The position numbers and the translations under genes were made by a program. Source: Rhizobiales bacterium IMCC20636 (lineage in GTDB: Bacteria; Pseudomonadota; Alphaproteobacteria; Rhizobiales; GCA-2746425). Taken from it: a stretch of DNA of 64,000 nucleotides. The notes under the pieces are model-generated. The model ran no database searches, was not told where the DNA came from, and worked only from the letters and a program-made list of their open reading frames with translations. The DNA is taken from assembly GCA_016865015.1 (NCBI GenBank), contig CP018226.1, forward strand, positions 4,495,001 through 4,559,000. Reading direction: 5' to 3'. Positions 1 through 64,000 of this stretch are shown piece after piece (position 1 is the first letter of the stretch; the number at the start of each line of letters is the position of its first letter).

Positions 1-767
1 GCATCGACGCGCCGCTATTTGTTCTGAGTGCGGGTGCCATAAATTCGGCCGTGTTGTTGTTGCAATCCGCCACAGACTCCCTGCCGCAGGGTTTGGCCAA
101 CCAATCAGGTGTCGTCGGTCGATATCTGATGAACCACCATCTGACAGGGCTGATGGGCGTAAGGCCATTTCAGGTGAACAATACAAAATTTCCAAAAACC
201 CTGTCGATCAATGACTTCTATCACGGACTGCCCGACGATCCCTCTGCACGCGGCAATCTGCAGATGTTGGGCAACATCGCCGGGCCTATGATCCGATCCG
301 CCTATCAAAACATACCGAAACCTGCAGCCAACTGGCTGGGACGGCACAGCGTTGACTGGCTGGCAATGTCGGAAGATCTTCCCACTCACGACAGTCGCGT
401 ACGTGTGCTGCCCGGCGGAAAAATCGAGGTGAATTATCAACCCGGCGGAAGGCAATCCCATGACCGGTTTGTGCGTCATGCGCAACGTCTTTTGAAGCGT
501 GCGGGCTTTCCCCTGGTCTTGCGACACAGTTTTGGAATCAAAGCACCATCGCATCAGTGTGGCACTGTGCGCATGGGCCTAGATCCAGATCATTCTGCCC
601 TCAACACCTATTGCCGCGCCCACGCACACCCAAACCTGTATGTTGTCGATTCCGGCTTTTTTCCATCATCAGCTGCCCTGAACCCGGCCTTGACCATTGC
701 TGCGCAATCCCTGCGTGTTGGTGCTCACCTGCGAGCTCATTGGCGCAATGACACGATGTCGCTTTGA
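1..767 (+). CDS. GMC family oxidoreductase, C-terminal part (5' end outside window)
   Basis: The reading frame is open from base 3 and ends with TGA at 765-767, so about 254 C-terminal codons are present and the FAD-binding N-terminus is missing. GMC enzymes are flavoproteins that oxidise alcohols and polyols. The visible part has the substrate-domain start VLSAGAINSAVLLLQSA, the catalytic-histidine region SHQCGTVRMG and the closing GMC signature DSGFFPSSAALNPALTIAAQ. It points toward the oppositely oriented LacI gene, so it is not in that gene's transcript. Its nearness to a polyol-type ABC operon makes a polyol dehydrogenase role attractive, but this is inference; no substrate can be read from the fragment. 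Confidence 0.9.
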   Translation, partial: IDAPLFVLSAGAINSAVLLLQSATDSLPQGLANQSGVVGRYLMNHHLTGLMGVRPFQVNNTKFPKTLSINDFYHGLPDDPSARGNLQMLGNIAGPMIRSAYQNIPKPAANWLGRHSVDWLAMSEDLPTHDSRVRVLPGGKIEVNYQPGGRQSHDRFVRHAQRLLKRAGFPLVLRHSFGIKAPSHQCGTVRMGLDPDHSALNTYCRAHAHPNLYVVDSGFFPSSAALNPALTIAAQSLRVGAHLRAHWRNDTMSL

Positions 768-909
768 CATTCGTCCGTTCCCCGTTTGAGGAGAGAGACA
801 ATGAAGTGATTCAGGATTTCCGGTGGGCAGGTCATTGGTTTTTGAGCGACATCCTGCTCGCAAGTCGAACTGCCCTGCACAAACGGACGTGACAGTTGAT
901 CTTGCGTCT

Positions 910-1932
910 TTACAGATTTTCCTTGAACAGCACTTCTATGCGGATTTTTTCCTGCGAGACGACCGGCTCTCTGTGATCGGTGCGGGCGCGCATGATGCGG
1001 ATTGCGCTGCGGACGGCGTGGCCGGGGTCCTGGCAGATGATGGCCTTTAGTTGCTCCGCCCGGATCGCTTCTTCCGTAAACGGGGTGCGTTCATGCGCCA
1101 CCGCACACAGGCTTTCCAGATCGGCGCATTCCGAGACGGCCTTGATGGGGATGCGGGCCTCGGAACTGAGCACATAGACGGCAATGATATCCTTGTTGAA
1201 CTGGAAGCTTCGCTCGATGATGCGTTTGGCCCTGGCGGGGTCGGCATAGGTTTCCAGCGATGGGAGAACTTCCAGATGTGGGAATTTCTCGTTGATGATC
1301 CGATCAAATCCGATACGCCGCTCAATACTGTCCTGCGCCTGAATTGTTTCGGCAATGATGAGGACCCGGCCCTGCTGTTGGCGATGAAACTGGCCGATGA
1401 TCCTGCCGGCGGTGGCCCCGGCGGCAAAATTGTCGATGCCGACGAAATCGGTGTTGTCCAGTTTTTCCTGTCCGGACAGAAACTGGACCAGCTTGATGCC
1501 GCGCTCGTTCAAACGCACCATGGCATCACGCACCTGGGGTGACTCAGGCGCCATGATGGCCACACCATCCAGCCGATCAGGCTCCAATGTCGCAAGATAG
1601 TTTGCCACCCCGTGCGGGTCGCCGACGCCAATCTGGGCGATATCAACGACAACATGATCCGAGGCATGAGTCCTGTTTGCCTCCTCAACCTGCCGCAGCA
1701 GCGCTTCAAGATACTGATCGCCCGTATCAGGCAGCACGAAGCGGAAACTGTACGTCTTGTTCTTGGCCAGATTGGCGGCTGCCAGATTGCGCGTGAAGCC
1801 AATTCTTTCAATTGCTTCACTGACTTTTCGGGCGGATTTCTTGCTCACATTGGGACGGTCATTGAGCACGCGGTCAACGGTTGCCAGGCTGACGCCAGCC
1901 GCTTTCGCCAAATCTTTTACAGTTGGTCTCAT
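910..1932 (-). CDS. LacI family transcriptional regulator
   Basis: A 340-residue DNA-binding repressor of the LacI/GalR family. Residues 4-24 (TVKDLAKAAGVSLATVDRVLN) are the typical LacI helix-turn-helix and the following segment forms the hinge. The rest is a periplasmic-binding-protein-like effector domain of normal length. It is transcribed away from the ABC import operon starting at 2234. The shared upstream region holds two copies of a 16-bp dyad, one of them inside the likely operon promoter, so it very probably represses that operon until a sugar or polyol ligand binds. The ligand is unknown; the kinase at the operon end suggests a triose, tetrose or related polyol. Confidence 0.93.
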   Translation of the reverse strand: MRPTVKDLAKAAGVSLATVDRVLNDRPNVSKKSARKVSEAIERIGFTRNLAAANLAKNKTYSFRFVLPDTGDQYLEALLRQVEEANRTHASDHVVVDIAQIGVGDPHGVANYLATLEPDRLDGVAIMAPESPQVRDAMVRLNERGIKLVQFLSGQEKLDNTDFVGIDNFAAGATAGRIIGQFHRQQQGRVLIIAETIQAQDSIERRIGFDRIINEKFPHLEVLPSLETYADPARAKRIIERSFQFNKDIIAVYVLSSEARIPIKAVSECADLESLCAVAHERTPFTEEAIRAEQLKAIICQDPGHAVRSAIRIMRARTDHREPVVSQEKIRIEVLFKENL

Positions 1933-2006
1933 TGTGTGGTGGGCCCGGTCAATGCTCTGTTTCCTGCACCTGTTTTCGGGCAGTACAGATCAAAAATCAA
2001 GAAAAA

Positions 2007-2022
2007 TGAGGTACGCACCTCA
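2007..2022. promoter_or_regulatory. Upstream operator O1 for the LacI-type regulator
   Basis: The sequence is TGAGGTACGCACCTCA, with perfect 6-bp arms TGAGGT/ACCTCA around a 4-bp centre. It is the exact reverse complement of the second site at 2037-2052. A dyad of this size with a CG-containing centre between a lacI-type gene and a transport operon is the expected form of a LacI-family operator. Binding by this regulator is inferred. Confidence 0.75.
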
Positions 2023-2030
2023 AAAAAGTC

Positions 2031-2060
2031 TTGCATTGAGGTGCGTACCTCAGATATAGA
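2031..2060 (+). promoter_or_regulatory. Predicted sigma-70 type promoter of the ABC import operon
   Basis: A -35 box TTGCAT (2031-2036) and a -10 box TATAGA (2055-2060) are separated by 18 bp. The spacer consists of operator O2 plus two bases. This leaves a leader of roughly 165 bases before the binding-protein gene. The boxes are imperfect matches; the coincidence with the operator is the main support. Confidence 0.6.
2037..2052. promoter_or_regulatory. Operator O2 within the promoter spacer of the ABC operon
   Basis: The sequence is TGAGGTGCGTACCTCA, the exact reverse complement of O1. The centres of the two sites are 30 bp apart, close to three helical turns, so two dimers would sit on the same DNA face. 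The site fills almost the entire spacer between the proposed -35 and -10 boxes, so an occupied site would exclude RNA polymerase. Confidence 0.78.
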
Positions 2061-2233
2061 ATTCCCATCAGCGTAATTTCGAAATCCGAGGAGGTGCGGG
2101 AAATTACCAGCTGACACGCGACGGGAAGGAGATTCGAGGCCTCGCCTCCATTCACTTCCCCCTGTTTTTGGCCCTTCGGGGCATTTGAAGGGTCCTGTTT
2201 CTAGATCAGGACCTGTTTTGGGAGGTTCACATC

Positions 2234-3577
2234 ATGAAATCCAATCTATTGAATTCAGCGGCCGCTATTGCCCTTTTGGCTTGCGGCACCTTTACCGGTA
2301 GCGTCGTGACGGTCTCGTCCGCGCAGGCCGCCGATCTGACCCTTTGCTGGGCGGCATGGGATCCGGCCAATGCACTGGTCGAAATGAGCAAGGATTTCGA
2401 AGCTCAATCCGGTCATAATATGAGCTTTGAATTCGTGCCCTGGCCCAACTTTGCCGACCGCATGCTCAACGAATTGAATTCCGGTGGCAAATTGTGTGAT
2501 TTGCTGATTGGTGACAGTCAGTGGATCGGTGGTGCCGCCGAAAACGGTCAATACGTCAAATTGAATGACTTCTTCGACGCGGAAGGCATCTCGATGGATG
2601 ATTTCCTGCCGGCAACCGTCACCGGTTATGCCGAATGGCCGAAAAACACGCCGAACTACTACGCCCTGCCCGCTTATGCCGATGTGGTCGGCTGGACCTA
2701 CCGCAAGGACTGGTTTGAGCGCCCCGAATTTCAGGCTGAATTCAAGGAAAAATACGGTCGCGATCTGGCCGTTCCGAATTCACTCGCCGAGCTGAAGGAT
2801 ATCGGTGAGTTCTTCCAGGGCCGTGAGATTGACGGCAAGAAGATCTACGGCGCAGCGATCTACACCGAGCGGGGATCTGAAGGCATCACCATGGGTGTCA
2901 CCAATGCCCTGTATAATTACGGCTTCCAATATGAAAACCCGGACAAGCCCTATGATCTGGAAGGCTTTGTAAATTCTGACTCTGCCGTGGAAGGTCTTGA
3001 ATTCTACAAGGCGCTGTATGATTGCTGCACACCTCCTGGCGCTTCGGATGCGTATATGTCGCAAAATATCGACGCCTACAAATCCGGTCAGGTTGCCCTG
3101 CAAATGAACTTTGCCTTCATCTGGCCCGGCGTTGAAGCTGATCCGAATGTGGGTGGCGGCAGATCAGGTTACTTTGCAAATCCTGCCGGTCCCGGTGGTC
3201 AGTTTGCCCAGCTTGGTGGTCAGGGTATTTCCGTTGTTGCCAATTCCGACAACAAGGATGCGGCTCTGGAATACATCAAGTGGTTTGCACAACAGGACGT
3301 GCAGCAAAAATGGTGGGACGTCGGTGGCGCATCCGCCATGCGATCAGTTGTCGAAGCACCTGGTTTTGCCGGCAGTCAGCCTTATGCCCAGACATTCCTG
3401 GACTCGATGGCAATCGTGAAAGACTTCTGGGCTGAGCCCTCCTATGCCTCCCTGTTGCTGCCCATGCAGGCACGCGTGCACAATTATGTTGTCGCGGGTC
3501 AGGGCACGGCGAAGGAAGCCCTCGACGGGCTGGTCAAGGACTGGGATGAAGTCTTTGAAGATGAAGGCAAGAAGTAA
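2234..3577 (+). CDS. Extracellular solute-binding protein of a carbohydrate ABC importer
   Basis: A 447-residue periplasmic binding protein of solute-binding family 1 (MalE/UgpB-like). It starts with a signal peptide of about 33 residues ending AQA before ADLT, a good signal peptidase I site; LLACG at residues 14-18 resembles a lipobox but is followed by the better cleavage site. The ribosome site GGGAGG lies 8 bases before the ATG. It should deliver a sugar or polyol to the permeases encoded next. A strong 13-bp RNA hairpin follows the stop codon, as often seen after binding-protein genes that need higher expression than the membrane subunits. Substrate unknown. Confidence 0.93.
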   Translation: MKSNLLNSAAAIALLACGTFTGSVVTVSSAQAADLTLCWAAWDPANALVEMSKDFEAQSGHNMSFEFVPWPNFADRMLNELNSGGKLCDLLIGDSQWIGGAAENGQYVKLNDFFDAEGISMDDFLPATVTGYAEWPKNTPNYYALPAYADVVGWTYRKDWFERPEFQAEFKEKYGRDLAVPNSLAELKDIGEFFQGREIDGKKIYGAAIYTERGSEGITMGVTNALYNYGFQYENPDKPYDLEGFVNSDSAVEGLEFYKALYDCCTPPGASDAYMSQNIDAYKSGQVALQMNFAFIWPGVEADPNVGGGRSGYFANPAGPGGQFAQLGGQGISVVANSDNKDAALEYIKWFAQQDVQQKWWDVGGASAMRSVVEAPGFAGSQPYAQTFLDSMAIVKDFWAEPSYASLLLPMQARVHNYVVAGQGTAKEALDGLVKDWDEVFEDEGKK

Positions 3578-3608
3578 GCCTTAAACCCGCAAATCCCTCC
3601 CTATGGGT

Positions 3609-3641
3609 GATGAGGTCGGAAAACGATCTTCCGACCTCATC
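3609..3641 (+). other. Intercistronic RNA hairpin
   Basis: GATGAGGTCGGAA (3609-3621) pairs perfectly with TTCCGACCTCATC (3629-3641) around a 7-base loop. There is no U-tract, and the next gene continues 26 bases on. This fits an mRNA-stabilising or partial-attenuation element that keeps binding-protein message above permease message. Confidence 0.7.
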
Positions 3642-3667
3642 AAAGCGCACACAGCAAAGACACAGCC

Positions 3668-4615
3668 ATGTCCAACAAAGTCATAGACCAAGTCGCCCGA
3701 GCCACTCCGGATGTCATGGCTCGAAAGGTAAAAGGGCTCTCAGACAGAGCCATCGCCTGGATCTTCGTAGCGCCCACCATTGCTATCTTGCTGGCGATCA
3801 ACATTTTTCCACTGATCTGGACGATCTATCTGAGTTTTACCAACTATCGGGTGAACCGGCCCAATAACGCTGTCGAATGGGTTGGGTTGCGCAACTATCA
3901 GCGCATTCTGAGTGATGCGGATATCTGGATCACAATGCAGGCGACGGCGCATTTTCTGATCTGGACAATTATCCTGCAGGTGCTGATCGGCTTCACGCTG
4001 GCCTATCTGATCAACAAGAAATTCCGCGGCAATGATCTTTGGACCACCATTATCGTGTTTCCGATGATGCTTTCGCCTGCGGTGGTGGGTAATTTCTGGA
4101 CATTTCTATACCAGCCGCAAATTGGCCTCTTCAATTACGTCGTGGGTTTCCTGACCGGCGCGGACCCCTCGAGTTTTTCCATGATCGGAGAAGTGTCGCT
4201 GGCGCCATGGGCCATCGTTATTGTTGATACCTGGATGTGGACGCCGTTTGTGATGCTGATCTGTCTGGCAGGGCTCCGATCCATTCCAGACAGCATTTAT
4301 GAAGCTGCAGAATGTGACCGGGCCAGCAAATGGCGTCAGTTCTGGACGATCACCATTCCCATGATATTGCCATTCCTGATGCTGGCCGTGCTCTTCCGGG
4401 GCATCGAGAATTTCAAGATGTTCGATCTTGTCGTGCAGCTTACCGGCGGCGGTCCGGGCAATACGACCACGCTGACCTCGATTGATCTGAAGCGTGAAGC
4501 GTTTGAAAAATGGCGCACCGGTTTTGCTTCGGCCTATGCGGTCATTCTGTTTGTGACGGTCTTCGGCCTGGCCTCCATCTATGTGAAAGCGCTCAACAAG
4601 GTGAAACAACGATGA
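3668..4615 (+). CDS. Sugar ABC transporter permease (MalF/UgpA-like)
   Basis: A 315-residue inner-membrane permease. After a short cytoplasmic N-terminus the first membrane helix is at about residues 30-52 (IFVAPTIAILLAINIFPLIW), and five more hydrophobic segments follow. The cytoplasmic EAA loop is visible as YEAAECDRASKWRQFWTITI at about residues 216-235; this is where the ATPases dock. It lies between the binding protein and the second permease and overlaps that gene by four bases (ATGA at 4612-4615), which indicates translational coupling. Substrate inferred only from the operon. Confidence 0.93.
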   Translation: MSNKVIDQVARATPDVMARKVKGLSDRAIAWIFVAPTIAILLAINIFPLIWTIYLSFTNYRVNRPNNAVEWVGLRNYQRILSDADIWITMQATAHFLIWTIILQVLIGFTLAYLINKKFRGNDLWTTIIVFPMMLSPAVVGNFWTFLYQPQIGLFNYVVGFLTGADPSSFSMIGEVSLAPWAIVIVDTWMWTPFVMLICLAGLRSIPDSIYEAAECDRASKWRQFWTITIPMILPFLMLAVLFRGIENFKMFDLVVQLTGGGPGNTTTLTSIDLKREAFEKWRTGFASAYAVILFVTVFGLASIYVKALNKVKQR

Positions 4616-5550
4616 GTTTTTCCGTCACCCAGCCCTCATCGCGGCAAAAATGGTTCGCTGGAATTCTGGTCATCGGATACGCCCTGATCACCATGTTGCC
4701 GCTGTTGTGGATTGTTGCCACCGGCTTCAAGTCCTCAGCGGATTCGATTGCCTACCCGCCCAAAATCCTCTTTGAACCCACGGTCGAGGGCTATGTGAAT
4801 GTGTTCACGACCCAGATGCGTTTGAACGAAGAACTTGCCAGCCAGCCACGTGAAGAGCTGAGCTGGTATGAGCAGCTGGTGCGCAACAAGGGCAACACCA
4901 TTGTCGGAGCCTCTCGCTATTCAGAGCGGTTTTTCAACTCGGTGATCATCGGTTTCGGCTCGACGTTTTTCGCAATCGTTCTGGGCACCGCTGCGGCCTA
5001 TGCGTTTTCCCGCTTCAAGGTGCCGTTGAAGGATGATCTGCTGTTCTTCATCCTGTCGACACGCATGATGCCCCCCATTGCAGTTGCAATACCGATCTTC
5101 CTGATGTTCCGGAATCTGGGACTGAACGATACCCATGCAGGCATGATCCTGCTCTATACCGCGATCAATCTGTCTCTGGCAGTCTGGCTGATCAACGGCT
5201 TTATTGACGAGATCCCGATTGAATATGAGGAAGCCGCCCTGATTGACGGCTACACACGGTTTCAGGCGTTCTACAAGGTCGTGCTGCCACAGGCCGCAAC
5301 CGGCGTCGCCTCCACCGCAATTTTCTGCCTGATCTTTTCGTGGAACGAATATGCGCTGGCAGTGCTGCTGACATCGGGCACGGCGCAAACTGCGCCACCA
5401 TTCATTCCAACCATCATTGGTGTTGGAGGTCAGGACTGGCCTGCGGTTGCAGCCGGCGCGACCATCTTCCTGGTGCCTGTGATGGTGTTCACAATCCTTC
5501 TGCGCAAACATTTGCTGCGTGGCATCACATTCGGGGCGGTGCGCAAATGA
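4612..5550 (+). CDS. Sugar ABC transporter permease (MalG/UgpE-like)
   Basis: A 312-residue inner-membrane permease that pairs with the preceding one. The frame is open farther upstream, but the start at 4612 (MSFSVTQPSS) overlaps the previous stop in an ATGA arrangement and gives normal family length. The first membrane helix is at about residues 18-38. A periplasmic loop of about 85 residues follows, longer than in many relatives, then the remaining helices. The EAA loop is YEEAALIDGYTRFQAFYKVV. The stop again overlaps the next small gene by four bases. Confidence 0.92.
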   Translation: MSFSVTQPSSRQKWFAGILVIGYALITMLPLLWIVATGFKSSADSIAYPPKILFEPTVEGYVNVFTTQMRLNEELASQPREELSWYEQLVRNKGNTIVGASRYSERFFNSVIIGFGSTFFAIVLGTAAAYAFSRFKVPLKDDLLFFILSTRMMPPIAVAIPIFLMFRNLGLNDTHAGMILLYTAINLSLAVWLINGFIDEIPIEYEEAALIDGYTRFQAFYKVVLPQAATGVASTAIFCLIFSWNEYALAVLLTSGTAQTAPPFIPTIIGVGGQDWPAVAAGATIFLVPVMVFTILLRKHLLRGITFGAVRK

Positions 5551-5735
5551 CTTCGTTCATCGATGGCCTGCTGCGGTTCAAACGCGGCTCATGGGAAATG
5601 CTGGCGTCCATCCTGATTGCGCTGGGCGTGGTGATGCTGATGCAGCCTTTCGCAATCTGGTTGTTCACCTACTCCTTCATCGTAACCCTCGTTGGCACTG
5701 TGATGTTCATCATCGTCAGTCATTTTCCGGAGTAA
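5547..5735 (+). CDS. Small two-helix membrane protein in the ABC operon
   Basis: A 62-residue protein with start ATG overlapping the permease stop (ATGA) and a stop only 3 bases before the first ATPase gene, so it is firmly embedded in the operon. Two hydrophobic segments are visible, about residues 19-34 and 36-57, joined by a very short turn. I do not recognise the family with certainty; small integral membrane proteins (for example DUF2160) occur in some rhizobial glycerol/polyol ABC operons. It may be an accessory subunit of the importer. It is easily missed because a much longer overlapping reading of the same frame begins inside the permease gene. Confidence 0.8.
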   Translation: MTSFIDGLLRFKRGSWEMLASILIALGVVMLMQPFAIWLFTYSFIVTLVGTVMFIIVSHFPE

Positions 5736-5738
5736 CTC

Positions 5739-6836
5739 ATGGCGCAAATCATGATCAAAAATGTGCGCAAGGACTTTGGAAGCTTCAACGCGGTCAAGTC
5801 TTCGACGTTCACGATCGAGGATGGTGAGTTTTTTATGCTGCTGGGTCCGTCCGGATGTGGCAAGACAACAACCTTGCGGATGATGGCCGGGCTGGATCTT
5901 CCAACCAGTGGCGAGATCTATATCGATGGTGAAGAAGTCGGGATGAAACCCGCAAGCAAGCGTGATATCGCATTCGTGTTTCAGATGTTCGCGCTCTACC
6001 CGCACATGAATGTGGGCAAGAACATCGCCTATCCTCTGCGCAGCCAGGGCATGCCGAGGGCTGACGTGCGCAAGAAGGTCGGCGAAATCGCTGAAATTCT
6101 TGGCATCACCCATCTTCTGAACACATCGGTCGGAGGGCTTTCAGGTGGTGATCGGCAGCGTGTTGCTCTTGGCCGTGCAATCGTGCGCGATCCAAAAGCT
6201 TTTCTGATGGACGAGCCGCTGGGTGCGCTTGATGCCGAATTCCGTGAGCATATGTCCGAGGAATTGCGCGCGCTTCATGACCGAATGAATGCGACCACTG
6301 TCTATGTGACTCATGATCAGCTTGAAGCCATGCAGATGGGGGACAAGATCGTGGTCATGAATCACGGCGTCGTGGAGCAATTTGGCGTTCCACAGCAAAT
6401 CTACGATTGGCCGGCGACCAAGTTTGTCGCCAAATTCATCGGCTCGCCGCCGATGAATTTCCTCGACTTCAATGGCATGATCGGCACGGGCGCGAAATCC
6501 GTTGCGTTGGAGGGTGTCGACTTTACCATCCCGATGATGCGGGCCGGCGCATTGGGCGATCTGACGCTCGGTGTTCGCCCGGAACATGTGCATTTCTCCG
6601 ACAGTTCGAGCTATCGCGGCAAGGTCATCGCCACCGAGTATCTCGGCACGACCCAGATCGTGACCCTTGCCACGCCCAATGGTGACATCAAGGCGCGGAT
6701 ACCAGCCAGCCAGGTCGTCGGCGTTGACGAAATGATCGGTCTTGAGTTCGACGCCCGCACAATCACCATCTTCGAGGGCGAACGCGGCATGGCTCTGGTC
6801 TCTGAAGCGAATGAAGGAGTGCTGAAGCATGGCTGA
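5739..6836 (+). CDS. ABC transporter ATP-binding protein (MalK/UgpC-like), first copy
   Basis: A 365-residue ATPase for the importer. Walker A GPSGCGKTT is at residues 36-44, the Q-loop in FQMFALYPH near 81-89, the signature LSGGDRQR at 134-141 and Walker B AFLMDEP at 154-160; the switch histidine is in VTHDQ. The C-terminal 120 residues form the TOBE/OB-type regulatory domain (LGVRPEHVHF). The signature has D in place of the usual Q (LSGGQ), a mild change. It overlaps the second ATPase gene by 8 bases. Two different MalK-type ATPases in one operon suggest a heterodimeric motor. Confidence 0.93.
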   Translation: MAQIMIKNVRKDFGSFNAVKSSTFTIEDGEFFMLLGPSGCGKTTTLRMMAGLDLPTSGEIYIDGEEVGMKPASKRDIAFVFQMFALYPHMNVGKNIAYPLRSQGMPRADVRKKVGEIAEILGITHLLNTSVGGLSGGDRQRVALGRAIVRDPKAFLMDEPLGALDAEFREHMSEELRALHDRMNATTVYVTHDQLEAMQMGDKIVVMNHGVVEQFGVPQQIYDWPATKFVAKFIGSPPMNFLDFNGMIGTGAKSVALEGVDFTIPMMRAGALGDLTLGVRPEHVHFSDSSSYRGKVIATEYLGTTQIVTLATPNGDIKARIPASQVVGVDEMIGLEFDARTITIFEGERGMALVSEANEGVLKHG

Positions 6837-7824
6837 AGTCATCCTCAACAATGTCAGCAAGAAGTTTGATGACACCCAAGCCCTCGACAATGTGTCGATG
6901 ACCATCCCGGACGGGTCCTTCGTTGTGCTTCTCGGACCAACAGGCGCGGGGAAAACAACGACCTTGCGTATGGTGTCAGGCCTGGACAAGCCGGATTCGG
7001 GCGACATCCTGATTGGTGGCCACTCCATGCAGGGACTCACCCCGGCGCAGCGGAATGTTGCAATGGTGTTTCAGCAATACTCGCTCTACCCGCATCTGAC
7101 AGTGCGCGAAAATTTGGCTTTCCCGCTGAAATCGCCCTTGCTGAAAACCAGCCCTGCGGAGATTACCCGCAAGATTTCCGAAGTCGCCGAGATCCTGCAG
7201 ATTTCGCACAAGCTGGACAACAAGGCGACGGCGCTTTCGGGCGGGGAAATGCAGCGCGTTTCCATCGGTCGCGCCTTGGTGCGCAATCCTTCGATCTATC
7301 TGATGGATGAACCGCTGAGTTCGCTTGACGCCAAGCTGCGCGCCGATCTGCGCATCGAGTTGAAACGCATTCAGGCGAATACGGGGGCAACCTTGCTTTA
7401 CGTGACACATGATCAGATCGAAGCGATGACCATGGCCACCCATGTGGGTGTTCTGGATCAGGGCAAGCTGATCCAGTTTGGCTCACCCAGAGAGATTTAC
7501 GAAAATCCCGTGAGCATCTATGCCGCCAGCCGGCTAGGTCAGCCGCGCATCAATGTTCTACCGGCAGGTTTGTTCGCGGGCGCGCCCGCTAGCGCAGACA
7601 AGATCGGCCTCAGACCGGAACAGATCATTCAGGGTCAGGGCGAGGACAGCATTGTCACGCGTGTCGAGCATTTGGGCGATCAGACCCGTCTGCATCTTTC
7701 TTTCAAGAATCATGACCTGATCACGGTCACGGATGCACACACGCAGTTGCAGGCAGGTGACATCGTGAAAATCCAGCCACACAAGCCGTTCTATTTCGGT
7801 GCCGGTGGCGAACGTATTGCGTGA
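6829..7824 (+). CDS. ABC transporter ATP-binding protein (MalK/UgpC-like), second copy
   Basis: A 331-residue ATPase. Walker A GPTGAGKTT is at residues 36-44, FQQYSLYPH near 81-89, the signature LSGGEMQR at 136-143 and Walker B IYLMDEP at 156-162, with the H-loop in VTHDQIEAM. The C-terminal regulatory domain is shorter than in the first copy (LRPEQI is visible). It has all catalytic motifs, so neither half of the presumed heterodimer looks dead. It ends 12 bases before the kinase gene, whose ribosome site GAGAGGAGG follows the stop. Confidence 0.93.
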   Translation: MAEVILNNVSKKFDDTQALDNVSMTIPDGSFVVLLGPTGAGKTTTLRMVSGLDKPDSGDILIGGHSMQGLTPAQRNVAMVFQQYSLYPHLTVRENLAFPLKSPLLKTSPAEITRKISEVAEILQISHKLDNKATALSGGEMQRVSIGRALVRNPSIYLMDEPLSSLDAKLRADLRIELKRIQANTGATLLYVTHDQIEAMTMATHVGVLDQGKLIQFGSPREIYENPVSIYAASRLGQPRINVLPAGLFAGAPASADKIGLRPEQIIQGQGEDSIVTRVEHLGDQTRLHLSFKNHDLITVTDAHTQLQAGDIVKIQPHKPFYFGAGGERIA

Positions 7825-7836
7825 GAGGAGGAAATT

Positions 7837-9456
7837 ATGACCCAATTTTTGAATGAAAAAGAAAACATAGTCATTGAAGCTGTGGACGGTATCGTTGCGG
7901 CATCAGGTGGCAAGCTCGCGCGTTTGAACGGCTACCCTCACATTCGGGTGGTGGTTCGCAAGGACTGGGACAAATCCAAAGTCGCCCTGGTGTCTGGCGG
8001 CGGGTCAGGGCACGAACCGGCCCATGCGGGTTTCGTCGGCAAAGGCATGTTGACAGCTGCGGTGTGCGGGGACGTCTTTGCGTCCCCCTCAGTGGATGCA
8101 GTGCTGGCCGGCATTCTGGCTGTAACCGGTCCTGCCGGGTGCCTTTTGATCGTCAAGAACTATACCGGTGACCGGTTGAATTTTGGTCTGGCTGCCGAAC
8201 GCGCCCGTGCGTTCGGTCTGAATGTCAGCATGGTGATCGTGGATGATGATGTGGCGCTGCCGGACCTGCCGCAGGCCCGTGGCGTGGCGGGAACCCTGTT
8301 CGTTCACAAGATTGCAGGTGCCCTGGCAGATGCCGGTCAGGATTTGGACACCATCACCGATGTCGCCAAGCGGGTGATTGCCAGCACCAAGAGCATCGGC
8401 ATGTCTCTGGATACCTGCACGGTTCCAGGGTCGCCCAAAGAAGACCGCATTCCGGTTGGCATGGCTGAACTTGGACTTGGCATTCACGGCGAATCCGGTG
8501 TCGAACAAATTGCGTTCAATGGTGCCCGCGGCGCGATGGAAGCCGTCGTCAGCAAATTATCCGCTTCCATGAGCGAAAAGCCGCATGTTGCGCTGTTGAA
8601 CAATCTGGGCGGCGTATCGGAACTGGAGATGTCGGTGTTGCTGCGCGAGCTCATCAAGTCGTCTGTCGGGTCGAAGATCACGCATGTGGTCGGTCCGGCA
8701 TCGATGATGACATCCCTGGATATGCGTGGTTTCTCGATCTCGGTGTTTCCGGCAGATTCGGACGATCTGAAAGCGCTGGACTCCAGCACACCCCTGGCTG
8801 CCTGGCCGGGGCTGAGCAAAATTGCCCCCATTGAAATCGTCCCTTTGCCGGACGGACTGACCCCGATTGCACCTCTTGCATCGAACCACCAACCCACGCG
8901 TGATTTCCTCACCGGCTGTTGCGAGCTTTTGATTGCCGCCGAGGCTGACCTCAACGCACTTGATGCAAAATCCGGCGATGGTGACACCGGCTCAACGCTT
9001 GCCGGTGCGGCGCGCGCGCTGATTGGCGCGATGGACAAGCTGCCGCTGTCGGATCACACCCAACTTTATCGCGCCATCGGCCAGGAACTCAGCCAGACGA
9101 TGGGTGGATCTTCGGGCGTGCTGCTGGCGATCTTCTTTGCCGCGGCCGGTGATGCGGCCTCAAGTGGTCTGCCGATGCGTGTATCGCTGCAGGCAGGCTT
9201 GCAAAGAATGCAGGAGATCGGAGGTGCCAACCTTGGGGATCGAACCATGATTGATGCCCTGTCACCTGCGCTTGATGCGCTGGAGAGCGGGTTGAACGAC
9301 GCGGCAAAGGCTGCGCGTCGCGGCGCTGATTTCACGGCCACACTGACACAGGCAAAGGCAGGCCGCGCAACCTATGTCAGTCCGGCTCAGCTTGAAGGCC
9401 ATGTCGACCCGGGCGCAGAGGCAGTCGCCCGCCTGTTCGAACATCTGGCCAGCTGA
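7837..9456 (+). CDS. Dihydroxyacetone kinase family protein, ATP-dependent two-domain type (DhaK-DhaL)
   Basis: A 539-residue single-chain kinase. The DhaK half has GGGSGHEP (54-61), the substrate-loop region and His217 in LGIHGESG, matching the histidine that forms a hemiaminal bond with the ketose substrate. The DhaL half has the Mg-ATP motif DGDTG at 381-385. ATP-type DAK enzymes phosphorylate dihydroxyacetone, and family members in tetritol pathways phosphorylate D- or L-erythrulose. As last gene of the importer operon it should phosphorylate the incoming ketose or the product of a dehydrogenase. An erythrulose kinase role is suggested by the EryI-like isomerase at 20984-21439, but dihydroxyacetone is equally allowed by sequence. 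Confidence 0.93.
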   Translation: MTQFLNEKENIVIEAVDGIVAASGGKLARLNGYPHIRVVVRKDWDKSKVALVSGGGSGHEPAHAGFVGKGMLTAAVCGDVFASPSVDAVLAGILAVTGPAGCLLIVKNYTGDRLNFGLAAERARAFGLNVSMVIVDDDVALPDLPQARGVAGTLFVHKIAGALADAGQDLDTITDVAKRVIASTKSIGMSLDTCTVPGSPKEDRIPVGMAELGLGIHGESGVEQIAFNGARGAMEAVVSKLSASMSEKPHVALLNNLGGVSELEMSVLLRELIKSSVGSKITHVVGPASMMTSLDMRGFSISVFPADSDDLKALDSSTPLAAWPGLSKIAPIEIVPLPDGLTPIAPLASNHQPTRDFLTGCCELLIAAEADLNALDAKSGDGDTGSTLAGAARALIGAMDKLPLSDHTQLYRAIGQELSQTMGGSSGVLLAIFFAAAGDAASSGLPMRVSLQAGLQRMQEIGGANLGDRTMIDALSPALDALESGLNDAAKAARRGADFTATLTQAKAGRATYVSPAQLEGHVDPGAEAVARLFEHLAS

Positions 9457-9476
9457 CACTGGTTTGAAGCAACGGC

Positions 9477-9505
9477 CCCACAGCTGGTGAACAATCTGCT
9501 GTGGG
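9477..9505. terminator. Possible bidirectional terminator between convergent genes
   Basis: CCCACAGC (9477-9484) pairs with GCTGTGGG (9498-9505) across a 13-base loop. It lies between the ends of the kinase gene and the convergent autotransporter gene. There is no clear T-run, so termination is only plausible. Confidence 0.4.
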
Positions 9506-9568
9506 TCAATCGGAACAGGTTCCGTTATACGGTCAGTGGTGCCCAGCGACTAGCTGAACGGTGCTGCG

Positions 9569-12304
9569 CTAAAGCTGCATTTTGAGTTGGAGGCGGCTTT
9601 CGGCGCTTCGGGATGTTTCAGAAATTGTGCTTCTTCCGCTCAAATTCAACTGAACCCGATCTGTCAGTTCCAGGCTGGTGGATGTGCCCAGGGCAAACAC
9701 GTCTTTCGCTTCCTCGGCAGAGACTGTCTGGAAGGATGTCGGGGACCCGGTGAATGCCATGGTTTGCGAGCCGGATGTATCGCCAAGCTGACGTTCCCAC
9801 AGCGCGGTAATACCACCTGTCACGGCAACCGATCCAAAATGAAATTCATTGGAGACGCTTGCACCGACCACAGATTTTGCGTTGGTGGTTGAGACACCAT
9901 CGCCCGCCAGATTCAGCAGGCTGGCTCCGGTTTCCTGAAACGACTCTGTTTCATTTGCAAAAAGATCAAATCCGACGATTGGCGCAATGATCAGGTCAGC
10001 GCCGCCAATTGAAACCTGATGCCCGTAGCGGGCACGAAGCTGCCCGCCATAGGTGTATCCGGCATAGTCGGCTTCTGCAGTCAGATTGCCGACCAGAATA
10101 TCACGCTCGGTTTCAAATTGATGGTGGCTGTAAGACAGCACGCCCGTCAGACCAAACCCGCTCTGATTAATTCCCGCTGCGCCAATTCCACCATAAATCG
10201 CGGCATGGAAACTATCGGCACTTGCATCATAGCCACTGGTATTGTTGTCAAAAACCGTGTGCGAATAGCCTGCCGATCCGCCCAGAACCGCGTCAAACGC
10301 TCCCTCGATGCGGACGAATTCCGTGCCGACAAAAACACCGCCGGAATAGCTTTCCAGTTCATTGGCATTGTGATCTGCATCAACCGAACTGTAGCCACCT
10401 GCAATCTGTGTCCACAAAGCGTATCCAGTCGCCAATTCGCGGGCGGATTTTTCTGCGGTGGCGACCGTATCGAAAACACCGAACCTGTTGCGATCGCCTG
10501 GCTCTGCAGCATAGGAGGACAAAGGTTCAGACCCTTCGCCATTTGCAGGTATTGCGCCAAAGCCACCGGCTAGCGCTGCATTTTGCAGAACCGTATTGGC
10601 AAAAGTTGAGCTTATGGCTCCAGCTCCTGAGGCCGTACCGACATGGCCGTCGCCTGTCATCTGCGCCAGCGCTGTTGCAGCCTGTTCATTGGTCAGTGCC
10701 TGGAATGCAACACGAAGGCCCTGCCCTTCCGTGGACGAAAAATCGAAATCATCCAGTGCCTTTGCAGCGCCGGACTGGTTCCCGCTGGTTGCAAACGGCG
10801 AAAAATCCACCGTTTGGGATGTCAATGTGAGCAAAACATCATTGCCAGTGCCACCCGTGGTGCTGACGGCAGAATCAAAGAACGCCAGATCATCCGTGAC
10901 GCTGGAGAATGTGCCAGTCACAGCGTCAGAAGCATCATTTTCGATGATGATATATTCGATCTGTCCACCAATGCCAGATGCAGCCGCCTCGAAAGCGGCC
11001 GCGGCATCGACGGACTTCACGTTCAAGGACCCGCCGAGCGTGACCATCCCGTTCACGATCAATTTGTCGCTGCTGCCATTGCTGGCAATATCGATCGCGA
11101 GAGACCCGGCCCCTAACACAACATTTGTCGCTATTGTGACTTGCTCACCAACATCTCCATCCCGAAGATCAAAGCTTCCGTTATTCGCAAAACTGGTGAA
11201 GTTGTTCAGCGCAAGGGTTCCGACGGCGGTTAACGTTCCGGTCGCATTGTTGGTAAAGGAGTTGTTGCCACCTGTTGTCCCGGTGACATCCAATGTTCCC
11301 GAATTGCTGACGACACCATTGACCGTTCCCGCGACATTCGCAGATGCGCCATTTGCCACAGAAAGTCCGCCCCCAATTGAGCCCGTAGAAGACAGAGTGG
11401 AACTGTTGACTGAGACCAGCCCGGTTATGCTGCCATTGTTGGTGACGCCACCGCCGTTGATAATCACGTTTCCTGTGATTGTGCCATTGTTCCCGGTTGT
11501 GCCTCCGGACGTTGTGAATGAGGTACTAGCTGTCAAATTCTGTATGGCATTAACTGTAAAAGTGCCACCACTCACAAGAACTGCACCCGTCACGGTGGGG
11601 TCGCCGTCCACAGTTGTGGAACCATTTGCCTGTGTTACGGTTCCCCCGACATTCCCTGCCAGAGTGGTTGTGCCACTATTGAAGACACTGCTGTTGATCG
11701 TGCCATCGTGATTCAGCGCCCCGCCTGAACTTACAGTGATACTTCCAGTGGAGGTGCCTGTCACATTCACAGCCGCGCCGGAACTGACTGTGGTTAATCC
11801 TGTGTAGGTGTTTGTTCCGGAAAACACGATTGTTCCGTTGCTGATCTGCACTGTTCCCGGTGAGCCACCGGTGTCCTGAATGGCACTGCTAATCGTCGCG
11901 GTACCCGTCGCAGACAGAATTGCGGAGGCACCGTTGATGTCCAGCGTGCCGCCTGAAATCACATATCCGTCCGTATTGAAGGTCAGACCGGCGATTTGTT
12001 CCGTACCGGACACTGTCACAGTGCCTGCAGTTCCGCCAAATATAGCCGTGTCGCCGGCAACCCAAGTTACCCCGGGACCACTGTCTGCCGCATCAGTCCA
12101 ATTTGAAGTGTTCCAGGCGCCCGTGCCTCCGTCGATTGCCGCGTTATTGGGAACAGTATCCCAATAGGCATCCGCAGCCAGAGCTTCCGAAGCCAGAGGA
12201 ATGGATACAGAAATTCCGCTCAACACCACCAATGGCAATGCTGTGGTTCTCAAAAGGTCAAATTTCATCGTTTGGAAAGCTCGTTTGTCTTTGAGTGCAG
12301 ACAT
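9569..12304 (-). CDS. Autotransporter (type V secretion) with repetitive beta-helix passenger
   Basis: A 911-residue surface protein. A signal peptide ends near SEALA before ADAYWDT. The passenger (to about residue 560) is rich in Gly, Thr, Ser, Asn and Val, with repeated short turns such as SGGTLDINGAS, SNGTIVFSGTNTYTG and NGGGVTNNGSITG, typical of a right-handed beta-helix with PATR-like repeats. The last 270 residues look like an autotransporter barrel (SGGVFVGTEFVRIEGAFDAV and alternating aromatic strands). The protein ends in KMQL, not the usual terminal Phe. The start is uncertain: an ATG 36 bases downstream (12268, MKFDLLRTT) gives a neater signal peptide and may be the real one. Function, perhaps adhesion, cannot be specified. 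Confidence 0.88.
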   Translation of the reverse strand: MSALKDKRAFQTMKFDLLRTTALPLVVLSGISVSIPLASEALAADAYWDTVPNNAAIDGGTGAWNTSNWTDAADSGPGVTWVAGDTAIFGGTAGTVTVSGTEQIAGLTFNTDGYVISGGTLDINGASAILSATGTATISSAIQDTGGSPGTVQISNGTIVFSGTNTYTGLTTVSSGAAVNVTGTSTGSITVSSGGALNHDGTINSSVFNSGTTTLAGNVGGTVTQANGSTTVDGDPTVTGAVLVSGGTFTVNAIQNLTASTSFTTSGGTTGNNGTITGNVIINGGGVTNNGSITGLVSVNSSTLSSTGSIGGGLSVANGASANVAGTVNGVVSNSGTLDVTGTTGGNNSFTNNATGTLTAVGTLALNNFTSFANNGSFDLRDGDVGEQVTIATNVVLGAGSLAIDIASNGSSDKLIVNGMVTLGGSLNVKSVDAAAAFEAAASGIGGQIEYIIIENDASDAVTGTFSSVTDDLAFFDSAVSTTGGTGNDVLLTLTSQTVDFSPFATSGNQSGAAKALDDFDFSSTEGQGLRVAFQALTNEQAATALAQMTGDGHVGTASGAGAISSTFANTVLQNAALAGGFGAIPANGEGSEPLSSYAAEPGDRNRFGVFDTVATAEKSARELATGYALWTQIAGGYSSVDADHNANELESYSGGVFVGTEFVRIEGAFDAVLGGSAGYSHTVFDNNTSGYDASADSFHAAIYGGIGAAGINQSGFGLTGVLSYSHHQFETERDILVGNLTAEADYAGYTYGGQLRARYGHQVSIGGADLIIAPIVGFDLFANETESFQETGASLLNLAGDGVSTTNAKSVVGASVSNEFHFGSVAVTGGITALWERQLGDTSGSQTMAFTGSPTSFQTVSAEEAKDVFALGTSTSLELTDRVQLNLSGRSTISETSRSAESRLQLKMQL

Positions 12305-12742
12305 ATCGCTCGACCACCAACCCCATTTTTGTAGTCGACAAACCGGATCGCCTCCGATTTATCAGGCACCACCAAGTAAGTATTAACAACGAGTAAATGA
12401 TGCACGTCAACCTTGCTGCTGACCAGCCAGAGCGTTTTGTGTTTTTCTAGGACCGTTCAGATTAAATGCGCCAACATGTTTTAAGACATCCTCTCTGGGT
12501 TTTTTCGAACCTTGGGCATGCTGTATTTAATCATTGCGATATGAGTGTTGGAAGATGCCAACCGTATCTGTTTGTGTTGCGACCCCTGAAGATCATCAGG
12601 CTGTGAACCTACAAGATAAACACCCGCTCTCGTCCGCCCAGTTGCCGACGCAACCCTCACTCAGTCTGGACCGGCTGACTCTCTCTTCTTCTGATTTTCA
12701 GGGATTGAACCGGGTTGCGTCTTGGATTAAATACAGATTGTT
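12305..12742. other. Intergenic region between autotransporter and riboswitch
   Basis: About 440 bases separate the divergent autotransporter and the ribH leader. It should hold promoters for both. No reading frame here has codon use, homology or a ribosome site that would make me call it. No repeat or RNA gene was recognised. Confidence 0.5.
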
Positions 12743-12866
12743 CTCAGGGCGGGGTGAAACTCCCCACCGGCGGTTAAAGCCCGCGAGCGCTTCCGGAAAC
12801 GGAAGGTCAGCAGATCCGGTGTCATTCCGGAGCCGACGGTTAAAGTCCGGATGAAAGAGAATGGTG
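12743..12866 (+). promoter_or_regulatory. FMN riboswitch (RFN element)
   Basis: The conserved RFN blocks appear in order: AGGGCGGGGTGAAACTCCCC, ACCGGCGG, AGCCCGCGAGC, a variable GC-rich hairpin (GCTTCCGGAAACGGAAGG), GCAGATCCGGTG, AGCCGACGGTTAAAGTCCGG and ATGAAAGAGA. This RNA binds flavin mononucleotide and turns down riboflavin synthesis genes when FMN is abundant. It precedes ribH with about 76 bases between. The closing stem is near 12743-12750 and 12859-12866; exact ends are approximate. Confidence 0.97.
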
Positions 12867-12870
12867 CGTG

Positions 12871-12890
12871 CTTTGCCTTGTTGGGCAAAG
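12871..12890 (+). other. Hairpin in the ribH leader (possible riboswitch expression platform)
   Basis: CTTTGCC (12871-12877) pairs with GGCAAAG (12884-12890) around TTGTTG. It follows the FMN aptamer directly but has no T-run. It may belong to the switching platform that controls ribosome access or termination. Confidence 0.4.
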
Positions 12891-12942
12891 TGACCGTGCC
12901 TGTGCTCTGGGACCTGACGCAATTTTTACGTAGGGTTCCAAA

Positions 12943-13419
12943 ATGACGACTGAACAAACTCCCCGCATCGCTTTTATCAAAGCTGGTTGGCACGCTGACA
13001 TTGTGGATCGTGCCCATGATGGCTTTGCCGACGAAATTTCCCGACTGATGCCAACAGCTGTGTGTGACACGTTCGACGTGCCCGGTGCCTTCGAAATGCC
13101 ATTGCTGGCCAAAAAACTGGCTTTGACGGGACACTATGACGCCATTGTCGCTGCCGCGCTTGTGGTGGATGGCGGTATTTATCGCCATGACTTTGTCGCC
13201 GACGCTGTTGTGGCTGGCCTGATGACGGTTCAGCTTGAGACCATGGTACCGGTGTTCTCGGTATCCCTGACGCCGCACAATTATCAACCGGTTGAGGAGA
13301 TAGAAAACTTCTTCCGGGCACATTTCATAAAGAAGGGTGCGGAAGCGGCCAACGCGGTTCAAAAAGTGCTCAGCGTTGAGGCTACGCTGCCAAAACCGGT
13401 TCTGCTCAAAAGCGCCTGA
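12943..13419 (+). CDS. ribH: 6,7-dimethyl-8-ribityllumazine synthase, RibH2 type
   Basis: A 158-residue enzyme that condenses 5-amino-6-ribitylamino-uracil with 3,4-dihydroxy-2-butanone 4-phosphate, the step before riboflavin. The sequence follows the Brucella/Rhizobium RibH2 (decameric) pattern: IAFIKAGWHADIVDRA near the N-terminus, FDVPGAFEMPLLAK for the substrate pocket, VVDGGIYRHDFVADAVV with the catalytic His-Asp region, and SVSLTPHNYQ. It stands alone behind an FMN riboswitch, the usual arrangement for ribH2 in rhizobia, whose main rib operon with ribH1 lies elsewhere. Length is normal. Confidence 0.96.
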   Translation: MTTEQTPRIAFIKAGWHADIVDRAHDGFADEISRLMPTAVCDTFDVPGAFEMPLLAKKLALTGHYDAIVAAALVVDGGIYRHDFVADAVVAGLMTVQLETMVPVFSVSLTPHNYQPVEEIENFFRAHFIKKGAEAANAVQKVLSVEATLPKPVLLKSA

Positions 13420-13421
13420 CC

Positions 13422-13538
13422 GGACATGATCAGGCCACCATCCACATTGGTGGTCTGGCCGGTGATATAGTCGGCGTCTTCGCTGGCAAGAAACGAGACC
13501 AGACCGGCGACGTCCTTGCCAATGCGAGTTCGGCCAAA
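13422..13538 (-). pseudogene. Remnant of a short-chain dehydrogenase/reductase (C-terminal tail only)
   Basis: On the minus strand the frame reads RTRIGKDVAGLVSFLASEDA followed by DYITGQTTNVDGGLIMS. This is the standard C-terminal end of SDR proteins (edge helix, then the final TGQ...VDGG strand). No Rossmann glycine motif or YxxxK catalytic site exists in the bases before it, and the frame runs on past the usual SDR end into the antisense of ribH. It is therefore a decayed fragment of about 39 codons between ribH and the SbcC-like gene. Confidence 0.75.
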
Positions 13539-13610
13539 AACATGGATAAGTCCCAGTATCAAATCGTAATTGGCGGCATTTGCTGCTGGTAGTTTGTGGG
13601 GTAGCCAGAC

Positions 13611-16256
13611 TTACGTCTCGCCAGGGGTCCAGCTGGTCATGTGAAGGCCATTGCCGCCGAGGCGCTCGAATGCGCGTTGGCGGCAGCTGAAGACGACGAT
13701 CTGAAGGTCATTGGCCTGTCTGTGGAGTGCGTCAAACATGCGCTCGATCCGTTCATCATCCGAATACACCAGTGCATCATCGAGAATGACGGGAACAGGG
13801 CTGCCGGATTTGGCGAGCAGGCGGGCGAATGCCAGGCGGGTCAGGATGGCAAGCTGTTCACGCATGCCACCGCTCAAGAGATTTATGTCTTCATCCAGAC
13901 CTTCACGGCCCAGAGTGCTGGGAAGAAGCGTTGCCTCATCGAAGGTGATGTGGGCCTCGTCCAGCAACAGGGTGAGAAGCGGTTTCAGTTCCGCCATGAC
14001 AGGCTCGAAATAGCGTTCTTTGGCCGATGAGCGTGCCTCTTCCAGCACCGCTTTCAGTCGGTTGAGTGCAGAGATCTCATGCTCGAATCGCTCGATGCGG
14101 GTTTTCACCGCAGCACAGCGCCCGCTGATCTCCTGGTATTCATCTTCAATGCCGTGGCCGGACGAGACAGAAATGCGTCCATCCAGTTCGGCGACTTCCT
14201 TGTTCAACAGATCAATCTCTGCTTGCACCCGGTCCAGAGTGGAACTCGCCCGCTCATATGCCGCCGTGACGCTCTCCAGATCGGGCGCATTTTCGCGCAG
14301 ATGCGCTGTGGTTTTCCGAGCCGCTTCCAGCACCTCTTGCGCCTCTGAATATGTATGTTGAAGCGATTTCAACCGAGTCGTCCGCTCATCTTCGGAGATG
14401 AGTTCAGCTTCAAGCTCCTGGCTTTCCTTGCGCATGGCAGCGATCATGATTTCCTTGCGGAGAAAATCTTCTTTCGCGTTTTGAAAGGCTGCCCGGGCCT
14501 TTTCCCGCTCGCTCGCCGCCAGGCGATGCGCTTCGATGGCTGCAGCCAATTCCGCTTCTGCATCCTCCAGGCCGAGTTCCGAGGGAACAGTGGCTGTCAA
14601 CAACGCTTCCAGCTGGACGGCGCGCTGCCTCAAAGCTTCGATACCGTCCGGTGCCCGCACATCCAGTTCCGAGCGCTTCTGCGCCAAGTATGAGGTCTTG
14701 TCCTTTGCTCGTGAAAGCTGCTCCCGTGCGGCCACAACAGAATCGCATTCGATCTGCGCCAGACCCCTTTGCAATTGGGCTTTGAGATCCTGGAGTTTCG
14801 CGTCCTGATCCCCGCTCGATGCGTCGGAGCCTGCTGATATCGTCAGTTTCCCGATATCAGGAATATCAAAATAGGTTCTGGACGAAACCTTGACGGTCTG
14901 GCCTTGCGTCAGGGCGCTGCCATCATGGATGATCTGCACGCCGCCCGGTTCGACATAGTCGACATGAACCGTAACCGCTTCCGAGTGTATCGTGATGTTG
15001 AGCGTTTCGATCTGCCGCTCAAGGGCGTCCAATTGGTTGATGAGTTTATCGTCAACCGCAAGCACACTGCATTCGGCGGCCAGAATTTCGATTTCACCGC
15101 GCAGTGCTTCTGCTTTTTCCAGTTGTGTCTTGAGCTCGGTGAACTGCTCCGCTGCGCGTTCTGCGTCCTTGGTACGTTGTGCTGTCACCAGAAGTCCGCG
15201 CGCATCATTCAAGCGTTTGTCACAGACCTCCAAAGCCTTCTGACTTGCATCATTTGCGGACAACGCTTCATCCCGTTTCAACTCTGCCTGTTCAAACTGA
15301 GCGGCACCATTGACTAGTTGTGCGGTGAGTTTGTCGAGCTTTTCCAGTTTTGACTGGTGGCTCTCCAGTGCGCGATTTGCCGTCTGGCACTTTTCAGCGG
15401 CCAGCTTTTCCTCAGCTTCAGCCATTGCCAGTTTGCCGGATTGTTCCTTCGCAGCGTCCAGCCGCTCTGCGCCATCTCTTTTTTGCTGGAGTCTCTCTCT
15501 CGCTGCGTCAGGATCATTCAAATCTTTCAGCCGGTTCAGCTTCTTGCGTCGCGCATCAAGCGCGGAGCGCAATTCGTCAATCTGTGCTTTGAGATCAGCC
15601 TCTTTCGCCGTCAATTCCGCATGCTCTGTTATGACTTCGGCATATGGTCCACCGGCCTTGGGTTTGCCAGTTCCAGTGACCAGCCTCTCCAGCTCCGCCT
15701 TGGTGCGTTCGAGGACACGCGACATACGACGACCTCCGGTGAGGAATTCAACCTCATCATCTGTCACCGATGTCAGCACGTCTTCTCTGACCCGGCGTTC
15801 CTCATCTTTCTCCTTGTTGGAACCGCCACCAATCTCGGTGGCGCCCTGTTGAACCCATAAAAGCCCTGCCGGACCGGTTGATCCGCCGCGCATCAACTTT
15901 GCTATCCAAGCCTCAGCCGCATCCGCCTGGGCGATAATTCTGTTGGTTGCAATCTCTGTGATGATCGCTTTTTTACCAGCGTAATATGTCTTGCTGATGC
16001 GAAACTGGCCTTCGGGTGTTTCCACATCGACTTCAACATGGGGGCTGCCGCCACTATATGGCCGCAGCAACTGCACGGATTTCGGCGTTCCGGAAAAGGG
16101 TTGGAAGAAAGCAGCATGCAAGGCGTCGAAGCTTGTGGATTTGCCGAATTCATTTTCGGCAGACAAAACGTTCACACCGTCGCCAATGTTCTCGATAGCG
16201 ATGCCGCGATCTGCAAACTTTCTGACATTCCAAAGACGCAAGGCGCGGAGCTTCAT
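13611..16256 (-). CDS. SMC/SbcC-like (YhaN-like) AAA ATPase with coiled coil
   Basis: An 881-residue protein. The N-terminus (MKLRALRLWNVRKFADRGIA) and the nucleotide site ENEFGKST at residues 34-41 match the SbcC/Rad50/YhaN group; the first Walker A residue is Ala33, not Gly. The C-terminal half-site has the signature LLSGGMREQLAILTRLAFARL and Walker B PVILDDALVYSDDERI. Two coiled-coil arms, about 165-440 and 510-735, flank a non-coiled insert (YVEPGGVQIIHDGSALTQGQ) in place of a CxxC zinc hook, which I do not find. With the upstream nuclease it likely forms a DNA-end processing complex. The start overlaps the partner stop by four bases (ATGA). Confidence 0.88.
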   Translation of the reverse strand: MKLRALRLWNVRKFADRGIAIENIGDGVNVLSAENEFGKSTSFDALHAAFFQPFSGTPKSVQLLRPYSGGSPHVEVDVETPEGQFRISKTYYAGKKAIITEIATNRIIAQADAAEAWIAKLMRGGSTGPAGLLWVQQGATEIGGGSNKEKDEERRVREDVLTSVTDDEVEFLTGGRRMSRVLERTKAELERLVTGTGKPKAGGPYAEVITEHAELTAKEADLKAQIDELRSALDARRKKLNRLKDLNDPDAARERLQQKRDGAERLDAAKEQSGKLAMAEAEEKLAAEKCQTANRALESHQSKLEKLDKLTAQLVNGAAQFEQAELKRDEALSANDASQKALEVCDKRLNDARGLLVTAQRTKDAERAAEQFTELKTQLEKAEALRGEIEILAAECSVLAVDDKLINQLDALERQIETLNITIHSEAVTVHVDYVEPGGVQIIHDGSALTQGQTVKVSSRTYFDIPDIGKLTISAGSDASSGDQDAKLQDLKAQLQRGLAQIECDSVVAAREQLSRAKDKTSYLAQKRSELDVRAPDGIEALRQRAVQLEALLTATVPSELGLEDAEAELAAAIEAHRLAASEREKARAAFQNAKEDFLRKEIMIAAMRKESQELEAELISEDERTTRLKSLQHTYSEAQEVLEAARKTTAHLRENAPDLESVTAAYERASSTLDRVQAEIDLLNKEVAELDGRISVSSGHGIEDEYQEISGRCAAVKTRIERFEHEISALNRLKAVLEEARSSAKERYFEPVMAELKPLLTLLLDEAHITFDEATLLPSTLGREGLDEDINLLSGGMREQLAILTRLAFARLLAKSGSPVPVILDDALVYSDDERIERMFDALHRQANDLQIVVFSCRQRAFERLGGNGLHMTSWTPGET

Positions 16257-17362
16257 GCGTCTTCCGCCGCGAATGTATAAAGCAATGACAAAGCCGATGC
16301 GGACACACCGTGCGGATCCGGATCGGCCTCTGCTTCACCCATCAAAGTTTCAGCGGCCTGTCTCAAGGCGCCCGCCTGATCGATTGTATCAAGGTCCGAA
16401 ATTTCATATGCGGTTGCAAGCGCCTCCGATGTGATTTCGAAACGGGCGAAGTCGGGCGTGGCTCTCTCGACCGCCTTGTCCAGCAGAAGGCGATCCGAAA
16501 TTCGAAGGCGCCCCTCCACTTCGATCTGAATCAGGGTTTTGCGCCGGAGAGAAATCTCGGGGAATATATCATTAAGTTGCCTGCTGACATCTTCGCCTGA
16601 CAGGATATGCAGCGCCTTTTTCTGCCAATTGAAACTGCCGGTTTTCAACGGCCGCACACGCGGCATGGCGCCGGGGCCCTCAATCTCGACAAAAAGAGCT
16701 CTGCCCGGTTCACTATGCTTGAACCGGTCCGGCTCGGGCGTGCCCGAATACCAGGTGCGCTCATTGATTGAGACCTGCCCGTGCCAGTCCCCCAGCGCAA
16801 GATAGTCGAGGCCGGATTGCCTGGCACGATCTGGCGCAATGATTTCCGAAATATCTTCTTCGCCAAAGCTCTGCACCGCACCATGGGCCAATCCGATGCG
16901 TATGGCATCACCAGCGATCTCGGCATCAGACATCCACTCCGTCAAGTCTCGTCCCGAGTTGCGATTGAGGCACGGGGCGGGCAGGACGAAGGTTGCGGGC
17001 GCAACTTCAACGGGCTGGCTTTCAAGACAGAGCAGAACGTTTTCGGGCCGATCATGGGCAACTTGTTTCCACAGCTCGTCGGACGCCAGCGAATCATGAT
17101 TGCCCGGAATGATGACCCATTTGGTGTTGCTGTTCGCGGCCATGGCCTGCATTGCCTGGCGCAGCACGGACGGCGCTGGCGTTCCGGTATCGAAGACATC
17201 GCCCGCGATGAGAATCAGCTCCGCACCTTCGCTGTGAGCGAGCTCTGCAAGCGTCACAATGGATTGATGTCTCGCCTCGGTCAGTCGTCCGCGCAAATCC
17301 TCCGGCAACTGGCCAAAACGTTTTCCCAGATGAAGATCAGATGTGTGGATGAAACGAACCAT
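16253..17362 (-). CDS. SbcD-like (YhaO-like) DNA exonuclease, metallophosphoesterase
   Basis: About 369 residues. Metal-binding motifs are in order: FIHTSDLHLGKRFG at the N-terminus (DxH), LILIAGDVFDTG (GDxxD), VIIPGNHDSL (GNHD), then LAHG and the LGDWHG region. These are the calcineurin-like phosphoesterase motifs of Mre11/SbcD nucleases. I chose ATG 17362 (MVRFIHTSDLHL) because it starts the fold directly; the frame continues 13 codons farther to 17401 without a ribosome site. It is co-transcribed with and coupled to the SbcC-like ATPase. The C-terminal part (from about residue 270) is an accessory domain that likely contacts the ATPase. Confidence 0.92.
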   Translation of the reverse strand: MVRFIHTSDLHLGKRFGQLPEDLRGRLTEARHQSIVTLAELAHSEGAELILIAGDVFDTGTPAPSVLRQAMQAMAANSNTKWVIIPGNHDSLASDELWKQVAHDRPENVLLCLESQPVEVAPATFVLPAPCLNRNSGRDLTEWMSDAEIAGDAIRIGLAHGAVQSFGEEDISEIIAPDRARQSGLDYLALGDWHGQVSINERTWYSGTPEPDRFKHSEPGRALFVEIEGPGAMPRVRPLKTGSFNWQKKALHILSGEDVSRQLNDIFPEISLRRKTLIQIEVEGRLRISDRLLLDKAVERATPDFARFEITSEALATAYEISDLDTIDQAGALRQAAETLMGEAEADPDPHGVSASALSLLYTFAAEDA

Positions 17363-17466
17363 CTTATTAGAATATCTGACTGAATCCTGATTGTAACCCA
17401 TAATTTATTTAACCTGTTGGTGAAGAGATAGCCCTCACCTCAGCGCATCAGATTGTGTCAGAGTGC

Positions 17467-18099
17467 CTATTCGAATTTATTGTGTGGGAAGATTTCATTG
17501 TGTTCGGCGACATAGCCATTGGCGTGTAATTCCGCCAATTTATCGGCAGACGGCTGATGACCGCGTGACATCACTTTCAAATGCTCCAGGTAGCTTTTGG
17601 TGACATAGACATTGACTTTTGCCTGCTCGCCCAACACCCGCGACAAAGCTATGCCTGATACCAGACTGCCTCTTTCAAACCCTTTTTTAAACAGTTCTTC
17701 AGCCTCAGATATGCTTCTTTTGACATAAACGCCGTCTTCGTAAAGCCGCCCCAAATGATAATAAGCCATCGGATATTCGTATTCATCAATGGCCTGCTTC
17801 AAATAGGATACGGCGCTGGAATCTCCATCCTTGTCCAGAAGGCGACCGGATTGATACAGGACCTGGCCGTTGACTGCGCCAAGGGTAAAGACTTTCACGC
17901 AGGCCTCCCGGGCCACTTCCACGTCCAGATCGTCCCAGGCAACACCCGGAACTGTTGACAGATGATCATCGGGATGTGCTGACACCCGGTTGCACTCAAC
18001 AACGGCCTTGGCCTGCTCGTAGCTATCCTGAGCCGACAGGCCTGTCGGGAAGATTAATATGAAGGCACAGAGCAGCGTCGCCGTCAGTGTTTTGGTCAT
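17467..18099 (-). CDS. Secreted Sel1/TPR-like repeat protein
   Basis: About 210 residues starting at MTKTLTATLLCAFILIFPTG, a clean signal peptide cut near LSAQ. An upstream ATG (18159) would add 20 charged residues and spoil the signal. The mature part has two or three Sel1-like helical repeats (AVSYLKQAIDEYEYPMAYYH, LGRLYEDGVYVKRSISEAEE, LFKKGFERGSLVSGIALSRV). A paired-cysteine region (VECNR and EACVKV) may form a disulfide. Such proteins scaffold periplasmic protein contacts; the partner is unknown. It follows the otn genes on the same strand but is likely a separate unit. Confidence 0.8.
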   Translation of the reverse strand: MTKTLTATLLCAFILIFPTGLSAQDSYEQAKAVVECNRVSAHPDDHLSTVPGVAWDDLDVEVAREACVKVFTLGAVNGQVLYQSGRLLDKDGDSSAVSYLKQAIDEYEYPMAYYHLGRLYEDGVYVKRSISEAEELFKKGFERGSLVSGIALSRVLGEQAKVNVYVTKSYLEHLKVMSRGHQPSADKLAELHANGYVAEHNEIFPHNKFE

Positions 18100-18236
18100 G
18101 TTCCTGCGCGTCCTCGCATGTGTGGATGGAGAGTTAGAAACCCGACGGCGTGGAAACACGCCACGATATACTATGCAAGATTTGCCTGACGATGCAACAA
18201 GTCGGCGTGACCGGACCTTTGATACTGTGCTTGACG

Positions 18237-19010
18237 CTAGAAAGAGTTTAGCCAGCCAAGACCTGCATCGGTGGTGGTTCTGGGTTTGTATTCCGCGCCA
18301 AGCGGGCCGGTGAATCCAGCTGCAGCGAGTTCATTGAGGAGCCAGACATAGTTGACCTCTCCCGAATCTGGCTCAGTGCGATCCGGCACACTGGCGAATT
18401 GAACATGGCCAATGTCGGCAGCAGATTGTTTGAACCGGCGCAGCAAATCACCACCCATGATCTGCATGTGATAACAGTCAAACATGATTTTCAGATTGGG
18501 GGCAGCCACGGTCTGCAGAACGGCCTGCGCTTCGTCCAGTGTCGAGATATGATAGTTCGGTGCATCATATCTGTTGAGCGGCTCAATCAAGATCGTCTTG
18601 CCATGTGCGGCTGCAGCCTGACACGCATAGCGCAGATTCGCCGCAAATGTGCTGCGGGCCACTTCGCCCTTGTCAGTGAAGCCCGCCATGACATGAATAT
18701 TGTTGCAATCAATTGCGACAGCATAGGCGATTGCCTGGTCGATAAAACGCTGCGCATCGGCCTCGCGGCCTGACAGCGCTGCCACACCATTTTCGCCAGA
18801 ATCTGTGTTTCCGCGTTGCGTGTTCAGCCCCAGCATTTTCAGACCGGTTTCGTGCAAGGCTGCCACAACATCCTCTGCCGGGGTTGCATAGGGCCAATGG
18901 CATTCCACCGCGTGAAACCCTGCCGCCTTGGCGGCATGGATTGCTTCCGGCAATGAGCGATCCGTCCACAAAAATCCAAGATTGGCTGAAAAGCTGATCA
19001 ATCGTCCCAC
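18237..19010 (-). CDS. otnI: Hydroxypyruvate isomerase family protein, probable 2-oxo-tetronate isomerase
   Basis: A 257-residue TIM-barrel of the Hyi/xylose-isomerase-like group. Metal and acid residues are visible in ILIEPLNRYDAPNYH, LKIMFDCYHMQIMGGDL, IGHVQFASVPDRTEPDSGE and GAEYKP. In the known C4 acid-sugar pathway OtnI converts 2-oxo-tetronate to 3-oxo-tetronate, which OtnK phosphorylates and OtnC decarboxylates. All three genes are here in one operon, so the otnI assignment rests on context more than on sequence; a plain hydroxypyruvate isomerase is the alternative. It overlaps the otnC end by 13 bases. Confidence 0.87.
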   Translation of the reverse strand: MGRLISFSANLGFLWTDRSLPEAIHAAKAAGFHAVECHWPYATPAEDVVAALHETGLKMLGLNTQRGNTDSGENGVAALSGREADAQRFIDQAIAYAVAIDCNNIHVMAGFTDKGEVARSTFAANLRYACQAAAAHGKTILIEPLNRYDAPNYHISTLDEAQAVLQTVAAPNLKIMFDCYHMQIMGGDLLRRFKQSAADIGHVQFASVPDRTEPDSGEVNYVWLLNELAAAGFTGPLGAEYKPRTTTDAGLGWLNSF

Positions 19011-19645
19011 TCCACATCGAATTTAGTCACAAGCGCCTGAACATCCGCGTCTGACAACATGCGCGTGTTGATGCCGCGCATCATCATGGCCAGTCTGGCG
19101 GTATCTTCCAGCTCTTCAATTGCGTTGCAGGCCGCCTCGACATCCTTGCCCGCAACCACCGGTCCATGATTGGCAAGCATCACGGCACTGCGCTTTCCGG
19201 CCAGCCCGCGCACTGCGTCGCCCATCGCCTGATCTCCCGGCATGAAAAATGGCAACAGCTTCACCCGGCCGAGCTTCATGATGGCATAGGGTGTCAGCGG
19301 CGGCAGAAAATTATCAGCATCCACATCCGGCGTCATCGACAGTGCAACTGAATGACAGGCGTGCAAATGCACAACGGCACCAGCAGTGCTGCGCGTGTCA
19401 TAAAAGGCGCTGTGCAGTGGCATTTCCTTTGTGGGCTGATCGCCTGATACCAACACGCCCCTGGCGTCAAACCGGGACAAGCGCTCCGGATCAAGCCGCC
19501 CGAAACTCGTCCCCGTTGGCGAGACCAGCAAACCACCATCCTCGGTGCGTGCAGAAATGTTGCCTGTGCTGCCGCCAGTCAAGCCACGGTCAAACATGGA
19601 TTTTGCCAGCAGGCAAATATGGTCACGAAGCCTGGTTTCCTGCAT
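18998..19645 (-). CDS. otnC: Class II aldolase/adducin family protein, probable 3-oxo-tetronate 4-phosphate decarboxylase
   Basis: A 215-residue zinc enzyme. The class II aldolase fold shows GLTGGSTGNISAR (phosphate/substrate loop), LVSPTGTSFGRL, the zinc-binding HLHACHSVAL and LANHGPVVAG, and the usual catalytic acid in KEMPLHSAFY. In the otn pathway OtnC decarboxylates 3-oxo-tetronate 4-phosphate to dihydroxyacetone phosphate and CO2. It starts within the stop codon of the kinase gene (one-base overlap, TGATG) and its own end overlaps otnI, so the three are translationally coupled. Confidence 0.9.
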   Translation of the reverse strand: MQETRLRDHICLLAKSMFDRGLTGGSTGNISARTEDGGLLVSPTGTSFGRLDPERLSRFDARGVLVSGDQPTKEMPLHSAFYDTRSTAGAVVHLHACHSVALSMTPDVDADNFLPPLTPYAIMKLGRVKLLPFFMPGDQAMGDAVRGLAGKRSAVMLANHGPVVAGKDVEAACNAIEELEDTARLAMMMRGINTRMLSDADVQALVTKFDVEWDD

Positions 19646-20880
19646 CAGTCATCACCCAGAATATGCGCGGCTTTTTCAAAATAATCCACGCTGCCAAAAT
19701 TACCTGATTTCAGCGCCACAACAAGATTTTTTCCAGCCCGAAGCGCCGGAACACCCGGATCAATCTCAGGGCCGATCTGCAGGGTTCCCAGCTTCAGGCT
19801 CCCGACCACAGCGCCGGAGGTTTCACCGCCTGCAGTGAGCAGCCGCGTCACGCCAAGAGCGACCAGCTGTCTTGCGGTCTGGCCAAAAAAACTTTCCAGC
19901 GCATTGGCCGAAGCCTCCATTCCGAATTCAGTCTGGATTTGCCGAACGTCTTCAGGATCAGCCGAGCTGTAGGCAATCGGCAAGCCGTCGGTTTCAAACA
20001 GCCATGAGGCAACATTCTCCGGCGTTTGCTCACCATTCATGACCTTTGCCACATCGATTTTCAGACCCGGATGATTTTGCAGATGATGGTCGATCTGGCC
20101 GCGCGTCGCCGTGGAACAGGAGCCGGACAGAACAACCGCCTTACCGCTTTGCCGTTGCCATGGCACATCAGCGGGTGCGCACCCGAAATTGGCCGGAAGC
20201 CCCAACGCCACGCCGGAGCCGCCCGTAACCAGCGGCAGACCTTTTGCGGCGGCCCCAATTTCCATCAGATCCTCATCGCGCAGCGCATCAACGACAATCA
20301 TTCGATGGCCGGATTGATGTTCTGTTTCCAGCCGCTCCGAGATGGCAGCGCGGCCCGCGAAAACCGTTTGGGCCGGGACGAGACCGACCGAATTCTGACT
20401 TTGTGCCGCCATCAACCGGCGCAGATCCGCGTCTTTCATCGGCGTCAGCGGGTGGTTTTCCATGCCGCTTTCATTGAGCAGCCTGTCCTTCACAAACAGA
20501 TAGCCCTGATAGATCGACCGGCCTGCACCGGGAAAGGCCGGGCAAACAATGATCTTGTGAGCGCCCAGCGCATCGGTCAATGCATCGGCAACCGGACCAA
20601 TATTGCCGTGTGCCGTGCTGTCGAAAGTAGAGCAATATTTGAAGAAAAATTGCTGACAACCCTGGGCTTTCAACCAGTCCAGAGCCTGCAGGGACAGCCT
20701 TACCGCCTCGGCTGGATCGATTGAGCGCGATTTGAGGGCAACAACGCCAGCCTGGACATCTGCAGAAGCAGGCGTGTCCGGCACACCGGTATACTGGACC
20801 GTGCGCATGCCAGCTTTGGCCAGCGTGTTGGCCAGATCACTTGATCCGGTAAAATCATCTCCAATGCATCCCAGCAGCAT
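19645..20880 (-). CDS. otnK: Four-carbon acid sugar kinase family protein, probable 3-oxo-tetronate kinase
   Basis: A 411-residue DUF1537-family kinase. The N-terminus CIGDDFTGSSDLANTLAKAG contains the conserved DDxTGA-like motif, CSTFDSTAHGNIGPV is the substrate region, and the C-terminal nucleotide-binding part has LLTAGGETSGAVV, the typical GGET-SGA loop. OtnK phosphorylates 3-oxo-tetronate on O4. It lies 103 bases downstream of the RpiB-type gene and is coupled to otnC. No tetronate dehydrogenase (LtnD or DenD) is nearby, so the oxidation step must be encoded elsewhere. Confidence 0.92.
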   Translation of the reverse strand: MLLGCIGDDFTGSSDLANTLAKAGMRTVQYTGVPDTPASADVQAGVVALKSRSIDPAEAVRLSLQALDWLKAQGCQQFFFKYCSTFDSTAHGNIGPVADALTDALGAHKIIVCPAFPGAGRSIYQGYLFVKDRLLNESGMENHPLTPMKDADLRRLMAAQSQNSVGLVPAQTVFAGRAAISERLETEHQSGHRMIVVDALRDEDLMEIGAAAKGLPLVTGGSGVALGLPANFGCAPADVPWQRQSGKAVVLSGSCSTATRGQIDHHLQNHPGLKIDVAKVMNGEQTPENVASWLFETDGLPIAYSSADPEDVRQIQTEFGMEASANALESFFGQTARQLVALGVTRLLTAGGETSGAVVGSLKLGTLQIGPEIDPGVPALRAGKNLVVALKSGNFGSVDYFEKAAHILGDD

Positions 20881-20983
20881 GTCATTCCTCCGTGTTCGGG
20901 TTCGGCAGCATCAGGTTTGCATAGCGTGCACAGGCCATGACGACAGCTGCATTTTCGGCTCCGTAAGGACCTGGTCCGGATGC

Positions 20984-21439
20984 CTACTGTTTTTTGTATT
21001 TCGCTTCGACAGCCTTGATCGCTTCAACATTGGCAGCTGACCGGCCATCGGGATCAAAGCTGTGAGACAGGAAGGTCTCAGCGATGGATTTAGCAAGTTC
21101 CGAGCCGATGACGCGCGCGCCCATTGTAATGATCTGGGCGTTGTTCGACAGCGCTGCGCGCTCGGCGGAATAGGTGTCGTGGCATTGTGCTGCGCGAATA
21201 CCGGGGACCTTGTTGGCCGACATTGCAACACCAATGCCGGTGCCACAGACCAGAATCGCCCTGTCATAATCCCCTGCCATGACGGCAGACCCGACACGGT
21301 CTGACAGATTGGCATAAAACATGTCAGGTCCATCATCAGTCCGGGAAACTTCGGTCACCTCATGAAATTGCTGCAGATGTTCTGCCAGAACTTTTGCCAG
21401 ACCTTCGCCAGCGCTGTCTCCACCAATTGCGACTTTCAT
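20984..21439 (-). CDS. RpiB/LacA-family sugar-phosphate isomerase, probably tetrose-phosphate (EryI/DerI) type
   Basis: A 151-residue isomerase. The catalytic loop [20 protein letters not shown] and [20 protein letters not shown] are conserved RpiB elements. The N-terminus reads [13 protein letters not shown] where ribose-5-phosphate isomerase B has a DHAG-type motif, and FYANLSDRV follows. This pattern is what I recall for the Brucella/Rhizobium RpiB-like proteins that convert D-erythrulose 4-phosphate to D-erythrose 4-phosphate. It leads the otn gene cluster on the same strand. A tetrose-phosphate substrate is therefore more likely than ribose 5-phosphate, but this is family memory plus context, not proof. 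Confidence 0.88.
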
Positions 21440-21716
21440 AACGTACTCCCCAAGAGTTTGGAGCCGCGCCAGATGAGGGCGGCATATTTGATTACACGAT
21501 CAATGTGCGCTTCGATATCCCATGCCGAACGGTTGATGAAAAGACCATTTATGGTTTTGCGTGCGACGCGGTCTGCCAAGTCGGCGGAATTCTGGCTCGC
21601 TTGTGATCGGTACCCTCCATTTCGCCAGCTTGGGAACCTTATGGGCGCTGCGGCATTTTGATAGGGATGATTCAATCAGACCCGACACAATTTGCCACCT
21701 GAGGACCGATGAGACC

Positions 21717-22424
21717 ATGAAAGCCTATCTCGTATTACTTGCGGCCATTGCATTTGCCATATCGCCGTTTCTGTCACCCGAGTTTGGCGGGTTTGACCCT
21801 GAGCGCTATCCAATACCTCAATATGACCCGCCGGTGCAGCCAGCGGGCTGGGCATTTGCAATCTGGGGCCTGATCTATGTGGCCCTGATCATCCACGCCG
21901 TACTGGGCGTTTTCAGGCACAAGGATGATGCCGATTGGGATCGAGGCCGCATCGCGCTGTTCATCTCGCTGGCGGTGGGATCAATCTGGCTGCCGGTTGC
22001 ATTGCTGTCCCCGATCTGGGCGACCATCTTGATCTGGGTGATGCTGATCAGCGTGCTGGTGTCCCTGTATCAAACCCAATCTGCGCACCCTGCGTGGGCA
22101 GCCAATTGGCCGGTGGCGCTGTATGCCGGATGGCTTTCAGCCGCCTCTTTCGTATCGATCGGGCTTCTTCTTGCGGGCTATGGAATCACATCCGAGGTGG
22201 TTGCGGCCATCATCGCATTGGCGCTGGCGACTTCATTCGCGCTCTATCATGGCTACAGGCTCGGCCACTGGAGCTACAGCGCCGCTGTTGCCTGGGGCTT
22301 TATTGGCATCGTGTTTGCCAATCTGGAGACAAACACTCTTGTCTCTGTGCTGTCCGGCATTGCCGCAATTCTGATGCTTGCTGCAATAGCCTACCGGGTG
22401 CGCACCCCAGCCAACCTCATGTAA
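21717..22424 (+). CDS. TspO/MBR-like tryptophan-rich membrane protein
   Basis: A 235-residue integral membrane protein. The start at 21717 (MKAYLVLLAAIAF) is chosen over the open frame upstream because it gives a membrane helix at once. Seven or so hydrophobic segments follow, and the motif PPVQPAGWAFAIWGLIYVAL is the mark of the broad TspO/MBR family, where the conserved PxGW...W..L bind tetrapyrroles or other ligands. The protein is longer than classical TspO (about 160 residues) and belongs to the extended branch of unknown role. It stands alone, with the PfpI gene 87 bases downstream on the same strand. Confidence 0.82.
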   Translation: MKAYLVLLAAIAFAISPFLSPEFGGFDPERYPIPQYDPPVQPAGWAFAIWGLIYVALIIHAVLGVFRHKDDADWDRGRIALFISLAVGSIWLPVALLSPIWATILIWVMLISVLVSLYQTQSAHPAWAANWPVALYAGWLSAASFVSIGLLLAGYGITSEVVAAIIALALATSFALYHGYRLGHWSYSAAVAWGFIGIVFANLETNTLVSVLSGIAAILMLAAIAYRVRTPANLM

Positions 22425-22458
22425 ACATTCAGTGTTTGGAAAAAATTCCAGTTTTCTG

Positions 22459-22483
22459 GAACATTCCATCACCTCCGTAGTTC
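22459..22483 (+). promoter_or_regulatory. Possible EcfG-type general stress promoter of the PfpI gene
   Basis: GGAAC (22459-22463) is followed after 16-17 bases by AGTT/GTT (22480-22483), close to the alphaproteobacterial EcfG pattern GGAAC-N16/17-CGTT. It overlaps two small dyads, TGGAA-N4-TTCCA and TGGAA-N2-TTCCA, at 22437-22469. The gene starts 29 bases downstream with ribosome site AGAGGAG. Confidence 0.45.
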
Positions 22484-22511
22484 TACAATCTCACAACAGA
22501 GGAGAAAACAA

Positions 22512-23072
22512 ATGCCAGAACTTTCCAATGCAAAAATCCTGATCATGTCAACTCATGGTTTTGAGCAGTCAGAGCTGGAAACCCCACTCAACAAGCTGCG
22601 CGAATATGGCGCAACCGTTCATGTCGCCACACCGGATGGCCAGGCGATCCGTGGATGGGACGACAAGGACTGGGGTGATTCCGTGGAAGCGGATCTGAAG
22701 ATCTCGGATGTGATCGTTGATGATTATATTGCACTGGTCCTTCCAGGTGGTCAGATGAACCCTGACATCTTGCGCACTGATGAAACGGCTGTCAGCAAGG
22801 TCCGTGCGTTTGTCACCGGCGACAAGATCGTTGCGGCGATCTGCCATGCCCCATGGCTTTTGATTGAAGCAGGCGTTGTCGAAGGGCGTGAAATGACCAG
22901 CTATCCGTCGATCCGTACAGACCTCAAGAATGCCGGCGCCAATGTCGTGGACAAGGCAGTTGCCATTTCCAATGGCATCATCACAAGCCGCGATCCTGGC
23001 GACCTTGACGCTTTTGTCGACAAGATTGTCGAAGAAGTGCGCGAAGGCGAACACCAACGCGACGCTGCATAA
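22512..23072 (+). CDS. PfpI/DJ-1 family protein (type 1 glutamine amidotransferase-like)
   Basis: A 186-residue cytoplasmic protein. The nucleophile elbow AAICHAPWLLIEAG carries the conserved Cys followed by His, and LVLPGGQMNPD provides the oxyanion part; the catalytic Glu is in the N-terminal part near MSTHGFEQSELETPL. Members are called PfpI, YhbO or general stress protein 18 and act as glyoxalase III, deglycase or stress-protective proteins; the exact activity is disputed for the family. A stress promoter candidate lies upstream and a strong hairpin terminator downstream, so it appears to be a single-gene unit. Confidence 0.93.
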   Translation: MPELSNAKILIMSTHGFEQSELETPLNKLREYGATVHVATPDGQAIRGWDDKDWGDSVEADLKISDVIVDDYIALVLPGGQMNPDILRTDETAVSKVRAFVTGDKIVAAICHAPWLLIEAGVVEGREMTSYPSIRTDLKNAGANVVDKAVAISNGIITSRDPGDLDAFVDKIVEEVREGEHQRDAA

Positions 23073-23090
23073 ATCAGAGTGGAATCAAGA

Positions 23091-23123
23091 CCCGGGCATC
23101 CGAGAGCGACACGGGTGCCCGGG
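23091..23123 (+). terminator. Hairpin terminator after the PfpI gene
   Basis: CCCGGGCATCCG (23091-23102) pairs with CGGGTGCCCGGG (23112-23123) around a 9-base loop, a 12-bp stem with one G-U pair, followed by CTTTAG. It lies 18 bases after the stop codon. The T-run is weak but the stem is very stable. Confidence 0.65.
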
Positions 23124-23333
23124 CTTTAGCAGAAGAAGCACTTGCCTTCTCGGGTTCCTTCACCATTCCCGTATGCGCATCACATCTGCTTCGGCGGGTG
23201 ATCGGCACTTGCCCCTCGAGATCGAAGGATTTTATGTTCTCGTCGCAATCGGCGTACTAGCTCGTGGAGACTGTTCCGCAACGGAGCGAAACCGTGTAGT
23301 GGTCCTCAAAGTTCCCTCTACTGGTCGATCACA

Positions 23334-24650
23334 ATGAGCCAATCAAATCAGACCGATACGCTTCTGGATATCCTTTCCAGGACTGAGCGCCTGCCGAAAC
23401 ATTTGCTCGATGCTTACCAAAACCGTTCACTGGAAATCATGCTGCGTCACGCGCATAATAATACCGATTTTTACCGGGACCGGCTCGCTTGCCTGTTTGA
23501 TGAGATGGGAAACGTCAATCTGAATGCCCTGCATGACGTACCGATTCTGACACGGTCCGAAATACAGGCCACGCCCGAACAACTCCATGCAGAAGACGTG
23601 CCGGAAAATTCAGGAACGAAGTGCAATTCATATACATCGGGATCAACCGGAGAGCCGCTGAAAATGCGCTATAGCAGCATAAATGGCGAGATTGCACGCG
23701 CTATCCAGTTGCGGACCTATGGCTGGAATGACATCGATTTCAACGGCACTCTGGCCGCTATTTCCACTCAGGAAACGCTGGCAGAAGCAATCCAATTTGG
23801 CGCGCTTGAATCGAGATGGAACGCCTTGGGCACCGGAGAGCTCTTGTTCCTGAACCTGAAAGGCTCCACGGTGAGCGATCAACTTGAGTGGCTTGCCAGC
23901 CACAAGGCAAAATACCTCAGATCGTTTCCGACCGTGTGCGGTACGCTTCTACAGGAAGCCGACAGACAGGGGATCAGGTTCAATCTTGAAAAAGTCCTGA
24001 CCGTAGGCGAGCTGATTCCCGATCTGATGCGCGAAGCAAAGCCCGACCACTGGCCCGACGTGATTGATTCCTATGCAACCACGGAAACCGGGCCGATCTG
24101 CAGTCAATGCAGCCATGGCACCTATCACATTCATCGGGAGAATGTGTTTCTGGAAATTCTTGATGATGATGGCAGCCCGACAGCCCCCGGAGAGATTGGC
24201 CATGTTGTCGTCACAGCGCTTTATAATTTCGCCATGCCATTCATTCGATACGCTATTGGCGACTTTGCTGTTCCTGGTGATGATCAATGCGCCTGCGGCA
24301 GTTCTCTGCCGACTGTTCAACGGATTGTCGGACGCCAGAGAAACTATTTTCGATTTCCGGGCGGGCGAGATGTGTGGCCCTTCGCGAAATCGCGCAAGAT
24401 GAGAAAATATGTCCCCAACCGTTTTCGGCAGATCGCGCAGGTCTCAGATTATGGGATCGAGTTCCGCTACACACCGGAGGCGGAAGACCAATCTGAAGAT
24501 CCTGCTGGTTTGCAGGCCTATCTGGCCGAATGCCTGGATCCCAATATTCAACTCAAACTCGTCAGAATTCCGATCCCCGTGCGAATACACGGACAAAAAC
24601 ACTTGGAATATATCTGCGAGTTGGCGCAATCCATAACGGCACCCACCTGA
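23334..24650 (+). CDS. PaaK-like (phenylacetate-CoA ligase family) adenylate-forming enzyme
   Basis: A 438-residue member of the ANL superfamily. The ATP-binding P-loop SYTSGSTGEPLKM is near residues 102-114, the second motif YATTETGPICSQC near 249-261, and the GEIGHVVVT and RYAIGDFA elements follow. Cysteines in ICSQCSHG and DQCACGSSLP could bind zinc, as in some PaaK relatives. It should activate a carboxylic acid as acyl-AMP, with or without CoA transfer. No phenylacetate genes are present; the neighbours are a putative outer-membrane protein and the peptide/HExxH locus, so it may be an orphan or take part in that locus. No good ribosome site precedes the ATG. Confidence 0.85.
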   Translation: MSQSNQTDTLLDILSRTERLPKHLLDAYQNRSLEIMLRHAHNNTDFYRDRLACLFDEMGNVNLNALHDVPILTRSEIQATPEQLHAEDVPENSGTKCNSYTSGSTGEPLKMRYSSINGEIARAIQLRTYGWNDIDFNGTLAAISTQETLAEAIQFGALESRWNALGTGELLFLNLKGSTVSDQLEWLASHKAKYLRSFPTVCGTLLQEADRQGIRFNLEKVLTVGELIPDLMREAKPDHWPDVIDSYATTETGPICSQCSHGTYHIHRENVFLEILDDDGSPTAPGEIGHVVVTALYNFAMPFIRYAIGDFAVPGDDQCACGSSLPTVQRIVGRQRNYFRFPGGRDVWPFAKSRKMRKYVPNRFRQIAQVSDYGIEFRYTPEAEDQSEDPAGLQAYLAECLDPNIQLKLVRIPIPVRIHGQKHLEYICELAQSITAPT

Positions 24651-24677
24651 CACCAAAGCAGGCAAACACTAAAGAGA

Positions 24678-25481
24678 TCAGACTTCTGGCGGAGCTACTC
24701 CGGAGGCACTATACTGCAACAGATTAGGCGGCAAGGTGGATTCGATCGGATCGTCCTCACGATGACGAGCTTTCAGGGACTTGTCAGACCCGAGATACAG
24801 TCTGACGCCAGCAAACACGCCATAATCGCCATCTTCGTCGATCATGCCATCTGCGTAGAAGGAAACATTTGATAGACCGGCGAACTCAGGCAAAACCTCA
24901 AATCCGGCAACACCATAACTCTTGTCGAGCTGGTGGCGATACCCGGCATACAGGCGCAAATCATCAATCGGATAAAATGACAGCGTTGACCCGGCCAGAA
25001 GACCATCTGAATCACCAAATTCAGCGCCAACCAAACCGCTGATCGTGACGCTGTCGAAGTAATATTCCGCTTCGATCGCCACATTGCCAATATCTTCGTC
25101 TTCACCCCATTCAACATGGTTGAAGGACCCGTACAGCCCTACCAATCCGAAATCAGGATTGCGCCAGAACAGATGTGCACCAACACCGCCAGACACCTCA
25201 TCACCGTCGCGCAAGGCACCCATTGCATCCAGCTGCACGCCATATCTGTGTGCCAGAGGAGCGGTCACCGAGCCACTCAGAATTGATATGAAATCTTCGT
25301 CCAGCACGCCAAATGCAGTGGCAATTTTTGCGTTGACGGCCGAAACAGCAGGCTTGTCTCCAAAGGCTGACTCTGGTGATGAGACTTCCAGATAAGTCAA
25401 ATCAGCCGCATGCGAAGGACCGAAGCCCGAGGAAAAGATGACGATCAATGCCGTAGACGTCAGTAGTTGGTTGCGTTTCAT
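24678..25481 (-). CDS. Putative outer-membrane beta-barrel-like protein
   Basis: A 267-residue exported protein. The signal peptide MKRNQLLTSTALIVIFSSGF ends near SHA before ADLTY. The middle has alternating polar and aromatic strands (VGAHLFWRNPDFGLVGLYGS, NVAIEAEYYFDSVTISGLVG, DDLRLYAGYRHQL) typical of a small outer-membrane barrel. It ends in a polar tail (residues 238-267) instead of a terminal aromatic residue. I do not recognise a named family. It is divergent from the peptide genes that begin 84 bases away, so it could share regulation with them. Confidence 0.72.
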   Translation of the reverse strand: MKRNQLLTSTALIVIFSSGFGPSHAADLTYLEVSSPESAFGDKPAVSAVNAKIATAFGVLDEDFISILSGSVTAPLAHRYGVQLDAMGALRDGDEVSGGVGAHLFWRNPDFGLVGLYGSFNHVEWGEDEDIGNVAIEAEYYFDSVTISGLVGAEFGDSDGLLAGSTLSFYPIDDLRLYAGYRHQLDKSYGVAGFEVLPEFAGLSNVSFYADGMIDEDGDYGVFAGVRLYLGSDKSLKARHREDDPIESTLPPNLLQYSASGVAPPEV

Positions 25482-25514
25482 ATAAGTCTCCCATCTATAA
25501 AATCACATAACCTA

Positions 25515-25543
25515 TTGACCTGCCGTTGGAAAGGCGTTTGTAG
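25515..25543 (+). promoter_or_regulatory. Possible promoter of the peptide/HExxH operon
   Basis: A -35 box TTGACC (25515-25520) and a weak -10 box TTGTAG (25538-25543) with 17-bp spacing precede the first peptide gene, which begins at 25565 with AAAGGAG as ribosome site. The -10 is poor, so this is tentative. Confidence 0.35.
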
Positions 25544-25564
25544 TGGCGATCAAAGGAGCTTGCT

Positions 25565-25720
25565 ATGGCAAAAATTATTCTTGACGACCATAAATTGTTG
25601 GGCACGACGCCTGATGGATTTCAGGTTGGATCTGAAAAAGTTGGTGATGAAGAGGAAGGGGAGGTGGGGCCTGACCCTGAGAAAGTTTGTCGGTTAACAG
25701 GCAAGTCTAATCAAAAGTAA
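25565..25720 (+). CDS. Small peptide gene 1, candidate RiPP precursor
   Basis: A 51-residue ORF starting ATG with a strong ribosome site AAAGGAG 7 bases upstream. The peptide begins MAKIILDDHKLLGTTPDGF, continues QVGSEKVG, has an acidic stretch (DEEEGE) and ends GPDPEKVCRLTGKSNQK. It is 23/27 identical in its first half to a second peptide encoded 281 bases downstream, while their middle acidic parts vary. Conservation of the reading frame across the duplication, with insertions in multiples of three, shows that it is translated. It lies 396 bases before an HExxH peptide-modification enzyme gene on the same strand, so precursor function is a good inference. It contains one Cys near the end, absent from copy 2. 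Confidence 0.72.
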   Translation: MAKIILDDHKLLGTTPDGFQVGSEKVGDEEEGEVGPDPEKVCRLTGKSNQK

Positions 25721-25845
25721 CGCAGCAACATGGTTACAAATTTGATCGAGCCATTGTGTTGCCATTCGATTTTATTCAGCTTGGTGATGCGTTCGTCTGT
25801 TTCAGTCTGAAAACACATTTGTTCCGATGACCAAAGGGGTCTGTT

Positions 25846-26007
25846 TTGCCGAAAATCATTCTTGACGAACATAAATTGCTGGGCACTACGCCTGATGGAT
25901 TTCATGTTGGATCTGAAAAAGTTGGCACGCAAAATGAAGAGGAAGACGACGGGCCTGACCCAGAAAAAATTGGTTGGCCAACAGGCAAGTCTGATCAGAA
26001 GAAATAG
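25846..26007 (+). CDS. Small peptide gene 2, candidate RiPP precursor (TTG start)
   Basis: A 53-residue ORF homologous to peptide 1. No ATG is present; the start is TTG at 25846, preceded by AAAGGGG at 25833-25839, exactly where peptide 1 has its ATG and ribosome site. It reads PKIILDEHKLLGTTPDGF, then HVGSEKVG, the acidic run NEEEDD and the tail GPDPEKIGWPTGKSDQKK. Differences from copy 1 concentrate in the middle and in the five residues after GPDPEK (VCRLT against IGWPT), which is how a conserved recognition part and a variable product part would look. The HExxH enzyme gene starts 109 bases after its stop. Confidence 0.7.
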   Translation: MPKIILDEHKLLGTTPDGFHVGSEKVGTQNEEEDDGPDPEKIGWPTGKSDQKK

Positions 26008-26116
26008 CACAGCAAGTTTGTTGCGACCTTGAACGAACCATTCTGTTGCCATTCAATTCAATTTCGCTTGGTGATGTGTTGGTCTCTTTTATCCTGAAAA
26101 GGAACCGAATGCATCG

Positions 26117-27127
26117 TTGGCTGACATGACTGTTGAGGTGTTTACGCCCAGCGCAAACTCCAGCAAACAACTGCTTCAGCGAATGGGCAGCGCGCTTGCG
26201 TCGAGTCTCCGCCATATCTTTGAACAGTCCGAAGACTGGTTGCAAATTGACAGGGCTGCAAAACAGGCTCTGCTTCAACGCCTCGGCAATGCCAGCCGGG
26301 AGTGTCCGACACTTTACGCGCTCCACTTTCGACTAATTGATCAGATCAACGCAGACGAGTTGATGGTGGCTCAGGCCACGATCAATAGAATACTGTCTCT
26401 TCCCTGCGCTGCGGCTGGAACCCAAGTCATGTCGCTTGGTGCGGCTGACGCGGCTGCAGAGCTTTCGGTCATCATTCCATTTTTTGCCGAGAGCGAGGAT
26501 GCCCGATTCACATTTGTCAAACCGGATGAAGCCCAGGCAGCTCCGGCAGTGCGGCAAATCGACGATGCCCTGCAATTGTTAAAGAAGGGCGCGCCAGCGT
26601 TTCATGCAGAAATCAGCGAAATCATTCCCTGGATCGTTATCGCAGCCGGTGAGCCGACGGGCATCAACACCAATTCTCGATCTTCATTTGGTGGCGCATC
26701 CGCCATGCGTGCCTTTGGCGCAGTGCTGTTGAACGCTGCCTTGCAAGGCACTGTGTTTGAACGGGCCCTGTCGCTGGTGCATGAATCATCTCACAATTTG
26801 TTGTTTGCACATGCCCCGAAAGACGGTGTTGTGACCAACTCTCCGACGGAACTCTATTCCTCTCCATTGAGACCTGACCCCCGGCCCATGGAAGGAATTC
26901 ATCACGCCACCTTTGTGCTGGCGCGCATGGCGTTGGTTGCAAAATATTTGCTGCAGTCGGGGTTGCTGAGCCAAGTAGAAAATGAATTGGCGCGCAAGAC
27001 CATCACCAATGCTCGCGCCCGGTTCGCCGACGGGCTTCACACGCTAGATGAACATGCAGCTTATACACCGTCCGGCGCACAGTCCATCGCCGAAGCACGC
27101 GCCTTTATGAACTCACTGCAGCAATAG
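26117..27127 (+). CDS. HExxH-motif putative peptide modification enzyme
   Basis: A 336-residue protein. HESSH is at residues 222-226 (VHESSHNLLFA), and YSSPLRPDPRPMEGIHHATF follows, giving a third His at 262 or 263. This combination is the signature of the 'HEXXH motif-containing putative peptide modification protein' family, now thought to be iron/2-oxoglutarate-dependent peptide beta-hydroxylases in RiPP clusters, rather than a protease. The start is TTG at 26117 (LADMTVEV) or ATG at 26126; GGAA at 26101-26104 fits TTG better. Two homologous small peptides lie directly upstream on the same strand. I see no transporter, leader peptidase or other modifying enzyme beside it. Membrane segments and a signal peptide are absent. 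Confidence 0.82.
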   Translation: MADMTVEVFTPSANSSKQLLQRMGSALASSLRHIFEQSEDWLQIDRAAKQALLQRLGNASRECPTLYALHFRLIDQINADELMVAQATINRILSLPCAAAGTQVMSLGAADAAAELSVIIPFFAESEDARFTFVKPDEAQAAPAVRQIDDALQLLKKGAPAFHAEISEIIPWIVIAAGEPTGINTNSRSSFGGASAMRAFGAVLLNAALQGTVFERALSLVHESSHNLLFAHAPKDGVVTNSPTELYSSPLRPDPRPMEGIHHATFVLARMALVAKYLLQSGLLSQVENELARKTITNARARFADGLHTLDEHAAYTPSGAQSIAEARAFMNSLQQ

Positions 27128-27161
27128 AGCGTTTCAAAGACAGGGCCTCAACGGCCCGACC

Positions 27162-27590
27162 CTATTTCGCCGTCCGGAACCGTGCGATCGCACTGCGTTC
27201 AATGGCTGCGACGGTCAGGCGGTCGAGACCGAGGCGGTTCCTGAGCATTTGCAGGAGACGGAGTTCTTCACGTTCCAACTGGCCGTCAGCGGCGGCTACT
27301 TCAACGGCCAGGGCGTAGGCGGTGTCGTAGAGGCGGTTAGGGAGGCTGTCGGCGATGATGCTCAACACATCCGACAGGCCGCTTTCGCCCTGGAGCCGCT
27401 CGCCGCAGGAAGAAGCCGTCAGCAGCAATGCCTCGGGATCGTAATTGTGAAAGATCGGCAGGCCCTTCACCAAATCACCAATGGTCTTCAACTCGGCATC
27501 CGTCATGTTGCTGTCGGCGGCGGAGACCGTCACCATGGCATAAATCAGGGCTTCCTGAATGGCAATTGGGTCGGACATCTGATCGGACAT
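27162..27590 (-). CDS. TerB-like (tellurite resistance TerB family) protein
   Basis: A 142-residue all-helical protein. Two acidic repeats, VSAADSNMTDAELKTIGDLV and VAAADGQLEREELRLLQML, are the metal-binding helices of the TerB fold. Members have been proposed to bind divalent metals and work with membrane-associated stress systems; a role in tellurite resistance cannot be assumed from TerB alone, since no other ter genes are present. It is convergent with the HExxH gene (34 bases between stops) and divergent from lysyl-tRNA synthetase. Confidence 0.85.
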   Translation of the reverse strand: MSDQMSDPIAIQEALIYAMVTVSAADSNMTDAELKTIGDLVKGLPIFHNYDPEALLLTASSCGERLQGESGLSDVLSIIADSLPNRLYDTAYALAVEVAAADGQLEREELRLLQMLRNRLGLDRLTVAAIERSAIARFRTAK

Positions 27591-27786
27591 AATTGGTTCT
27601 TTCCTGTCTTCGCGCGCCGGTAAAATCCGGATGACGCCATAAATCTTGCTGCTGTCGATTGACCGTTTGGCCGTTCACGATACATATGGGCGCATAATTG
27701 GCGCAAAACAGATGCCATGACCAGCTTTTTGGCATCATTTTCAGCGTCTGCGTTCAACCTGATCGACAACATATGAAAGATTTCAC

Positions 27787-29412
27787 ATGACTTCCCCGAC
27801 GCTTGAGGCGATTCCCATGGACGACACCCTTGTTGCGGCGGCCCAGACTTCGAAAGCCTGGCCGTTCGAGGAAGCCCGCAAGATTGTCAAACGGCTGAAC
27901 GGCCAAACGCCCGACAAACCGGTGTTGTTTGAAACAGGTTACGGCCCGTCCGGACTGCCGCATATCGGGACATTTGGCGAAGTGGCGCGTACCAGCATGG
28001 TGCGCAATGCCTTCCGCCTGCTGACCGAGGACAAGATCGCAACCCGCCTTCTGTGCTTTTCCGATGATATGGACGGGCTGCGCAAGGTGCCGGATAATGT
28101 TCCGAACAAGGAGCAACTGGCCGTCTATCTTGGTCAGCCTCTGACCCAGGTTCCCGATCCGTTTGGCAGCGAACATGGCTCCTTTGGTGCAGCCAATAAT
28201 GCGCGGCTGCGTGCCTTTCTGGACAGTTTTGGCTTTGACTATGAATTCGCCAGTTCCACCGAATATTACAAAACCGGTGTGTTTGATGAAACGCTGCTGA
28301 AAATGCTGGCGGTCTATGATGACATCATGAACATCATTCTGCCGACGCTTGGGCCAGACCGGCGCGCAACCTATTCGCCGTTCCTGCCGATCTGCAAACG
28401 CACAGGCGTGGTGCTGCAAGTGCCGATGGAAGCGCGCAATGTTGAGGCGGGCACCATTTCCTATCGCGATCCGGAAACCAATGAGTTGGTGGAAACGCCA
28501 GTGACCGGGGGGGCGGTAAAATGCCAATGGAAGGCCGATTGGGCGATGCGCTGGGCAGCGCTTGATGTGAGCTATGAAATGGCTGGCAAGGATCTCATCG
28601 ATTCCGTTCAGCTGTCCGGGAAAATCTGCCGGGCGCTTGGAAAACGACCACCGGAAGGGTTCAATTATGAGCTGTTTCTGGATGAAAGCGGTCAAAAGAT
28701 TTCCAAATCGAAAGGCAATGGTCTGACGATTGAGGACTGGCTGTCCTACGCGACGCCTGAAAGCCTGTCGCAATATATGTATGTCAAACCAAAGACCGCC
28801 AAACGACTGCATTTCGACATCATTCCCAAAACGGTGGATGAGTATTTTTCGCATCTTGCTTCATTTGATAGGCTGGAAGCCGACAAGCAACTCTCAAGTC
28901 CGATCTGGCACATTCACAACGGACGTGCGCCTGCTGTCGATATGCCGGTGTCCTTTGCCATGCTGCTGAATCTGGTCAGCGCGTCCAACGCGTCTGACAA
29001 GGACGTGCTGTGGGGCTTCATTTCCCGTTATGCACCGGGCACAAGCGCCGAGACCCATCCGAAGCTGGATCAAATGGTCGCCTATGCGGTGCGCTATTTC
29101 GAGGATTTCGTGAAGCCGGGGAAAGTGTTCCGTGCTGCCAGCGAGCAGGAACGCGCGGCGCTGGCTGATCTGAAGGCCCGTTTCGATGCCCTGCCCCGTG
29201 ATGCTGATGGCGAGACCATCCAGAATGAGGTGTATGCAGTGGGCAAAGCGCATGAATTTGAACCGTTGCGTGGCTGGTTTCAGGCACTTTATCAGGTTCT
29301 GCTGGGTCAGGATCAAGGACCGCGCTTCGGCTCCTTCACGGCGCTATATGGGCTGGATGAAACCTCACGGCTGATCGACGAGGCCCTCTCCGGGTCCCTG
29401 GTCACCAGCTAG
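27787..29412 (+). CDS. lysK: Lysyl-tRNA synthetase, class I
   Basis: A 541-residue aminoacyl-tRNA synthetase of the archaeal/alphaproteobacterial class I type, structurally unrelated to the class II LysS of most bacteria. The HIGH-like motif is PHIGTF at residues 58-63 and the KMSKS-like motif is KISKSKGNG at 304-312; [11 protein letters not shown] and AGKDLI are also typical. It charges tRNA-Lys for translation. Ten codons downstream is another possible start (MDDTLVAA). Its last 48 bases overlap the end of the convergent gene 29365-30180. Confidence 0.97.
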
Positions 29413-30180
29413 GCTGTCTTCGGCTTCACTTTCATCGTCGCGCAACGGTCCGGCGATATCTGCAATCGGCAAATCCGGCGGCGGCGGCAATTCCGTGCTG
29501 CCGCCCTGCCGGGTGAGCGCCTGATAATTCTGCCAGCCGGATGGCGGTGTTTGGTAGATGCCGATTGATTGCTGCCTAGCCTGATCCGCCAGATCCCTGA
29601 GTGTATCGGGCGCATCATCTGCCACCCGCGCCCAGCCTTTGGACACCACAAGTTCCGCCAGATCATCGCCGCGCAATTTGCAGGATAGCTGCAAAGGCTT
29701 TTCCGAGGGCTGCCAGGCAAATTCGCAATTCAACGCAGTCAGCCTGATATGACGCTGCAGGCTGCGGATGATGAAACCACCACACGGCCAGTCACCATCA
29801 TCGGTTTTGCAGATATGGTCCTGCGCGACGCCCACCACGCCAGGCAATTCCAGCCGCCATTTCCGGTTGAGATAACGCCCTTCGAAGGTAGCGGTATCAA
29901 CCACCTTGATGCGATAGAGGTTTCTCTGCCGCACTTCCGGGGCTGCAGGTTCAACGCCTGGAACACGTTTCAGTGGTGCCGTTATTTGCGGGGCCGGGGT
30001 CATGCCTTGTGGTGTTACATTGCGGATGACACCGGGGTTTGAGGCCTGCTGTGCCAATACGGGGGTGCTGACCAAGGCCAACAGCAAGGCGGCTTTCACA
30101 GATTTGACAATCAACGTTTTCAAATCGAATTCCAATCGATGCACGAGGTTGCTCAAGCCGTTCTGGGCCGGATCATCCAA
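29365..30180 (-). CDS. Exported thermonuclease-fold (SNase-like) protein, probably catalytically inactive
   Basis: About 271 residues; the true start may be a TTG near 30121 ([18 protein letters not shown]), which begins a signal peptide cut near VLAQQ. Residues 85-215 resemble staphylococcal nuclease: [47 protein letters not shown] and the final [10 protein letters not shown]. The catalytic elements are altered: VVDGDT is VVDTAT, and the RLxGIDAPE segment lacks the acidic residue. Two cysteine-containing segments ([26 protein letters not shown]) suggest disulfides. The C-terminal 50 residues are Pro/Asp/Glu-rich. Function unknown; likely a periplasmic binding role. Confidence 0.75.
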
Positions 30181-30194
30181 CGCAGGATGGTCTA

Positions 30195-32402
30195 TTATGC
30201 GACGCTCGTAAATGCTTCAGTAAAGCGGCCATAAAATGTATCGCCACTGGCCGCCAGATCGCGCAACAGATCGTTCGGCGCAAATCTTGGCCCATGTTTT
30301 TTGGTGAGTTCGTCACAAGCAGCGACGAAGCGGGCCGGACCCATTGTGTCGATGAAAGACAGGGTTCCACCGGTGAAAGGCGCAAATCCAAACCCGAGAA
30401 TAGACCCCAGATCAGCCTCGCGGACATCGGTGATGACACCTTCTTCAAAACAACGAGCAGCCTCCAGCGCCTGAATCATCAGTAACCGGTTCCTGATCTC
30501 CTGACGGTCGATCTGATCAATCCGGTCCGGGTCGGTGATCTGTGGCACCAGATCGGACAGGCCCGGCCAAAGTCGTTTGTCACGCCCGTCATAATCATAA
30601 AAGCCCTTGTCGTTTTTGCGGCCAAAGCGTTCCTGTTCCACCACCATTTGCTGCAGCAGTTTTTCCTGGGCGGGATGGATAAAATCTGGACCCAGATCAG
30701 CTTTGGTGGCCTGGAGGATTTTCCATGCCAGATCAACCGCCACCTCATCGGTCAGAGCCAGGGGGCCAACGGGCATTCCTGCCTGCACTGCAAGGTTTTC
30801 GATCATGGCTGCCGGAATGCCTTCGGTCAGCAGCAGATGCGCCTCCAGCAGATAGGCCATGACCGAGCGGTTGGCATAAAAACCCCGCCCATCATTGACC
30901 ACAATCGGTGTCTTGCGAATGAGCCGCACAAAATCAAAAGCACTGGCCAGCGCCTGATCATTGGTCTGCTCGCCCAGAATGATTTCCACAAGCATCATTT
31001 TGTCGACCGGCGAGAAGAAATGGATCCCGATGAAATTTTCCGGGCGAACATGGTTTTGCGCCAGAGAGTTGATCGGCAGGGTTGATGTGTTGGAAGCCAG
31101 CGTGACATCAACTGGCAGAATTTCGCTGATACTGGCGATGACGTCCGCTTTTGTGTCGCGGTCTTCAAAAACCGCTTCAATAACCAGATCACAGCCACCC
31201 AGATCGGGATAATCCGTGCTGGTTGTGATCCGCGCCATCAAGGCGTCATGCTCTTCCTGACTAGCATATCCGCGCTTGACCGCTTTCTGCATCAGCCCGT
31301 CTGAATGCGCCTTGCCTTTTTCTGCAGCCTCCAGGGTGCGGTCAAGCAGCACCACCTTCAGGCCAGCCTTGGCGCTGACATAGGCAATGCCGGCACCCAT
31401 AAAGCCGGCACCGACGATGCCAATCCTTTCAAGCTGCACCGGTGCGATAGTCGCCGGGCGTCTGGCGCCCTTGTTGAGCGCCTGCATGGAGACAAACAGT
31501 GAGCGCAACATGTTGCTGGCTTCCGGTGTTTGCAAGACAGAGGCAAAATAACGGCTTTCGACAGCCAAAGCCTGATCCATCGGCAGTTGAAGGCCTTCAT
31601 AGACCGCCTTCATGATGCCGCGTGCACCGGGATAATTGTCGTGGGTTTCCTTGCGGTAAAGCGCATTCGCGGCAGGCCAGAGCTGGAAACCCGCCGGGGA
31701 ATAGATGTTCGCGGCGCCAGAGGGTTTATACCCTTTTTGATCCCACGGTTTTTGGGCAGACAGGCCCTCTGCCAGCATCTTTTTGGCCGCCGGAACAAGA
31801 TCAGAGCGCTGCGGCACAAGCACATCAACCAGACCCATGGATTTTGCTTTCTTGCCGGTCAGATTCTTACCCTGCAGCAGCATCTGCAATCCCGATTGCG
31901 GGTCTGTCATACGCATCACGCGCTGGGTTCCGCCGGCGCCGGGAAAAATGCCTATGCGCACTTCCGGCAATCCAATCGTGGTTGCCCGGTCATCGACCAT
32001 GACCCGCCCATGGGCTGCCAGCGCCAGTTCGGTGCCACCGCCAAGACAGGTTCCATTGATGGCCACAACAATGGGTTTGCCGCAGGTTTCCAGCTTGCGG
32101 TAAAGCCGTGACAGGCTGGATGATTTTTCGAACAGATCTTCCGGGCTGTTCCCGCCTTCGGTCTGGTTCAGCATCTGGATCATGGTGATATCAGCGCCGC
32201 CGGTGAAGGAATCGGATTTGGCCGAGATCAGGACCGCGCCACGGATGGTCTCATCCTGCATGATTTGATCAATGAGTGCGTCCAGTTCCTCCATGACGAT
32301 GCACGTAATGAGGTTGATGGAGCGGTCCGGCATATCCCAGACGATCAGCGCCCAGCCATCACTGTCGATATCCACCGAAAAGGCCGTATAAGAGCCACCC
32401 AT
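30195..32402 (-). CDS. Bifunctional enoyl-CoA hydratase / 3-hydroxyacyl-CoA dehydrogenase (FadB/FadJ-like)
   Basis: About 735 residues. The N-terminal crotonase domain shows ALIVWDMPDRSINLI, the oxyanion loop NGTCLGGGTELALAAHGR and the catalytic acid in LPEVRIGIFPGAGG. The NAD-binding dehydrogenase domain begins about residue 320 with IGIVGAGFMGAGIAYVSAKAG, and the HFFSPVDKMMLVEII and C-terminal dehydrogenase segments follow. It hydrates trans-2-enoyl-CoA and oxidises the 3-hydroxy product. Start ATG 32402 (MGGSYTAF) lies 2 bases after the thiolase stop; a longer frame to 32453 lies inside the thiolase gene and is rejected. It is the last gene of the fadE-thiolase-fadB operon. Confidence 0.94.
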   Translation of the reverse strand: MGGSYTAFSVDIDSDGWALIVWDMPDRSINLITCIVMEELDALIDQIMQDETIRGAVLISAKSDSFTGGADITMIQMLNQTEGGNSPEDLFEKSSSLSRLYRKLETCGKPIVVAINGTCLGGGTELALAAHGRVMVDDRATTIGLPEVRIGIFPGAGGTQRVMRMTDPQSGLQMLLQGKNLTGKKAKSMGLVDVLVPQRSDLVPAAKKMLAEGLSAQKPWDQKGYKPSGAANIYSPAGFQLWPAANALYRKETHDNYPGARGIMKAVYEGLQLPMDQALAVESRYFASVLQTPEASNMLRSLFVSMQALNKGARRPATIAPVQLERIGIVGAGFMGAGIAYVSAKAGLKVVLLDRTLEAAEKGKAHSDGLMQKAVKRGYASQEEHDALMARITTSTDYPDLGGCDLVIEAVFEDRDTKADVIASISEILPVDVTLASNTSTLPINSLAQNHVRPENFIGIHFFSPVDKMMLVEIILGEQTNDQALASAFDFVRLIRKTPIVVNDGRGFYANRSVMAYLLEAHLLLTEGIPAAMIENLAVQAGMPVGPLALTDEVAVDLAWKILQATKADLGPDFIHPAQEKLLQQMVVEQERFGRKNDKGFYDYDGRDKRLWPGLSDLVPQITDPDRIDQIDRQEIRNRLLMIQALEAARCFEEGVITDVREADLGSILGFGFAPFTGGTLSFIDTMGPARFVAACDELTKKHGPRFAPNDLLRDLAASGDTFYGRFTEAFTSVA

Positions 32403-32404
32403 AG

Positions 32405-33613
32405 CTACACCCGCTCTATCAGGGTCGCAGTGCCCATTCCGGCACCGATACACAGGGTGACAATGGCGGTCGACAAATCCCGCCGCTCTAGTTCATCCAG
32501 CACAGTGCCCAGAATCATGGCCCCGGTCGCGCCCAAGGGATGTCCCATGGCAATGGCTCCTCCATTGACGTTCACCTTTTCTGAATCCAGATCGAATGCC
32601 TGCTGGTAGCGCAGCACGACCGAGGCAAAGGCCTCATTGATTTCGATGAGATCCAGATCAGCAAAGGAAACACCCGTTCTGGCGAAAAGCTTGCGCGTCA
32701 CATCCACAGGCCCGGTCAGCATCAAGGCGGGCTCGGAGCCGATGCTGGCACAGGCTCTGATGCGCGCGCGCGGCGTCAGTCCGGCGCGTTTTCCGGCGTG
32801 TCCTGAGCCAATCAGAACCGCCGAAGCGCCGTCGACAATGCCAGAGGAATTGCCCGCATGATGGATGTGACTGATCCGCTCGATCTCCGGGTGGGCAGCA
32901 ATGGCGACAGCATCAAAACCACCCATCTCCCCCATCAAGGCGAAGGATGGCTGCAAAGCAGCCAAGGCCTGCATGTCGGTGTCCGGCCGCATATGCTCAT
33001 CGCGATCCAGCAAGACATCACCATGTGGCGCGCAGACCGGCACTATGGATTTTGCGAAGTGGCCTTCCTGCCAGGCTTGTCCGGCGCGCTGCTGGCTTTG
33101 AACGGCATAGGCATCCGCATCTTCGCGCGAAAAGCCGTATTTTGTCGCGATCAAATCGGCGGAAACGCCCTGTGGCATGAAATAGGACGGCACGGCCACG
33201 CTGGGGTCGACCGGCCATGCACCGCCGGATGCACCAATGCCGACGCGGCTCATGGATTCAACGCCGCCAGCGACAACCAGATCATTCTGGCCGCTGACAA
33301 TCTGGGCAAAGGCAATGTTCACAGCATCCAGCCCGGACGCGCAAAAACGGTTGATCTGCATGCCCGGCACGGCTTGGTCGAAACCCGCAGCGAATACGGC
33401 AGCGCGCGCGATGTTTCCCCCGGCTTCCCCGATTGGATCGACACAACCCAGAATCACATCGTCAATCTGATTTGTGTCAAGATCATTGCGCTGACGCAGA
33501 GCGCGCAATTGTGAGGCTGCCAGTTCCACAGCCGTCACCGTGTGAAGACCACCATCGGGCTTGCCCCGGCCGCGCGGCGTGCGCACAGCGTCAAAAATGA
33601 AAGCGTCATTCAT
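32405..33613 (-). CDS. Acetyl-CoA C-acyltransferase (thiolase, FadA-like)
   Basis: A 402-residue thiolase that cleaves 3-ketoacyl-CoA to acetyl-CoA and a shortened acyl-CoA. The acylated Cys is in NRFCASGLDAVNIA (near residue 89), the His loop in NVNGGAIAMGHPLGATGA and the second Cys in LCIGAGMGTA near the C-terminus. Typical N-terminal FIFDAVRTPRGRGKPDGGLH. It is sandwiched between the acyl-CoA dehydrogenase (12-base gap) and the FadB-like gene (2-base gap), so the product is most likely a beta-oxidation thiolase and not the biosynthetic PhaA. Confidence 0.94.
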   Translation of the reverse strand: MNDAFIFDAVRTPRGRGKPDGGLHTVTAVELAASQLRALRQRNDLDTNQIDDVILGCVDPIGEAGGNIARAAVFAAGFDQAVPGMQINRFCASGLDAVNIAFAQIVSGQNDLVVAGGVESMSRVGIGASGGAWPVDPSVAVPSYFMPQGVSADLIATKYGFSREDADAYAVQSQQRAGQAWQEGHFAKSIVPVCAPHGDVLLDRDEHMRPDTDMQALAALQPSFALMGEMGGFDAVAIAAHPEIERISHIHHAGNSSGIVDGASAVLIGSGHAGKRAGLTPRARIRACASIGSEPALMLTGPVDVTRKLFARTGVSFADLDLIEINEAFASVVLRYQQAFDLDSEKVNVNGGAIAMGHPLGATGAMILGTVLDELERRDLSTAIVTLCIGAGMGTATLIERV

Positions 33614-33625
33614 TGCAAACCGCCA

Positions 33626-35419
33626 TCAAAACGCATCAGCGGGCAGCGCCATCATACTGTCCGCGCCGCTGCGAATGCGCGTCAAATGGGTTTGTGTTTC
33701 TGGCAAACTGCGTTCCATGAAATAACGTCCTGTGGTGAGTTTGGCCTCGTGGAAGCTGCGGTCCCCGGTATCATTTTGAATGTTTTCATGGCTGACCCTG
33801 GCCATCATTGCCCACATGTAGCCGATCGAGACCACGCCCAGCAAATGCATATAGTCGGTGGCACCGGCGCCGGCATGCTCCGGTTGTTCCACAGCGTTTT
33901 CCATCAGCCAGAGCGTAGCCATTTGCAGATCATCGACAGCCTTTCTGAGCGGATCGGTGTAGATCGTCAGCGCCGCATCCTTTTCAGCTTCCGCCAGGAA
34001 CAGCCCCACTTCGCTCAGGAATGTCTTCAAGGCGCGTCCACCATCCTTTGGCAGTTTACGACCGACCAGATCAAGCGCCTGAATGCCGTTTGTACCTTCA
34101 TAGATCATGGCGACGCGGGCGTCTCGGACGAATTGCTCGACACCCCATTCTGCTATGTAACCATGACCACCAAAGATCTGTTGTGCCTGCACTGCGTTGC
34201 TGAATCCGGTGTCGGTAAACACGCCTTTTATGACAGGGGTCATCAGACCCAGATGATCATCAGCCGCCTGGCGAATGGCCGCGTCCGGGGATCGGTGCAG
34301 TTCGTCGGCTTTCAGCGCCGTCCAGACCAGCAGGGCCCGAGCCCCTTCATTGAAAGCCTTGATGTTCATCAGCATGCGTCTGACATCCGGATGGGCCATC
34401 AGTGCAACAGGCTTGGAATCCGCGTCTCTGGGTTTGCCCATGGCATGGCCCTGAAGCCGGTCTTTGGCATAGCTCACCGCATTCTGGTAGGCCACTTCCG
34501 AAATCCCCAGGCCCTGCACGCCAACCGACAGGCGAGCCTCATTCATCATGACAAACATGGCAGGCAATCCGCGATGTTCTTCGCCAATCAGCCAGCCTGT
34601 CGCGCCATCATAATTCATGGTGCAGGTGGCATTGCCGTGAATGCCCATCTTGTCTTCCAGTGAACCGCATTGCAAAGCGTTGCGCAGGCCCGGATTGCCA
34701 TTTTCGTCAGGGATGTATTTGGGGACAACGAACAGAGACAATCCCTTGACCCCGGCAGGCGCGCCTTCGATCCGGGCCAGAACAAGGTGAACAATGTTCT
34801 CTGCCAGATCATGTTCGCCGGAGGATATGAAAATCTTCTGGCCGGTGATCTGGTACGAACCGTCTTCCTGTGGCTGCGCTCTGGTTCTCAACAGGCCGAG
34901 ATCCGTTCCGGCGTGAGGCTCTGTCATATTCATGGTGCCGGTCCATTGTCCGGCGGCCAGTGGCGGCAAATAAATCTGCTTCAATTCTTCCGATGCATGC
35001 ACCTTCAATGCCGCATAAGCCCCCTGTGACAAGACCGGATACAAGCCCCAGGAGAAATTGGCGGAATAGATGTATTCCTGAATGATGCTGCTCAAGGTGC
35101 CTGGCAGGCCCTGGCCACCATAGGCCGGATCGGCTGACAATCCCGACCAGCCCCCTCTTGCATACAGATCGAAGGCTTCGCGGAACCCGCGTGGCGTGGT
35201 GACGCTGCCATCTTCGTGGCGCTTGCAACCCTCAAGATCACCGACACGGTTGAGCGGCTGCAGAGTTTGTTCACAAAACCGCGCGGCCTCGCCAAGAATC
35301 GCCTCAACCACATCTGGCGTCACCTCCGCAAAGCCCGCCAAAGTGTTGAAGCGTTCCATCCGGAACACGTCATTCAACAGGTACAGCGCGTCTTTCAGAG
35401 GTGCATGATAGGTTGGCAT
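33626..35419 (-). CDS. Acyl-CoA dehydrogenase with C-terminal extension (FadE-like)
   Basis: A 597-residue flavoenzyme, first step of beta-oxidation. It starts MPTYHAPLKDALYLLNDVFR as in the roughly 600-residue branch found beside fadA/fadB in proteobacteria. TGTMNMTEPHAGTDLGLLRT and YQITGQKIFISSGEHD are the FAD/substrate loops, and the EGTNGIQALDLVGRKL segment carries the catalytic Glu. The last 130 residues are the extra helical domain of this branch (EKDAALTIYTDPLRKAVDDL). It heads the three-gene operon, with the MerR regulator 147 bases upstream on the same strand. Confidence 0.95.
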   Translation of the reverse strand: MPTYHAPLKDALYLLNDVFRMERFNTLAGFAEVTPDVVEAILGEAARFCEQTLQPLNRVGDLEGCKRHEDGSVTTPRGFREAFDLYARGGWSGLSADPAYGGQGLPGTLSSIIQEYIYSANFSWGLYPVLSQGAYAALKVHASEELKQIYLPPLAAGQWTGTMNMTEPHAGTDLGLLRTRAQPQEDGSYQITGQKIFISSGEHDLAENIVHLVLARIEGAPAGVKGLSLFVVPKYIPDENGNPGLRNALQCGSLEDKMGIHGNATCTMNYDGATGWLIGEEHRGLPAMFVMMNEARLSVGVQGLGISEVAYQNAVSYAKDRLQGHAMGKPRDADSKPVALMAHPDVRRMLMNIKAFNEGARALLVWTALKADELHRSPDAAIRQAADDHLGLMTPVIKGVFTDTGFSNAVQAQQIFGGHGYIAEWGVEQFVRDARVAMIYEGTNGIQALDLVGRKLPKDGGRALKTFLSEVGLFLAEAEKDAALTIYTDPLRKAVDDLQMATLWLMENAVEQPEHAGAGATDYMHLLGVVSIGYMWAMMARVSHENIQNDTGDRSFHEAKLTTGRYFMERSLPETQTHLTRIRSGADSMMALPADAF

Positions 35420-35566
35420 TTTTGCCCTTCCTGCAGATGAATATCTCTGTCACATCATATATAATGGAGAGGTCAACTTTAAAAGCAGGCAGTGCGCATC
35501 ACTCTTCACAATTGGGTGGTGATACCATCCTGGTCGGCACCAGAGCAGTGCCAAAGCAGAAATTAC

Positions 35567-36112
35567 TTAGCCGGATGCGGTTTCTTTTTCGCGCAGCATG
35601 CCGGAGACAACATCGACAGTCCGCTCAAGTTCCTCGATGGCCTGCTCGATGTCGTTGCGCTGGTCTTTCAGCACATCAACCTGTTCCTGAAAGCGTTTCA
35701 AAGCCACACGCAATTGAACAACCTGACCGTCTTTCAGATCATACAGATCAAGCATTTCGCAAATTTCAGTGAGTGAGAAACCAACCTTTTTGCCCATCAG
35801 CACAAGTTTCAGCCTGGCCCGATCCCGCCTGCTGTAAACCCGCGTCGTCCCATCGCGTTTCGGGCTGACCAATCCACGATCCTCATAGAACCGAAGTGTT
35901 CGCAACGTGACCTGAAATTCACGCGCCAACTGTCCAATCGAAAATGAATTCTCTGTTGTATCTTCACCCTGCCCCGCACGTTGTGCTCTGGATGAAACAG
36001 TTTCGGTACCTTTATTCACTACGTCACTTTCAATCGATTTTGATGACAATGTATATTCTCCGACTGGCAAACCAACCAAGCAACAGAATCGAGGTCTATA
36101 CTCTGCTTGCAA
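35567..36112 (-). CDS. MerR family transcriptional regulator of the beta-oxidation operon
   Basis: Up to 181 residues. The winged-helix domain is FSIGQLAREFQVTLRTLRFY followed by EDRGLVSPKRDGTTRVYSRR, then a dimerising helix with KRFQEQVDVLKDQRNDIEQA. There are no metal-binding cysteines after the DNA-binding domain, so it belongs to the organic-effector branch common beside acyl-CoA dehydrogenase genes in alphaproteobacteria. The start is doubtful: a GTG at 36019 (VNKGTETVSS) would remove 31 unlikely residues. It probably controls the fadE-thiolase-fadB genes downstream in response to an acyl-CoA or similar ligand. Confidence 0.88.
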   Translation of the reverse strand: MQAEYRPRFCCLVGLPVGEYTLSSKSIESDVVNKGTETVSSRAQRAGQGEDTTENSFSIGQLAREFQVTLRTLRFYEDRGLVSPKRDGTTRVYSRRDRARLKLVLMGKKVGFSLTEICEMLDLYDLKDGQVVQLRVALKRFQEQVDVLKDQRNDIEQAIEELERTVDVVSGMLREKETASG

Positions 36113-36478
36113 AAATCGAATTTTCTTTGCATTACACCAATATAATGTTCAATCAGATCAAAATTTCGTGACGCTTAGCGGATGACACGACGAGAGTCCA
36201 TACTACAAATTGTATTCTTATACTAAATACTCTTTTAAATGTAATTTACATTGCATGAACGGGCAAATCCATTTGTCCATCGCGATTTGATCCGTTTGCC
36301 AGCTCCTATGTTCGAAGCGATTTGCTGAGCTGCGCCTGTGAGTCGGCGCCCCTTTGTTTCAGTATTCCCGACGAAATTAACGTCATGTTTACTATAATTG
36401 TTGACTTTTCGGTAAATGAAACTCCCGTGAATCGCCTTGTTTGGCATGCAATTCGTGGGACCCTACGAGAAGGCGTGG
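36113..36478. other. AT-rich intergenic region between divergent merR and podJ-like genes
   Basis: About 360 bases, richer in A and T than its neighbours. It must contain both promoters. One small dyad, ATGTAA-T-TTACAT at 36239-36251, stands out and could be an operator. No gene was found. Confidence 0.5.
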
Positions 36479-39400
36479 ATGCAAGTGACCGTTTTACAGC
36501 GCAAAGCCACAGCAAGAAATAATCGTGTTGACAGCATTCTTGAGGATGAGAGCAGCGATGTTTTCAGCCGTGTGATAGAAGCCGCACAGCGCAATGGCAT
36601 GACATTGGAAGCCTGGCTTCAGGACGCAGTGCGTCAGAACGAGACGCAGGAAGACCATCTGTCACAGGATGAACTGACCCTGAGGAAACTTCTGGAAACC
36701 CAGAGGCAGAGCCGCGTGGAAGCGGAACGCGCCGCAGTCACCGCCAAACAGGCGCTGCTGGACACGCCTGATGATGTCGAAACCGATGCAGAAAGTCAGG
36801 CTCTGATTGATGCGATCGAGGATTTGAGTCAACAACTCAGTGCGCTGAAATCCAACGACCGGATTAAATCGTCAAGCCCGGCACAGACAACTGAACCTGT
36901 TTCCAGCGTTCCCCTTTCCAGTGGCCATCTTAGTGACGACCAAGCCGAAGCCGATGAAACACATCTTGCGATTGAGGAAGGCGCTCACACAATAGATGAA
37001 TTGCGTGCCCGAATTCTCGCTCTGAAAGAACGCATTGTCCCATCTGAAGCTGATCCTTTTGAAGTGTCAACCAGGTCTGCACCCCAAGTCAGCATTGAGC
37101 CACGTCCAAATACAGACAAATCATCCAAAATAGATGAAGAGCTCGAACTCGACCTGGAATATGAATTGCAATCGACTGCGGCCTCTGATGATCTGAACGA
37201 ACAGGACTATTCAGACGAGGCAAACTTCACAGACGAAGAGACCTTCGAGGCTGAATCAGACTACGATTATCAGGAATTCGAAGACGAAGACACGCCCGCG
37301 CTGATTGAGACTGCTTTCAACGATGCGATGGAAGCACATTTTGCGCTGCTGGGCGACAAGATCAACACGCTGCTTGAAAAAGCTGACAGCGACACAAAGT
37401 CCCAGAATGATGAAATTCGTGGACAGCTCGACAGCAATCTAGCGCTGCTGGAGAACAAGATCTCCGAGTTGCCGACCCGAGATGACGTGGCAATTCTGCA
37501 ACCGATGGCCAAGATGCAGGTCAAGCTGCAGGAAGACCAGACCAGGCTGGATCGCAACTTCAAGAAGCTGGCTGACGAGCATATTCGCCTGCAAAACTCT
37601 GCTGCAAAATCAGACAGCGCGGCGCAGATTCCAGCGTTGCAACAACAGATCAGCAATCTGGAAGCATCGCTGAAATCGATGAAGCCCGCCCTGTCCAGGG
37701 ATGTTGCAAGCCTTCTGGACCTCACCGTCCAGAAGCTTGAGAGGTCTTCCAAGAACAATCCCGATCTTGTCACCAATACGGCGTTGCAAACCCACCTTGC
37801 TCAGCTGGAAAAGAAGCTGAAGGATTTGCCTGCGGAAATTGCGCAGCAACAGCCCAATGCGCAAAGTCTGATCAGCTTTCTGCCGCCAAGGGAAACGCTT
37901 GAATCAATCGAGCACACGGTTGGCCGCCTCGAAGCCATCATGCTTGAGCAACAGACAACGCTGAGTGAAATGGATATTGGCGATCAGACGCAAATGTTCA
38001 AAGACCGCTTTGATGGTTTGCTGTCCCGCCTCGACGATACGATGAAGCGGTTTGACTCTGCTGCGCTGGAAGCTGACCGTCGGGCCGATGAAAACCTTCA
38101 CAACCAGAAATCACAAAACCAGACATTCATCGAGCAACTCACCGCCCAGATCGAAAGTCTGGAACGGCGGATCGAAGAAACGCCAACACAGAATACCGAC
38201 CATGCCGCGTCAGTAGATGCAGCGCATCAGCAGATGCAGGACGATATGTCCCGGATTGAGGCACAATTGTCCACCGTGATGGAACAATTGGGCCAGCAAC
38301 TGGCAACAACGAATGCTGCCAGACCAACCGGGACGGATACATCTGCCATCACCAAAGCCGTATCAGACGCGGTTGTGGTACCACTGAATGAAGCGCTGAA
38401 CCGCGTTGAGCGTGGGCTGGATGCGCGCAGCCGCCAGACGCTGGATGATCTGTCAGCACTGGTTAAGTCCTCGACCAACAAACCACAGCCAGCCGACCCA
38501 CTGCACAGCCAACTCAGTTCGGTTCCCGATACGCTGACCATTCTGCTGAACAAGATTCATGATCTGGAAAGCGGCGTCGATCGCTTGCAGGCCAGGCAAC
38601 AGAAGCAGACACCTGCAACAGCCAAGGACGAACCACGCCGCCCAAGATTCCGAAAGCCAGCGCAGGCCAAGCCAGACATCATCCCGCCAAAACCAGCTGA
38701 GCCCACACACAAGGCGCAAGCTCCAAAAACCGAAAAAGAAGCGGATTTTGAAGTCGGGATGAATTACATCGCGGCAGCACGACGTGCGTCCAAAAAAGGT
38801 GGCCAGGCGCCAGCTGCCTCCGCCGCTGCGCTCGCCACAAGCAAGGCACCCGGTGCCAAGAAGACACCTCAAAACGGCATGGCCTCCTCTTCGGGAGCCG
38901 AATCTGTTGAGGGTATCAAGCAGCGTGCCGAAAATATTCTGTCCCGCCAACGTGAAGAATTGAAAAGCGAACGCAATCCAAGCCGCCGCAAGAAAATTCT
39001 GGGCGTCTGTCTGGGCCTGACACTGATTGTGGCTGCCGTGGCACTTGCGCTGAAAACCTACCAGTCGCAACAGGAACCCAGCGATAATCTGGCAACGAGC
39101 AGCATTCCTACACCAGTGGGCCCGGCAAAAGACAGCAGATTGCCAACAAGCGGCTCATTTGCGACACCATCTTTAACCGTCGCAAGCCAGAAATTACCTG
39201 ACAGGCTGCCGGGCGGACTGGATCGGATCAAGGCGCTCGGTGACAGTGTTTTTGCAGAAGCAAAAGCTGTGACGAAAATTGCGACGCCGGTGGCAAAGCC
39301 CAAGATCACCCGGAAAGCATCGATCACACCTCTTGAACGAACCTTTGTTGCACCGGCCCCTGCGATCAATATCGGACCGCTGCCACTGCGCTACAAGGCT

Positions 39401-40153
39401 GTCATTGGCGATGCCGATGCACAGTTTGAAATTGGCAGCCGTTATGCTGACGGGTTTGGCACCGCGCCGAATATGCCGAAGGCCGTGGAATGGTATCGCC
39501 GCGCCGCAGATCAGGGTCTGGCACCGGCACAGTACCGTTTGGGCAGCCTGCTGGAGCATGGGCGGGGAACCGCAAAGAACCTGACAGCGGCTGCTGACCT
39601 TTACAAAAAGGCCGCTGAAAAGGGAAATACCAAGGCGATGTATAATCTGGGCGTTCTGCATGCACAGGGCATGCTGGGCGAGCCAAATTTCACGGAAGCA
39701 GCCAAATGGTTCAGGGTCGCCGCCAATGCCGGCGTCAAGGACAGCCAGTTCAATCTGGCCATTCTGTATGCCAGAGGCATGGGCGTTGCGACCGATCTGG
39801 AGAAAGCCTACTTCTGGTTTGCCGTTGCCGCCAAGGATGGCGATCCCGATGCCAAGGCAAAACGGGATGCGCTGGCTCAGGATATGTCGGCAGATACAGT
39901 TGCAAGCATTAATGACACTGTTGCCAATTGGGGCCCCGACCGGCCAGAGAAATCGGCCAATATTGTCCCCATTCCCAAAGAGGGCTGGATTGCCGTCGAA
40001 GTTCCCAAGAATGCAGAGGAACAGCTGACGCGGCATGCGGCAATAGCCAGCGATACCGGACCGATTGCCAGCAACCGAGGACCGAATTTGCTGAACCAGC
40101 CAGGTGGCCTGGGCGACATTCCTCTGGCAAAGTTTGACGAATCCGCCATCTGA
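36479..40153 (+). CDS. PodJ-like polar localization protein: coiled coil, one membrane helix, Sel1 repeats
   Basis: About 1,224 residues. The N-terminus contains AAQRNGMTLEAWLQDAV, a short motif shared with PodJ-like polar organisers. It is followed by an acidic segment (about 195-280) and long coiled coils (about 280-720). A basic, Ala/Pro-rich linker precedes one membrane helix near residues 838-860 (ILGVCLGLTLIVAAVALALK). The periplasmic end has four Sel1 repeats (about 973-1130). I chose ATG 36479, with GAGAAGG five bases upstream, over earlier possible starts at 36437 (TTG) and 36446. The layout matches scaffold proteins that mark a cell pole and recruit division or appendage factors in alphaproteobacteria. 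It is a single-gene unit with a strong terminator. Confidence 0.85.
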   Translation: MQVTVLQRKATARNNRVDSILEDESSDVFSRVIEAAQRNGMTLEAWLQDAVRQNETQEDHLSQDELTLRKLLETQRQSRVEAERAAVTAKQALLDTPDDVETDAESQALIDAIEDLSQQLSALKSNDRIKSSSPAQTTEPVSSVPLSSGHLSDDQAEADETHLAIEEGAHTIDELRARILALKERIVPSEADPFEVSTRSAPQVSIEPRPNTDKSSKIDEELELDLEYELQSTAASDDLNEQDYSDEANFTDEETFEAESDYDYQEFEDEDTPALIETAFNDAMEAHFALLGDKINTLLEKADSDTKSQNDEIRGQLDSNLALLENKISELPTRDDVAILQPMAKMQVKLQEDQTRLDRNFKKLADEHIRLQNSAAKSDSAAQIPALQQQISNLEASLKSMKPALSRDVASLLDLTVQKLERSSKNNPDLVTNTALQTHLAQLEKKLKDLPAEIAQQQPNAQSLISFLPPRETLESIEHTVGRLEAIMLEQQTTLSEMDIGDQTQMFKDRFDGLLSRLDDTMKRFDSAALEADRRADENLHNQKSQNQTFIEQLTAQIESLERRIEETPTQNTDHAASVDAAHQQMQDDMSRIEAQLSTVMEQLGQQLATTNAARPTGTDTSAITKAVSDAVVVPLNEALNRVERGLDARSRQTLDDLSALVKSSTNKPQPADPLHSQLSSVPDTLTILLNKIHDLESGVDRLQARQQKQTPATAKDEPRRPRFRKPAQAKPDIIPPKPAEPTHKAQAPKTEKEADFEVGMNYIAAARRASKKGGQAPAASAAALATSKAPGAKKTPQNGMASSSGAESVEGIKQRAENILSRQREELKSERNPSRRKKILGVCLGLTLIVAAVALALKTYQSQQEPSDNLATSSIPTPVGPAKDSRLPTSGSFATPSLTVASQKLPDRLPGGLDRIKALGDSVFAEAKAVTKIATPVAKPKITRKASITPLERTFVAPAPAINIGPLPLRYKAVIGDADAQFEIGSRYADGFGTAPNMPKAVEWYRRAADQGLAPAQYRLGSLLEHGRGTAKNLTAAADLYKKAAEKGNTKAMYNLGVLHAQGMLGEPNFTEAAKWFRVAANAGVKDSQFNLAILYARGMGVATDLEKAYFWFAVAAKDGDPDAKAKRDALAQDMSADTVASINDTVANWGPDRPEKSANIVPIPKEGWIAVEVPKNAEEQLTRHAAIASDTGPIASNRGPNLLNQPGGLGDIPLAKFDESAI

Positions 40154-40187
40154 ATTCCGGGCTCGATCGAGAGATTGAATCGGGTCC

Positions 40188-40252
40188 CCGAAACATGATT
40201 GTCGGCACCCAGTCACCTGATCGGGACGGGTGCCGACAAGCCACTGTTTCGG
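40188..40252 (+). terminator. Long hairpin terminator after the podJ-like gene
   Basis: TTGTCGGCACCC (40199-40210) pairs with GGGTGCCGACAA (40228-40239), a perfect 12-bp stem with a 17-base loop. It is extended by CCGAAAC (40188-40194) with GTTTCGG (40246-40252). No strong T-run, but the stem begins 35 bases after the stop. Confidence 0.65.
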
Positions 40253-40504
40253 CCTAGCTGCGCCCAAACCAACCACTGGTGAGCTTACCTGACCTCTAAA
40301 CTGCCAACTTAGATCGATTGATAGAGTATAAAGAAATTCCCTTTAATGAGCCTTGTATGTCCCTCTGGATATTGACAGCAGGCGAAAGCAGGCGTTTATC
40401 AGGGCCTTGGCGTCAATTTCTGATTTTTAATCGACGCCAGACTCCACACCGGGATTGATTGTAGTCTGCGCTTCATCGCGCACAGCCAAAAAAGACAGAC
40501 CTTC
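40253..40504. other. Intergenic region before the TauE-like gene
   Basis: About 250 bases after the terminator, AT-rich around 40290-40350. It must hold the promoter for the tauE-like operon, but no box pair was convincing. No gene recognised. Confidence 0.4.
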
Positions 40505-41437
40505 GTGCAGATTTACCTGCCCATTGCCGAACTACCCGTCAGCATTTTGATGCTGCTAGGTATGGGTGCAGCGGTGGGCTTTATTTCCGGACTTTTTGGT
40601 GTTGGTGGCGGGTTTTTGCTCACACCATTATTGATCTTCACCGGCATCCCGCCTGCCGTGGCCGTTGCCACTGTCACCTCACAAACCGTTGCTTCGTCGA
40701 CCTCAGGTGCGTTGTCCTATTGGCGGCGTCAGGCGATTGATCTGAAACTGGCCAGCATGCTGATTGCCGGCGGCATTGTTGGATCGGCACTCGGTGTCTT
40801 CGTGTTTCGACTGTTGCGTGATGTCGGGCAACTGGACCTGATCATCTCGATTTCCTATCTGACCTTTCTGACCTCCATTGGCGTTCTGATGCTGCGCGAA
40901 TCCGTGCGCGCCATGCTGAAAAACCGCGATGGCAAGCGCCCCCCTGCCAGAATGCCAGGCCAGCACAGCTGGGTTCTGGGCCTGCCGCTGAAAATGAAAT
41001 TCCGGCGCTCCAAATTGTATGTCAGCGTTTTACCGGTTCTCGGACTTGGTATTTCCATCGGTTTCATGGGCTCTGTACTGGGCATTGGCGGCGGGTTCAT
41101 CATGGTTCCCGCGCTGATCTATCTGCTACGCGTGCCCACCGCGATGGTGATCGGCACATCGCTGATCTATATTGTCGTGACCATGTCGGTGGCCACTGTG
41201 CTGCATGCCAGCACCAACCAGACAGTGGATGTTGTATTGGCACTGTGCCTGATGATCGGCGGCGTATTTGGCGCGCAATTTGGAGCCCAGTTGGGGCAGA
41301 AATTGCGCGGGGAACAGGTCCGTGCCCTGCTCGGTCTTCTGGTGCTGGCCGTTGGCATGCGGTTTGCCGTCAATCTGGTGCTGAAGCCAGACGAGTTGTT
41401 CTCCATTTCCGTTCTGCGCCTGATAGGTGGCGGCTGA
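40505..41437 (+). CDS. Sulfite exporter TauE/SafE family membrane protein
   Basis: A 310-residue transporter starting with GTG. Two homologous halves are visible: GAAVGFISGLFGVGGGFLLT near residues 21-40 and GISIGFMGSVLGIGGGFIMV near 180-199, the repeated GxFGxGGG motif of the TSUP family. About eight membrane helices are predicted. TSUP proteins export small sulfur or carboxylate anions. Its stop overlaps the next start by one base (TGATG), and the TIGR02186 partner that follows is a usual neighbour in rhizobia, suggesting a joint function. Confidence 0.92.
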   Translation: MQIYLPIAELPVSILMLLGMGAAVGFISGLFGVGGGFLLTPLLIFTGIPPAVAVATVTSQTVASSTSGALSYWRRQAIDLKLASMLIAGGIVGSALGVFVFRLLRDVGQLDLIISISYLTFLTSIGVLMLRESVRAMLKNRDGKRPPARMPGQHSWVLGLPLKMKFRRSKLYVSVLPVLGLGISIGFMGSVLGIGGGFIMVPALIYLLRVPTAMVIGTSLIYIVVTMSVATVLHASTNQTVDVVLALCLMIGGVFGAQFGAQLGQKLRGEQVRALLGLLVLAVGMRFAVNLVLKPDELFSISVLRLIGGG

Positions 41438-42219
41438 TGTCACGCCTGATCGCATCCATCCTCGTGCTTATCATGCCTGTCTTGCTGATGTTGACCGGGC
41501 CCGCTGTTGCGGAACGGGTGGTGCTTGCCGTGTCGTCAGAGACGGTCTCCATCACCTCCAATTTCTCCGGCACCGACATCACCATTTTCGGAAGCATCGA
41601 GCGCGATCAGGGCGTTGATCTGGGCGAAGAGGGCTATGATGTGGTGGCCGTCATCAAAGGTCCACCGGTCGATGCTGTGACACGAAAGAAAGAGCGCGTC
41701 TTCGGAGTCTGGATCAATCGCAATGAGCGCACCTTCCTGAGCGTGCCATCGTTTTACGCCTTGTCCTCCAATCGTCCGCCAGATGATATTGCCCAGTCCC
41801 AGGCCCTGCAGGCCAATCAGATCGGGTTGGAAAATATCATCTTTCCTGTGGCCACCGACAGCATTCAGGTGCCAGGGAAGGCCACCGAATTTGCGCTGGC
41901 TTACCGACGGCTGAAGGCGAATAATGATCTGTTCTCGATGAATGTGGATGGCATCGACTTCCTGACGCCAACGATTTTCAAAAGCACCATGCGGATTCCC
42001 GCCCGCGTCTCGGTCGGCACCTACAGCATCGAAGTATTCGTGTTTGATGAAGGTGCGCTGGTGGCCCATGATGAGCAGACCTTGTGGATTTCCAAAGCAG
42101 GTCTGGAACAGCTGATTTATGATTTCAGCCGTGAAAGAGGAATGCTGTTTGGTGTGTTTGCCGTTCTGCTTGCAGTGTTTGTCGGCTGGTTCGGCGGCGT
42201 TGTCTTCAGACGCGAATAG
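41437..42219 (+). CDS. TIGR02186 family membrane-anchored protein
   Basis: About 260 residues. The N-terminal signal segment is MSRLIASILVLIMPVLLMLT, then AVAERVVLAVSSETVSITSN, typical for this alphaproteobacterial family. A periplasmic beta-rich region follows (SGTDITIFGSIERDQ, IKGPPVDAVTRKKERVFGVW, FGVWINRNERTFLSVPSFYA), and one C-terminal helix (MLFGVFAVLLAVFVGWFGGV) anchors it. I chose the ATG overlapping the tauE-like stop; the frame runs on upstream inside that gene. The family has no established activity; its constant pairing with TSUP transporters suggests an accessory subunit. Confidence 0.87.
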   Translation: MSRLIASILVLIMPVLLMLTGPAVAERVVLAVSSETVSITSNFSGTDITIFGSIERDQGVDLGEEGYDVVAVIKGPPVDAVTRKKERVFGVWINRNERTFLSVPSFYALSSNRPPDDIAQSQALQANQIGLENIIFPVATDSIQVPGKATEFALAYRRLKANNDLFSMNVDGIDFLTPTIFKSTMRIPARVSVGTYSIEVFVFDEGALVAHDEQTLWISKAGLEQLIYDFSRERGMLFGVFAVLLAVFVGWFGGVVFRRE

Positions 42220-42236
42220 ATTGGAGTCCCGATCCC

Positions 42237-42725
42237 ATGACCATCATGTCTGACGAGCCGATCGGGTCTGATCCATCCAAGGAATCTCCTCCAAAGGTGG
42301 TGCTTCGGCTGGGTTATGCCGGTCTCATTCCTTTTGCAGCCCTTGCGCTGGCAATCGTGCTCTTTCGGCCGGACCCGTTTTTACAGGAAACGGCAGGTAT
42401 GGCGCTTCTGGCCTATGGTGCTGTCATTCTGTCATTTCTCGGCGGTGTGCATTGGGGCCGTGCGCTGTATGAGCCAGACCCCGAGTTGCAGACGCGCGAC
42501 TATGTGTTGAGCGTGCTGCCATCCATCTTCGGGTGGTGTTGCCTGTTGTTGCCACTTGCTTCCGTTGGCGTGCTGTTGCTGATATTGGGTTATATCTGGC
42601 AGGTCACAATCGATCTGAATGCTGTGCGGCAGAACATTCTGCCAAGCTGGTTTGGCAGGCTTCGGATGCTGTTGACAGGCGGCGCCATACTCAGCCTTCT
42701 GATCGGTGGCGTGGCTTTGTTATAG
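42237..42725 (+). CDS. DUF3429 family membrane protein
   Basis: A 162-residue protein with about five membrane helices. The motif LSFLGGVHWGRAL near residues 63-75, followed by VLSVLPSIFGW, is typical of DUF3429. Ribosome site TTGGAG lies 9 bases before the ATG. It begins 17 bases after the TIGR02186 gene and is probably in the same operon. Function unknown. A second start (MSDEPIGS) three codons downstream is possible. Confidence 0.82.
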   Translation: MTIMSDEPIGSDPSKESPPKVVLRLGYAGLIPFAALALAIVLFRPDPFLQETAGMALLAYGAVILSFLGGVHWGRALYEPDPELQTRDYVLSVLPSIFGWCCLLLPLASVGVLLLILGYIWQVTIDLNAVRQNILPSWFGRLRMLLTGGAILSLLIGGVALL

Positions 42726-42849
42726 AGCCCTTCCAATGTGTTATCCATTCACTCTGGATCGAGGAGGTTGGTCGCCTGACGACAATGCTGATCAGTCTTG
42801 GATGTACCGGGCCATTGTCAAAGCGTGGCTTGTTGTGGTCACAGGGTGG

Positions 42850-42872
42850 GTTCTCGGAACAAGTCCGAGAAC
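42850..42872. repeat. Palindromic intergenic element, copy A
   Basis: GTTCTCGGA-ACAAG-TCCGAGAAC forms a 9-bp perfect hairpin and is followed by GACGGCGG. The same element occurs in opposite orientation at 43104-43126. Short palindromes of this kind, giving GTSPRTT-like reading frames, are dispersed repeats in many alphaproteobacterial genomes. Confidence 0.7.
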
Positions 42873-43103
42873 GACGGCGGTGGGGCTGGGTGTGACACTG
42901 TGAGCGATTCACGTCGGTGGGGCCGGGTAACTCTGTGAGTCATTCACGGCGGTGCGGTCGGGAGATTCTGTGAGCAATTCAATGAGACGTGAATTTGGAA
43001 AGATTCGCATTCCAAAAATGCTCTGCCCGTAGTCCTATGCCAGGCTTTTGCGATACGCACTCCCCCGACACACGCTCCGTCCCCCTCCACCACGCCCTTC
43101 GTC

Positions 43104-43126
43104 GTTCTCGGACTTGTTCCGAGAAT
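43104..43126. repeat. Palindromic intergenic element, copy B (inverted)
   Basis: TTCTCGGA-CTTGT-TCCGAGAA, with its loop the reverse complement of copy A, preceded by CGTC. Together the copies bracket about 230 bases that contain three near-repeats of the form CTGTGAG-N-ATTCA (42899-42981) and no gene. The pair could also act as a terminator for the convergent DUF3429 and PdeM genes. Confidence 0.65.
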
Positions 43127-43174
43127 CCATTTCAGCCACCCTCCGATTTGGCCACCTGGACCCAAATCTCGCGC

Positions 43175-43903
43175 TCAACCGCGTCTGTCAGGCCTGCATT
43201 GTGTTGGGCTGACAGAATAGATCTGCCGGTCCCCGAGCATGTGGATGCGCGTGCTGTTCGGTGCTCCAAACAGATTTGAATAGGCTGCATTGCGAATATT
43301 GAGGCCACCGGTGAGTTCACCAAAAGCTGGCAGGATGGCGCGTTTGCCATCTTCAATGAAGCAGGGCCGACGCACAGACCGCGCCCGGCTGCGAATCTTG
43401 CTGCAGGGATGCAGATGTCCGGCAATTTCACCCTCGGCACCCGGCAAGGGCTCATGACGAAAAATGATCGGACCAATCGACAGTTCATCACACGCGGTTC
43501 CGCCCAGCGCCTGAGGTGGATGGGGATCGTGATTGCCCGATACCCAGACCCATTCGCGCCCCTGCTGCATGCGCCCGATCACGGCACATTCGTCTGCGCC
43601 CAGCCGACTGGCTGCAGCCACATCATGAAAGCTGTCTCCCAGTGCAATGATGCGGGCCGGTTGCAGCGCACTGATCAGCAGTTCAAGACGACGCAATGTG
43701 GCCCGGCTGTCATAGGGCGGCAGAAAGGTGCCATTGCGGGCAAAGCTGGAGCCCTTTTCCAGATGCAGATCAGCCACGATCAGCGTGGCTTCATCAGGCC
43801 AGTACAAAACACCTTCAGGCAGCGCGACAAAACGCTGTCCCATCAAGGTCAGGCTAACCCCGCCTTGCGGCATCTCCTGTGTGATTTCTTCTGCCAAAGA
43901 CAC
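43175..43903 (-). CDS. pdeM: Ligase-associated DNA damage response endonuclease PdeM
   Basis: A 242-residue metallophosphoesterase. Motifs in order: LIVADLHLEKGSSFARNG, IIALGDSFHD, WVWVSGNHDPHPP and EIAGHLHPC, the calcineurin-like metal ligands. PdeM belongs to a conserved bacterial set with an Lhr-type helicase, an exonuclease and an ATP-dependent ligase. It lies 14 bases after the helicase gene on the same strand, so the two form an operon. The exonuclease and ligase are about 8 kb away on the other strand. Confidence 0.93.
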   Translation of the reverse strand: MSLAEEITQEMPQGGVSLTLMGQRFVALPEGVLYWPDEATLIVADLHLEKGSSFARNGTFLPPYDSRATLRRLELLISALQPARIIALGDSFHDVAAASRLGADECAVIGRMQQGREWVWVSGNHDPHPPQALGGTACDELSIGPIIFRHEPLPGAEGEIAGHLHPCSKIRSRARSVRRPCFIEDGKRAILPAFGELTGGLNIRNAAYSNLFGAPNSTRIHMLGDRQIYSVSPTQCRPDRRG

Positions 43904-43917
43904 GTTAGTTGACCAAC

Positions 43918-46461
43918 TTATATCCGCATTGCTTCTTCAACCAGATCATCTACCGGGCTGACATTGTCCGCCACTTCCGCCAGTATCATCTCATCTGCGC
44001 TGCCAAACACAGGTTCCTTGCCAATCTGCAGCATGACCGGAACGGCCAGTGGCGAAATCCGGTCCAATGCCTGATGCCGCAAATGATTCTTGACGCGTTT
44101 CAGCATAGCGCCCAGACGCTCAATGTCCAAAAGACCAGTTGACGCATCAACCCAAGCTGCCTGCAGCAAGATGTGGTCCGGCTCATGTTCGTTCAGCACG
44201 TCATAGATCAGATCGGAGGACACGGTGACCTGCCGACCGGATTTTTCCTTGCCGGGATGGCGCTTCTCAATCAGGCCGGAAATCAGGGCGGCATTGCGAA
44301 AGGTGCGCTTCATCATGAAGCTTTCACGCAGCCAGGCTTCCAGATCATCGCCCAGCATATCCTCGTCAAACAGGGCATCAAGGCTCAACTCGCCCCGGCC
44401 GATCATCAAGGACAGATCGCGCAGGCACCACACACCCAGCGCATAATCGGTGGCGACGAACCCAAGCGGTCTGGCCTTCATGCGTTCCAGACGCCGTGTC
44501 AGCAACATGCCGAGGGTCTGATGTGCCAGACGACCCTCAAACGGATAGGCAATGAGATAATGCTTGTCGGCACGGGGGAAGGTTTCCACCAGCAATTCAC
44601 GCTGTCCCGGCAGCACCGACCGCGCCTTCTGGATTTCCAGCCATTGCGCCACCTGATCGGGCAATGAATTCCAGCTGCCCGGATCAGACAGGATGTTGCG
44701 CACACCTTCTGCCAGATAGGTGGAGAGGGGAAATTTACCACCGGCAAAACTTGGAATTTTCGGCGTGTCCGCCACGCTTTTGGTAACCAGTGCTTCGGTC
44801 TCGCGAATGCCCTCAAACCGCACGATCTGGCCGGCAAACAGAAAGGTATCGCCCGGCTCCAGCGTTTCCAGAAAATATTCTTCCACCTTGCCAAGCACGC
44901 GGCCACCACGCCCAACTCTTCCATTCTTGCGGCTGGTCATCCGCACCAGCAATGTGGGGTTTTCAATGATGGTGCCGACATTGATGCGGTATTGCTGCGC
45001 CAGACGCGGATGGGTCAACCGCCAGGAGCCATCCTCCATCTTGCGGATTTTTGCATAGCGCTCATAGCTTTTCAGCGCATAGCCACCGGTGGCGACAAAT
45101 TCCAGAACCTTGTCGAAGGTGGCGCGCGGCAGATCGGCATAGGGCGCGGCTGTTTTTATTTCACTGAACAGATCGTCCGCCTGAAACGGTGCTGCGCAGG
45201 CCATGCCCAGCACATGCTGGCACAGCACATCCAGCGCACCATCATGCAGGCGCGGCGTATCCTGCGCACCAATGTAATTGGCATCCAGCGCGGCCTTGCA
45301 TTCCAACACTTCAAAGCGGTTGGCAGGCACCAGAATGCCTTTTGACGGCACATCCATGCGGTGGTTGGAACGGCCAATGCGCTGCGCCAACCGACTGGCC
45401 CCTTTGGGCGCACCGACATGGATAACCAGATCAACATCACCCCAGTCAATGCCCAGATCCAGCGTGGAGGTCGCGACAATGGCCCGCAAGCTGCCCGTCC
45501 CCATGGCGGCTTCCACCTTGCGGCGCTGGCCCACATCCAGCGAGCCATGATGCATGGCAATCGGCAAGGCCTCTTCATTGACGCGCCACAATTCCTGAAA
45601 CAGCAATTCGGCCTGAAAGCGCGTATTGACGAACAGCAAAGTTGTCTTGTGCTGTTTGATCTGGCGATAAATATCGTCAATCGCATAGAGCGCCGTATGC
45701 CCGGCCCAGGGCAGACGCTCCTTTGTTTCCAGAATGCTGATATCGGGCTTTGCCCCGCCGGTGATTTGGATCAGACCGGCTTCACTGACCTCGCCATGCT
45801 CACGGTTCTGCAGCACCAGCCAGGCCTGCAGATCCTGCGGATTGGCAACGGTGGCCGACAGGCCGATGGTGGTGATATCGGGCGCATGGCGAAACAGCCG
45901 CGCCAGCCCCAGCGACAACAGATCACCGCGCTTGGACACGACCAGCGAATGCAATTCATCAAAGATGATGGTTTTGACCTGTTTGAAAAACCGCTCTGCG
46001 GTCCTGTCCGCCAGCAACAGGGCAATCTGCTCCGGCGTGGTCAGCAATATGTCGGGCGGGCGTTCCTTCTGGCGCTGGCGCTTGTGGGCGGGCGTATCGC
46101 CCGTGCGGGTTTCCACCGTGACCGGCAAATCCATCTCCCGGATCGGCGCTTCCAGATTGCGCGCGATATCCACCGCCAGCGCTTTCAGCGGCGAGATATA
46201 CAGCGTATGCGGTCCGAAAAACGCCATGCCCGGTTTCCGGCGCAACCCGTCTTCGCGATACAGATCAACCAGACTGGGCAAAAACCCCGCCAGCGTCTTG
46301 CCGGCCCCGGTGGGTGCAATCAGCAGGGTCGAGCGGCCATTCTGCGCACGTTGCAACAACTCAAGCTGATGCGCCCTTGGCTGCCAACCGCGTTCAGCAA
46401 ACCAGTTTTGGAATTTCTGCGGGAGATCAGCCCCCTCTGCATCGCTTTGGCGTTCGTCCAC
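43918..46461 (-). CDS. Ligase-associated DNA damage response DEXH-box helicase (Lhr-like)
   Basis: An 847-residue SF2 helicase. The Walker A site IAPTGAGKTLAGF includes Lys55, motif II is FDELHSL, motif III LSATVANP, motif V STLDLGIDWGDVDLVIHVGA and motif VI QRIGRSNHR. The long C-terminal region (from about residue 450) is the Lhr winged-helix and beta-barrel part (RVGRGGRVLGKVEEYFLETL). It likely unwinds DNA or RNA-DNA during repair with the nearby PdeM, exonuclease and ligase. It starts about 180 bases from the end of the TPR gene, which is on the same strand upstream. Confidence 0.95.
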   Translation of the reverse strand: MDERQSDAEGADLPQKFQNWFAERGWQPRAHQLELLQRAQNGRSTLLIAPTGAGKTLAGFLPSLVDLYREDGLRRKPGMAFFGPHTLYISPLKALAVDIARNLEAPIREMDLPVTVETRTGDTPAHKRQRQKERPPDILLTTPEQIALLLADRTAERFFKQVKTIIFDELHSLVVSKRGDLLSLGLARLFRHAPDITTIGLSATVANPQDLQAWLVLQNREHGEVSEAGLIQITGGAKPDISILETKERLPWAGHTALYAIDDIYRQIKQHKTTLLFVNTRFQAELLFQELWRVNEEALPIAMHHGSLDVGQRRKVEAAMGTGSLRAIVATSTLDLGIDWGDVDLVIHVGAPKGASRLAQRIGRSNHRMDVPSKGILVPANRFEVLECKAALDANYIGAQDTPRLHDGALDVLCQHVLGMACAAPFQADDLFSEIKTAAPYADLPRATFDKVLEFVATGGYALKSYERYAKIRKMEDGSWRLTHPRLAQQYRINVGTIIENPTLLVRMTSRKNGRVGRGGRVLGKVEEYFLETLEPGDTFLFAGQIVRFEGIRETEALVTKSVADTPKIPSFAGGKFPLSTYLAEGVRNILSDPGSWNSLPDQVAQWLEIQKARSVLPGQRELLVETFPRADKHYLIAYPFEGRLAHQTLGMLLTRRLERMKARPLGFVATDYALGVWCLRDLSLMIGRGELSLDALFDEDMLGDDLEAWLRESFMMKRTFRNAALISGLIEKRHPGKEKSGRQVTVSSDLIYDVLNEHEPDHILLQAAWVDASTGLLDIERLGAMLKRVKNHLRHQALDRISPLAVPVMLQIGKEPVFGSADEMILAEVADNVSPVDDLVEEAMRI

Positions 46462-46645
46462 AGACCATCCGATTCCATGTGTGGGTGACCTACAACATAG
46501 GAATCAAATGCAGCTTTGCGAAGTGGGTTATCTCAGTGAGTTTCAAACCCGGCAATTGGAGGCATGGTGGATGCCTGAATGCAGGCAATGATCTACCACA
46601 ACTTTATACTCTCACGACCGTTAGTAGGATAGATGATTGAAATTG

Positions 46646-48757
46646 TTATGGCTGGCCGAGCGCTTGAAGATTTGAACGAATTGTTTTGGTTTGGGGATGG
46701 TTAGTTCCAAGAGCATTCTCACTGATTTCAAGGGCTTTGCGAAGCAGCGGTTCAGCCTCCAGCGCGCGACCCTGAGCATCCAGATTGTAGGCGACATTGT
46801 TGTAGCTCGTAGCTGTATCTGGATGATCAAAACCCAACACACGCTCACGGATCTCAAGGGCTTTGCGATAAAGCGGTTCAGCCTCCAGCGCGCGACCCTG
46901 AGCATCCAGATTGGAAGCGACGTTGTTGTAGCTCGTAGCTGTATCTGGATGATCAAAACCCAACACACGCTCACAGATTTCAAGGTCTTTGCGATAAAGC
47001 GGTTCAGCCTCCAGCGCCCGACCCTGATCAGCCAGATTGGAAGCGACGTTGTTGTAGCTCGTAGCTGTATCGGGATGATCAAAACCCAACACACGCTCAC
47101 GGATCTCAAGGGCTTTGCGAAGCAGCGGTTCAGCCTCCAGCGCCCGACCCTGAGCATCCAGATTTAAAGCAACATTGTTGTAGCTCGTAGCTGTATCTGG
47201 ATGATCAAAACCCAACACACGCTCACGGATCTCAAGGGCTTTGCGACAAAGCGGTTCAGCCTCCAGCGCCCGACCCTGAGCATTCAAATTGGAAGCGACG
47301 TTGTTGTAGCTCGTAGCTGTAGAGGGATGATCAAAACCCAACACACGCTCACGGATCTCAAGGGCTTTGCGATAAAGCGGTTCAGCCTCCAGCGCCCGAC
47401 CCTGAGCATTTAAATTGGAAGCGACGTTGTTGTAGCTCGTAGCTGTAGAGGGATGATCAAAACCCAACACACGCTCACGGTTCTCAAGGGCTTTGCGATA
47501 AAGCGGTTCAGCCTCCAGCGCCCGACCCTGAGCATCCAGATTGGAAGCGACGTTGTTGTAGCTCGTAGCTGTATCGGGATGATCGAGACCCAGTACACGC
47601 TCACGGATCTCAAGGGCTTTGCGATAAAGCGGTTCAGCCTCCAGCGCCCGACCCTGAGCATCCAGATTGGAAGCGACGTTGTTGTAGCTCGTAGCTGTAG
47701 AGGGATGATCAAAACCCAACACACGCTCACAGATTTCAAGGTCTTTGCGATAAAGCGGTTCAGCCTCCAGCGCCCGACCCTGAGCATTCAAATTGGAAGC
47801 GACGTTGTTGTAGCTCGTAGCTGTAGAGGGATGATCAAAACCCAACACACGCTCACGGATCTCAAGGGCTTTGCGAAGCAGCGGTTCAGCCTCCAGCGCC
47901 CGACCCTGAGCATCCAGATTTAAAGCAACATTGTTGTAGCTCGTAGCTGTATCTGGATGATCAAAACCCAACACACGCTCACGGATCTCAAGGGCTTTGC
48001 GACAAAGCGGTTCAGCCTCCAGCGCCCGACCCTGAGCATTCAAATTGGAAGCGACGTTGTTGTAGCTCGTAGCTGTAGAGGGATGATCAAAACCCAACAC
48101 ACGCTCACGGATCTCAAGGGCTTTGCGATAAAGCGGTTCAGCCTCCAGCGCCCGACCCTGAGCATCCAGATTGGAAGCGACGTTGTTGTAGCTCGTAGCT
48201 GTATCGGGATGATCGAGACCCAGTACACGCTCACGGATCTCAAGGGCTTTGCGAAGCAGCGGTTCAGCCTCAAATACGCGGCCCTCGCTGGCAAGTTTGG
48301 AAGCCAATCGTTCAAGTTCATTTGCTTTCTGTATCTGATGATCGGTGGAGTCTTTTTCCTCGAAAGTCTGGAGATGATCTGAAGCTGAATCATGCGTCTT
48401 GTTCAGTAAGTTTGACTCCGTTCCTTCGTTATTTTCACCAAAAGGAAGGTCAACTGAAATCCGCTTGGGTTCTTTCTCTCGGATTGTAATTTCGTAATTC
48501 CGAATTGACTTTGGATTAGTCGCAATGACCGACGCCAATTGATCATCATACAATTGTGTTCGGTCCAGATTTGCATCCTTGAATGAAATTCCGGTCAAGT
48601 TGCTAGAGCGCAAATCCAAATCAGACCAGTCTTCACCTTCGAAAAACATCGCTGGATCAACGCCAATTTCTCGTGCCATCTCGACGATGTTTGGCGCTTT
48701 GGTGGTCAACAGTGTTTTTATCTGTGAGGCAGATTTGCGGTCTAGTTTAAAGCTCAC
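46646..48757 (-). CDS. Protein with pentapeptide-like segment and 13 kinesin-light-chain-type TPR repeats
   Basis: A 703-residue protein. Residues 1-40 are unassigned, about 42-70 (WSDLDLRSSNLTGISFKDAN) resemble pentapeptide repeats, about 100-155 are polar, and from residue 159 thirteen 42-residue TPR units run to the end. The unit is ALEIRERVLGFDHPDTATSY, NNVASNLDAQGRALEAEPL. Repeats are nearly identical in DNA as well as protein. The only deviating unit is the last (ISENALGTNHPQTKTIRSNL). The start overlaps the stop of the upstream gene by 4 bases. TPR arrays of this kind bind partner proteins; partner and function are unknown. The repetition makes assembly length uncertain. Confidence 0.88.
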   Translation of the reverse strand: MSFKLDRKSASQIKTLLTTKAPNIVEMAREIGVDPAMFFEGEDWSDLDLRSSNLTGISFKDANLDRTQLYDDQLASVIATNPKSIRNYEITIREKEPKRISVDLPFGENNEGTESNLLNKTHDSASDHLQTFEEKDSTDHQIQKANELERLASKLASEGRVFEAEPLLRKALEIRERVLGLDHPDTATSYNNVASNLDAQGRALEAEPLYRKALEIRERVLGFDHPSTATSYNNVASNLNAQGRALEAEPLCRKALEIRERVLGFDHPDTATSYNNVALNLDAQGRALEAEPLLRKALEIRERVLGFDHPSTATSYNNVASNLNAQGRALEAEPLYRKDLEICERVLGFDHPSTATSYNNVASNLDAQGRALEAEPLYRKALEIRERVLGLDHPDTATSYNNVASNLDAQGRALEAEPLYRKALENRERVLGFDHPSTATSYNNVASNLNAQGRALEAEPLYRKALEIRERVLGFDHPSTATSYNNVASNLNAQGRALEAEPLCRKALEIRERVLGFDHPDTATSYNNVALNLDAQGRALEAEPLLRKALEIRERVLGFDHPDTATSYNNVASNLADQGRALEAEPLYRKDLEICERVLGFDHPDTATSYNNVASNLDAQGRALEAEPLYRKALEIRERVLGFDHPDTATSYNNVAYNLDAQGRALEAEPLLRKALEISENALGTNHPQTKTIRSNLQALGQP
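46650..48283 (-). repeat. Thirteen tandem 126-bp repeats (TPR-encoding)
   Basis: Exact-phase 126-bp units, mostly differing by a few bases. A higher order exists: units 2-5 and 8-11 share the same sequence of variants (YRK, CRK, LRK, YRKDLEIC), so a block of six units (756 bp) was duplicated. Such arrays change copy number by slippage or recombination. Confidence 0.92.
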
Positions 48758-49659
48758 TTTGAACCTTTGTGAAATGCGTTTCGGAAAATTACGTATTCAT
48801 CGGTCGATCCGCTGATTGCCTTTCTTGCAACGGCAGCGCACATTTTTTCGCGATGAAGGTTGGCAAGTGATTTATTTGCTTTGTTTGCACCTTCAGTCAC
48901 CACTCTTACCTTGAGTGCGTCCCGCCGCGCAGTGACTTCTGCAACCATCGCAGAGCCGCGGGCTGTTTCCACTCTTGCCAATTCGTCAGCGGTAATACGA
49001 CCATCAAGAACATCGCCTTCCTTTTCGGGAGTAAAAACCCAAGACAGGGGTTTACGGCTCGTTGCCCTCATGGCGAACCAACCCGTATAATCCCGTGTTT
49101 CATGTTCAGTCCGATCACTCGGCGTTTCTGCACAAACCTTGTTGCTTGTTACCTGAAGTTGCTCTGATCTAATGGTGATTCTGGTTCGGTCAAAGCCGAT
49201 GCGCAAATCAAGCTCGAATTCAGTGTCATCTGGATCAGTTGCTGTTGCATTGGCTTCGTGAATCTCAAATGAAAAATTCTTGAGTTCATGACTGTCTGGT
49301 TGCTGAGGTTGGCTGTTATTTGGAATTGAATTTATGTTCAAAGATATATCAAATCCAAGTTGATAAAAATGATCGATGCACTGATTTTCAGTTACATCAA
49401 TACCCGTCTCCAGGTAAATAACAGTGGCAATAGATTTCGGAATATCATTGAAGACCGAACGGCTTCCGCTTTTGATGTTTTTGAATGTACTTTGCGACCA
49501 GCCTTTCAAGAGAATTCCTGAATTCCATTCCATCTCAATAGCTCGTTCGCGCACCAGTTTATGGAAGCTCTTACTTCCGGGTTCGGTGTACAGTTTGAGA
49601 ACCTCCATCGCTTTTTGAAAGCGGTTGGGATCAATTGGAAGATTGCTTTTTTCGCTCAT
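48754..49659 (-). CDS. Unknown protein with helix-turn-helix-like N-terminus, coupled to the TPR gene
   Basis: A 301-residue protein not recognised. Residues 45-90 (LKGWSQSTFKNIKSGSRSVF, NDIPKSIATVIYL) look like a Cro/C1-type DNA-binding helix pair. The middle (about 125-175) is a beta-rich acidic segment, and the C-terminal third is basic and helical (DALKVRVVTEGANKANKSLA). It ends in a 4-base overlap with the TPR gene start, so both proteins are probably made in fixed ratio and may act together. The neighbours are repair genes on one side and a membrane peptide on the other, in an accessory stretch. Regulation of its own operon or of a phage-response function would be guesses. Confidence 0.7.
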   Translation of the reverse strand: MSEKSNLPIDPNRFQKAMEVLKLYTEPGSKSFHKLVRERAIEMEWNSGILLKGWSQSTFKNIKSGSRSVFNDIPKSIATVIYLETGIDVTENQCIDHFYQLGFDISLNINSIPNNSQPQQPDSHELKNFSFEIHEANATATDPDDTEFELDLRIGFDRTRITIRSEQLQVTSNKVCAETPSDRTEHETRDYTGWFAMRATSRKPLSWVFTPEKEGDVLDGRITADELARVETARGSAMVAEVTARRDALKVRVVTEGANKANKSLANLHREKMCAAVARKAISGSTDEYVIFRNAFHKGSK

Positions 49660-49913
49660 ATCAACCTCGTCTCTTCACTTGGCCGACAATAACAGGTCCG
49701 ATCCGGGCACGTCTGGACAATTTTGGATAATTTTAGACCGCTCCCACGCAGTCAGAGACAATTTGCAGCAGTAATTATCCATCTTTAGCCGCCCGCGTGT
49801 GTTTTTTGGGTGCGTATTTTGGAGCAAATAGATGGAGGTCACTTGCGAATCTTGTGAGTGATCATGCGCAATAAGTCATTCCGGAATGGCGTTGTCAGCA
49901 ACAGGAGTTACTC

Positions 49914-50090
49914 ATGCTGAATCGCCTTAAATTATTACTCATAGAATCTGCTCGTCGCCTTTTTTGCCATCGAGCAATGTGTATTGGCCTGTCATTTTCA
50001 TATGGACTCGCCTGTATCGGAGTCGCAGACAAGTTAGTTGTTAATGTGCTTGTGACATTGATTTATCTGATCATGGCATGGCGTGGGTGA
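49914..50090 (+). CDS. 58-residue membrane peptide
   Basis: A short ORF with a strong ribosome site (AGGAG at 49902-49906, 7 bases before ATG). It begins MLNRLKLLLIESARRLFCHR and has one or two hydrophobic segments (about 21-36 and 42-55: LVVNVLVTLIYLIM). It ends with TGA just before a hairpin. No family recognised. Its size, basic N-terminus and hydrophobic rest would fit a small regulatory membrane protein or a type I toxin; nothing else supports either. Confidence 0.55.
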   Translation: MLNRLKLLLIESARRLFCHRAMCIGLSFSYGLACIGVADKLVVNVLVTLIYLIMAWRG

Positions 50091-50102
50091 TCGGAACAAC
50101 AA

Positions 50103-50133
50103 GCCGGGCGCTTGAAAAAATCAAGAGCCCGGC
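50103..50133. terminator. Hairpin after the 58-residue ORF
   Basis: GCCGGGC-G-CTTGA (50103-50115) pairs with TCAAG-A-GCCCGGC (50121-50133) around an AAAAA loop, 12 pairs with one mismatch. It lies between the short ORF and the convergent PPK2 gene and may terminate either. There is no T-run. Confidence 0.55.
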
Positions 50134-50240
50134 ATTGCCACACCCCCAAATAGAATTGGCCTCCTGTTCAGAACACGGCCAACCTCGGGGTACGCAGTCG
50201 GCACTAGAGAAACGCGTGCCTGCAATCGTCCAAACAGGGA

Positions 50241-51194
50241 TCAGCGGTTTTTTCGGCTTCGCTTTTGCTCGGGATGCATGGTTGTGCCGAGAATATGATC
50301 GCTGCGACCAATGACATCCGCGCTGCGGCCGACAATCAGGGGGTCTTCGGTTTTGACAACGCGATGATCCTTGTCGGGATAGGGAATCGAATTGAGGAAA
50401 TGCCGGAGGCAGTTCAGCCTGGCGCGCTTCTTGTCGTCCGACTTGATGATGGTCCAGGGGGCGTCTGCCGTGTCGGTGTAGAAGAACATGGCCTCCTTGG
50501 CTTCGGTATAATCATCCCATTTGTTGATGGAAACCCGATCAATGGGCGACAGTTTCCACTTCTTCAGGGGCTCCCTTTCACGGGCTTTGAACCGTCTGAC
50601 CTGCTCCTCCTGCGTCACGGAAAACCAGTATTTGAAGAGCCTGATGCCGCTGCGCACCATCATGCGTTCAAATTCGGGGGCCTGGCGCATGAATTCCAGA
50701 TATTCCATGGGACTGCAAAAACCCATGACCCGCTCCACACCCGCCCTGTTGTACCAGGACCGGTCGAACAGAACGATATCACCGGCTGCAGGCAGATGTC
50801 TGACATAGCGCTGGAAATACCATTGAGTGCGCTCGCGGTCGGTCGGTTTGTCAAGCGCGACAACGCGAGCGCCGCGTGGATTGAGATGCTCGGTAAAACG
50901 TTTGATCGTGCCGCCCTTGCCAGCTGCATCGCGCCCTTCAAACAGCAGCACAATCTTCTCGCCATTGCTGCGCACCCAATCCTGCACTTTCAGCAATTCC
51001 GCCTGAAGCTCTGCTTTCTGCTTTTCATAAATGGCGCGTCGCAATTTGCGCTTGTAGGGATACTGACCTGTCTCGAAATTGCTGACGCCACTGATCAGCG
51101 CACTTGTGGTGGAAGCCACCTCAGCCACTGTATCGGGCGCTGCGTCCTCTTCAGATTTGTTGATTGATGCATCGAGCACTGTGCTGTCGGACAT
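50241..51194 (-). CDS. ppk2: Polyphosphate kinase 2
   Basis: A 317-residue PPK2-family kinase. Walker A FEGRDAAGKGGTIKRF is at residues 85-100 with Lys93, Walker B is IVLFDRSWYNRAGVERVMGF, and the lid module YWFSVTQEEQVRRFKARERE follows. It transfers phosphate between polyphosphate and nucleoside diphosphates, mostly making GTP or ATP from polyphosphate. Length and a single domain fit class I PPK2. It is divergent from the 5-formyltetrahydrofolate cyclo-ligase region. Confidence 0.95.
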   Translation of the reverse strand: MSDSTVLDASINKSEEDAAPDTVAEVASTTSALISGVSNFETGQYPYKRKLRRAIYEKQKAELQAELLKVQDWVRSNGEKIVLLFEGRDAAGKGGTIKRFTEHLNPRGARVVALDKPTDRERTQWYFQRYVRHLPAAGDIVLFDRSWYNRAGVERVMGFCSPMEYLEFMRQAPEFERMMVRSGIRLFKYWFSVTQEEQVRRFKAREREPLKKWKLSPIDRVSINKWDDYTEAKEAMFFYTDTADAPWTIIKSDDKKRARLNCLRHFLNSIPYPDKDHRVVKTEDPLIVGRSADVIGRSDHILGTTMHPEQKRSRKNR

Positions 51195-51211
51195 GTTGCC
51201 TCCTCCTGTTT

Positions 51212-51320
51212 CAGACTTCTGCCATACTGTGGAGCAATTGTTCGGCAGATGCGTTGATTGAAATCAAACGGCAGAATTTGAACAAACTCTGCAGTGTGGA
51301 GCCGTGATTTCTGGCCGGGC
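51212..51320 (+). ncRNA. Candidate 6S RNA (ssrS) upstream of 5-formyltetrahydrofolate cyclo-ligase
   Basis: The gap before the cyclo-ligase gene can fold into a long interrupted rod. CCATACTGTGGAG (51222-51234) pairs with CTCTGCAGTGTGG (51287-51299) over 13 bp including G-U pairs, then GTTC (51240-51243) with GAAC (51280-51283), then CGTTGAT/ATCAA-A-CG (51252-51258/51263-51270) closes on a tetraloop. CAGA/TCTG could pair outside. 6S RNA lies beside this gene in many proteobacteria. I could not confirm the conserved open bubble, and ends are approximate. Confidence 0.42.
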
Positions 51321-51409
51321 CACCGGCACGACAACAAAAAACAGATGGGCATTCCATCCGCAACGCAATATTCTGCGTTTCAAACACACGCGAAATCGGG
51401 AGAGTCGGC

Positions 51410-52105
51410 ATGCCCCATGATGACGAAGAACGTTCCGGCGGCTTTGCCTCGCCGCCCTGTTTTGCCCATGAAATTGACCCGGCCTATTTCGATCCGCTTG
51501 CCGTTGATCCACAGCAGGCACTGGATGTTGCCAGATGGCGGAAATCAGAACGCAAGCGCTTGCTGGCGGCACGGCTGACGGAAGATGCAGCAGCGCGCAC
51601 GCGTCTGGCTGACGAGATTTCCGTAGAGTTGGACCGGCTTATTGCGCCGGCTAAAAACCACATCATCAGCCTCTACTGGCCCTTCAAGGCAGAGATTGAT
51701 TTGCGCGCGTGGATGCGCTCTGCCTTTGACAAGGGCGCGCGTATTGCCTTGCCTGTTGTCGAGGCGAAGCATCAGCCCTTGCTGTTCCGGGAATGGACAC
51801 CGGACGTGCCGATGGAGCGAGGCATATGGAACATTCTTCAGCCAGCACCCTCCGCCAGCCTCACGCCCACTATTGTGATTGCACCGCTTGTGGGGTTTGA
51901 TCCGGAGTGTTTTCGGCTTGGCTATGGCGGCGGTTTTTTCGACCGAACGCTGGCCGCCTTTTCAACGCGTCCGATGGTGATTGGCGTGGGATCGAAAATC
52001 GGGGCTATTCCCAGTATCTTCCCGCAGCCTCACGACATTCCGATGGATGTGATTGTCACCGGAAAGGGTGAAATCACCCGGCGCAACACCTCTGATACCG
52101 CGTAA
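51410..52105 (+). CDS. 5-formyltetrahydrofolate cyclo-ligase
   Basis: A 231-residue enzyme that converts 5-formyl-THF to 5,10-methenyl-THF with ATP. The N-terminal part WRKSERKRLLAARL binds phosphate, and the signature LVGFDPECFRLGYGGGFFDR TL lies near the C-terminus; YWPFKAEIDLR and ALPVVEAKHQPLLFREW are also typical. The first 35 residues are an extra leader not seen in all family members; a later start cannot be ruled out. It is preceded by a structured region that may be 6S RNA. Confidence 0.93.
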   Translation: MPHDDEERSGGFASPPCFAHEIDPAYFDPLAVDPQQALDVARWRKSERKRLLAARLTEDAAARTRLADEISVELDRLIAPAKNHIISLYWPFKAEIDLRAWMRSAFDKGARIALPVVEAKHQPLLFREWTPDVPMERGIWNILQPAPSASLTPTIVIAPLVGFDPECFRLGYGGGFFDRTLAAFSTRPMVIGVGSKIGAIPSIFPQPHDIPMDVIVTGKGEITRRNTSDTA

Positions 52106-52237
52106 ATTGGGTGCCCCGATCCGGTGCATCTGGCGGGTGAGCCAAGGATTGACATCAGATTGGAGAACCCTAGCTGAGTACGTCTGAAGCCTGACAGAAC
52201 CACGTTTCCACACCAGCACAGGACATAGACCGCGCAG

Positions 52238-53248
52238 ATGCGTTTTGATGATTGGCTGCATCCCACACCGCAAGGGCTTTATTGTCCGCCGGGCGATTTT
52301 TACATCGATCCGGTCAAGCCTGTCGCGCGGGCGCTGATCACACATGGCCATGCCGATCATGCCCGTCCGGGCCACGGATCGGTGCTGGCGACACAGCAGA
52401 CACTGGATATCATGGCATTGCGCTATGGCGCGGCCCATGCGGAGAGCACGCAGGATATTGCCTATGGCACCGAGCAGAGCATCGGCGATGTCAGCGTGTC
52501 ATTCCATCCGGCAGGCCATGTTCTGGGTTCGGCCCAGATTGCGGTCAATCACAAGGGCAAGCGCATTGTGGCGTCAGGCGATTACAAACGCGCCGATGAT
52601 CCAACCTGCCTGCCATTTGAGCCAGTGCCCTGTGATGTGTTCATCACCGAGGCCACCTTCGCGCTGCCGGTGTTTCGCCATCCCGATGACCGCCAGGAAA
52701 TTCAAAAGCTGCTGGCTTCTGTGGCACAATTTCCCGAGCGGGCGCATCTGGTTGGGGCCTATGCACTGGGCAAGGCCCAGCGCGTAATCGCGCTGTTGCG
52801 GGAAGCGGGCTACAGCGAGCCGATCTACATTCACGGGGCGATGCAAAAGCTGTGTGACTATTATCAATCGCAGGGCATCGATCTGGGTCCGCTGGCCCCG
52901 GCCACACTTGAAAAAGGCAAAAGCGGGAATTTTGCTGGCGCGATTGTGGTGGGGCCACCCTCCGCCTTTGCTGACAAATGGGCGCGGCGGTTTCCCGATC
53001 CGATTGCCGCCTTTGCATCCGGCTGGATGCAGGTGCGCCAGCGGGCGAAACAGCGCGGTGTGGAACTGCCCCTGATCCTGTCAGACCATTGCGACTGGGA
53101 TGAGTTGCTGAGCACCATTCGTGAGCTCAACCCCGAGGAAGTCTGGATTACCCATGGCCGCGAAGATGCGCTAACGCGCTGGTGCGAGTTGAACGGCTTT
53201 GCTGCGCGGCCGCTGTCGCTGGTGGGCTATGAAGAGGAGGCCGAGTAG
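52238..53248 (+). CDS. Ligase-associated DNA damage response exonuclease (metallo-beta-lactamase fold)
   Basis: A 336-residue beta-CASP-type nuclease. The metal motif THGHADHARPGHG is near residues 35-47, HPAGHVLGSAQI near 91-102, and VASGDYKRADDP and SDHCDWDELL follow, giving the usual motifs of the SNM1/Artemis group. It is one of the four genes of the ligase-associated repair set and is coupled to the ligase gene: the last base of its TAG stop is the first base of the ligase GTG start. Confidence 0.95.
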   Translation: MRFDDWLHPTPQGLYCPPGDFYIDPVKPVARALITHGHADHARPGHGSVLATQQTLDIMALRYGAAHAESTQDIAYGTEQSIGDVSVSFHPAGHVLGSAQIAVNHKGKRIVASGDYKRADDPTCLPFEPVPCDVFITEATFALPVFRHPDDRQEIQKLLASVAQFPERAHLVGAYALGKAQRVIALLREAGYSEPIYIHGAMQKLCDYYQSQGIDLGPLAPATLEKGKSGNFAGAIVVGPPSAFADKWARRFPDPIAAFASGWMQVRQRAKQRGVELPLILSDHCDWDELLSTIRELNPEEVWITHGREDALTRWCELNGFAARPLSLVGYEEEAE

Positions 53249-54900
53249 TGCGCGCCTTTGCTCAATTGCTGGACCGGCTGATCCTGACGCCACAGCGCAA
53301 TGGCAAGCTGACATTGCTAAAAGATTATTTTGCGGCAACACCCGATCCGGAGCGCGGCCTGGCTCTGGCGGTGATCACTGGCGGGCTGAACCTGCCCAGC
53401 GCCAAACCGGCGATGCTGCGGGAGCTGATTCAGACACGCATGGACCCGGTACTGTTTGCGCTGTCTTATGATTATGTCGGTGATCTGGCTGAAACCATTT
53501 CGCTGGCTTGGCCAGAAAAGGCAGAAGCGGAGGAGGACTCACCGAACCTGCCCAATTCCGAGCTGCATCTCAGCGATATTGTCGAGACGCTTCTGACCAC
53601 ATCACGCCGGGAAACGCCTGCTCTTGTGGAGGCCTGGCTCGACTGCTCCGACAGTTCGGTGCGCTATGCTTTGCTGAAGCTTCTGACCGGTGGTTTGCGC
53701 GTGGGCGTCTCAGCGCGGCTGGCCAAAACGGCGCTGGCGCAACTTGGCGCGTGCGATGTGGATGAGATTGAGGAAGTCTGGCACGGGTTGGAACCGCCCT
53801 ATGAAACGCTGTTTGCCTGGGTTGAAGGCAAGGGGCCGCGACCGGAAAATGACAATCCAGCCCCGTTTCGCCCCGCCATGTTGGCACATCCAATTCAGGA
53901 TGATGATTTTGACAAGCTTGATGCAGCCGATTTTGGCGCTGAATTCAAGTGGGATGGAATCCGCGTGCAGGCCAGCGCCGGGTTTCTGCCTGACGGCAGT
54001 TTGAAGCGCGCATTGTATTCCCGCACCGGCGAGGATATTGCGCGGGCCTTTCCAGATCTGATGGAAGCGCTGGACGTCGATATGACGCTTGATGGCGAGT
54101 TGCTGGTGTTGATTGATGGGCGGGTGCAGCCCTTCAATGTGCTGCAACAGCGGCTCAATCGCAAAACAGTCTCAGCCAAGATGATGCACGCCTACCCCGC
54201 CCATATTCGCGCCTATGATCTGCTGTTCCTGAATGGCACCGATTTGCGGAGCCTGCCATTTTCGGAACGCCGCAAACGCCTGGAAAGCGCAATTGCAGAC
54301 TTGTCATCGACCAGTATTGATCTCTCCCCGCTGCTCTCCCCCGGCAGTTGGGACACTGTTGCAACCGTACGGCAAAACCCGGCCGATCATGGGGCCGGTG
54401 TGGATGCGGATGCGGTTGAAGGCCTGATGCTGAAACGCTGGGACAGCACCTATGTGCCTGGAAGACCCAAGGGACCTTGGTTCAAATGGAAACGGGACCC
54501 GCTCAGCGTGGATGCGGTCCTGATGTATGCCCAGCGCGGCCATGGCAAACGGTCCTCGTTCTACTCGGATTACACCTTTGGCGTCTGGCGCGGCGACGAG
54601 CTGGTGCCAGTTGGCAAGGCCTATTTCGGCTTTACCGACGCAGAACTGAAAGAGATCGACCGCTTTGTGCGCAACAATACGATCAACCGCTTTGGCCCGG
54701 TGCGTGAGGTGACCCACAGCCGGGACACCGGACTGGTGCTGGAGGTTGCCTTTGAAGGGTTGAACCGCTCCACACGTCACAAATCCGGTGTGGCGATGCG
54801 GTTTCCGCGCATTGCGCGGTTGCGCTGGGACAAGCCGCCATCCGAAGCTGACCGGATTGAAAGTCTGGAAGCCCTGTTGCCCCGTGAGGACAGCGTTTAG
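53248..54900 (+). CDS. ATP-dependent DNA ligase of the ligase-associated damage response set
   Basis: A 550-residue ligase starting with GTG. The N-terminal 200 residues are the helical DNA-binding domain. The adenylated lysine is Lys234 in AEFKWDGIRVQ, and motifs such as LDGELLV, EGLMLKRWDSTYVPGRPKG and PWFKWKRDP follow, ending with an OB domain (FEGLNRSTRHKSGVAMRFPR). Bacteria that have it also have NAD-dependent LigA for replication, so this one should serve repair with the exonuclease, helicase and PdeM encoded nearby. Confidence 0.96.
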   Translation: MRAFAQLLDRLILTPQRNGKLTLLKDYFAATPDPERGLALAVITGGLNLPSAKPAMLRELIQTRMDPVLFALSYDYVGDLAETISLAWPEKAEAEEDSPNLPNSELHLSDIVETLLTTSRRETPALVEAWLDCSDSSVRYALLKLLTGGLRVGVSARLAKTALAQLGACDVDEIEEVWHGLEPPYETLFAWVEGKGPRPENDNPAPFRPAMLAHPIQDDDFDKLDAADFGAEFKWDGIRVQASAGFLPDGSLKRALYSRTGEDIARAFPDLMEALDVDMTLDGELLVLIDGRVQPFNVLQQRLNRKTVSAKMMHAYPAHIRAYDLLFLNGTDLRSLPFSERRKRLESAIADLSSTSIDLSPLLSPGSWDTVATVRQNPADHGAGVDADAVEGLMLKRWDSTYVPGRPKGPWFKWKRDPLSVDAVLMYAQRGHGKRSSFYSDYTFGVWRGDELVPVGKAYFGFTDAELKEIDRFVRNNTINRFGPVREVTHSRDTGLVLEVAFEGLNRSTRHKSGVAMRFPRIARLRWDKPPSEADRIESLEALLPREDSV

Positions 54901-54964
54901 GAAAACCACGATTTTGTGCTGAAACCTTGGTTGTTTACGGTTATGTAGGGGCCTGAACCTGTAC

Positions 54965-55816
54965 ATGATCCAAATTCTTGCCGGAAAGTTCTCAATGGAA
55001 GACACTCTCAAACTTGTCCAGACGGTATCCTCAGACGCAATTCCCTTCCTGTGGGATGTGGCAAAGGCATTGGTGTTTCTGGTCGTCGGTTTCTGGGCTG
55101 CCGCTCTGATACGCCGGGTCATTCGCAAACGTGCCATTAGCAGCTCGCGGATAGACCACACTCTGGGCGTCTTCGTTTCGAACATCGCCTATTATCTCAT
55201 ACTCGTATTTGTCATTATCGCGGTTCTGCAGCTGTTCGGCTTTGAAGCCACCAGTCTGGTTGCCGTGTTGGGTGCCACAACGCTGGCCATCGGCCTTGCG
55301 CTTCAGGGCACCCTGTCCCATGTGGCAGCGGGTGTCATGCTGGTGCTGTTCCGGCCCTACAAATTGTATGAATATGTGTCCATTGGCGGGGAAAGCGGCA
55401 CGGTTGAAGAGATCAATCTGTTCTTCACCCAATTGGTGACGCCGCAAAATGTCGAGGTGATTGTGCCCAATGGCGATGCCTGGGGCTCGACCATCACCAA
55501 CTATTCGCGCAAGCAAACCAGACGGCTCGATATCACCTTCGGAATTGACTATGGTGATGACATCAACAAAGCCATGGACATCATCCTGACTGTCGCGAAA
55601 GCCGATGAACGCTGCCTGATGGAGCCCGAGCCCTGGGTGCGCGTGACGACCCTGAACAATTCGTCGGTCGATCTGCAATTGCGCGTGTGGTGTAATGCGA
55701 GCGACTATTGGGAATTCAATTTTGCCATGCTGAAAAACGTCAAGGAAGCATTTGATGCTGGCGGAATCACCATCCCATACCCACATCAAGTGGAAATCCA
55801 CAAACCGACTGAATGA
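54965..55816 (+). CDS. Mechanosensitive ion channel of the MscS family
   Basis: About 283 residues. Three membrane helices at about 25-45, 63-85 and 93-115; the third is the pore-lining TM3 (ATTLAIGLALQGTLSHVAAG) with the AxGxAxQ/G pattern of MscS. The cytoplasmic beta domain begins with PYKLYEYVSIGGESGTVEEI, then FFTQLVTPQNVEVIVPNGDA. It opens under membrane tension to release solutes on osmotic down-shock. The start could be ATG 54995 (MEDTLKLVQ), which has a better ribosome site GGAAAG. It is followed 14 bases on by a small membrane protein gene. Confidence 0.94.
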   Translation: MIQILAGKFSMEDTLKLVQTVSSDAIPFLWDVAKALVFLVVGFWAAALIRRVIRKRAISSSRIDHTLGVFVSNIAYYLILVFVIIAVLQLFGFEATSLVAVLGATTLAIGLALQGTLSHVAAGVMLVLFRPYKLYEYVSIGGESGTVEEINLFFTQLVTPQNVEVIVPNGDAWGSTITNYSRKQTRRLDITFGIDYGDDINKAMDIILTVAKADERCLMEPEPWVRVTTLNNSSVDLQLRVWCNASDYWEFNFAMLKNVKEAFDAGGITIPYPHQVEIHKPTE

Positions 55817-55830
55817 TTGGTCCCGATTAA

Positions 55831-56136
55831 ATGCCTGATTCCATGAATGACAAAAACACACTGAGTGACAGACGCTCCGGTCTGGACCGTTTTCTGGGTG
55901 ATACGCCGCTGCGTGTTGCGGTGCGGCTGATCATTTTGTCGCTGGTGGTGGGGTTTGTCCTGTCAGCGTTCCAGCTGCATCCGCTGGAACTGGTGCGCAC
56001 GATGATCAACTTTGTGGAGCGGGCGTTTATCAGCGTCTTCAATTCACTGGAAGATTTCATCGGCTATATCGTGCTGGGTGCGGTGATCGTTGTGCCGGTT
56101 TGGTTCATTATCCGGCTGATGAAAGCGCGGGATTAA
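55831..56136 (+). CDS. Small two-helix membrane protein (DUF6460-like)
   Basis: A 101-residue protein with a motif DRFLGDTPLRVAVRLIILSL, a first helix at about 31-48, and a second near 73-95 (IGYIVLGAVIVVPVWFIIRL). I recall this layout from a family of unknown function, DUF6460, in rhizobia. It begins 14 bases after the MscS gene and may be co-transcribed with it. It overlaps the end of the convergent deacetylase gene by 29 bases. Confidence 0.75.
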   Translation: MPDSMNDKNTLSDRRSGLDRFLGDTPLRVAVRLIILSLVVGFVLSAFQLHPLELVRTMINFVERAFISVFNSLEDFIGYIVLGAVIVVPVWFIIRLMKARD

Positions 56137-57070
56137 CCCACATTTCGCTGGCCACCTGATGAATGATGGAATGACGGCGGCCAAGGCCCTCGATGTCGCG
56201 GGAATAGCCGCCACCGATGACGCATGCCACTGGCCAGCCATGTGTCATGCAGTGTGACAGCACAAGCGCATCGCGCTGGCGCAGGCCCTCATCTGTCAGG
56301 CTGAGCCGCCCAAGCCGGTCATCGGCATGGGGATCAACGCCTGCATTGTAAAACACGATATCGGGCTGGATCCGGGATGGCAGAGTCTCCAGCATCTGCC
56401 TCAATCGTGCAAGATAAGCTGCATCTTCCATGGCATCGGGCAGAGCGACATCCATGTCGGACTGCGCCTTGGGGTGCGGGTAATTGCGCTCTGCATGCAT
56501 TGAAACGGTGGTGATTTCATCATCGTCGGCAAACATCAGTGCTGTGCCATCGCCCTGATGCACATCCAGATCAATGATGAGAGCAGAGCCGATGCGATGA
56601 TCCGCCTGCAGCACACGGATGGCCACAGCGACATCATTGAACACGCAAAAACCGGCGCCTTGCTCATAGCGGGCATGATGGCTGCCGCCAGCCGTGTTGC
56701 AGGCCAACCCATGCTCCAGAGCCAGCGTCGCAGTCAGAACCGTTCCAGCTGTGGCACAGCGGCCACGAAAGGCCACGGCGCGTCCGGCGGCGGCATTATC
56801 GAGTGGAAAGCCGATGTCTCTGGCCACGGAGGCGGGCAAGGTGCCGTTCAGCACTTGATCCACATAGATGCGGCTATGGGCCAGTGCCAGCCAGCTTTCT
56901 GGCGCGGGTGCGGGCACGTGAAAGCCATCTTTGGCAGAGACCAGACCATCAGCCACAAGGGTTTCTGCCAGCGCGCGGAATTTGCGCATGGGAAAGCGAT
57001 GTGTGTCGGACAGATCCGCAGCATCATAGGCGGGATGATGAACAATGGGGAGTGGCAGGCGCTTTTGCAT
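56108..57070 (-). CDS. Histone deacetylase family protein (acetoin utilisation/acetylpolyamine-like)
   Basis: About 320 residues. The zinc-dependent deacetylase core shows GGSHHARYEQGAGFCVFNDV, LIIDLDVHQGDGTALMFADD with the metal ligands, and IVFYNAGVDPHADDRLGRLS. It removes acetyl or other acyl groups from amines such as polyamines or lysines; the substrate is not evident. I chose ATG 57070 (MQKRLPLPIV); the frame open to 57187 would add a non-conserved leader overlapping the divergent MATE promoter. Confidence 0.92.
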   Translation of the reverse strand: MQKRLPLPIVHHPAYDAADLSDTHRFPMRKFRALAETLVADGLVSAKDGFHVPAPAPESWLALAHSRIYVDQVLNGTLPASVARDIGFPLDNAAAGRAVAFRGRCATAGTVLTATLALEHGLACNTAGGSHHARYEQGAGFCVFNDVAVAIRVLQADHRIGSALIIDLDVHQGDGTALMFADDDEITTVSMHAERNYPHPKAQSDMDVALPDAMEDAAYLARLRQMLETLPSRIQPDIVFYNAGVDPHADDRLGRLSLTDEGLRQRDALVLSHCMTHGWPVACVIGGGYSRDIEGLGRRHSIIHQVASEMWVNPALSSAG

Positions 57071-57147
57071 GGACCAAACTGAAATTTCGAACTTTTTCTG
57101 CTGTCCCAACAGACATAGAGTACTCGGACAAAAGAGAAAGTTCATTC

Positions 57148-58512
57148 GTGCCATCCGATTCGAAAATATCCTCCCCGACAGATTCAAACACCGCCTTCCC
57201 GGTTAACAGCCGGGTGGTTGTCGGGCTAGCCCTGCCCATGACACTGGCTTATCTGTCGACGCCGCTGCTGGGCATTGTCGATACGGCTGTCATCGGGCAG
57301 TTGTCGAATGCGGCACTGATTGGCGGCATTGCGGTTGGCGCCATTATTTTCGACATCATTTTCAATGGCTTCAACTTTTTACGTCTGAGTACAACCGGGC
57401 TGACGGCACAGGCCCTTGGACGCAAGGACAGCAAGGAGCAGCAGGCGATCTACTATCGCGCTGTGGTGCTGGCGGGTTTACTGGGCCTGCTGACGATTGC
57501 CCTCAGCAAACCATTTCTGGAAGCTGGGCTCTATTTCATAAATCCAAGCGCAGAGGTCGAAGCGGCGGTCCGGACCTATTTTACCATTCGGGTTCTGGCG
57601 ACGCCCTTCTCGCTGATCAACTATACGGTGCTGGGCTGGTTTCTGGGACTGGGCAAATCCGGCACCGGACTGTTGATCCAGACTGTGCTGAACGGGCTGA
57701 ACATCATCTTCAATGTCACTTTGGTGCTGTATTATGATTTCGGGATTGCAGGGATTGCCTGGGGAACCTTTCTGGCCGAAGCGCTGATTGCCGTGGCCGG
57801 GTGCCTGATGGTGCAAATGCAAATTCGCAAACGGTTTGATGTCGAAGAGCGGCCGAGCCGCAAGCGGGTGTTTGACCGGACCGCGCTGATCCGCATGTTC
57901 TCTCTCAACCGGGACATCATGATCCGCTCCTTTGCCCTGCTGTTTGCGTTTTCCTTCTTTACCGCGCAGGGCGCGCGTCAGGGCGATCTGTTGCTGGCAG
58001 CCAACGCCTTGCTGATGCACTTTTTCATCACAGGCGGGTATTTTCTGGATGGTCTGGCGGTAGCCGCCGAGCAATTGAGCGGCCGGGCCATCGGGGCACA
58101 ATACCGCAAGGGATTTGAACAATCGGTCCGCCTGACCACCCTTTGGGGCTTTGCCATGGCGGCTGTCCTGACATTCATTTTCTGGTTCTGGGGCGGGCAT
58201 CTGATCGACATCATGACCACCGAGCCCAATGTCCGGGAACTGGCCCGCACCTATCTGCCCTTTGCAGCGCTGACACCGGTTCTGGCGGCGCTGGCATTCA
58301 TCATGGACGGGCTGTTCATCGGTGCCACCTGGTCACGCGACATGCGCAACATGATGCTCCTGTCGCTCATGCTGTTTCTGCTGGCCTGGTGGATCCTGCT
58401 GCCGCTCTATGGCAATGCAGGGCTTTGGATCGCCTTGTGGATTTTCGTGTCAGCGCGCGGCATCCTGCTCTGGTACATTTGCAGGAAACGGATATCCGAG
58501 AGCTTTGTCTGA
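57148..58512 (+). CDS. MATE family efflux transporter (DinF-like)
   Basis: About 454 residues with twelve membrane helices. The first, LALPMTLAYLSTPLLGIVDT, and AVIGQLSNAALIGGIAVGA carry the MATE pattern; the second half repeats it (YFLDGLAVAAEQLSGRAIGA). MATE exporters use sodium or proton gradients to export cationic drugs or metabolites; the sequence resembles the DinF branch. The start is GTG 57148 (VPSDSKISS), preceded by AGAGAAAG. A much longer frame back to 56803 runs antisense to the deacetylase gene and is not real. Confidence 0.9.
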   Translation: MPSDSKISSPTDSNTAFPVNSRVVVGLALPMTLAYLSTPLLGIVDTAVIGQLSNAALIGGIAVGAIIFDIIFNGFNFLRLSTTGLTAQALGRKDSKEQQAIYYRAVVLAGLLGLLTIALSKPFLEAGLYFINPSAEVEAAVRTYFTIRVLATPFSLINYTVLGWFLGLGKSGTGLLIQTVLNGLNIIFNVTLVLYYDFGIAGIAWGTFLAEALIAVAGCLMVQMQIRKRFDVEERPSRKRVFDRTALIRMFSLNRDIMIRSFALLFAFSFFTAQGARQGDLLLAANALLMHFFITGGYFLDGLAVAAEQLSGRAIGAQYRKGFEQSVRLTTLWGFAMAAVLTFIFWFWGGHLIDIMTTEPNVRELARTYLPFAALTPVLAALAFIMDGLFIGATWSRDMRNMMLLSLMLFLLAWWILLPLYGNAGLWIALWIFVSARGILLWYICRKRISESFV

Positions 58513-58530
58513 TCGCCTTGTTGGCTTCGC

Positions 58531-59616
58531 TTAAAAGGGTTTTGCAGCCCATTCACGCACATTGCTGCCTGTCAGGACGGAGACCCGGGACACGTCCCGC
58601 TTGTCCAGTTCTGCGACCATCTGTGCCTTGATATCGTGAAGCAATGGCAAGCCGTGATAGACCATCCCGGTATAGATCTGAATGAGATTCGCTCCGGCTT
58701 CCAGCTTGTGAAGCCCCTGCAGGCCTGTCGAGATGCCGCCGACGCCGATCAGCGGCAGTAATGGCCCGACGCGTTCACGGGTTTTGGCCAGCAATGTGGT
58801 GGCGCGGTCAAACAGGGGCGCACCTGACAGACCACCCGCCTGCTTGCTGTGACGGGCCCCCTTGACGGCCGAGCGGTCCAGCGTGGTGTTGGAGACAATC
58901 ATACCCTCCAGACGGTGCCGGGCGACAGAATGCACAATGGCATCCAGTTGATGTTCACTGACATCCGGCGCAATTTTCAAGAGCAGCGGTTTGGGCAGAT
59001 TGCCACGCACGGCCTCATCACGGGCTTCAACCACCCGCGCCAGAAGATCATCCAGCGCCTCGCCAACCTGCAAGGCGCGCAAGCCCGGCGTATTGGGTGA
59101 GGAAATATTGACCGTGATGTAAGAGGCCAGCGGTGCAAGCCTGCGGATACAGGCCGCATAATCGGCAGCCTTGTCTTCGGTGCTTTTATTAGCCCCCACA
59201 TTAATGCCGACAATGCCTATGGGCGGCGTTTCCTGAAGCCTTTTTTCAAAGGCTTCCATGCCATCATTGTTGAAGCCATAGCGATTGATGATAGCATCGT
59301 GATCGGGCAATCGAAACGCCCGTGGGCGGGCATTTCCTCGCTGAGCATGGGGCGTTACCGTACCCGCTTCCGCAAAGCCGAACCCCATTTGCAACAGGGG
59401 ATTATAAACCAGTGCATTCTTGTCAAAGCCTGCGGCCATGCCAATCGGGTTAGGGAAACGCTGTCCGAGAATCTGGACTGCCAGGCGCGGGTCATCCTTG
59501 ACGGTGTTTTTGGGATACAGGCCAGAGCGCAACGCTTTGATCGTGACATCATGGGCCTGCTCCGGGCCAAGCATCCGAAGGCCACGTTGGGCCAGGTTTT
59601 GAAGCAGAGCGCTCAT
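58531..59616 (-). CDS. pyrD: Dihydroorotate dehydrogenase (quinone)
   Basis: About 361 residues, class 2 enzyme of pyrimidine synthesis, membrane-associated through its N-terminal helices (MSALLQNLAQRGLRMLGPEQ). FMN-binding and catalytic regions include FPNPIGMAAGFDKNA, NRYGFNNDGM, YITVNISSPNTPGLR with the catalytic Ser and LPLIGVGGISTG. It passes electrons to the quinone pool. ATG 59616 is chosen; it overlaps the stop of the upstream DUF952 gene (ATGA), a gene pair common in rhizobia. Confidence 0.96.
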   Translation of the reverse strand: MSALLQNLAQRGLRMLGPEQAHDVTIKALRSGLYPKNTVKDDPRLAVQILGQRFPNPIGMAAGFDKNALVYNPLLQMGFGFAEAGTVTPHAQRGNARPRAFRLPDHDAIINRYGFNNDGMEAFEKRLQETPPIGIVGINVGANKSTEDKAADYAACIRRLAPLASYITVNISSPNTPGLRALQVGEALDDLLARVVEARDEAVRGNLPKPLLLKIAPDVSEHQLDAIVHSVARHRLEGMIVSNTTLDRSAVKGARHSKQAGGLSGAPLFDRATTLLAKTRERVGPLLPLIGVGGISTGLQGLHKLEAGANLIQIYTGMVYHGLPLLHDIKAQMVAELDKRDVSRVSVLTGSNVREWAAKPF

Positions 59617-59966
59617 GGCTGTGCCCAGTCTGGAAACAGGAATTGGCCATCGGCACTGCGCGTCAGAACTGCGTGTCTTGCCACGCACGTCAAAGGCAGA
59701 TCAGCGTAAAGATGCGGGAACAGGGCACCTTTGCGTGCCGGTTCCCATTTCAGTGGCACCGGCAGGGCGTCCACAGCGATTTCCGCTACAATGACATCCG
59801 GCACATCGGCAAAGTATTTTTGTGCCGTCTCGGCGAGCTGTTGACGCGCGGAAAAATGAATGTATCCATCAGCCAGATCGACTGGAGCACCTGTGAAGGT
59901 TTTGTCCGCCTGAAAGGACTGCCATTGATCCTGTGTCAACAATTTGAAGATAAATCTGTCGTTCAT
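59613..59966 (-). CDS. DUF952 family protein
   Basis: About 117 residues starting MNDRFIFKLLTQDQWQSFQA. The motif DGYIHFSARQQLAETAQKYF and LKWEPARKGALFPHLYADLP are the hallmarks of DUF952, a small ADP-ribosyltransferase-like fold of unknown biochemical role. The frame continues upstream for 30 codons but only with a weak hydrophobic leader; the internal ATG is better. It is translationally coupled to pyrD. Confidence 0.9.
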   Translation of the reverse strand: MNDRFIFKLLTQDQWQSFQADKTFTGAPVDLADGYIHFSARQQLAETAQKYFADVPDVIVAEIAVDALPVPLKWEPARKGALFPHLYADLPLTCVARHAVLTRSADGQFLFPDWAQP

Positions 59967-60117
59967 GAGAAGTGTTGCTGCCCCAAATGCTGCCCAAACC
60001 ACGATGGGCCCCCAAAGCCCATTGTGGTTGAAACAAAATACAATGTCGCCTGTCAATCACGACCTTGCCATCATCGCATGCATTTAGTGGGTCGAAACCT
60101 GTACGAAGGAGATCTTT

Positions 60118-60528
60118 ATGAAGCACTTCATGATCTGGCCCCGCCGGTCCCTGATGGCGGCGATGGTTGTTGTCTTTGCAATGGCTGCGGGCACTGCCGC
60201 CCATGCAGAGCGATTTCAGATGATCGAACTCGATGAAGACGGCGCAAAAGCCTATCTGCGGATTGATCTGGAAAATGGTGCCATTTCACGCTGCGTGCAG
60301 AATGACAGCGTCTGGCAATGCAGCCCCATTGAAGAGCGGTCTTCGGATGCCCAAGCAGCGCTGGAGAGACGCATTGCCGAGCTAGAAGACCGTTTGGCAC
60401 TATTGGAAGCAGTGCAGCGCGACCCTCCCGATGTCTCCGAACTTGAAGACGCGCTCGATTTGAGCGAGCAGTTCATGCGCCGGTTTTTCGGCATGGTGCA
60501 GGACATGAAAAAGGACATGGCACAATAG
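60118..60528 (+). CDS. Exported hypothetical protein with coiled coil
   Basis: A 136-residue protein with a strong ribosome site (AAGGAG). A signal peptide runs to about residue 30 (AAGTAAHAERF). The middle has a small Cys pair (SRCVQNDSVWQCSP) that may form a disulfide, then a coiled coil (about 75-130: ALERRIAELEDRLALLEAVQ). No family is recognised with certainty. It begins a possible two-gene unit with the membrane protein 15 bases downstream. Confidence 0.8.
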   Translation: MKHFMIWPRRSLMAAMVVVFAMAAGTAAHAERFQMIELDEDGAKAYLRIDLENGAISRCVQNDSVWQCSPIEERSSDAQAALERRIAELEDRLALLEAVQRDPPDVSELEDALDLSEQFMRRFFGMVQDMKKDMAQ

Positions 60529-60543
60529 CGCCATGATGCACCC

Positions 60544-60855
60544 ATGAACGTATTGATTGGTGGCCTGATCGGTGGCCTGGGCCTGCTTTTAACCGGTCTG
60601 ATTGTCTGGGCCCTTTTGGCCGGTGACTTCAGCGCAGCAGGAGATTTTCTGCTGGGCAAACCATGGGGCATTGTTTCCATGGTAGATTTGTATCTTGGTT
60701 TTCTGCTGTCGGCTGTCGTCATATTTCTGGTCGAGCCAGACAAACGGGTCGCGCTGATCTGGCTATTGCCGATTTTTGTTCTGGGAAATATCGTAACCGC
60801 TTTGTGGTTTGTGCTGCGCGGCCTTACCAGGCTGCGTGCTGCTTTCTCGCGTTAG
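60544..60855 (+). CDS. DUF1475-like small membrane protein
   Basis: A 103-residue protein with three membrane helices, about 4-25, 44-62 and 67-92. VDLYLGFLLSAVVIFL and LIWLLPIFVLGNIVTALWFV resemble the DUF1475 family. Function unknown. It converges with the sodium symporter gene, ending 9 bases from that gene's stop. Confidence 0.78.
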   Translation: MNVLIGGLIGGLGLLLTGLIVWALLAGDFSAAGDFLLGKPWGIVSMVDLYLGFLLSAVVIFLVEPDKRVALIWLLPIFVLGNIVTALWFVLRGLTRLRAAFSR

Positions 60856-60864
60856 ATCCTGAGA

Positions 60865-62679
60865 TCAGGGTTCGACCTGGCCACTCAGTCTTGCCGAAAT
60901 GATGTCGGGCGCCCTGCCCGGTGCCAGGAGCGCCAGAATCAGGCCCGTTGCCAAACCGGCTATTGCGCCCGGCAGACCGGCCGCCGCTATGGGATAGGTG
61001 TCGCCAATCAACGGCAGCAGAATGACAGACACACTGTCGAACTGATCAAGCCCGAACAGAACACCCAGCATTGCAACGGTGATGCCGGTACCCACCAGCA
61101 TTGCACCCAATGCAGCAACCTTACCCGCTCGACCAACCCAGATAGCAAGCAGATAGGCCGGGAACAGGCCACCGGCGGCGAAGGCGAATCCGGACAGGAT
61201 CAACCTTTCGGGGTGCTGAAGATAGGGGATCAGTGGTGGCCATGTCAGCAGCCAGTAAGTTCCGGCGGCGACAAGCAACACCGACAGGCGCACCAGAAAG
61301 ACGATGCGGCTCATGGGGGAACTTGTGCCCAAAAACTTGGCATACAGATCAAGCGCAATGTGATGCGACAGGGAAATCAGACAGGCAGACACAACGGCCA
61401 CCAGCGCCGCAAGCGCTCCGCAGGCCAGCATTGCAGCCATGGTTTGCGGCACGGGCCGTCCGAGGCCGACAATGATATCCGGCAGGGCTGTCATGAAGGC
61501 CATGGGGGCAATTTGCAGATCAGACGCCGTCAGTCTGTGGCCCTCGCCGCAGGCCGAGATGAACTCCTGCGCCGTCGAAACCGGTATGCCGCACAAAGAC
61601 AGGCCGGAGGTGATGGAAAACAGAAAGGGTGCTTCGCGCGCCAGAGCATTCACTGAAATGCCGGTGATGGACTGGGTGATCTGAAACTTCAGGAAGATTG
61701 CATAGACAGGCAGCGTGCAGATCAGAGCGAGCATGAAGACCAGTGCCCAGCCGATACTGGCATCGCTTTCCTTGGCCGTACGTGTGGTCTGCGCGCGCGC
61801 CAAAAGCGGCGGAAAAGCACTCACGCCGAGTGCGACCCCCACCATACCAAGACTGACCACGCGCCAATCGGATGGCAAGAACTCAAGCCAGTTGACATCT
61901 GACGGCCGCGCCAAGTCGCGCACCACAGCGTCTTCCTGCAACAACCGGGTTGCTCTCCAGGCGTCGCTTGCCGACAGATGCGGCATCGGCAGGCCGGTGA
62001 GATCGAATGCGATCCATGCCAGAAACAATAAAAAACCGAAGCCGACCAGGACAGCCATTGTCATTTGCAGCCAGCTTGCAGCGCGCATTCCTCCCAAAAC
62101 CAGCGGCAATGCAATGCCCACCAGAATGACAATCAGCGCTGAATTTGGCGGCACCGTGGTGAATCGCGCACTGAGACCAAACAGAAATGAAATCTGGCCA
62201 ACAAGGACGCAGACAATCGCGACCGCTGATATGCAGGTTGCCAGAAAGAGCAGAAGCCGCGAGTTGAATCGCAACTGCAGCAACTCCATTGGGGTCAGTA
62301 CATCTGCGCGCCGCAGGAATGGAACAAACAAGGCGCCCATCAGGGCAATGCCGCCGACAACCCCCAGCGGCACAATAAATCCGCTCAACTGATTGGCAAA
62401 GATGTCGCCAGGCCAGAAGCTGTAGCCCAGCGCACCTGTGGCGATCATGGCCATCGACAGTCCGTTCGGCAGCGGTGTCATGCGGTAGCCATCGACAAAC
62501 ATATCGGTTGTGCGAACGCTGCGTGCCCGGACTCCAGAAAACAGCAGAGACACGAGCAACAATGCAAACAGGAGACGCGTCACCAGATCACTGGACAGGC
62601 CAAGCCGCTCCAGAAGTCCCAGAATACCGAGCAGAATTATGGTGCCAAGCAGAAAGGAATTCAGAACACGGAGCCGCAT
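60865..62679 (-). CDS. Sodium:solute symporter family protein (ActP/VC_2705-like)
   Basis: A 604-residue secondary transporter with about 13-14 membrane helices. GALGYSFWPGDIFANQLSG is a typical SSS substrate-site segment. The protein belongs to the branch related to acetate/carboxylate symporters that pairs with a small partner protein. The partner is encoded directly upstream: its TAA stop shares one base with this ATG (62679). A response-regulator gene transcribed the other way is nearby, a common arrangement for this transporter class. Confidence 0.88.
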   Translation of the reverse strand: MRLRVLNSFLLGTIILLGILGLLERLGLSSDLVTRLLFALLLVSLLFSGVRARSVRTTDMFVDGYRMTPLPNGLSMAMIATGALGYSFWPGDIFANQLSGFIVPLGVVGGIALMGALFVPFLRRADVLTPMELLQLRFNSRLLLFLATCISAVAIVCVLVGQISFLFGLSARFTTVPPNSALIVILVGIALPLVLGGMRAASWLQMTMAVLVGFGFLLFLAWIAFDLTGLPMPHLSASDAWRATRLLQEDAVVRDLARPSDVNWLEFLPSDWRVVSLGMVGVALGVSAFPPLLARAQTTRTAKESDASIGWALVFMLALICTLPVYAIFLKFQITQSITGISVNALAREAPFLFSITSGLSLCGIPVSTAQEFISACGEGHRLTASDLQIAPMAFMTALPDIIVGLGRPVPQTMAAMLACGALAALVAVVSACLISLSHHIALDLYAKFLGTSSPMSRIVFLVRLSVLLVAAGTYWLLTWPPLIPYLQHPERLILSGFAFAAGGLFPAYLLAIWVGRAGKVAALGAMLVGTGITVAMLGVLFGLDQFDSVSVILLPLIGDTYPIAAAGLPGAIAGLATGLILALLAPGRAPDIISARLSGQVEP

Positions 62680-63095
62680 TATCCAGCCACCTGCGTTTGG
62701 TTGGTCTGATCTATCCCGGTCATCGTGCGCTGCTGTTGCTGTTCACTGTCAGATTGAGCGCTTTCGGGGGCGGGAGTGTCTGTATCAGGGACATCAAATG
62801 CCTTGACGGGAAAGGATTTCAGGCGCTTTGGAACCCGTCTGCGCTGCAACTGATCTTCGCTGTCGAGTTCATAGTTCCGGTCCAGCGCCTGCTGCATGCT
62901 TATCTTGAAAATTGCCAGAATCAGGAAAATGGCGGGCAGGCCGATGGAAAAGAACACAAGTATCGACGGCAGACCCATCAACCGGTCAGATGGCAAACGG
63001 GCAGCAGCCAGCGGCGCACCAACCAGAGCGGCCAGAATCAGCAGGGCTACAAGCCAGTTTCTGGAAATTGCTGAGCGCCAATAGGGTTTTGACAT
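62679..63095 (-). CDS. Small membrane partner of the sodium:solute symporter
   Basis: About 138 residues starting MSKPYWRSAISRNWLVALLI. Two membrane helices at about 15-32 and 45-66 and a polar C-terminal tail rich in Gln, Ser and Asp. The layout matches small subunits (DUF4212-like) that accompany SSS symporters, but the tail is longer and the identity is uncertain. The frame runs 32 codons farther upstream (to 63191) without membrane or signal character; the internal ATG is chosen for this reason. Confidence 0.75.
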   Translation of the reverse strand: MSKPYWRSAISRNWLVALLILAALVGAPLAAARLPSDRLMGLPSILVFFSIGLPAIFLILAIFKISMQQALDRNYELDSEDQLQRRRVPKRLKSFPVKAFDVPDTDTPAPESAQSDSEQQQQRTMTGIDQTNQTQVAG

Positions 63096-63573
63096 TCTGC
63101 CTTGCCGGTATTCTGCATTGGTATTCTGGGACGCGATCACTTTATCAACCGATCTTCTACTACGAATCATACTACTGAAAGTCCCGGTCAATACGGGTTT
63201 TCTACCGCAATTCCTGTCATTTGTCTTTGTCTGCCGACCCTAAAGTCTTTCTCGTTCATACGGAAGCATTTGACCGGGTTGAAACTTATTAGTTGATCAT
63301 GCTGCCAATTTCCCTGCTCGACTTGCCAGATCACCTGCCAGTTCACCTGCATGGCGCTGGGTTGCACGCCTGACTACATGAATTGATCCGGTTCGTTAAG
63401 GGGGTCACCATAAACCGAACCATTGCAAGGTGTCGCGATGCAGAGCAATTTGTATCATCTGGATGTGCATTTTTTTTCTGTTGTGTTACAAAACAGTCGC
63501 AATGCTTGTCAGGCATGTAAACAAATACGGGGGAGAATGTCCGAGCTTACATCTGCAAGCTCTGGCGCAGCAT
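63096..63573. other. Intergenic region before the response regulator
   Basis: About 480 bases between divergent genes. It should contain the promoters of the symporter operon and of the response regulator. Two direct repeats CACCTGC occur at about 63329-63351. No gene recognised; the short frames here lack ribosome sites. Confidence 0.4.
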
Positions 63574-64000
63574 ATGACAATTCTTCAGCACATCATTATT
63601 GCAGATGACCATCCACTGTTTCGCGGCGCTTTGCGGCAGGCTGTGGAAGGGTTGTTCAGCGGAGCTACAATTCATGAAGCCGGCACTCTTGATGAAGTGA
63701 CGGCCGGACTGGAAGACCATCCGGAGACAGACCTTATTCTGTTTGATCTGTCGATGCCGGGGGCTCGGGGGTTTTCAGGACTGATTTTCCTGCGCGCGCA
63801 ATATCCCGCGGTGCCCTTGATTGTCGTCTCCGGCAAGGAGGATCCCCTGACGATCCGTCATTGCATGGAGTTGGGCGCCAGTGGCTACATTCCCAAATCG
63901 ATGGGGATTGAAGTTATACGGCAAGCCATCGATTCTGTCCTGGCTGGGGATATCTGGTTGCCGGAAGGCTTTGATCCTGATGCTCCGATTGATGATGAAA
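63574..64000 (+). CDS. LuxR/NarL-type response regulator, N-terminal part (3' end outside window)
   Basis: The first 142 codons are present. The receiver domain has the acidic pair in IIADDHPLFRG, the phosphoacceptor Asp in LILFDLSMPGARG near residue 60, the conserved Ser in LIVVSGKEDP and Lys in GYIPKSMG. The order fits the NarL/FixJ group, but the DNA-binding C-terminus lies beyond the window. It is divergent from the symporter pair and probably regulates it. Confidence 0.87.
   Translation, partial: MTILQHIIIADDHPLFRGALRQAVEGLFSGATIHEAGTLDEVTAGLEDHPETDLILFDLSMPGARGFSGLIFLRAQYPAVPLIVVSGKEDPLTIRHCMELGASGYIPKSMGIEVIRQAIDSVLAGDIWLPEGFDPDAPIDDE

What the first reader, a model, noticed from the sequence alone, without database searches (positions are those of the whole stretch)
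25565..27127. Candidate minimal RiPP locus: two tandem peptide genes before an HExxH peptide-modification enzyme
Two homologous peptides (51 and 53 residues) lie directly upstream of a 336-residue protein with HESSH and the tail motif YSSPLRPDPRPMEGIHHA. That enzyme family is known from gene clusters of ribosomally made, modified peptides. Here the usual companions (radical SAM enzyme, leader peptidase, ABC exporter) are absent, so the locus is either a minimal two-component system or relies on host enzymes. The conserved front (KIILDEHKLLGTTPDGF) and variable middle and tail suggest recognition and product parts. Asp and His residues in the conserved parts are natural targets if the enzyme is a hydroxylase.
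Basis: partly seen in the sequence, partly recalled or inferred. Interest (0 to 1): 0.87.

Follow-up and report, generated by a model that had tools for sequence, protein, structure and literature searches.

The report
Tandem peptides beside a peptide-hydroxylase gene
A bacterium carries two near-twin small peptide genes next to the gene for an iron enzyme that probably hydroxylates them; related peptide-and-enzyme pairs turn up in other bacteria, which points to a family of modified peptides that seems undescribed and of which this is a stripped-down branch.

Summary
Observation confirmed: two peptide genes (51 and 53 aa) with good ribosome-binding sites precede a 336-aa enzyme. The enzyme is an αKG-HExxH peptide β-hydroxylase by family model (TIGR04267) and fold (only ChlBHExxH and SjiH match significantly). 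The pairing is real. A congener keeps one peptide plus the enzyme, the genes look to be under purifying selection, and a model built without this genus ranks the two peptides first and second of 837 window ORFs. Of 54 enzymes examined (these two included), 30 have the leader motif LDxxKLLG just upstream, against 7 hits in 1.62 million strand-bases elsewhere. Relatives usually have Lys/Gly-repeat cores, and 37 of 54 have an ATP-grasp ligase within 3 kb. The window lacks both, but shares with its congener a four-gene block adding a PaaK-like ligase and a putative outer-membrane protein. I found no model or paper for this precursor family in the libraries searched. Best reading: a reduced branch of an uncharacterised RiPP-like family whose enzyme hydroxylates the peptide beyond its leader. 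Product and function are unknown; the proposed His targets are not conserved.

The parts
25565..25720 (+). precursor peptide 1 (51 aa): leader KIILDDHKLLG, GSEKVG, acidic C-terminal part
25846..26007 (+). precursor peptide 2 (53 aa, TTG start), tandem duplicate of peptide 1
25552..25558 (+). ribosome-binding site AAAGGAG of peptide 1
   Evidence: read
25833..25839 (+). ribosome-binding site AAAGGGG of peptide 2
   Evidence: read
26117..27127 (+). alphaKG-HExxH-type peptide beta-hydroxylase (336 aa; ATG at 26126 is an alternative start)
   Evidence: TIGR04267, 88.6 bits, cut-off 40; ChlBHExxH fold
26780..26794 (+). codons of HESSH, metal-binding motif (residues 222-226)
   Evidence: H222, E223, H226 invariant in the 37 sequences aligned, window included
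26855..26908 (+). codons of YSSPLRPDPRPMEGIHHA (residues 247-264)
   Evidence: S249-R252, D254, R256-P257, G260, H263-A264 invariant in the 37 sequences aligned; SP-R-D-RP shared with ChlBHExxH
24678..25481 (-). putative outer-membrane protein (267 aa, no Pfam or NCBIfam family), divergent from peptide 1; second member of the block shared with the congener
   Evidence: 'outer membrane' is my reading of the sequence, not a model match
23334..24650 (+). PaaK-like adenylate-forming ligase (438 aa), first member of the shared block
   Evidence: PF00501 over its cut-off, NCBIfam matches all below cut-off; 75% identical in congener

Best explanation
The two peptides are ribosomal precursors of the αKG-HExxH enzyme. 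The enzyme binds the conserved N-terminal leader (KIILDxxKLLG) and, using Fe(II), O2 and 2-oxoglutarate, hydroxylates β-carbon(s) in the following segment (conserved TxxDGxxVGSEKVG and the C-terminal tail). The locus is a reduced branch of a wider, uncharacterised RiPP-like family made of leader LDxxKLLGF, Lys/Gly-repeat core, αKG-HExxH enzyme and usually an ATP-grasp ligase: here the ATP-grasp gene is absent, the repeats have given way to an acidic tail, and the precursor gene is duplicated. Shown here: enzyme family and fold, recurrent leader-enzyme pairing, a selection signal on the peptides. Inferred: leader binding, hydroxylation, its site, and the loss of the ATP-grasp gene. Not known: maturation, export, product function, and whether the ligase and outer-membrane protein take part.
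For: TIGR04267 above cut-off. AlphaFold2 model pLDDT 93.8; the five PDB matches with E <= 0.001 are four chains of ChlBHExxH 8s5f (best E 1.4e-10, TM 0.66) and SjiH 22ob. The congener has one homologous peptide directly upstream of a 68% identical enzyme. Leader motif within -700..+300 of 30 of 54 enzymes (window and congener included), against 7 hits in 1.62 million strand-bases elsewhere, two of the 7 being L040 sites counted again. Leave-cluster-out peptide model at E < 0.1: 17 of 25 enzyme clusters upstream; downstream 0 of 25, two far sites 0 of 23 each, antisense 1 and 2 of 25. Genus-out model ranks the two peptides first and second of 837 ORFs. Low dN/dS for the peptide pair, peptide 2 against the congener, and the enzyme. 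ATP-grasp within 3 kb of 37 of 54 enzymes. Published members β-hydroxylate peptide residues: Asp, His, Phe, Gln, Pro (PMC12636437, sections read; PMC13060819, passages).
Against: No chemistry is shown. The leader motif was chosen after looking at the upstream ORFs. Genus-out scores are weak in absolute terms (E 0.032 and 0.047 for 837 ORFs), and a 15-residue leader model alone does not separate them from noise (peptide 1 ranks third). The strict motif is in only 9 of 26 enzyme clusters, because two clusters supply many of the loci. L077, one of my seed peptides, is not recovered once its cluster is left out. Of 22 order genomes with TIGR04267, 17 gave no peptide-profile hit. The tree joins the genus to the others by a long branch (2.07), so loss of the ATP-grasp gene is parsimony on a weakly resolved tree. 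dS for peptide 1 against the congener could not be computed, and dS for the enzyme exceeds 1. No leader protease or exporter was recognised nearby.
Confidence: 0.72

Rival explanations
1. A four-gene unit (compatible with the best explanation, but wider): in this genus the PaaK-like adenylate ligase has replaced the ATP-grasp enzyme as the carboxylate-activating partner, so the peptide is both hydroxylated and acylated or conjugated, and the divergent outer-membrane protein exports, receives or is protected from the product.
For: Between the window and the 18-kb congener stretch L031, among ORFs of 60 aa or more, only ligase (75%), OMP (85%) and enzyme (68%) are shared apart from 24-30% matches between general ABC-transporter ATPases far from the block; the peptide, too short for that comparison, is 67% identical. 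Both ATP-grasp and ANL ligases activate carboxylates (established knowledge). The same genome has an apparent fusion of an ATP-grasp domain to a PaaK-like ligase beside another OMP (L120).
Against: Ligase/OMP pairs occur in many other copies in the genus, and the stretches of them that I fetched hold no such peptide, so adjacency may be coincidence carried along together. No ligase or OMP homologue was found in the other HExxH stretches scanned.
Confidence: 0.2
2. The HExxH protein is a metalloprotease that trims the peptides.
For: HExxH is the zincin motif; the relative PflC hydrolyses its substrate when the leader is missing (PMC12636437).
Against: No Pfam match at all, so no peptidase family; fold search finds only αKG-HExxH structures above noise; residues of the SPLRxDxRP segment are shared with ChlBHExxH.
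Confidence: 0.05
3. A decaying remnant: having lost the ATP-grasp partner and the Lys/Gly core, the peptides and enzyme no longer make a product.
For: No RimK-like ATP-grasp in 5 of 5 genus genomes; 3 of 5 lack the enzyme; core composition reversed from basic to acidic.
Against: The enzyme keeps HExxH and the SPLRxDxRP residues with dN/dS about 0.16 against the congener; the peptides show dN/dS about 0.25-0.3 and are duplicated; L042, from another family of the order, has a similar two-tandem-peptide layout in a genome that also lacks the RimK-like ATP-grasp.
Confidence: 0.1

Closest known systems
ChlBHExxH (8s5f), fused radical SAM/αKG-HExxH of Chlorogloeopsis
   Same: HExxH domain family, fold (TM 0.66) and SPxRxDxRP...G..HA residues
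   Different: Here the enzyme stands alone; no radical SAM domain or radical SAM gene among the neighbours scanned
PflC/PosC, Pseudomonas αKG-HExxH enzymes (PMC12636437)
   Same: Stand-alone αKG-HExxH with a precursor gene and no protease gene found in the cluster
   Different: Their precursor has a nitrile-hydratase-like leader, consecutive Gln and ARMD; the cluster has MNIO-nitroreductase, GNAT and transporters, none seen among the neighbours scanned here
PesO of the nitrilobacillin cluster (PMC13060819)
   Same: αKG-HExxH enzyme with two precursor peptides; β-hydroxylation (of Pro)
   Different: Cluster with MNIO, Asn-synthetase-like enzyme, M16 peptidases and transporter; none seen among the neighbours scanned here
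LDxxKLLGF/KxG-repeat precursor + αKG-HExxH + ATP-grasp loci found here (e.g. L050, L057, L076)
   Same: Leader motif, gene order, enzyme family
   Different: Those have basic Lys/Gly-repeat cores and an ATP-grasp ligase; the window has an acidic tail, one or two KxG units and no such ligase

Membership tests
αKG-HExxH peptide β-hydroxylase (TIGR04267) | Score above the curated cut-off | tested here: met
   88.6 bits against 40
αKG-HExxH peptide β-hydroxylase (TIGR04267) | Fold of ChlBHExxH | tested here: met
   Predicted model; Foldseek E 1.4e-10, TM 0.66
αKG-HExxH peptide β-hydroxylase (TIGR04267) | HExxH and SPxRxDxRP residues | tested here: met
   Invariant in 37 sequences aligned, window included; shared with 8s5f
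αKG-HExxH peptide β-hydroxylase (TIGR04267) | Fe(II)/2-oxoglutarate-dependent hydroxylation of a peptide | not testable with these tools
   Needs biochemistry
RiPP | Short precursor gene conserved beside the modifying enzyme | tested here: met
RiPP | Conserved leader, variable core | tested here: met
   Sequence pattern only; leader function not tested
RiPP | Post-translational modification present in the product | not testable with these tools
   Needs mass spectrometry
RiPP | Leader protease or exporter in the cluster (common, not obligatory) | tested here: not met
   None recognised among the neighbours scanned; a DJ-1/PfpI protein at 22512-23072 and two proteins without Pfam match leave a little room
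LDxxKLLGF/KxG-repeat family defined here | Leader motif LDxxKLLG | tested here: met
   the next residue is Thr, not Phe
LDxxKLLGF/KxG-repeat family defined here | Basic GxKxG-repeat core | tested here: not met
   0 GxKxG and net charge -4/-5 against medians 2 and +7 in 30 seed peptides, 2 of which also have 0 GxKxG
LDxxKLLGF/KxG-repeat family defined here | ATP-grasp ligase in the locus (37 of 54) | tested here: not met
   None within 3 kb; RimK-like type not found in the genome
Graspetide | ATP-grasp macrocyclase beside the precursor | tested here: not met
   for the two ATP-grasp kinds modelled here
Zincin metalloprotease | Match to a peptidase family or structure | tested here: not met

The most novel reading that the evidence does not exclude
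This genus carries a four-gene peptide-modification unit in which a PaaK-like adenylate-forming ligase has taken over from the ATP-grasp ligase of the parent family, so that the duplicated precursor is β-hydroxylated and conjugated to a carboxylic acid and handled by a dedicated outer-membrane protein: a new RiPP-like class with interchangeable carboxylate-activating partners.
Probability: 0.15. Interest if true: 0.8.

Novelty: new variant of a known kind. Interest (0 to 1): 0.6.

Why it matters
The transformations made by αKG-HExxH enzymes cannot yet be predicted (stated in PMC13060819, passage). The loci gathered here give a simple, recurrent precursor-enzyme pair with a short leader, in its plainest form two genes, which makes leader recognition and site choice easy to test. 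The wider family, with a Lys/Gly-repeat core and a RimK-like or cyanophycin-synthetase-like ATP-grasp partner, appears undescribed in the sources searched and suggests a new product type (hydroxylated, possibly side-chain- or terminus-ligated Lys-rich peptides; inference).

Tried and rejected
LysR regulator as the common divergent neighbour (a guess noted): rejected. Pfam gave nothing; sequence, profile and predicted fold show a RimK-like ATP-grasp enzyme.

His as hydroxylation target: rejected on conservation. Protease: rejected.

Ligase/OMP arrays elsewhere as further homes of such peptides: a leader-motif scan of 13 fetched stretches (L116-L128; L127 and L128 are the two weak peptide hits, E 0.07 and 2.84) found one ORF, in L124, which I take for chance.

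Reverse association (is the RimK-like ATP-grasp specific to HExxH loci?): not supported. At E <= 1e-10, 4 of 385 class genomes had it. Of eight stretches then fetched around such genes (six from those four genomes, plus G181 and G358), one (L144) held an HExxH enzyme and a peptide. The ATP-grasp family is broader than this system.

Genome-wide peptide profile search: 7 of 397 order genomes. Five hits lie beside a TIGR04267 gene, but four of those five were in the training alignment, so only G234 is independent; two others are marginal (E 0.003 and 0.007). 17 of the 22 TIGR04267-bearing genomes gave no hit.

Promoter and terminator scan: no more sites than in shuffled sequence. Plasmids: 3 distant enzyme matches and 2 partial ATP-grasp matches. 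A notebook line overstated the ATP-grasp result: 8 of the 10 non-genus genomes tested have the gene (10 of the 20 non-genus genomes with TIGR04267 were given), but in G181 it is on another contig and in G358 about 800 kb away.

Rows dropped: L032-L034 (duplicates of L081, L085, L082) before all counts of 54; L035, L039, L044 and L045 had no ORF passing the HExxH + SPLRxDxRP filter. The 54 enzymes lie on 53 stretches (L040 has two). The 44 named loci were found by patterns from the PLR-D-RPM and GIHHATF segments, so more divergent enzymes are under-sampled. Radical SAM-fused members were not fetched in full. The 30 seed peptides were chosen by eye; leave-cluster-out tests guard against that only in part.

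Full report
Observation. Both peptide genes have strong ribosome-binding sites. They are 75% identical to each other, and the repeat extends over the RBS and about 90 bp of downstream spacer, so the pair arose by tandem duplication with a 281-bp step. Differences concentrate in third codon positions (10/4/15 of 51 codons; NG86 dN 0.15, dS 0.52). Peptide 2 against the congener's peptide gives 8/6/17 of 37 (dN 0.24, dS 0.97); for peptide 1 against the congener (11/5/22 of 37) dS could not be computed. These look like translated, selected genes.

Enzyme. It scores 88.6 bits on TIGR04267 (cut-off 40) and matches no Pfam family. An AlphaFold2 model (pLDDT 93.8) finds ChlBHExxH (8s5f, E 1.4e-10, TM 0.66) and SjiH (22ob, E 1e-6); the next match has E 0.28. 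H222, E223, H226, R252, D254, R256 and H263 are invariant in the 37 sequences aligned, and the HExxH and SPxRxDxRP parts align with 8s5f. Published αKG-HExxH enzymes hydroxylate Asp, His, Phe, Gln or Pro in ribosomal peptides, and PflC/PosC also cleave the backbone oxidatively (PMC12636437: abstract, introduction, mining section and discussion read; PMC13060819: abstract and passages). Passages only were seen of PMC7726476, PMC12257519 and PMC12452194. The Nat. Chem. 2024 paper on ChlBHExxH was seen only as a reference and a PDB title.

Relatives. In 397 genomes of the order, 22 match TIGR04267, 20 above cut-off. Of five genus genomes only the window's and G003 have this enzyme. G003 has one homologous peptide (37 aa) directly upstream. 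Forty-four named loci came from genome contigs and 15 stretches from order genomes; after removing three duplicates and four stretches without a passing ORF, 54 enzymes on 53 stretches remained, the window's included. The order is that of Bauldia: G019, of the same order, has contigs whose lengths equal those of Bauldia litoralis records (inference).

A peptide family. Many relatives have a short ORF just upstream that begins with LDxxKLLGF-like residues and ends in Lys/Gly repeats such as KLGAKVGGKVG. The motif [LIV]D..[KR][LM][LFY]G, chosen after seeing these, lies on the same strand within -700..+300 of 30 of 54 enzymes; elsewhere in the same stretches there were 7 hits in 1.62 million strand-bases, two of them L040 sites counted again. 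At 50% identity the 54 enzymes form 26 clusters, of which 9 have the motif; the downstream and antisense controls have 0 of 25 each. With a profile trained without the cluster under test (E < 0.1), 17 of 25 clusters have an upstream hit; downstream 0 of 25, two far sites 0 of 23 each; the antisense controls have 1 and 2 of 25, all in L040, where at least one peptide gene does lie on the other strand. L077, one of the seeds, is not recovered when left out. A genus-out profile ranks the window peptides first and second of 837 ORFs (E 0.032, 0.047; next 3.1) and the congener's peptide first in its stretch (E 9e-4); a 15-residue leader-only model is too short to do so (peptide 1 third). Six representative peptides gave no NCBIfam match, and the window peptides gave none in Pfam or NCBIfam; the representatives were not run against Pfam, and PHROGs and PADLOC were not used.

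Companions. An ATP-grasp enzyme lies within 3 kb of 37 of 54 enzymes, 32 of a RimK-like kind and 5 of a cyanophycin-synthetase-like kind; 11 lack it with more than 2.5 kb of sequence on each side (one of them, L071, has it about 5.5 kb away), and 6 cannot be judged. Four RimK-like examples matched no Pfam family; the profile matches D-Ala-D-Ala ligases weakly, and the predicted fold is closest to RimK, LysX/ArgX and Ddl. This kind is absent from 5 of 5 genus genomes and present in 8 of 10 other enzyme-bearing genomes searched, in two of them far away. In the tree the window and congener enzymes sit on a long branch among loci of which most have an ATP-grasp gene, which suggests loss but does not prove it. 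L042, from another family of the order, has two tandem peptides (LDLSRLVGF...SKVGE) before its enzyme, and its genome also has no RimK-like ATP-grasp, so the reduced form may recur.

The window's branch differs in its tail: 0 GxKxG units and net charge -4 and -5 after the leader, against medians of 2 and +7 in 30 seed peptides, two of which also have 0 GxKxG. One KxG survives in the conserved GSEKVG.

The wider block. Comparing ORFs of 60 aa or more in the window with those of 18 kb of G003, the shared genes are the PaaK-like ligase (75%), the divergent putative outer-membrane protein (85%) and the enzyme (68%), besides 24-30% matches among general ABC-transporter ATPases far from the block; the peptide, too short for that comparison, is 67% identical. 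G003's upstream flank looks to hold transposase genes (my reading of the sequences) and a D5_N protein. Enzyme, ligase and OMP have dN/dS of about 0.16, 0.15 and 0.11, with dS near or above 1. However, ligase/OMP pairs exist in many other copies in the genus, and the stretches of them that I fetched have no such peptide, so their part in this pathway is open.

Mechanism. Most likely the enzyme binds the leader and hydroxylates β-carbon(s) beyond it; residues conserved in the three genus peptides there include D17, S23, E24 and K25. His is unlikely, since His-9 is Gln in G003 and His-20 occurs only in peptide 2. Maturation and export would depend on genes elsewhere, as suggested for PflA. Binding, site and maturation are inference.

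Literature. Nine searches of the held PMC library covered HExxH with RiPP terms, KLLGF, KVGGK-type repeats, TIGR04267/IPR026337, HExxH with ATP-grasp, ChlH, SjiH and αKG-HExxH phrases. Listings showed no description of this precursor family; KLLGF and KVGGKVG hit only four unrelated papers. Subscription papers are mostly not held, so this is not proof of absence.

Verdict. Real and conserved; a new variant of a known kind, embedded in what looks like an undescribed precursor family. Interest 0.6.

Noticed in passing
window 23334-25481; L116-L126: Convergent pairs of a PaaK-like ligase and a putative outer-membrane protein occur in many, often tandem, copies in the genus; L120 7787-11029 has an ATP-grasp-type Pfam match over its cut-off and also matches the window's PaaK-like ligase, an apparent fusion of the two.
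   Followed up: partly
L040 17268-17567: One 99-aa ORF holds two leader-core units in a row (IDYARLLGFD...AGAKVGK, IDYSKLVGFD...AGAKVSK), on the strand opposite the HExxH gene.
   Followed up: partly
L144 5626-8936: An HExxH enzyme with a peptide lies between two RimK-like ATP-grasp genes.
   Followed up: no
L054, L064, L068, L073, L078: Here the ATP-grasp beside the HExxH enzyme is cyanophycin-synthetase-like, not RimK-like (L078 by similarity only).
   Followed up: partly
L085 8998-9312: In Bauldia litoralis an acyl carrier protein gene (PF00550) follows the HExxH enzyme, with what reads like a glycosyltransferase gene next.
   Followed up: no
L031 17-2126: Two transposase-like genes stand near the congener's block; identity is my reading of the sequence, no model was run on them.
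   Followed up: no
window 22512-23072: A DJ-1/PfpI-family gene lies upstream of the block; the family includes some proteases (recalled). It is not among the genes shared with the congener's stretch.
   Followed up: no
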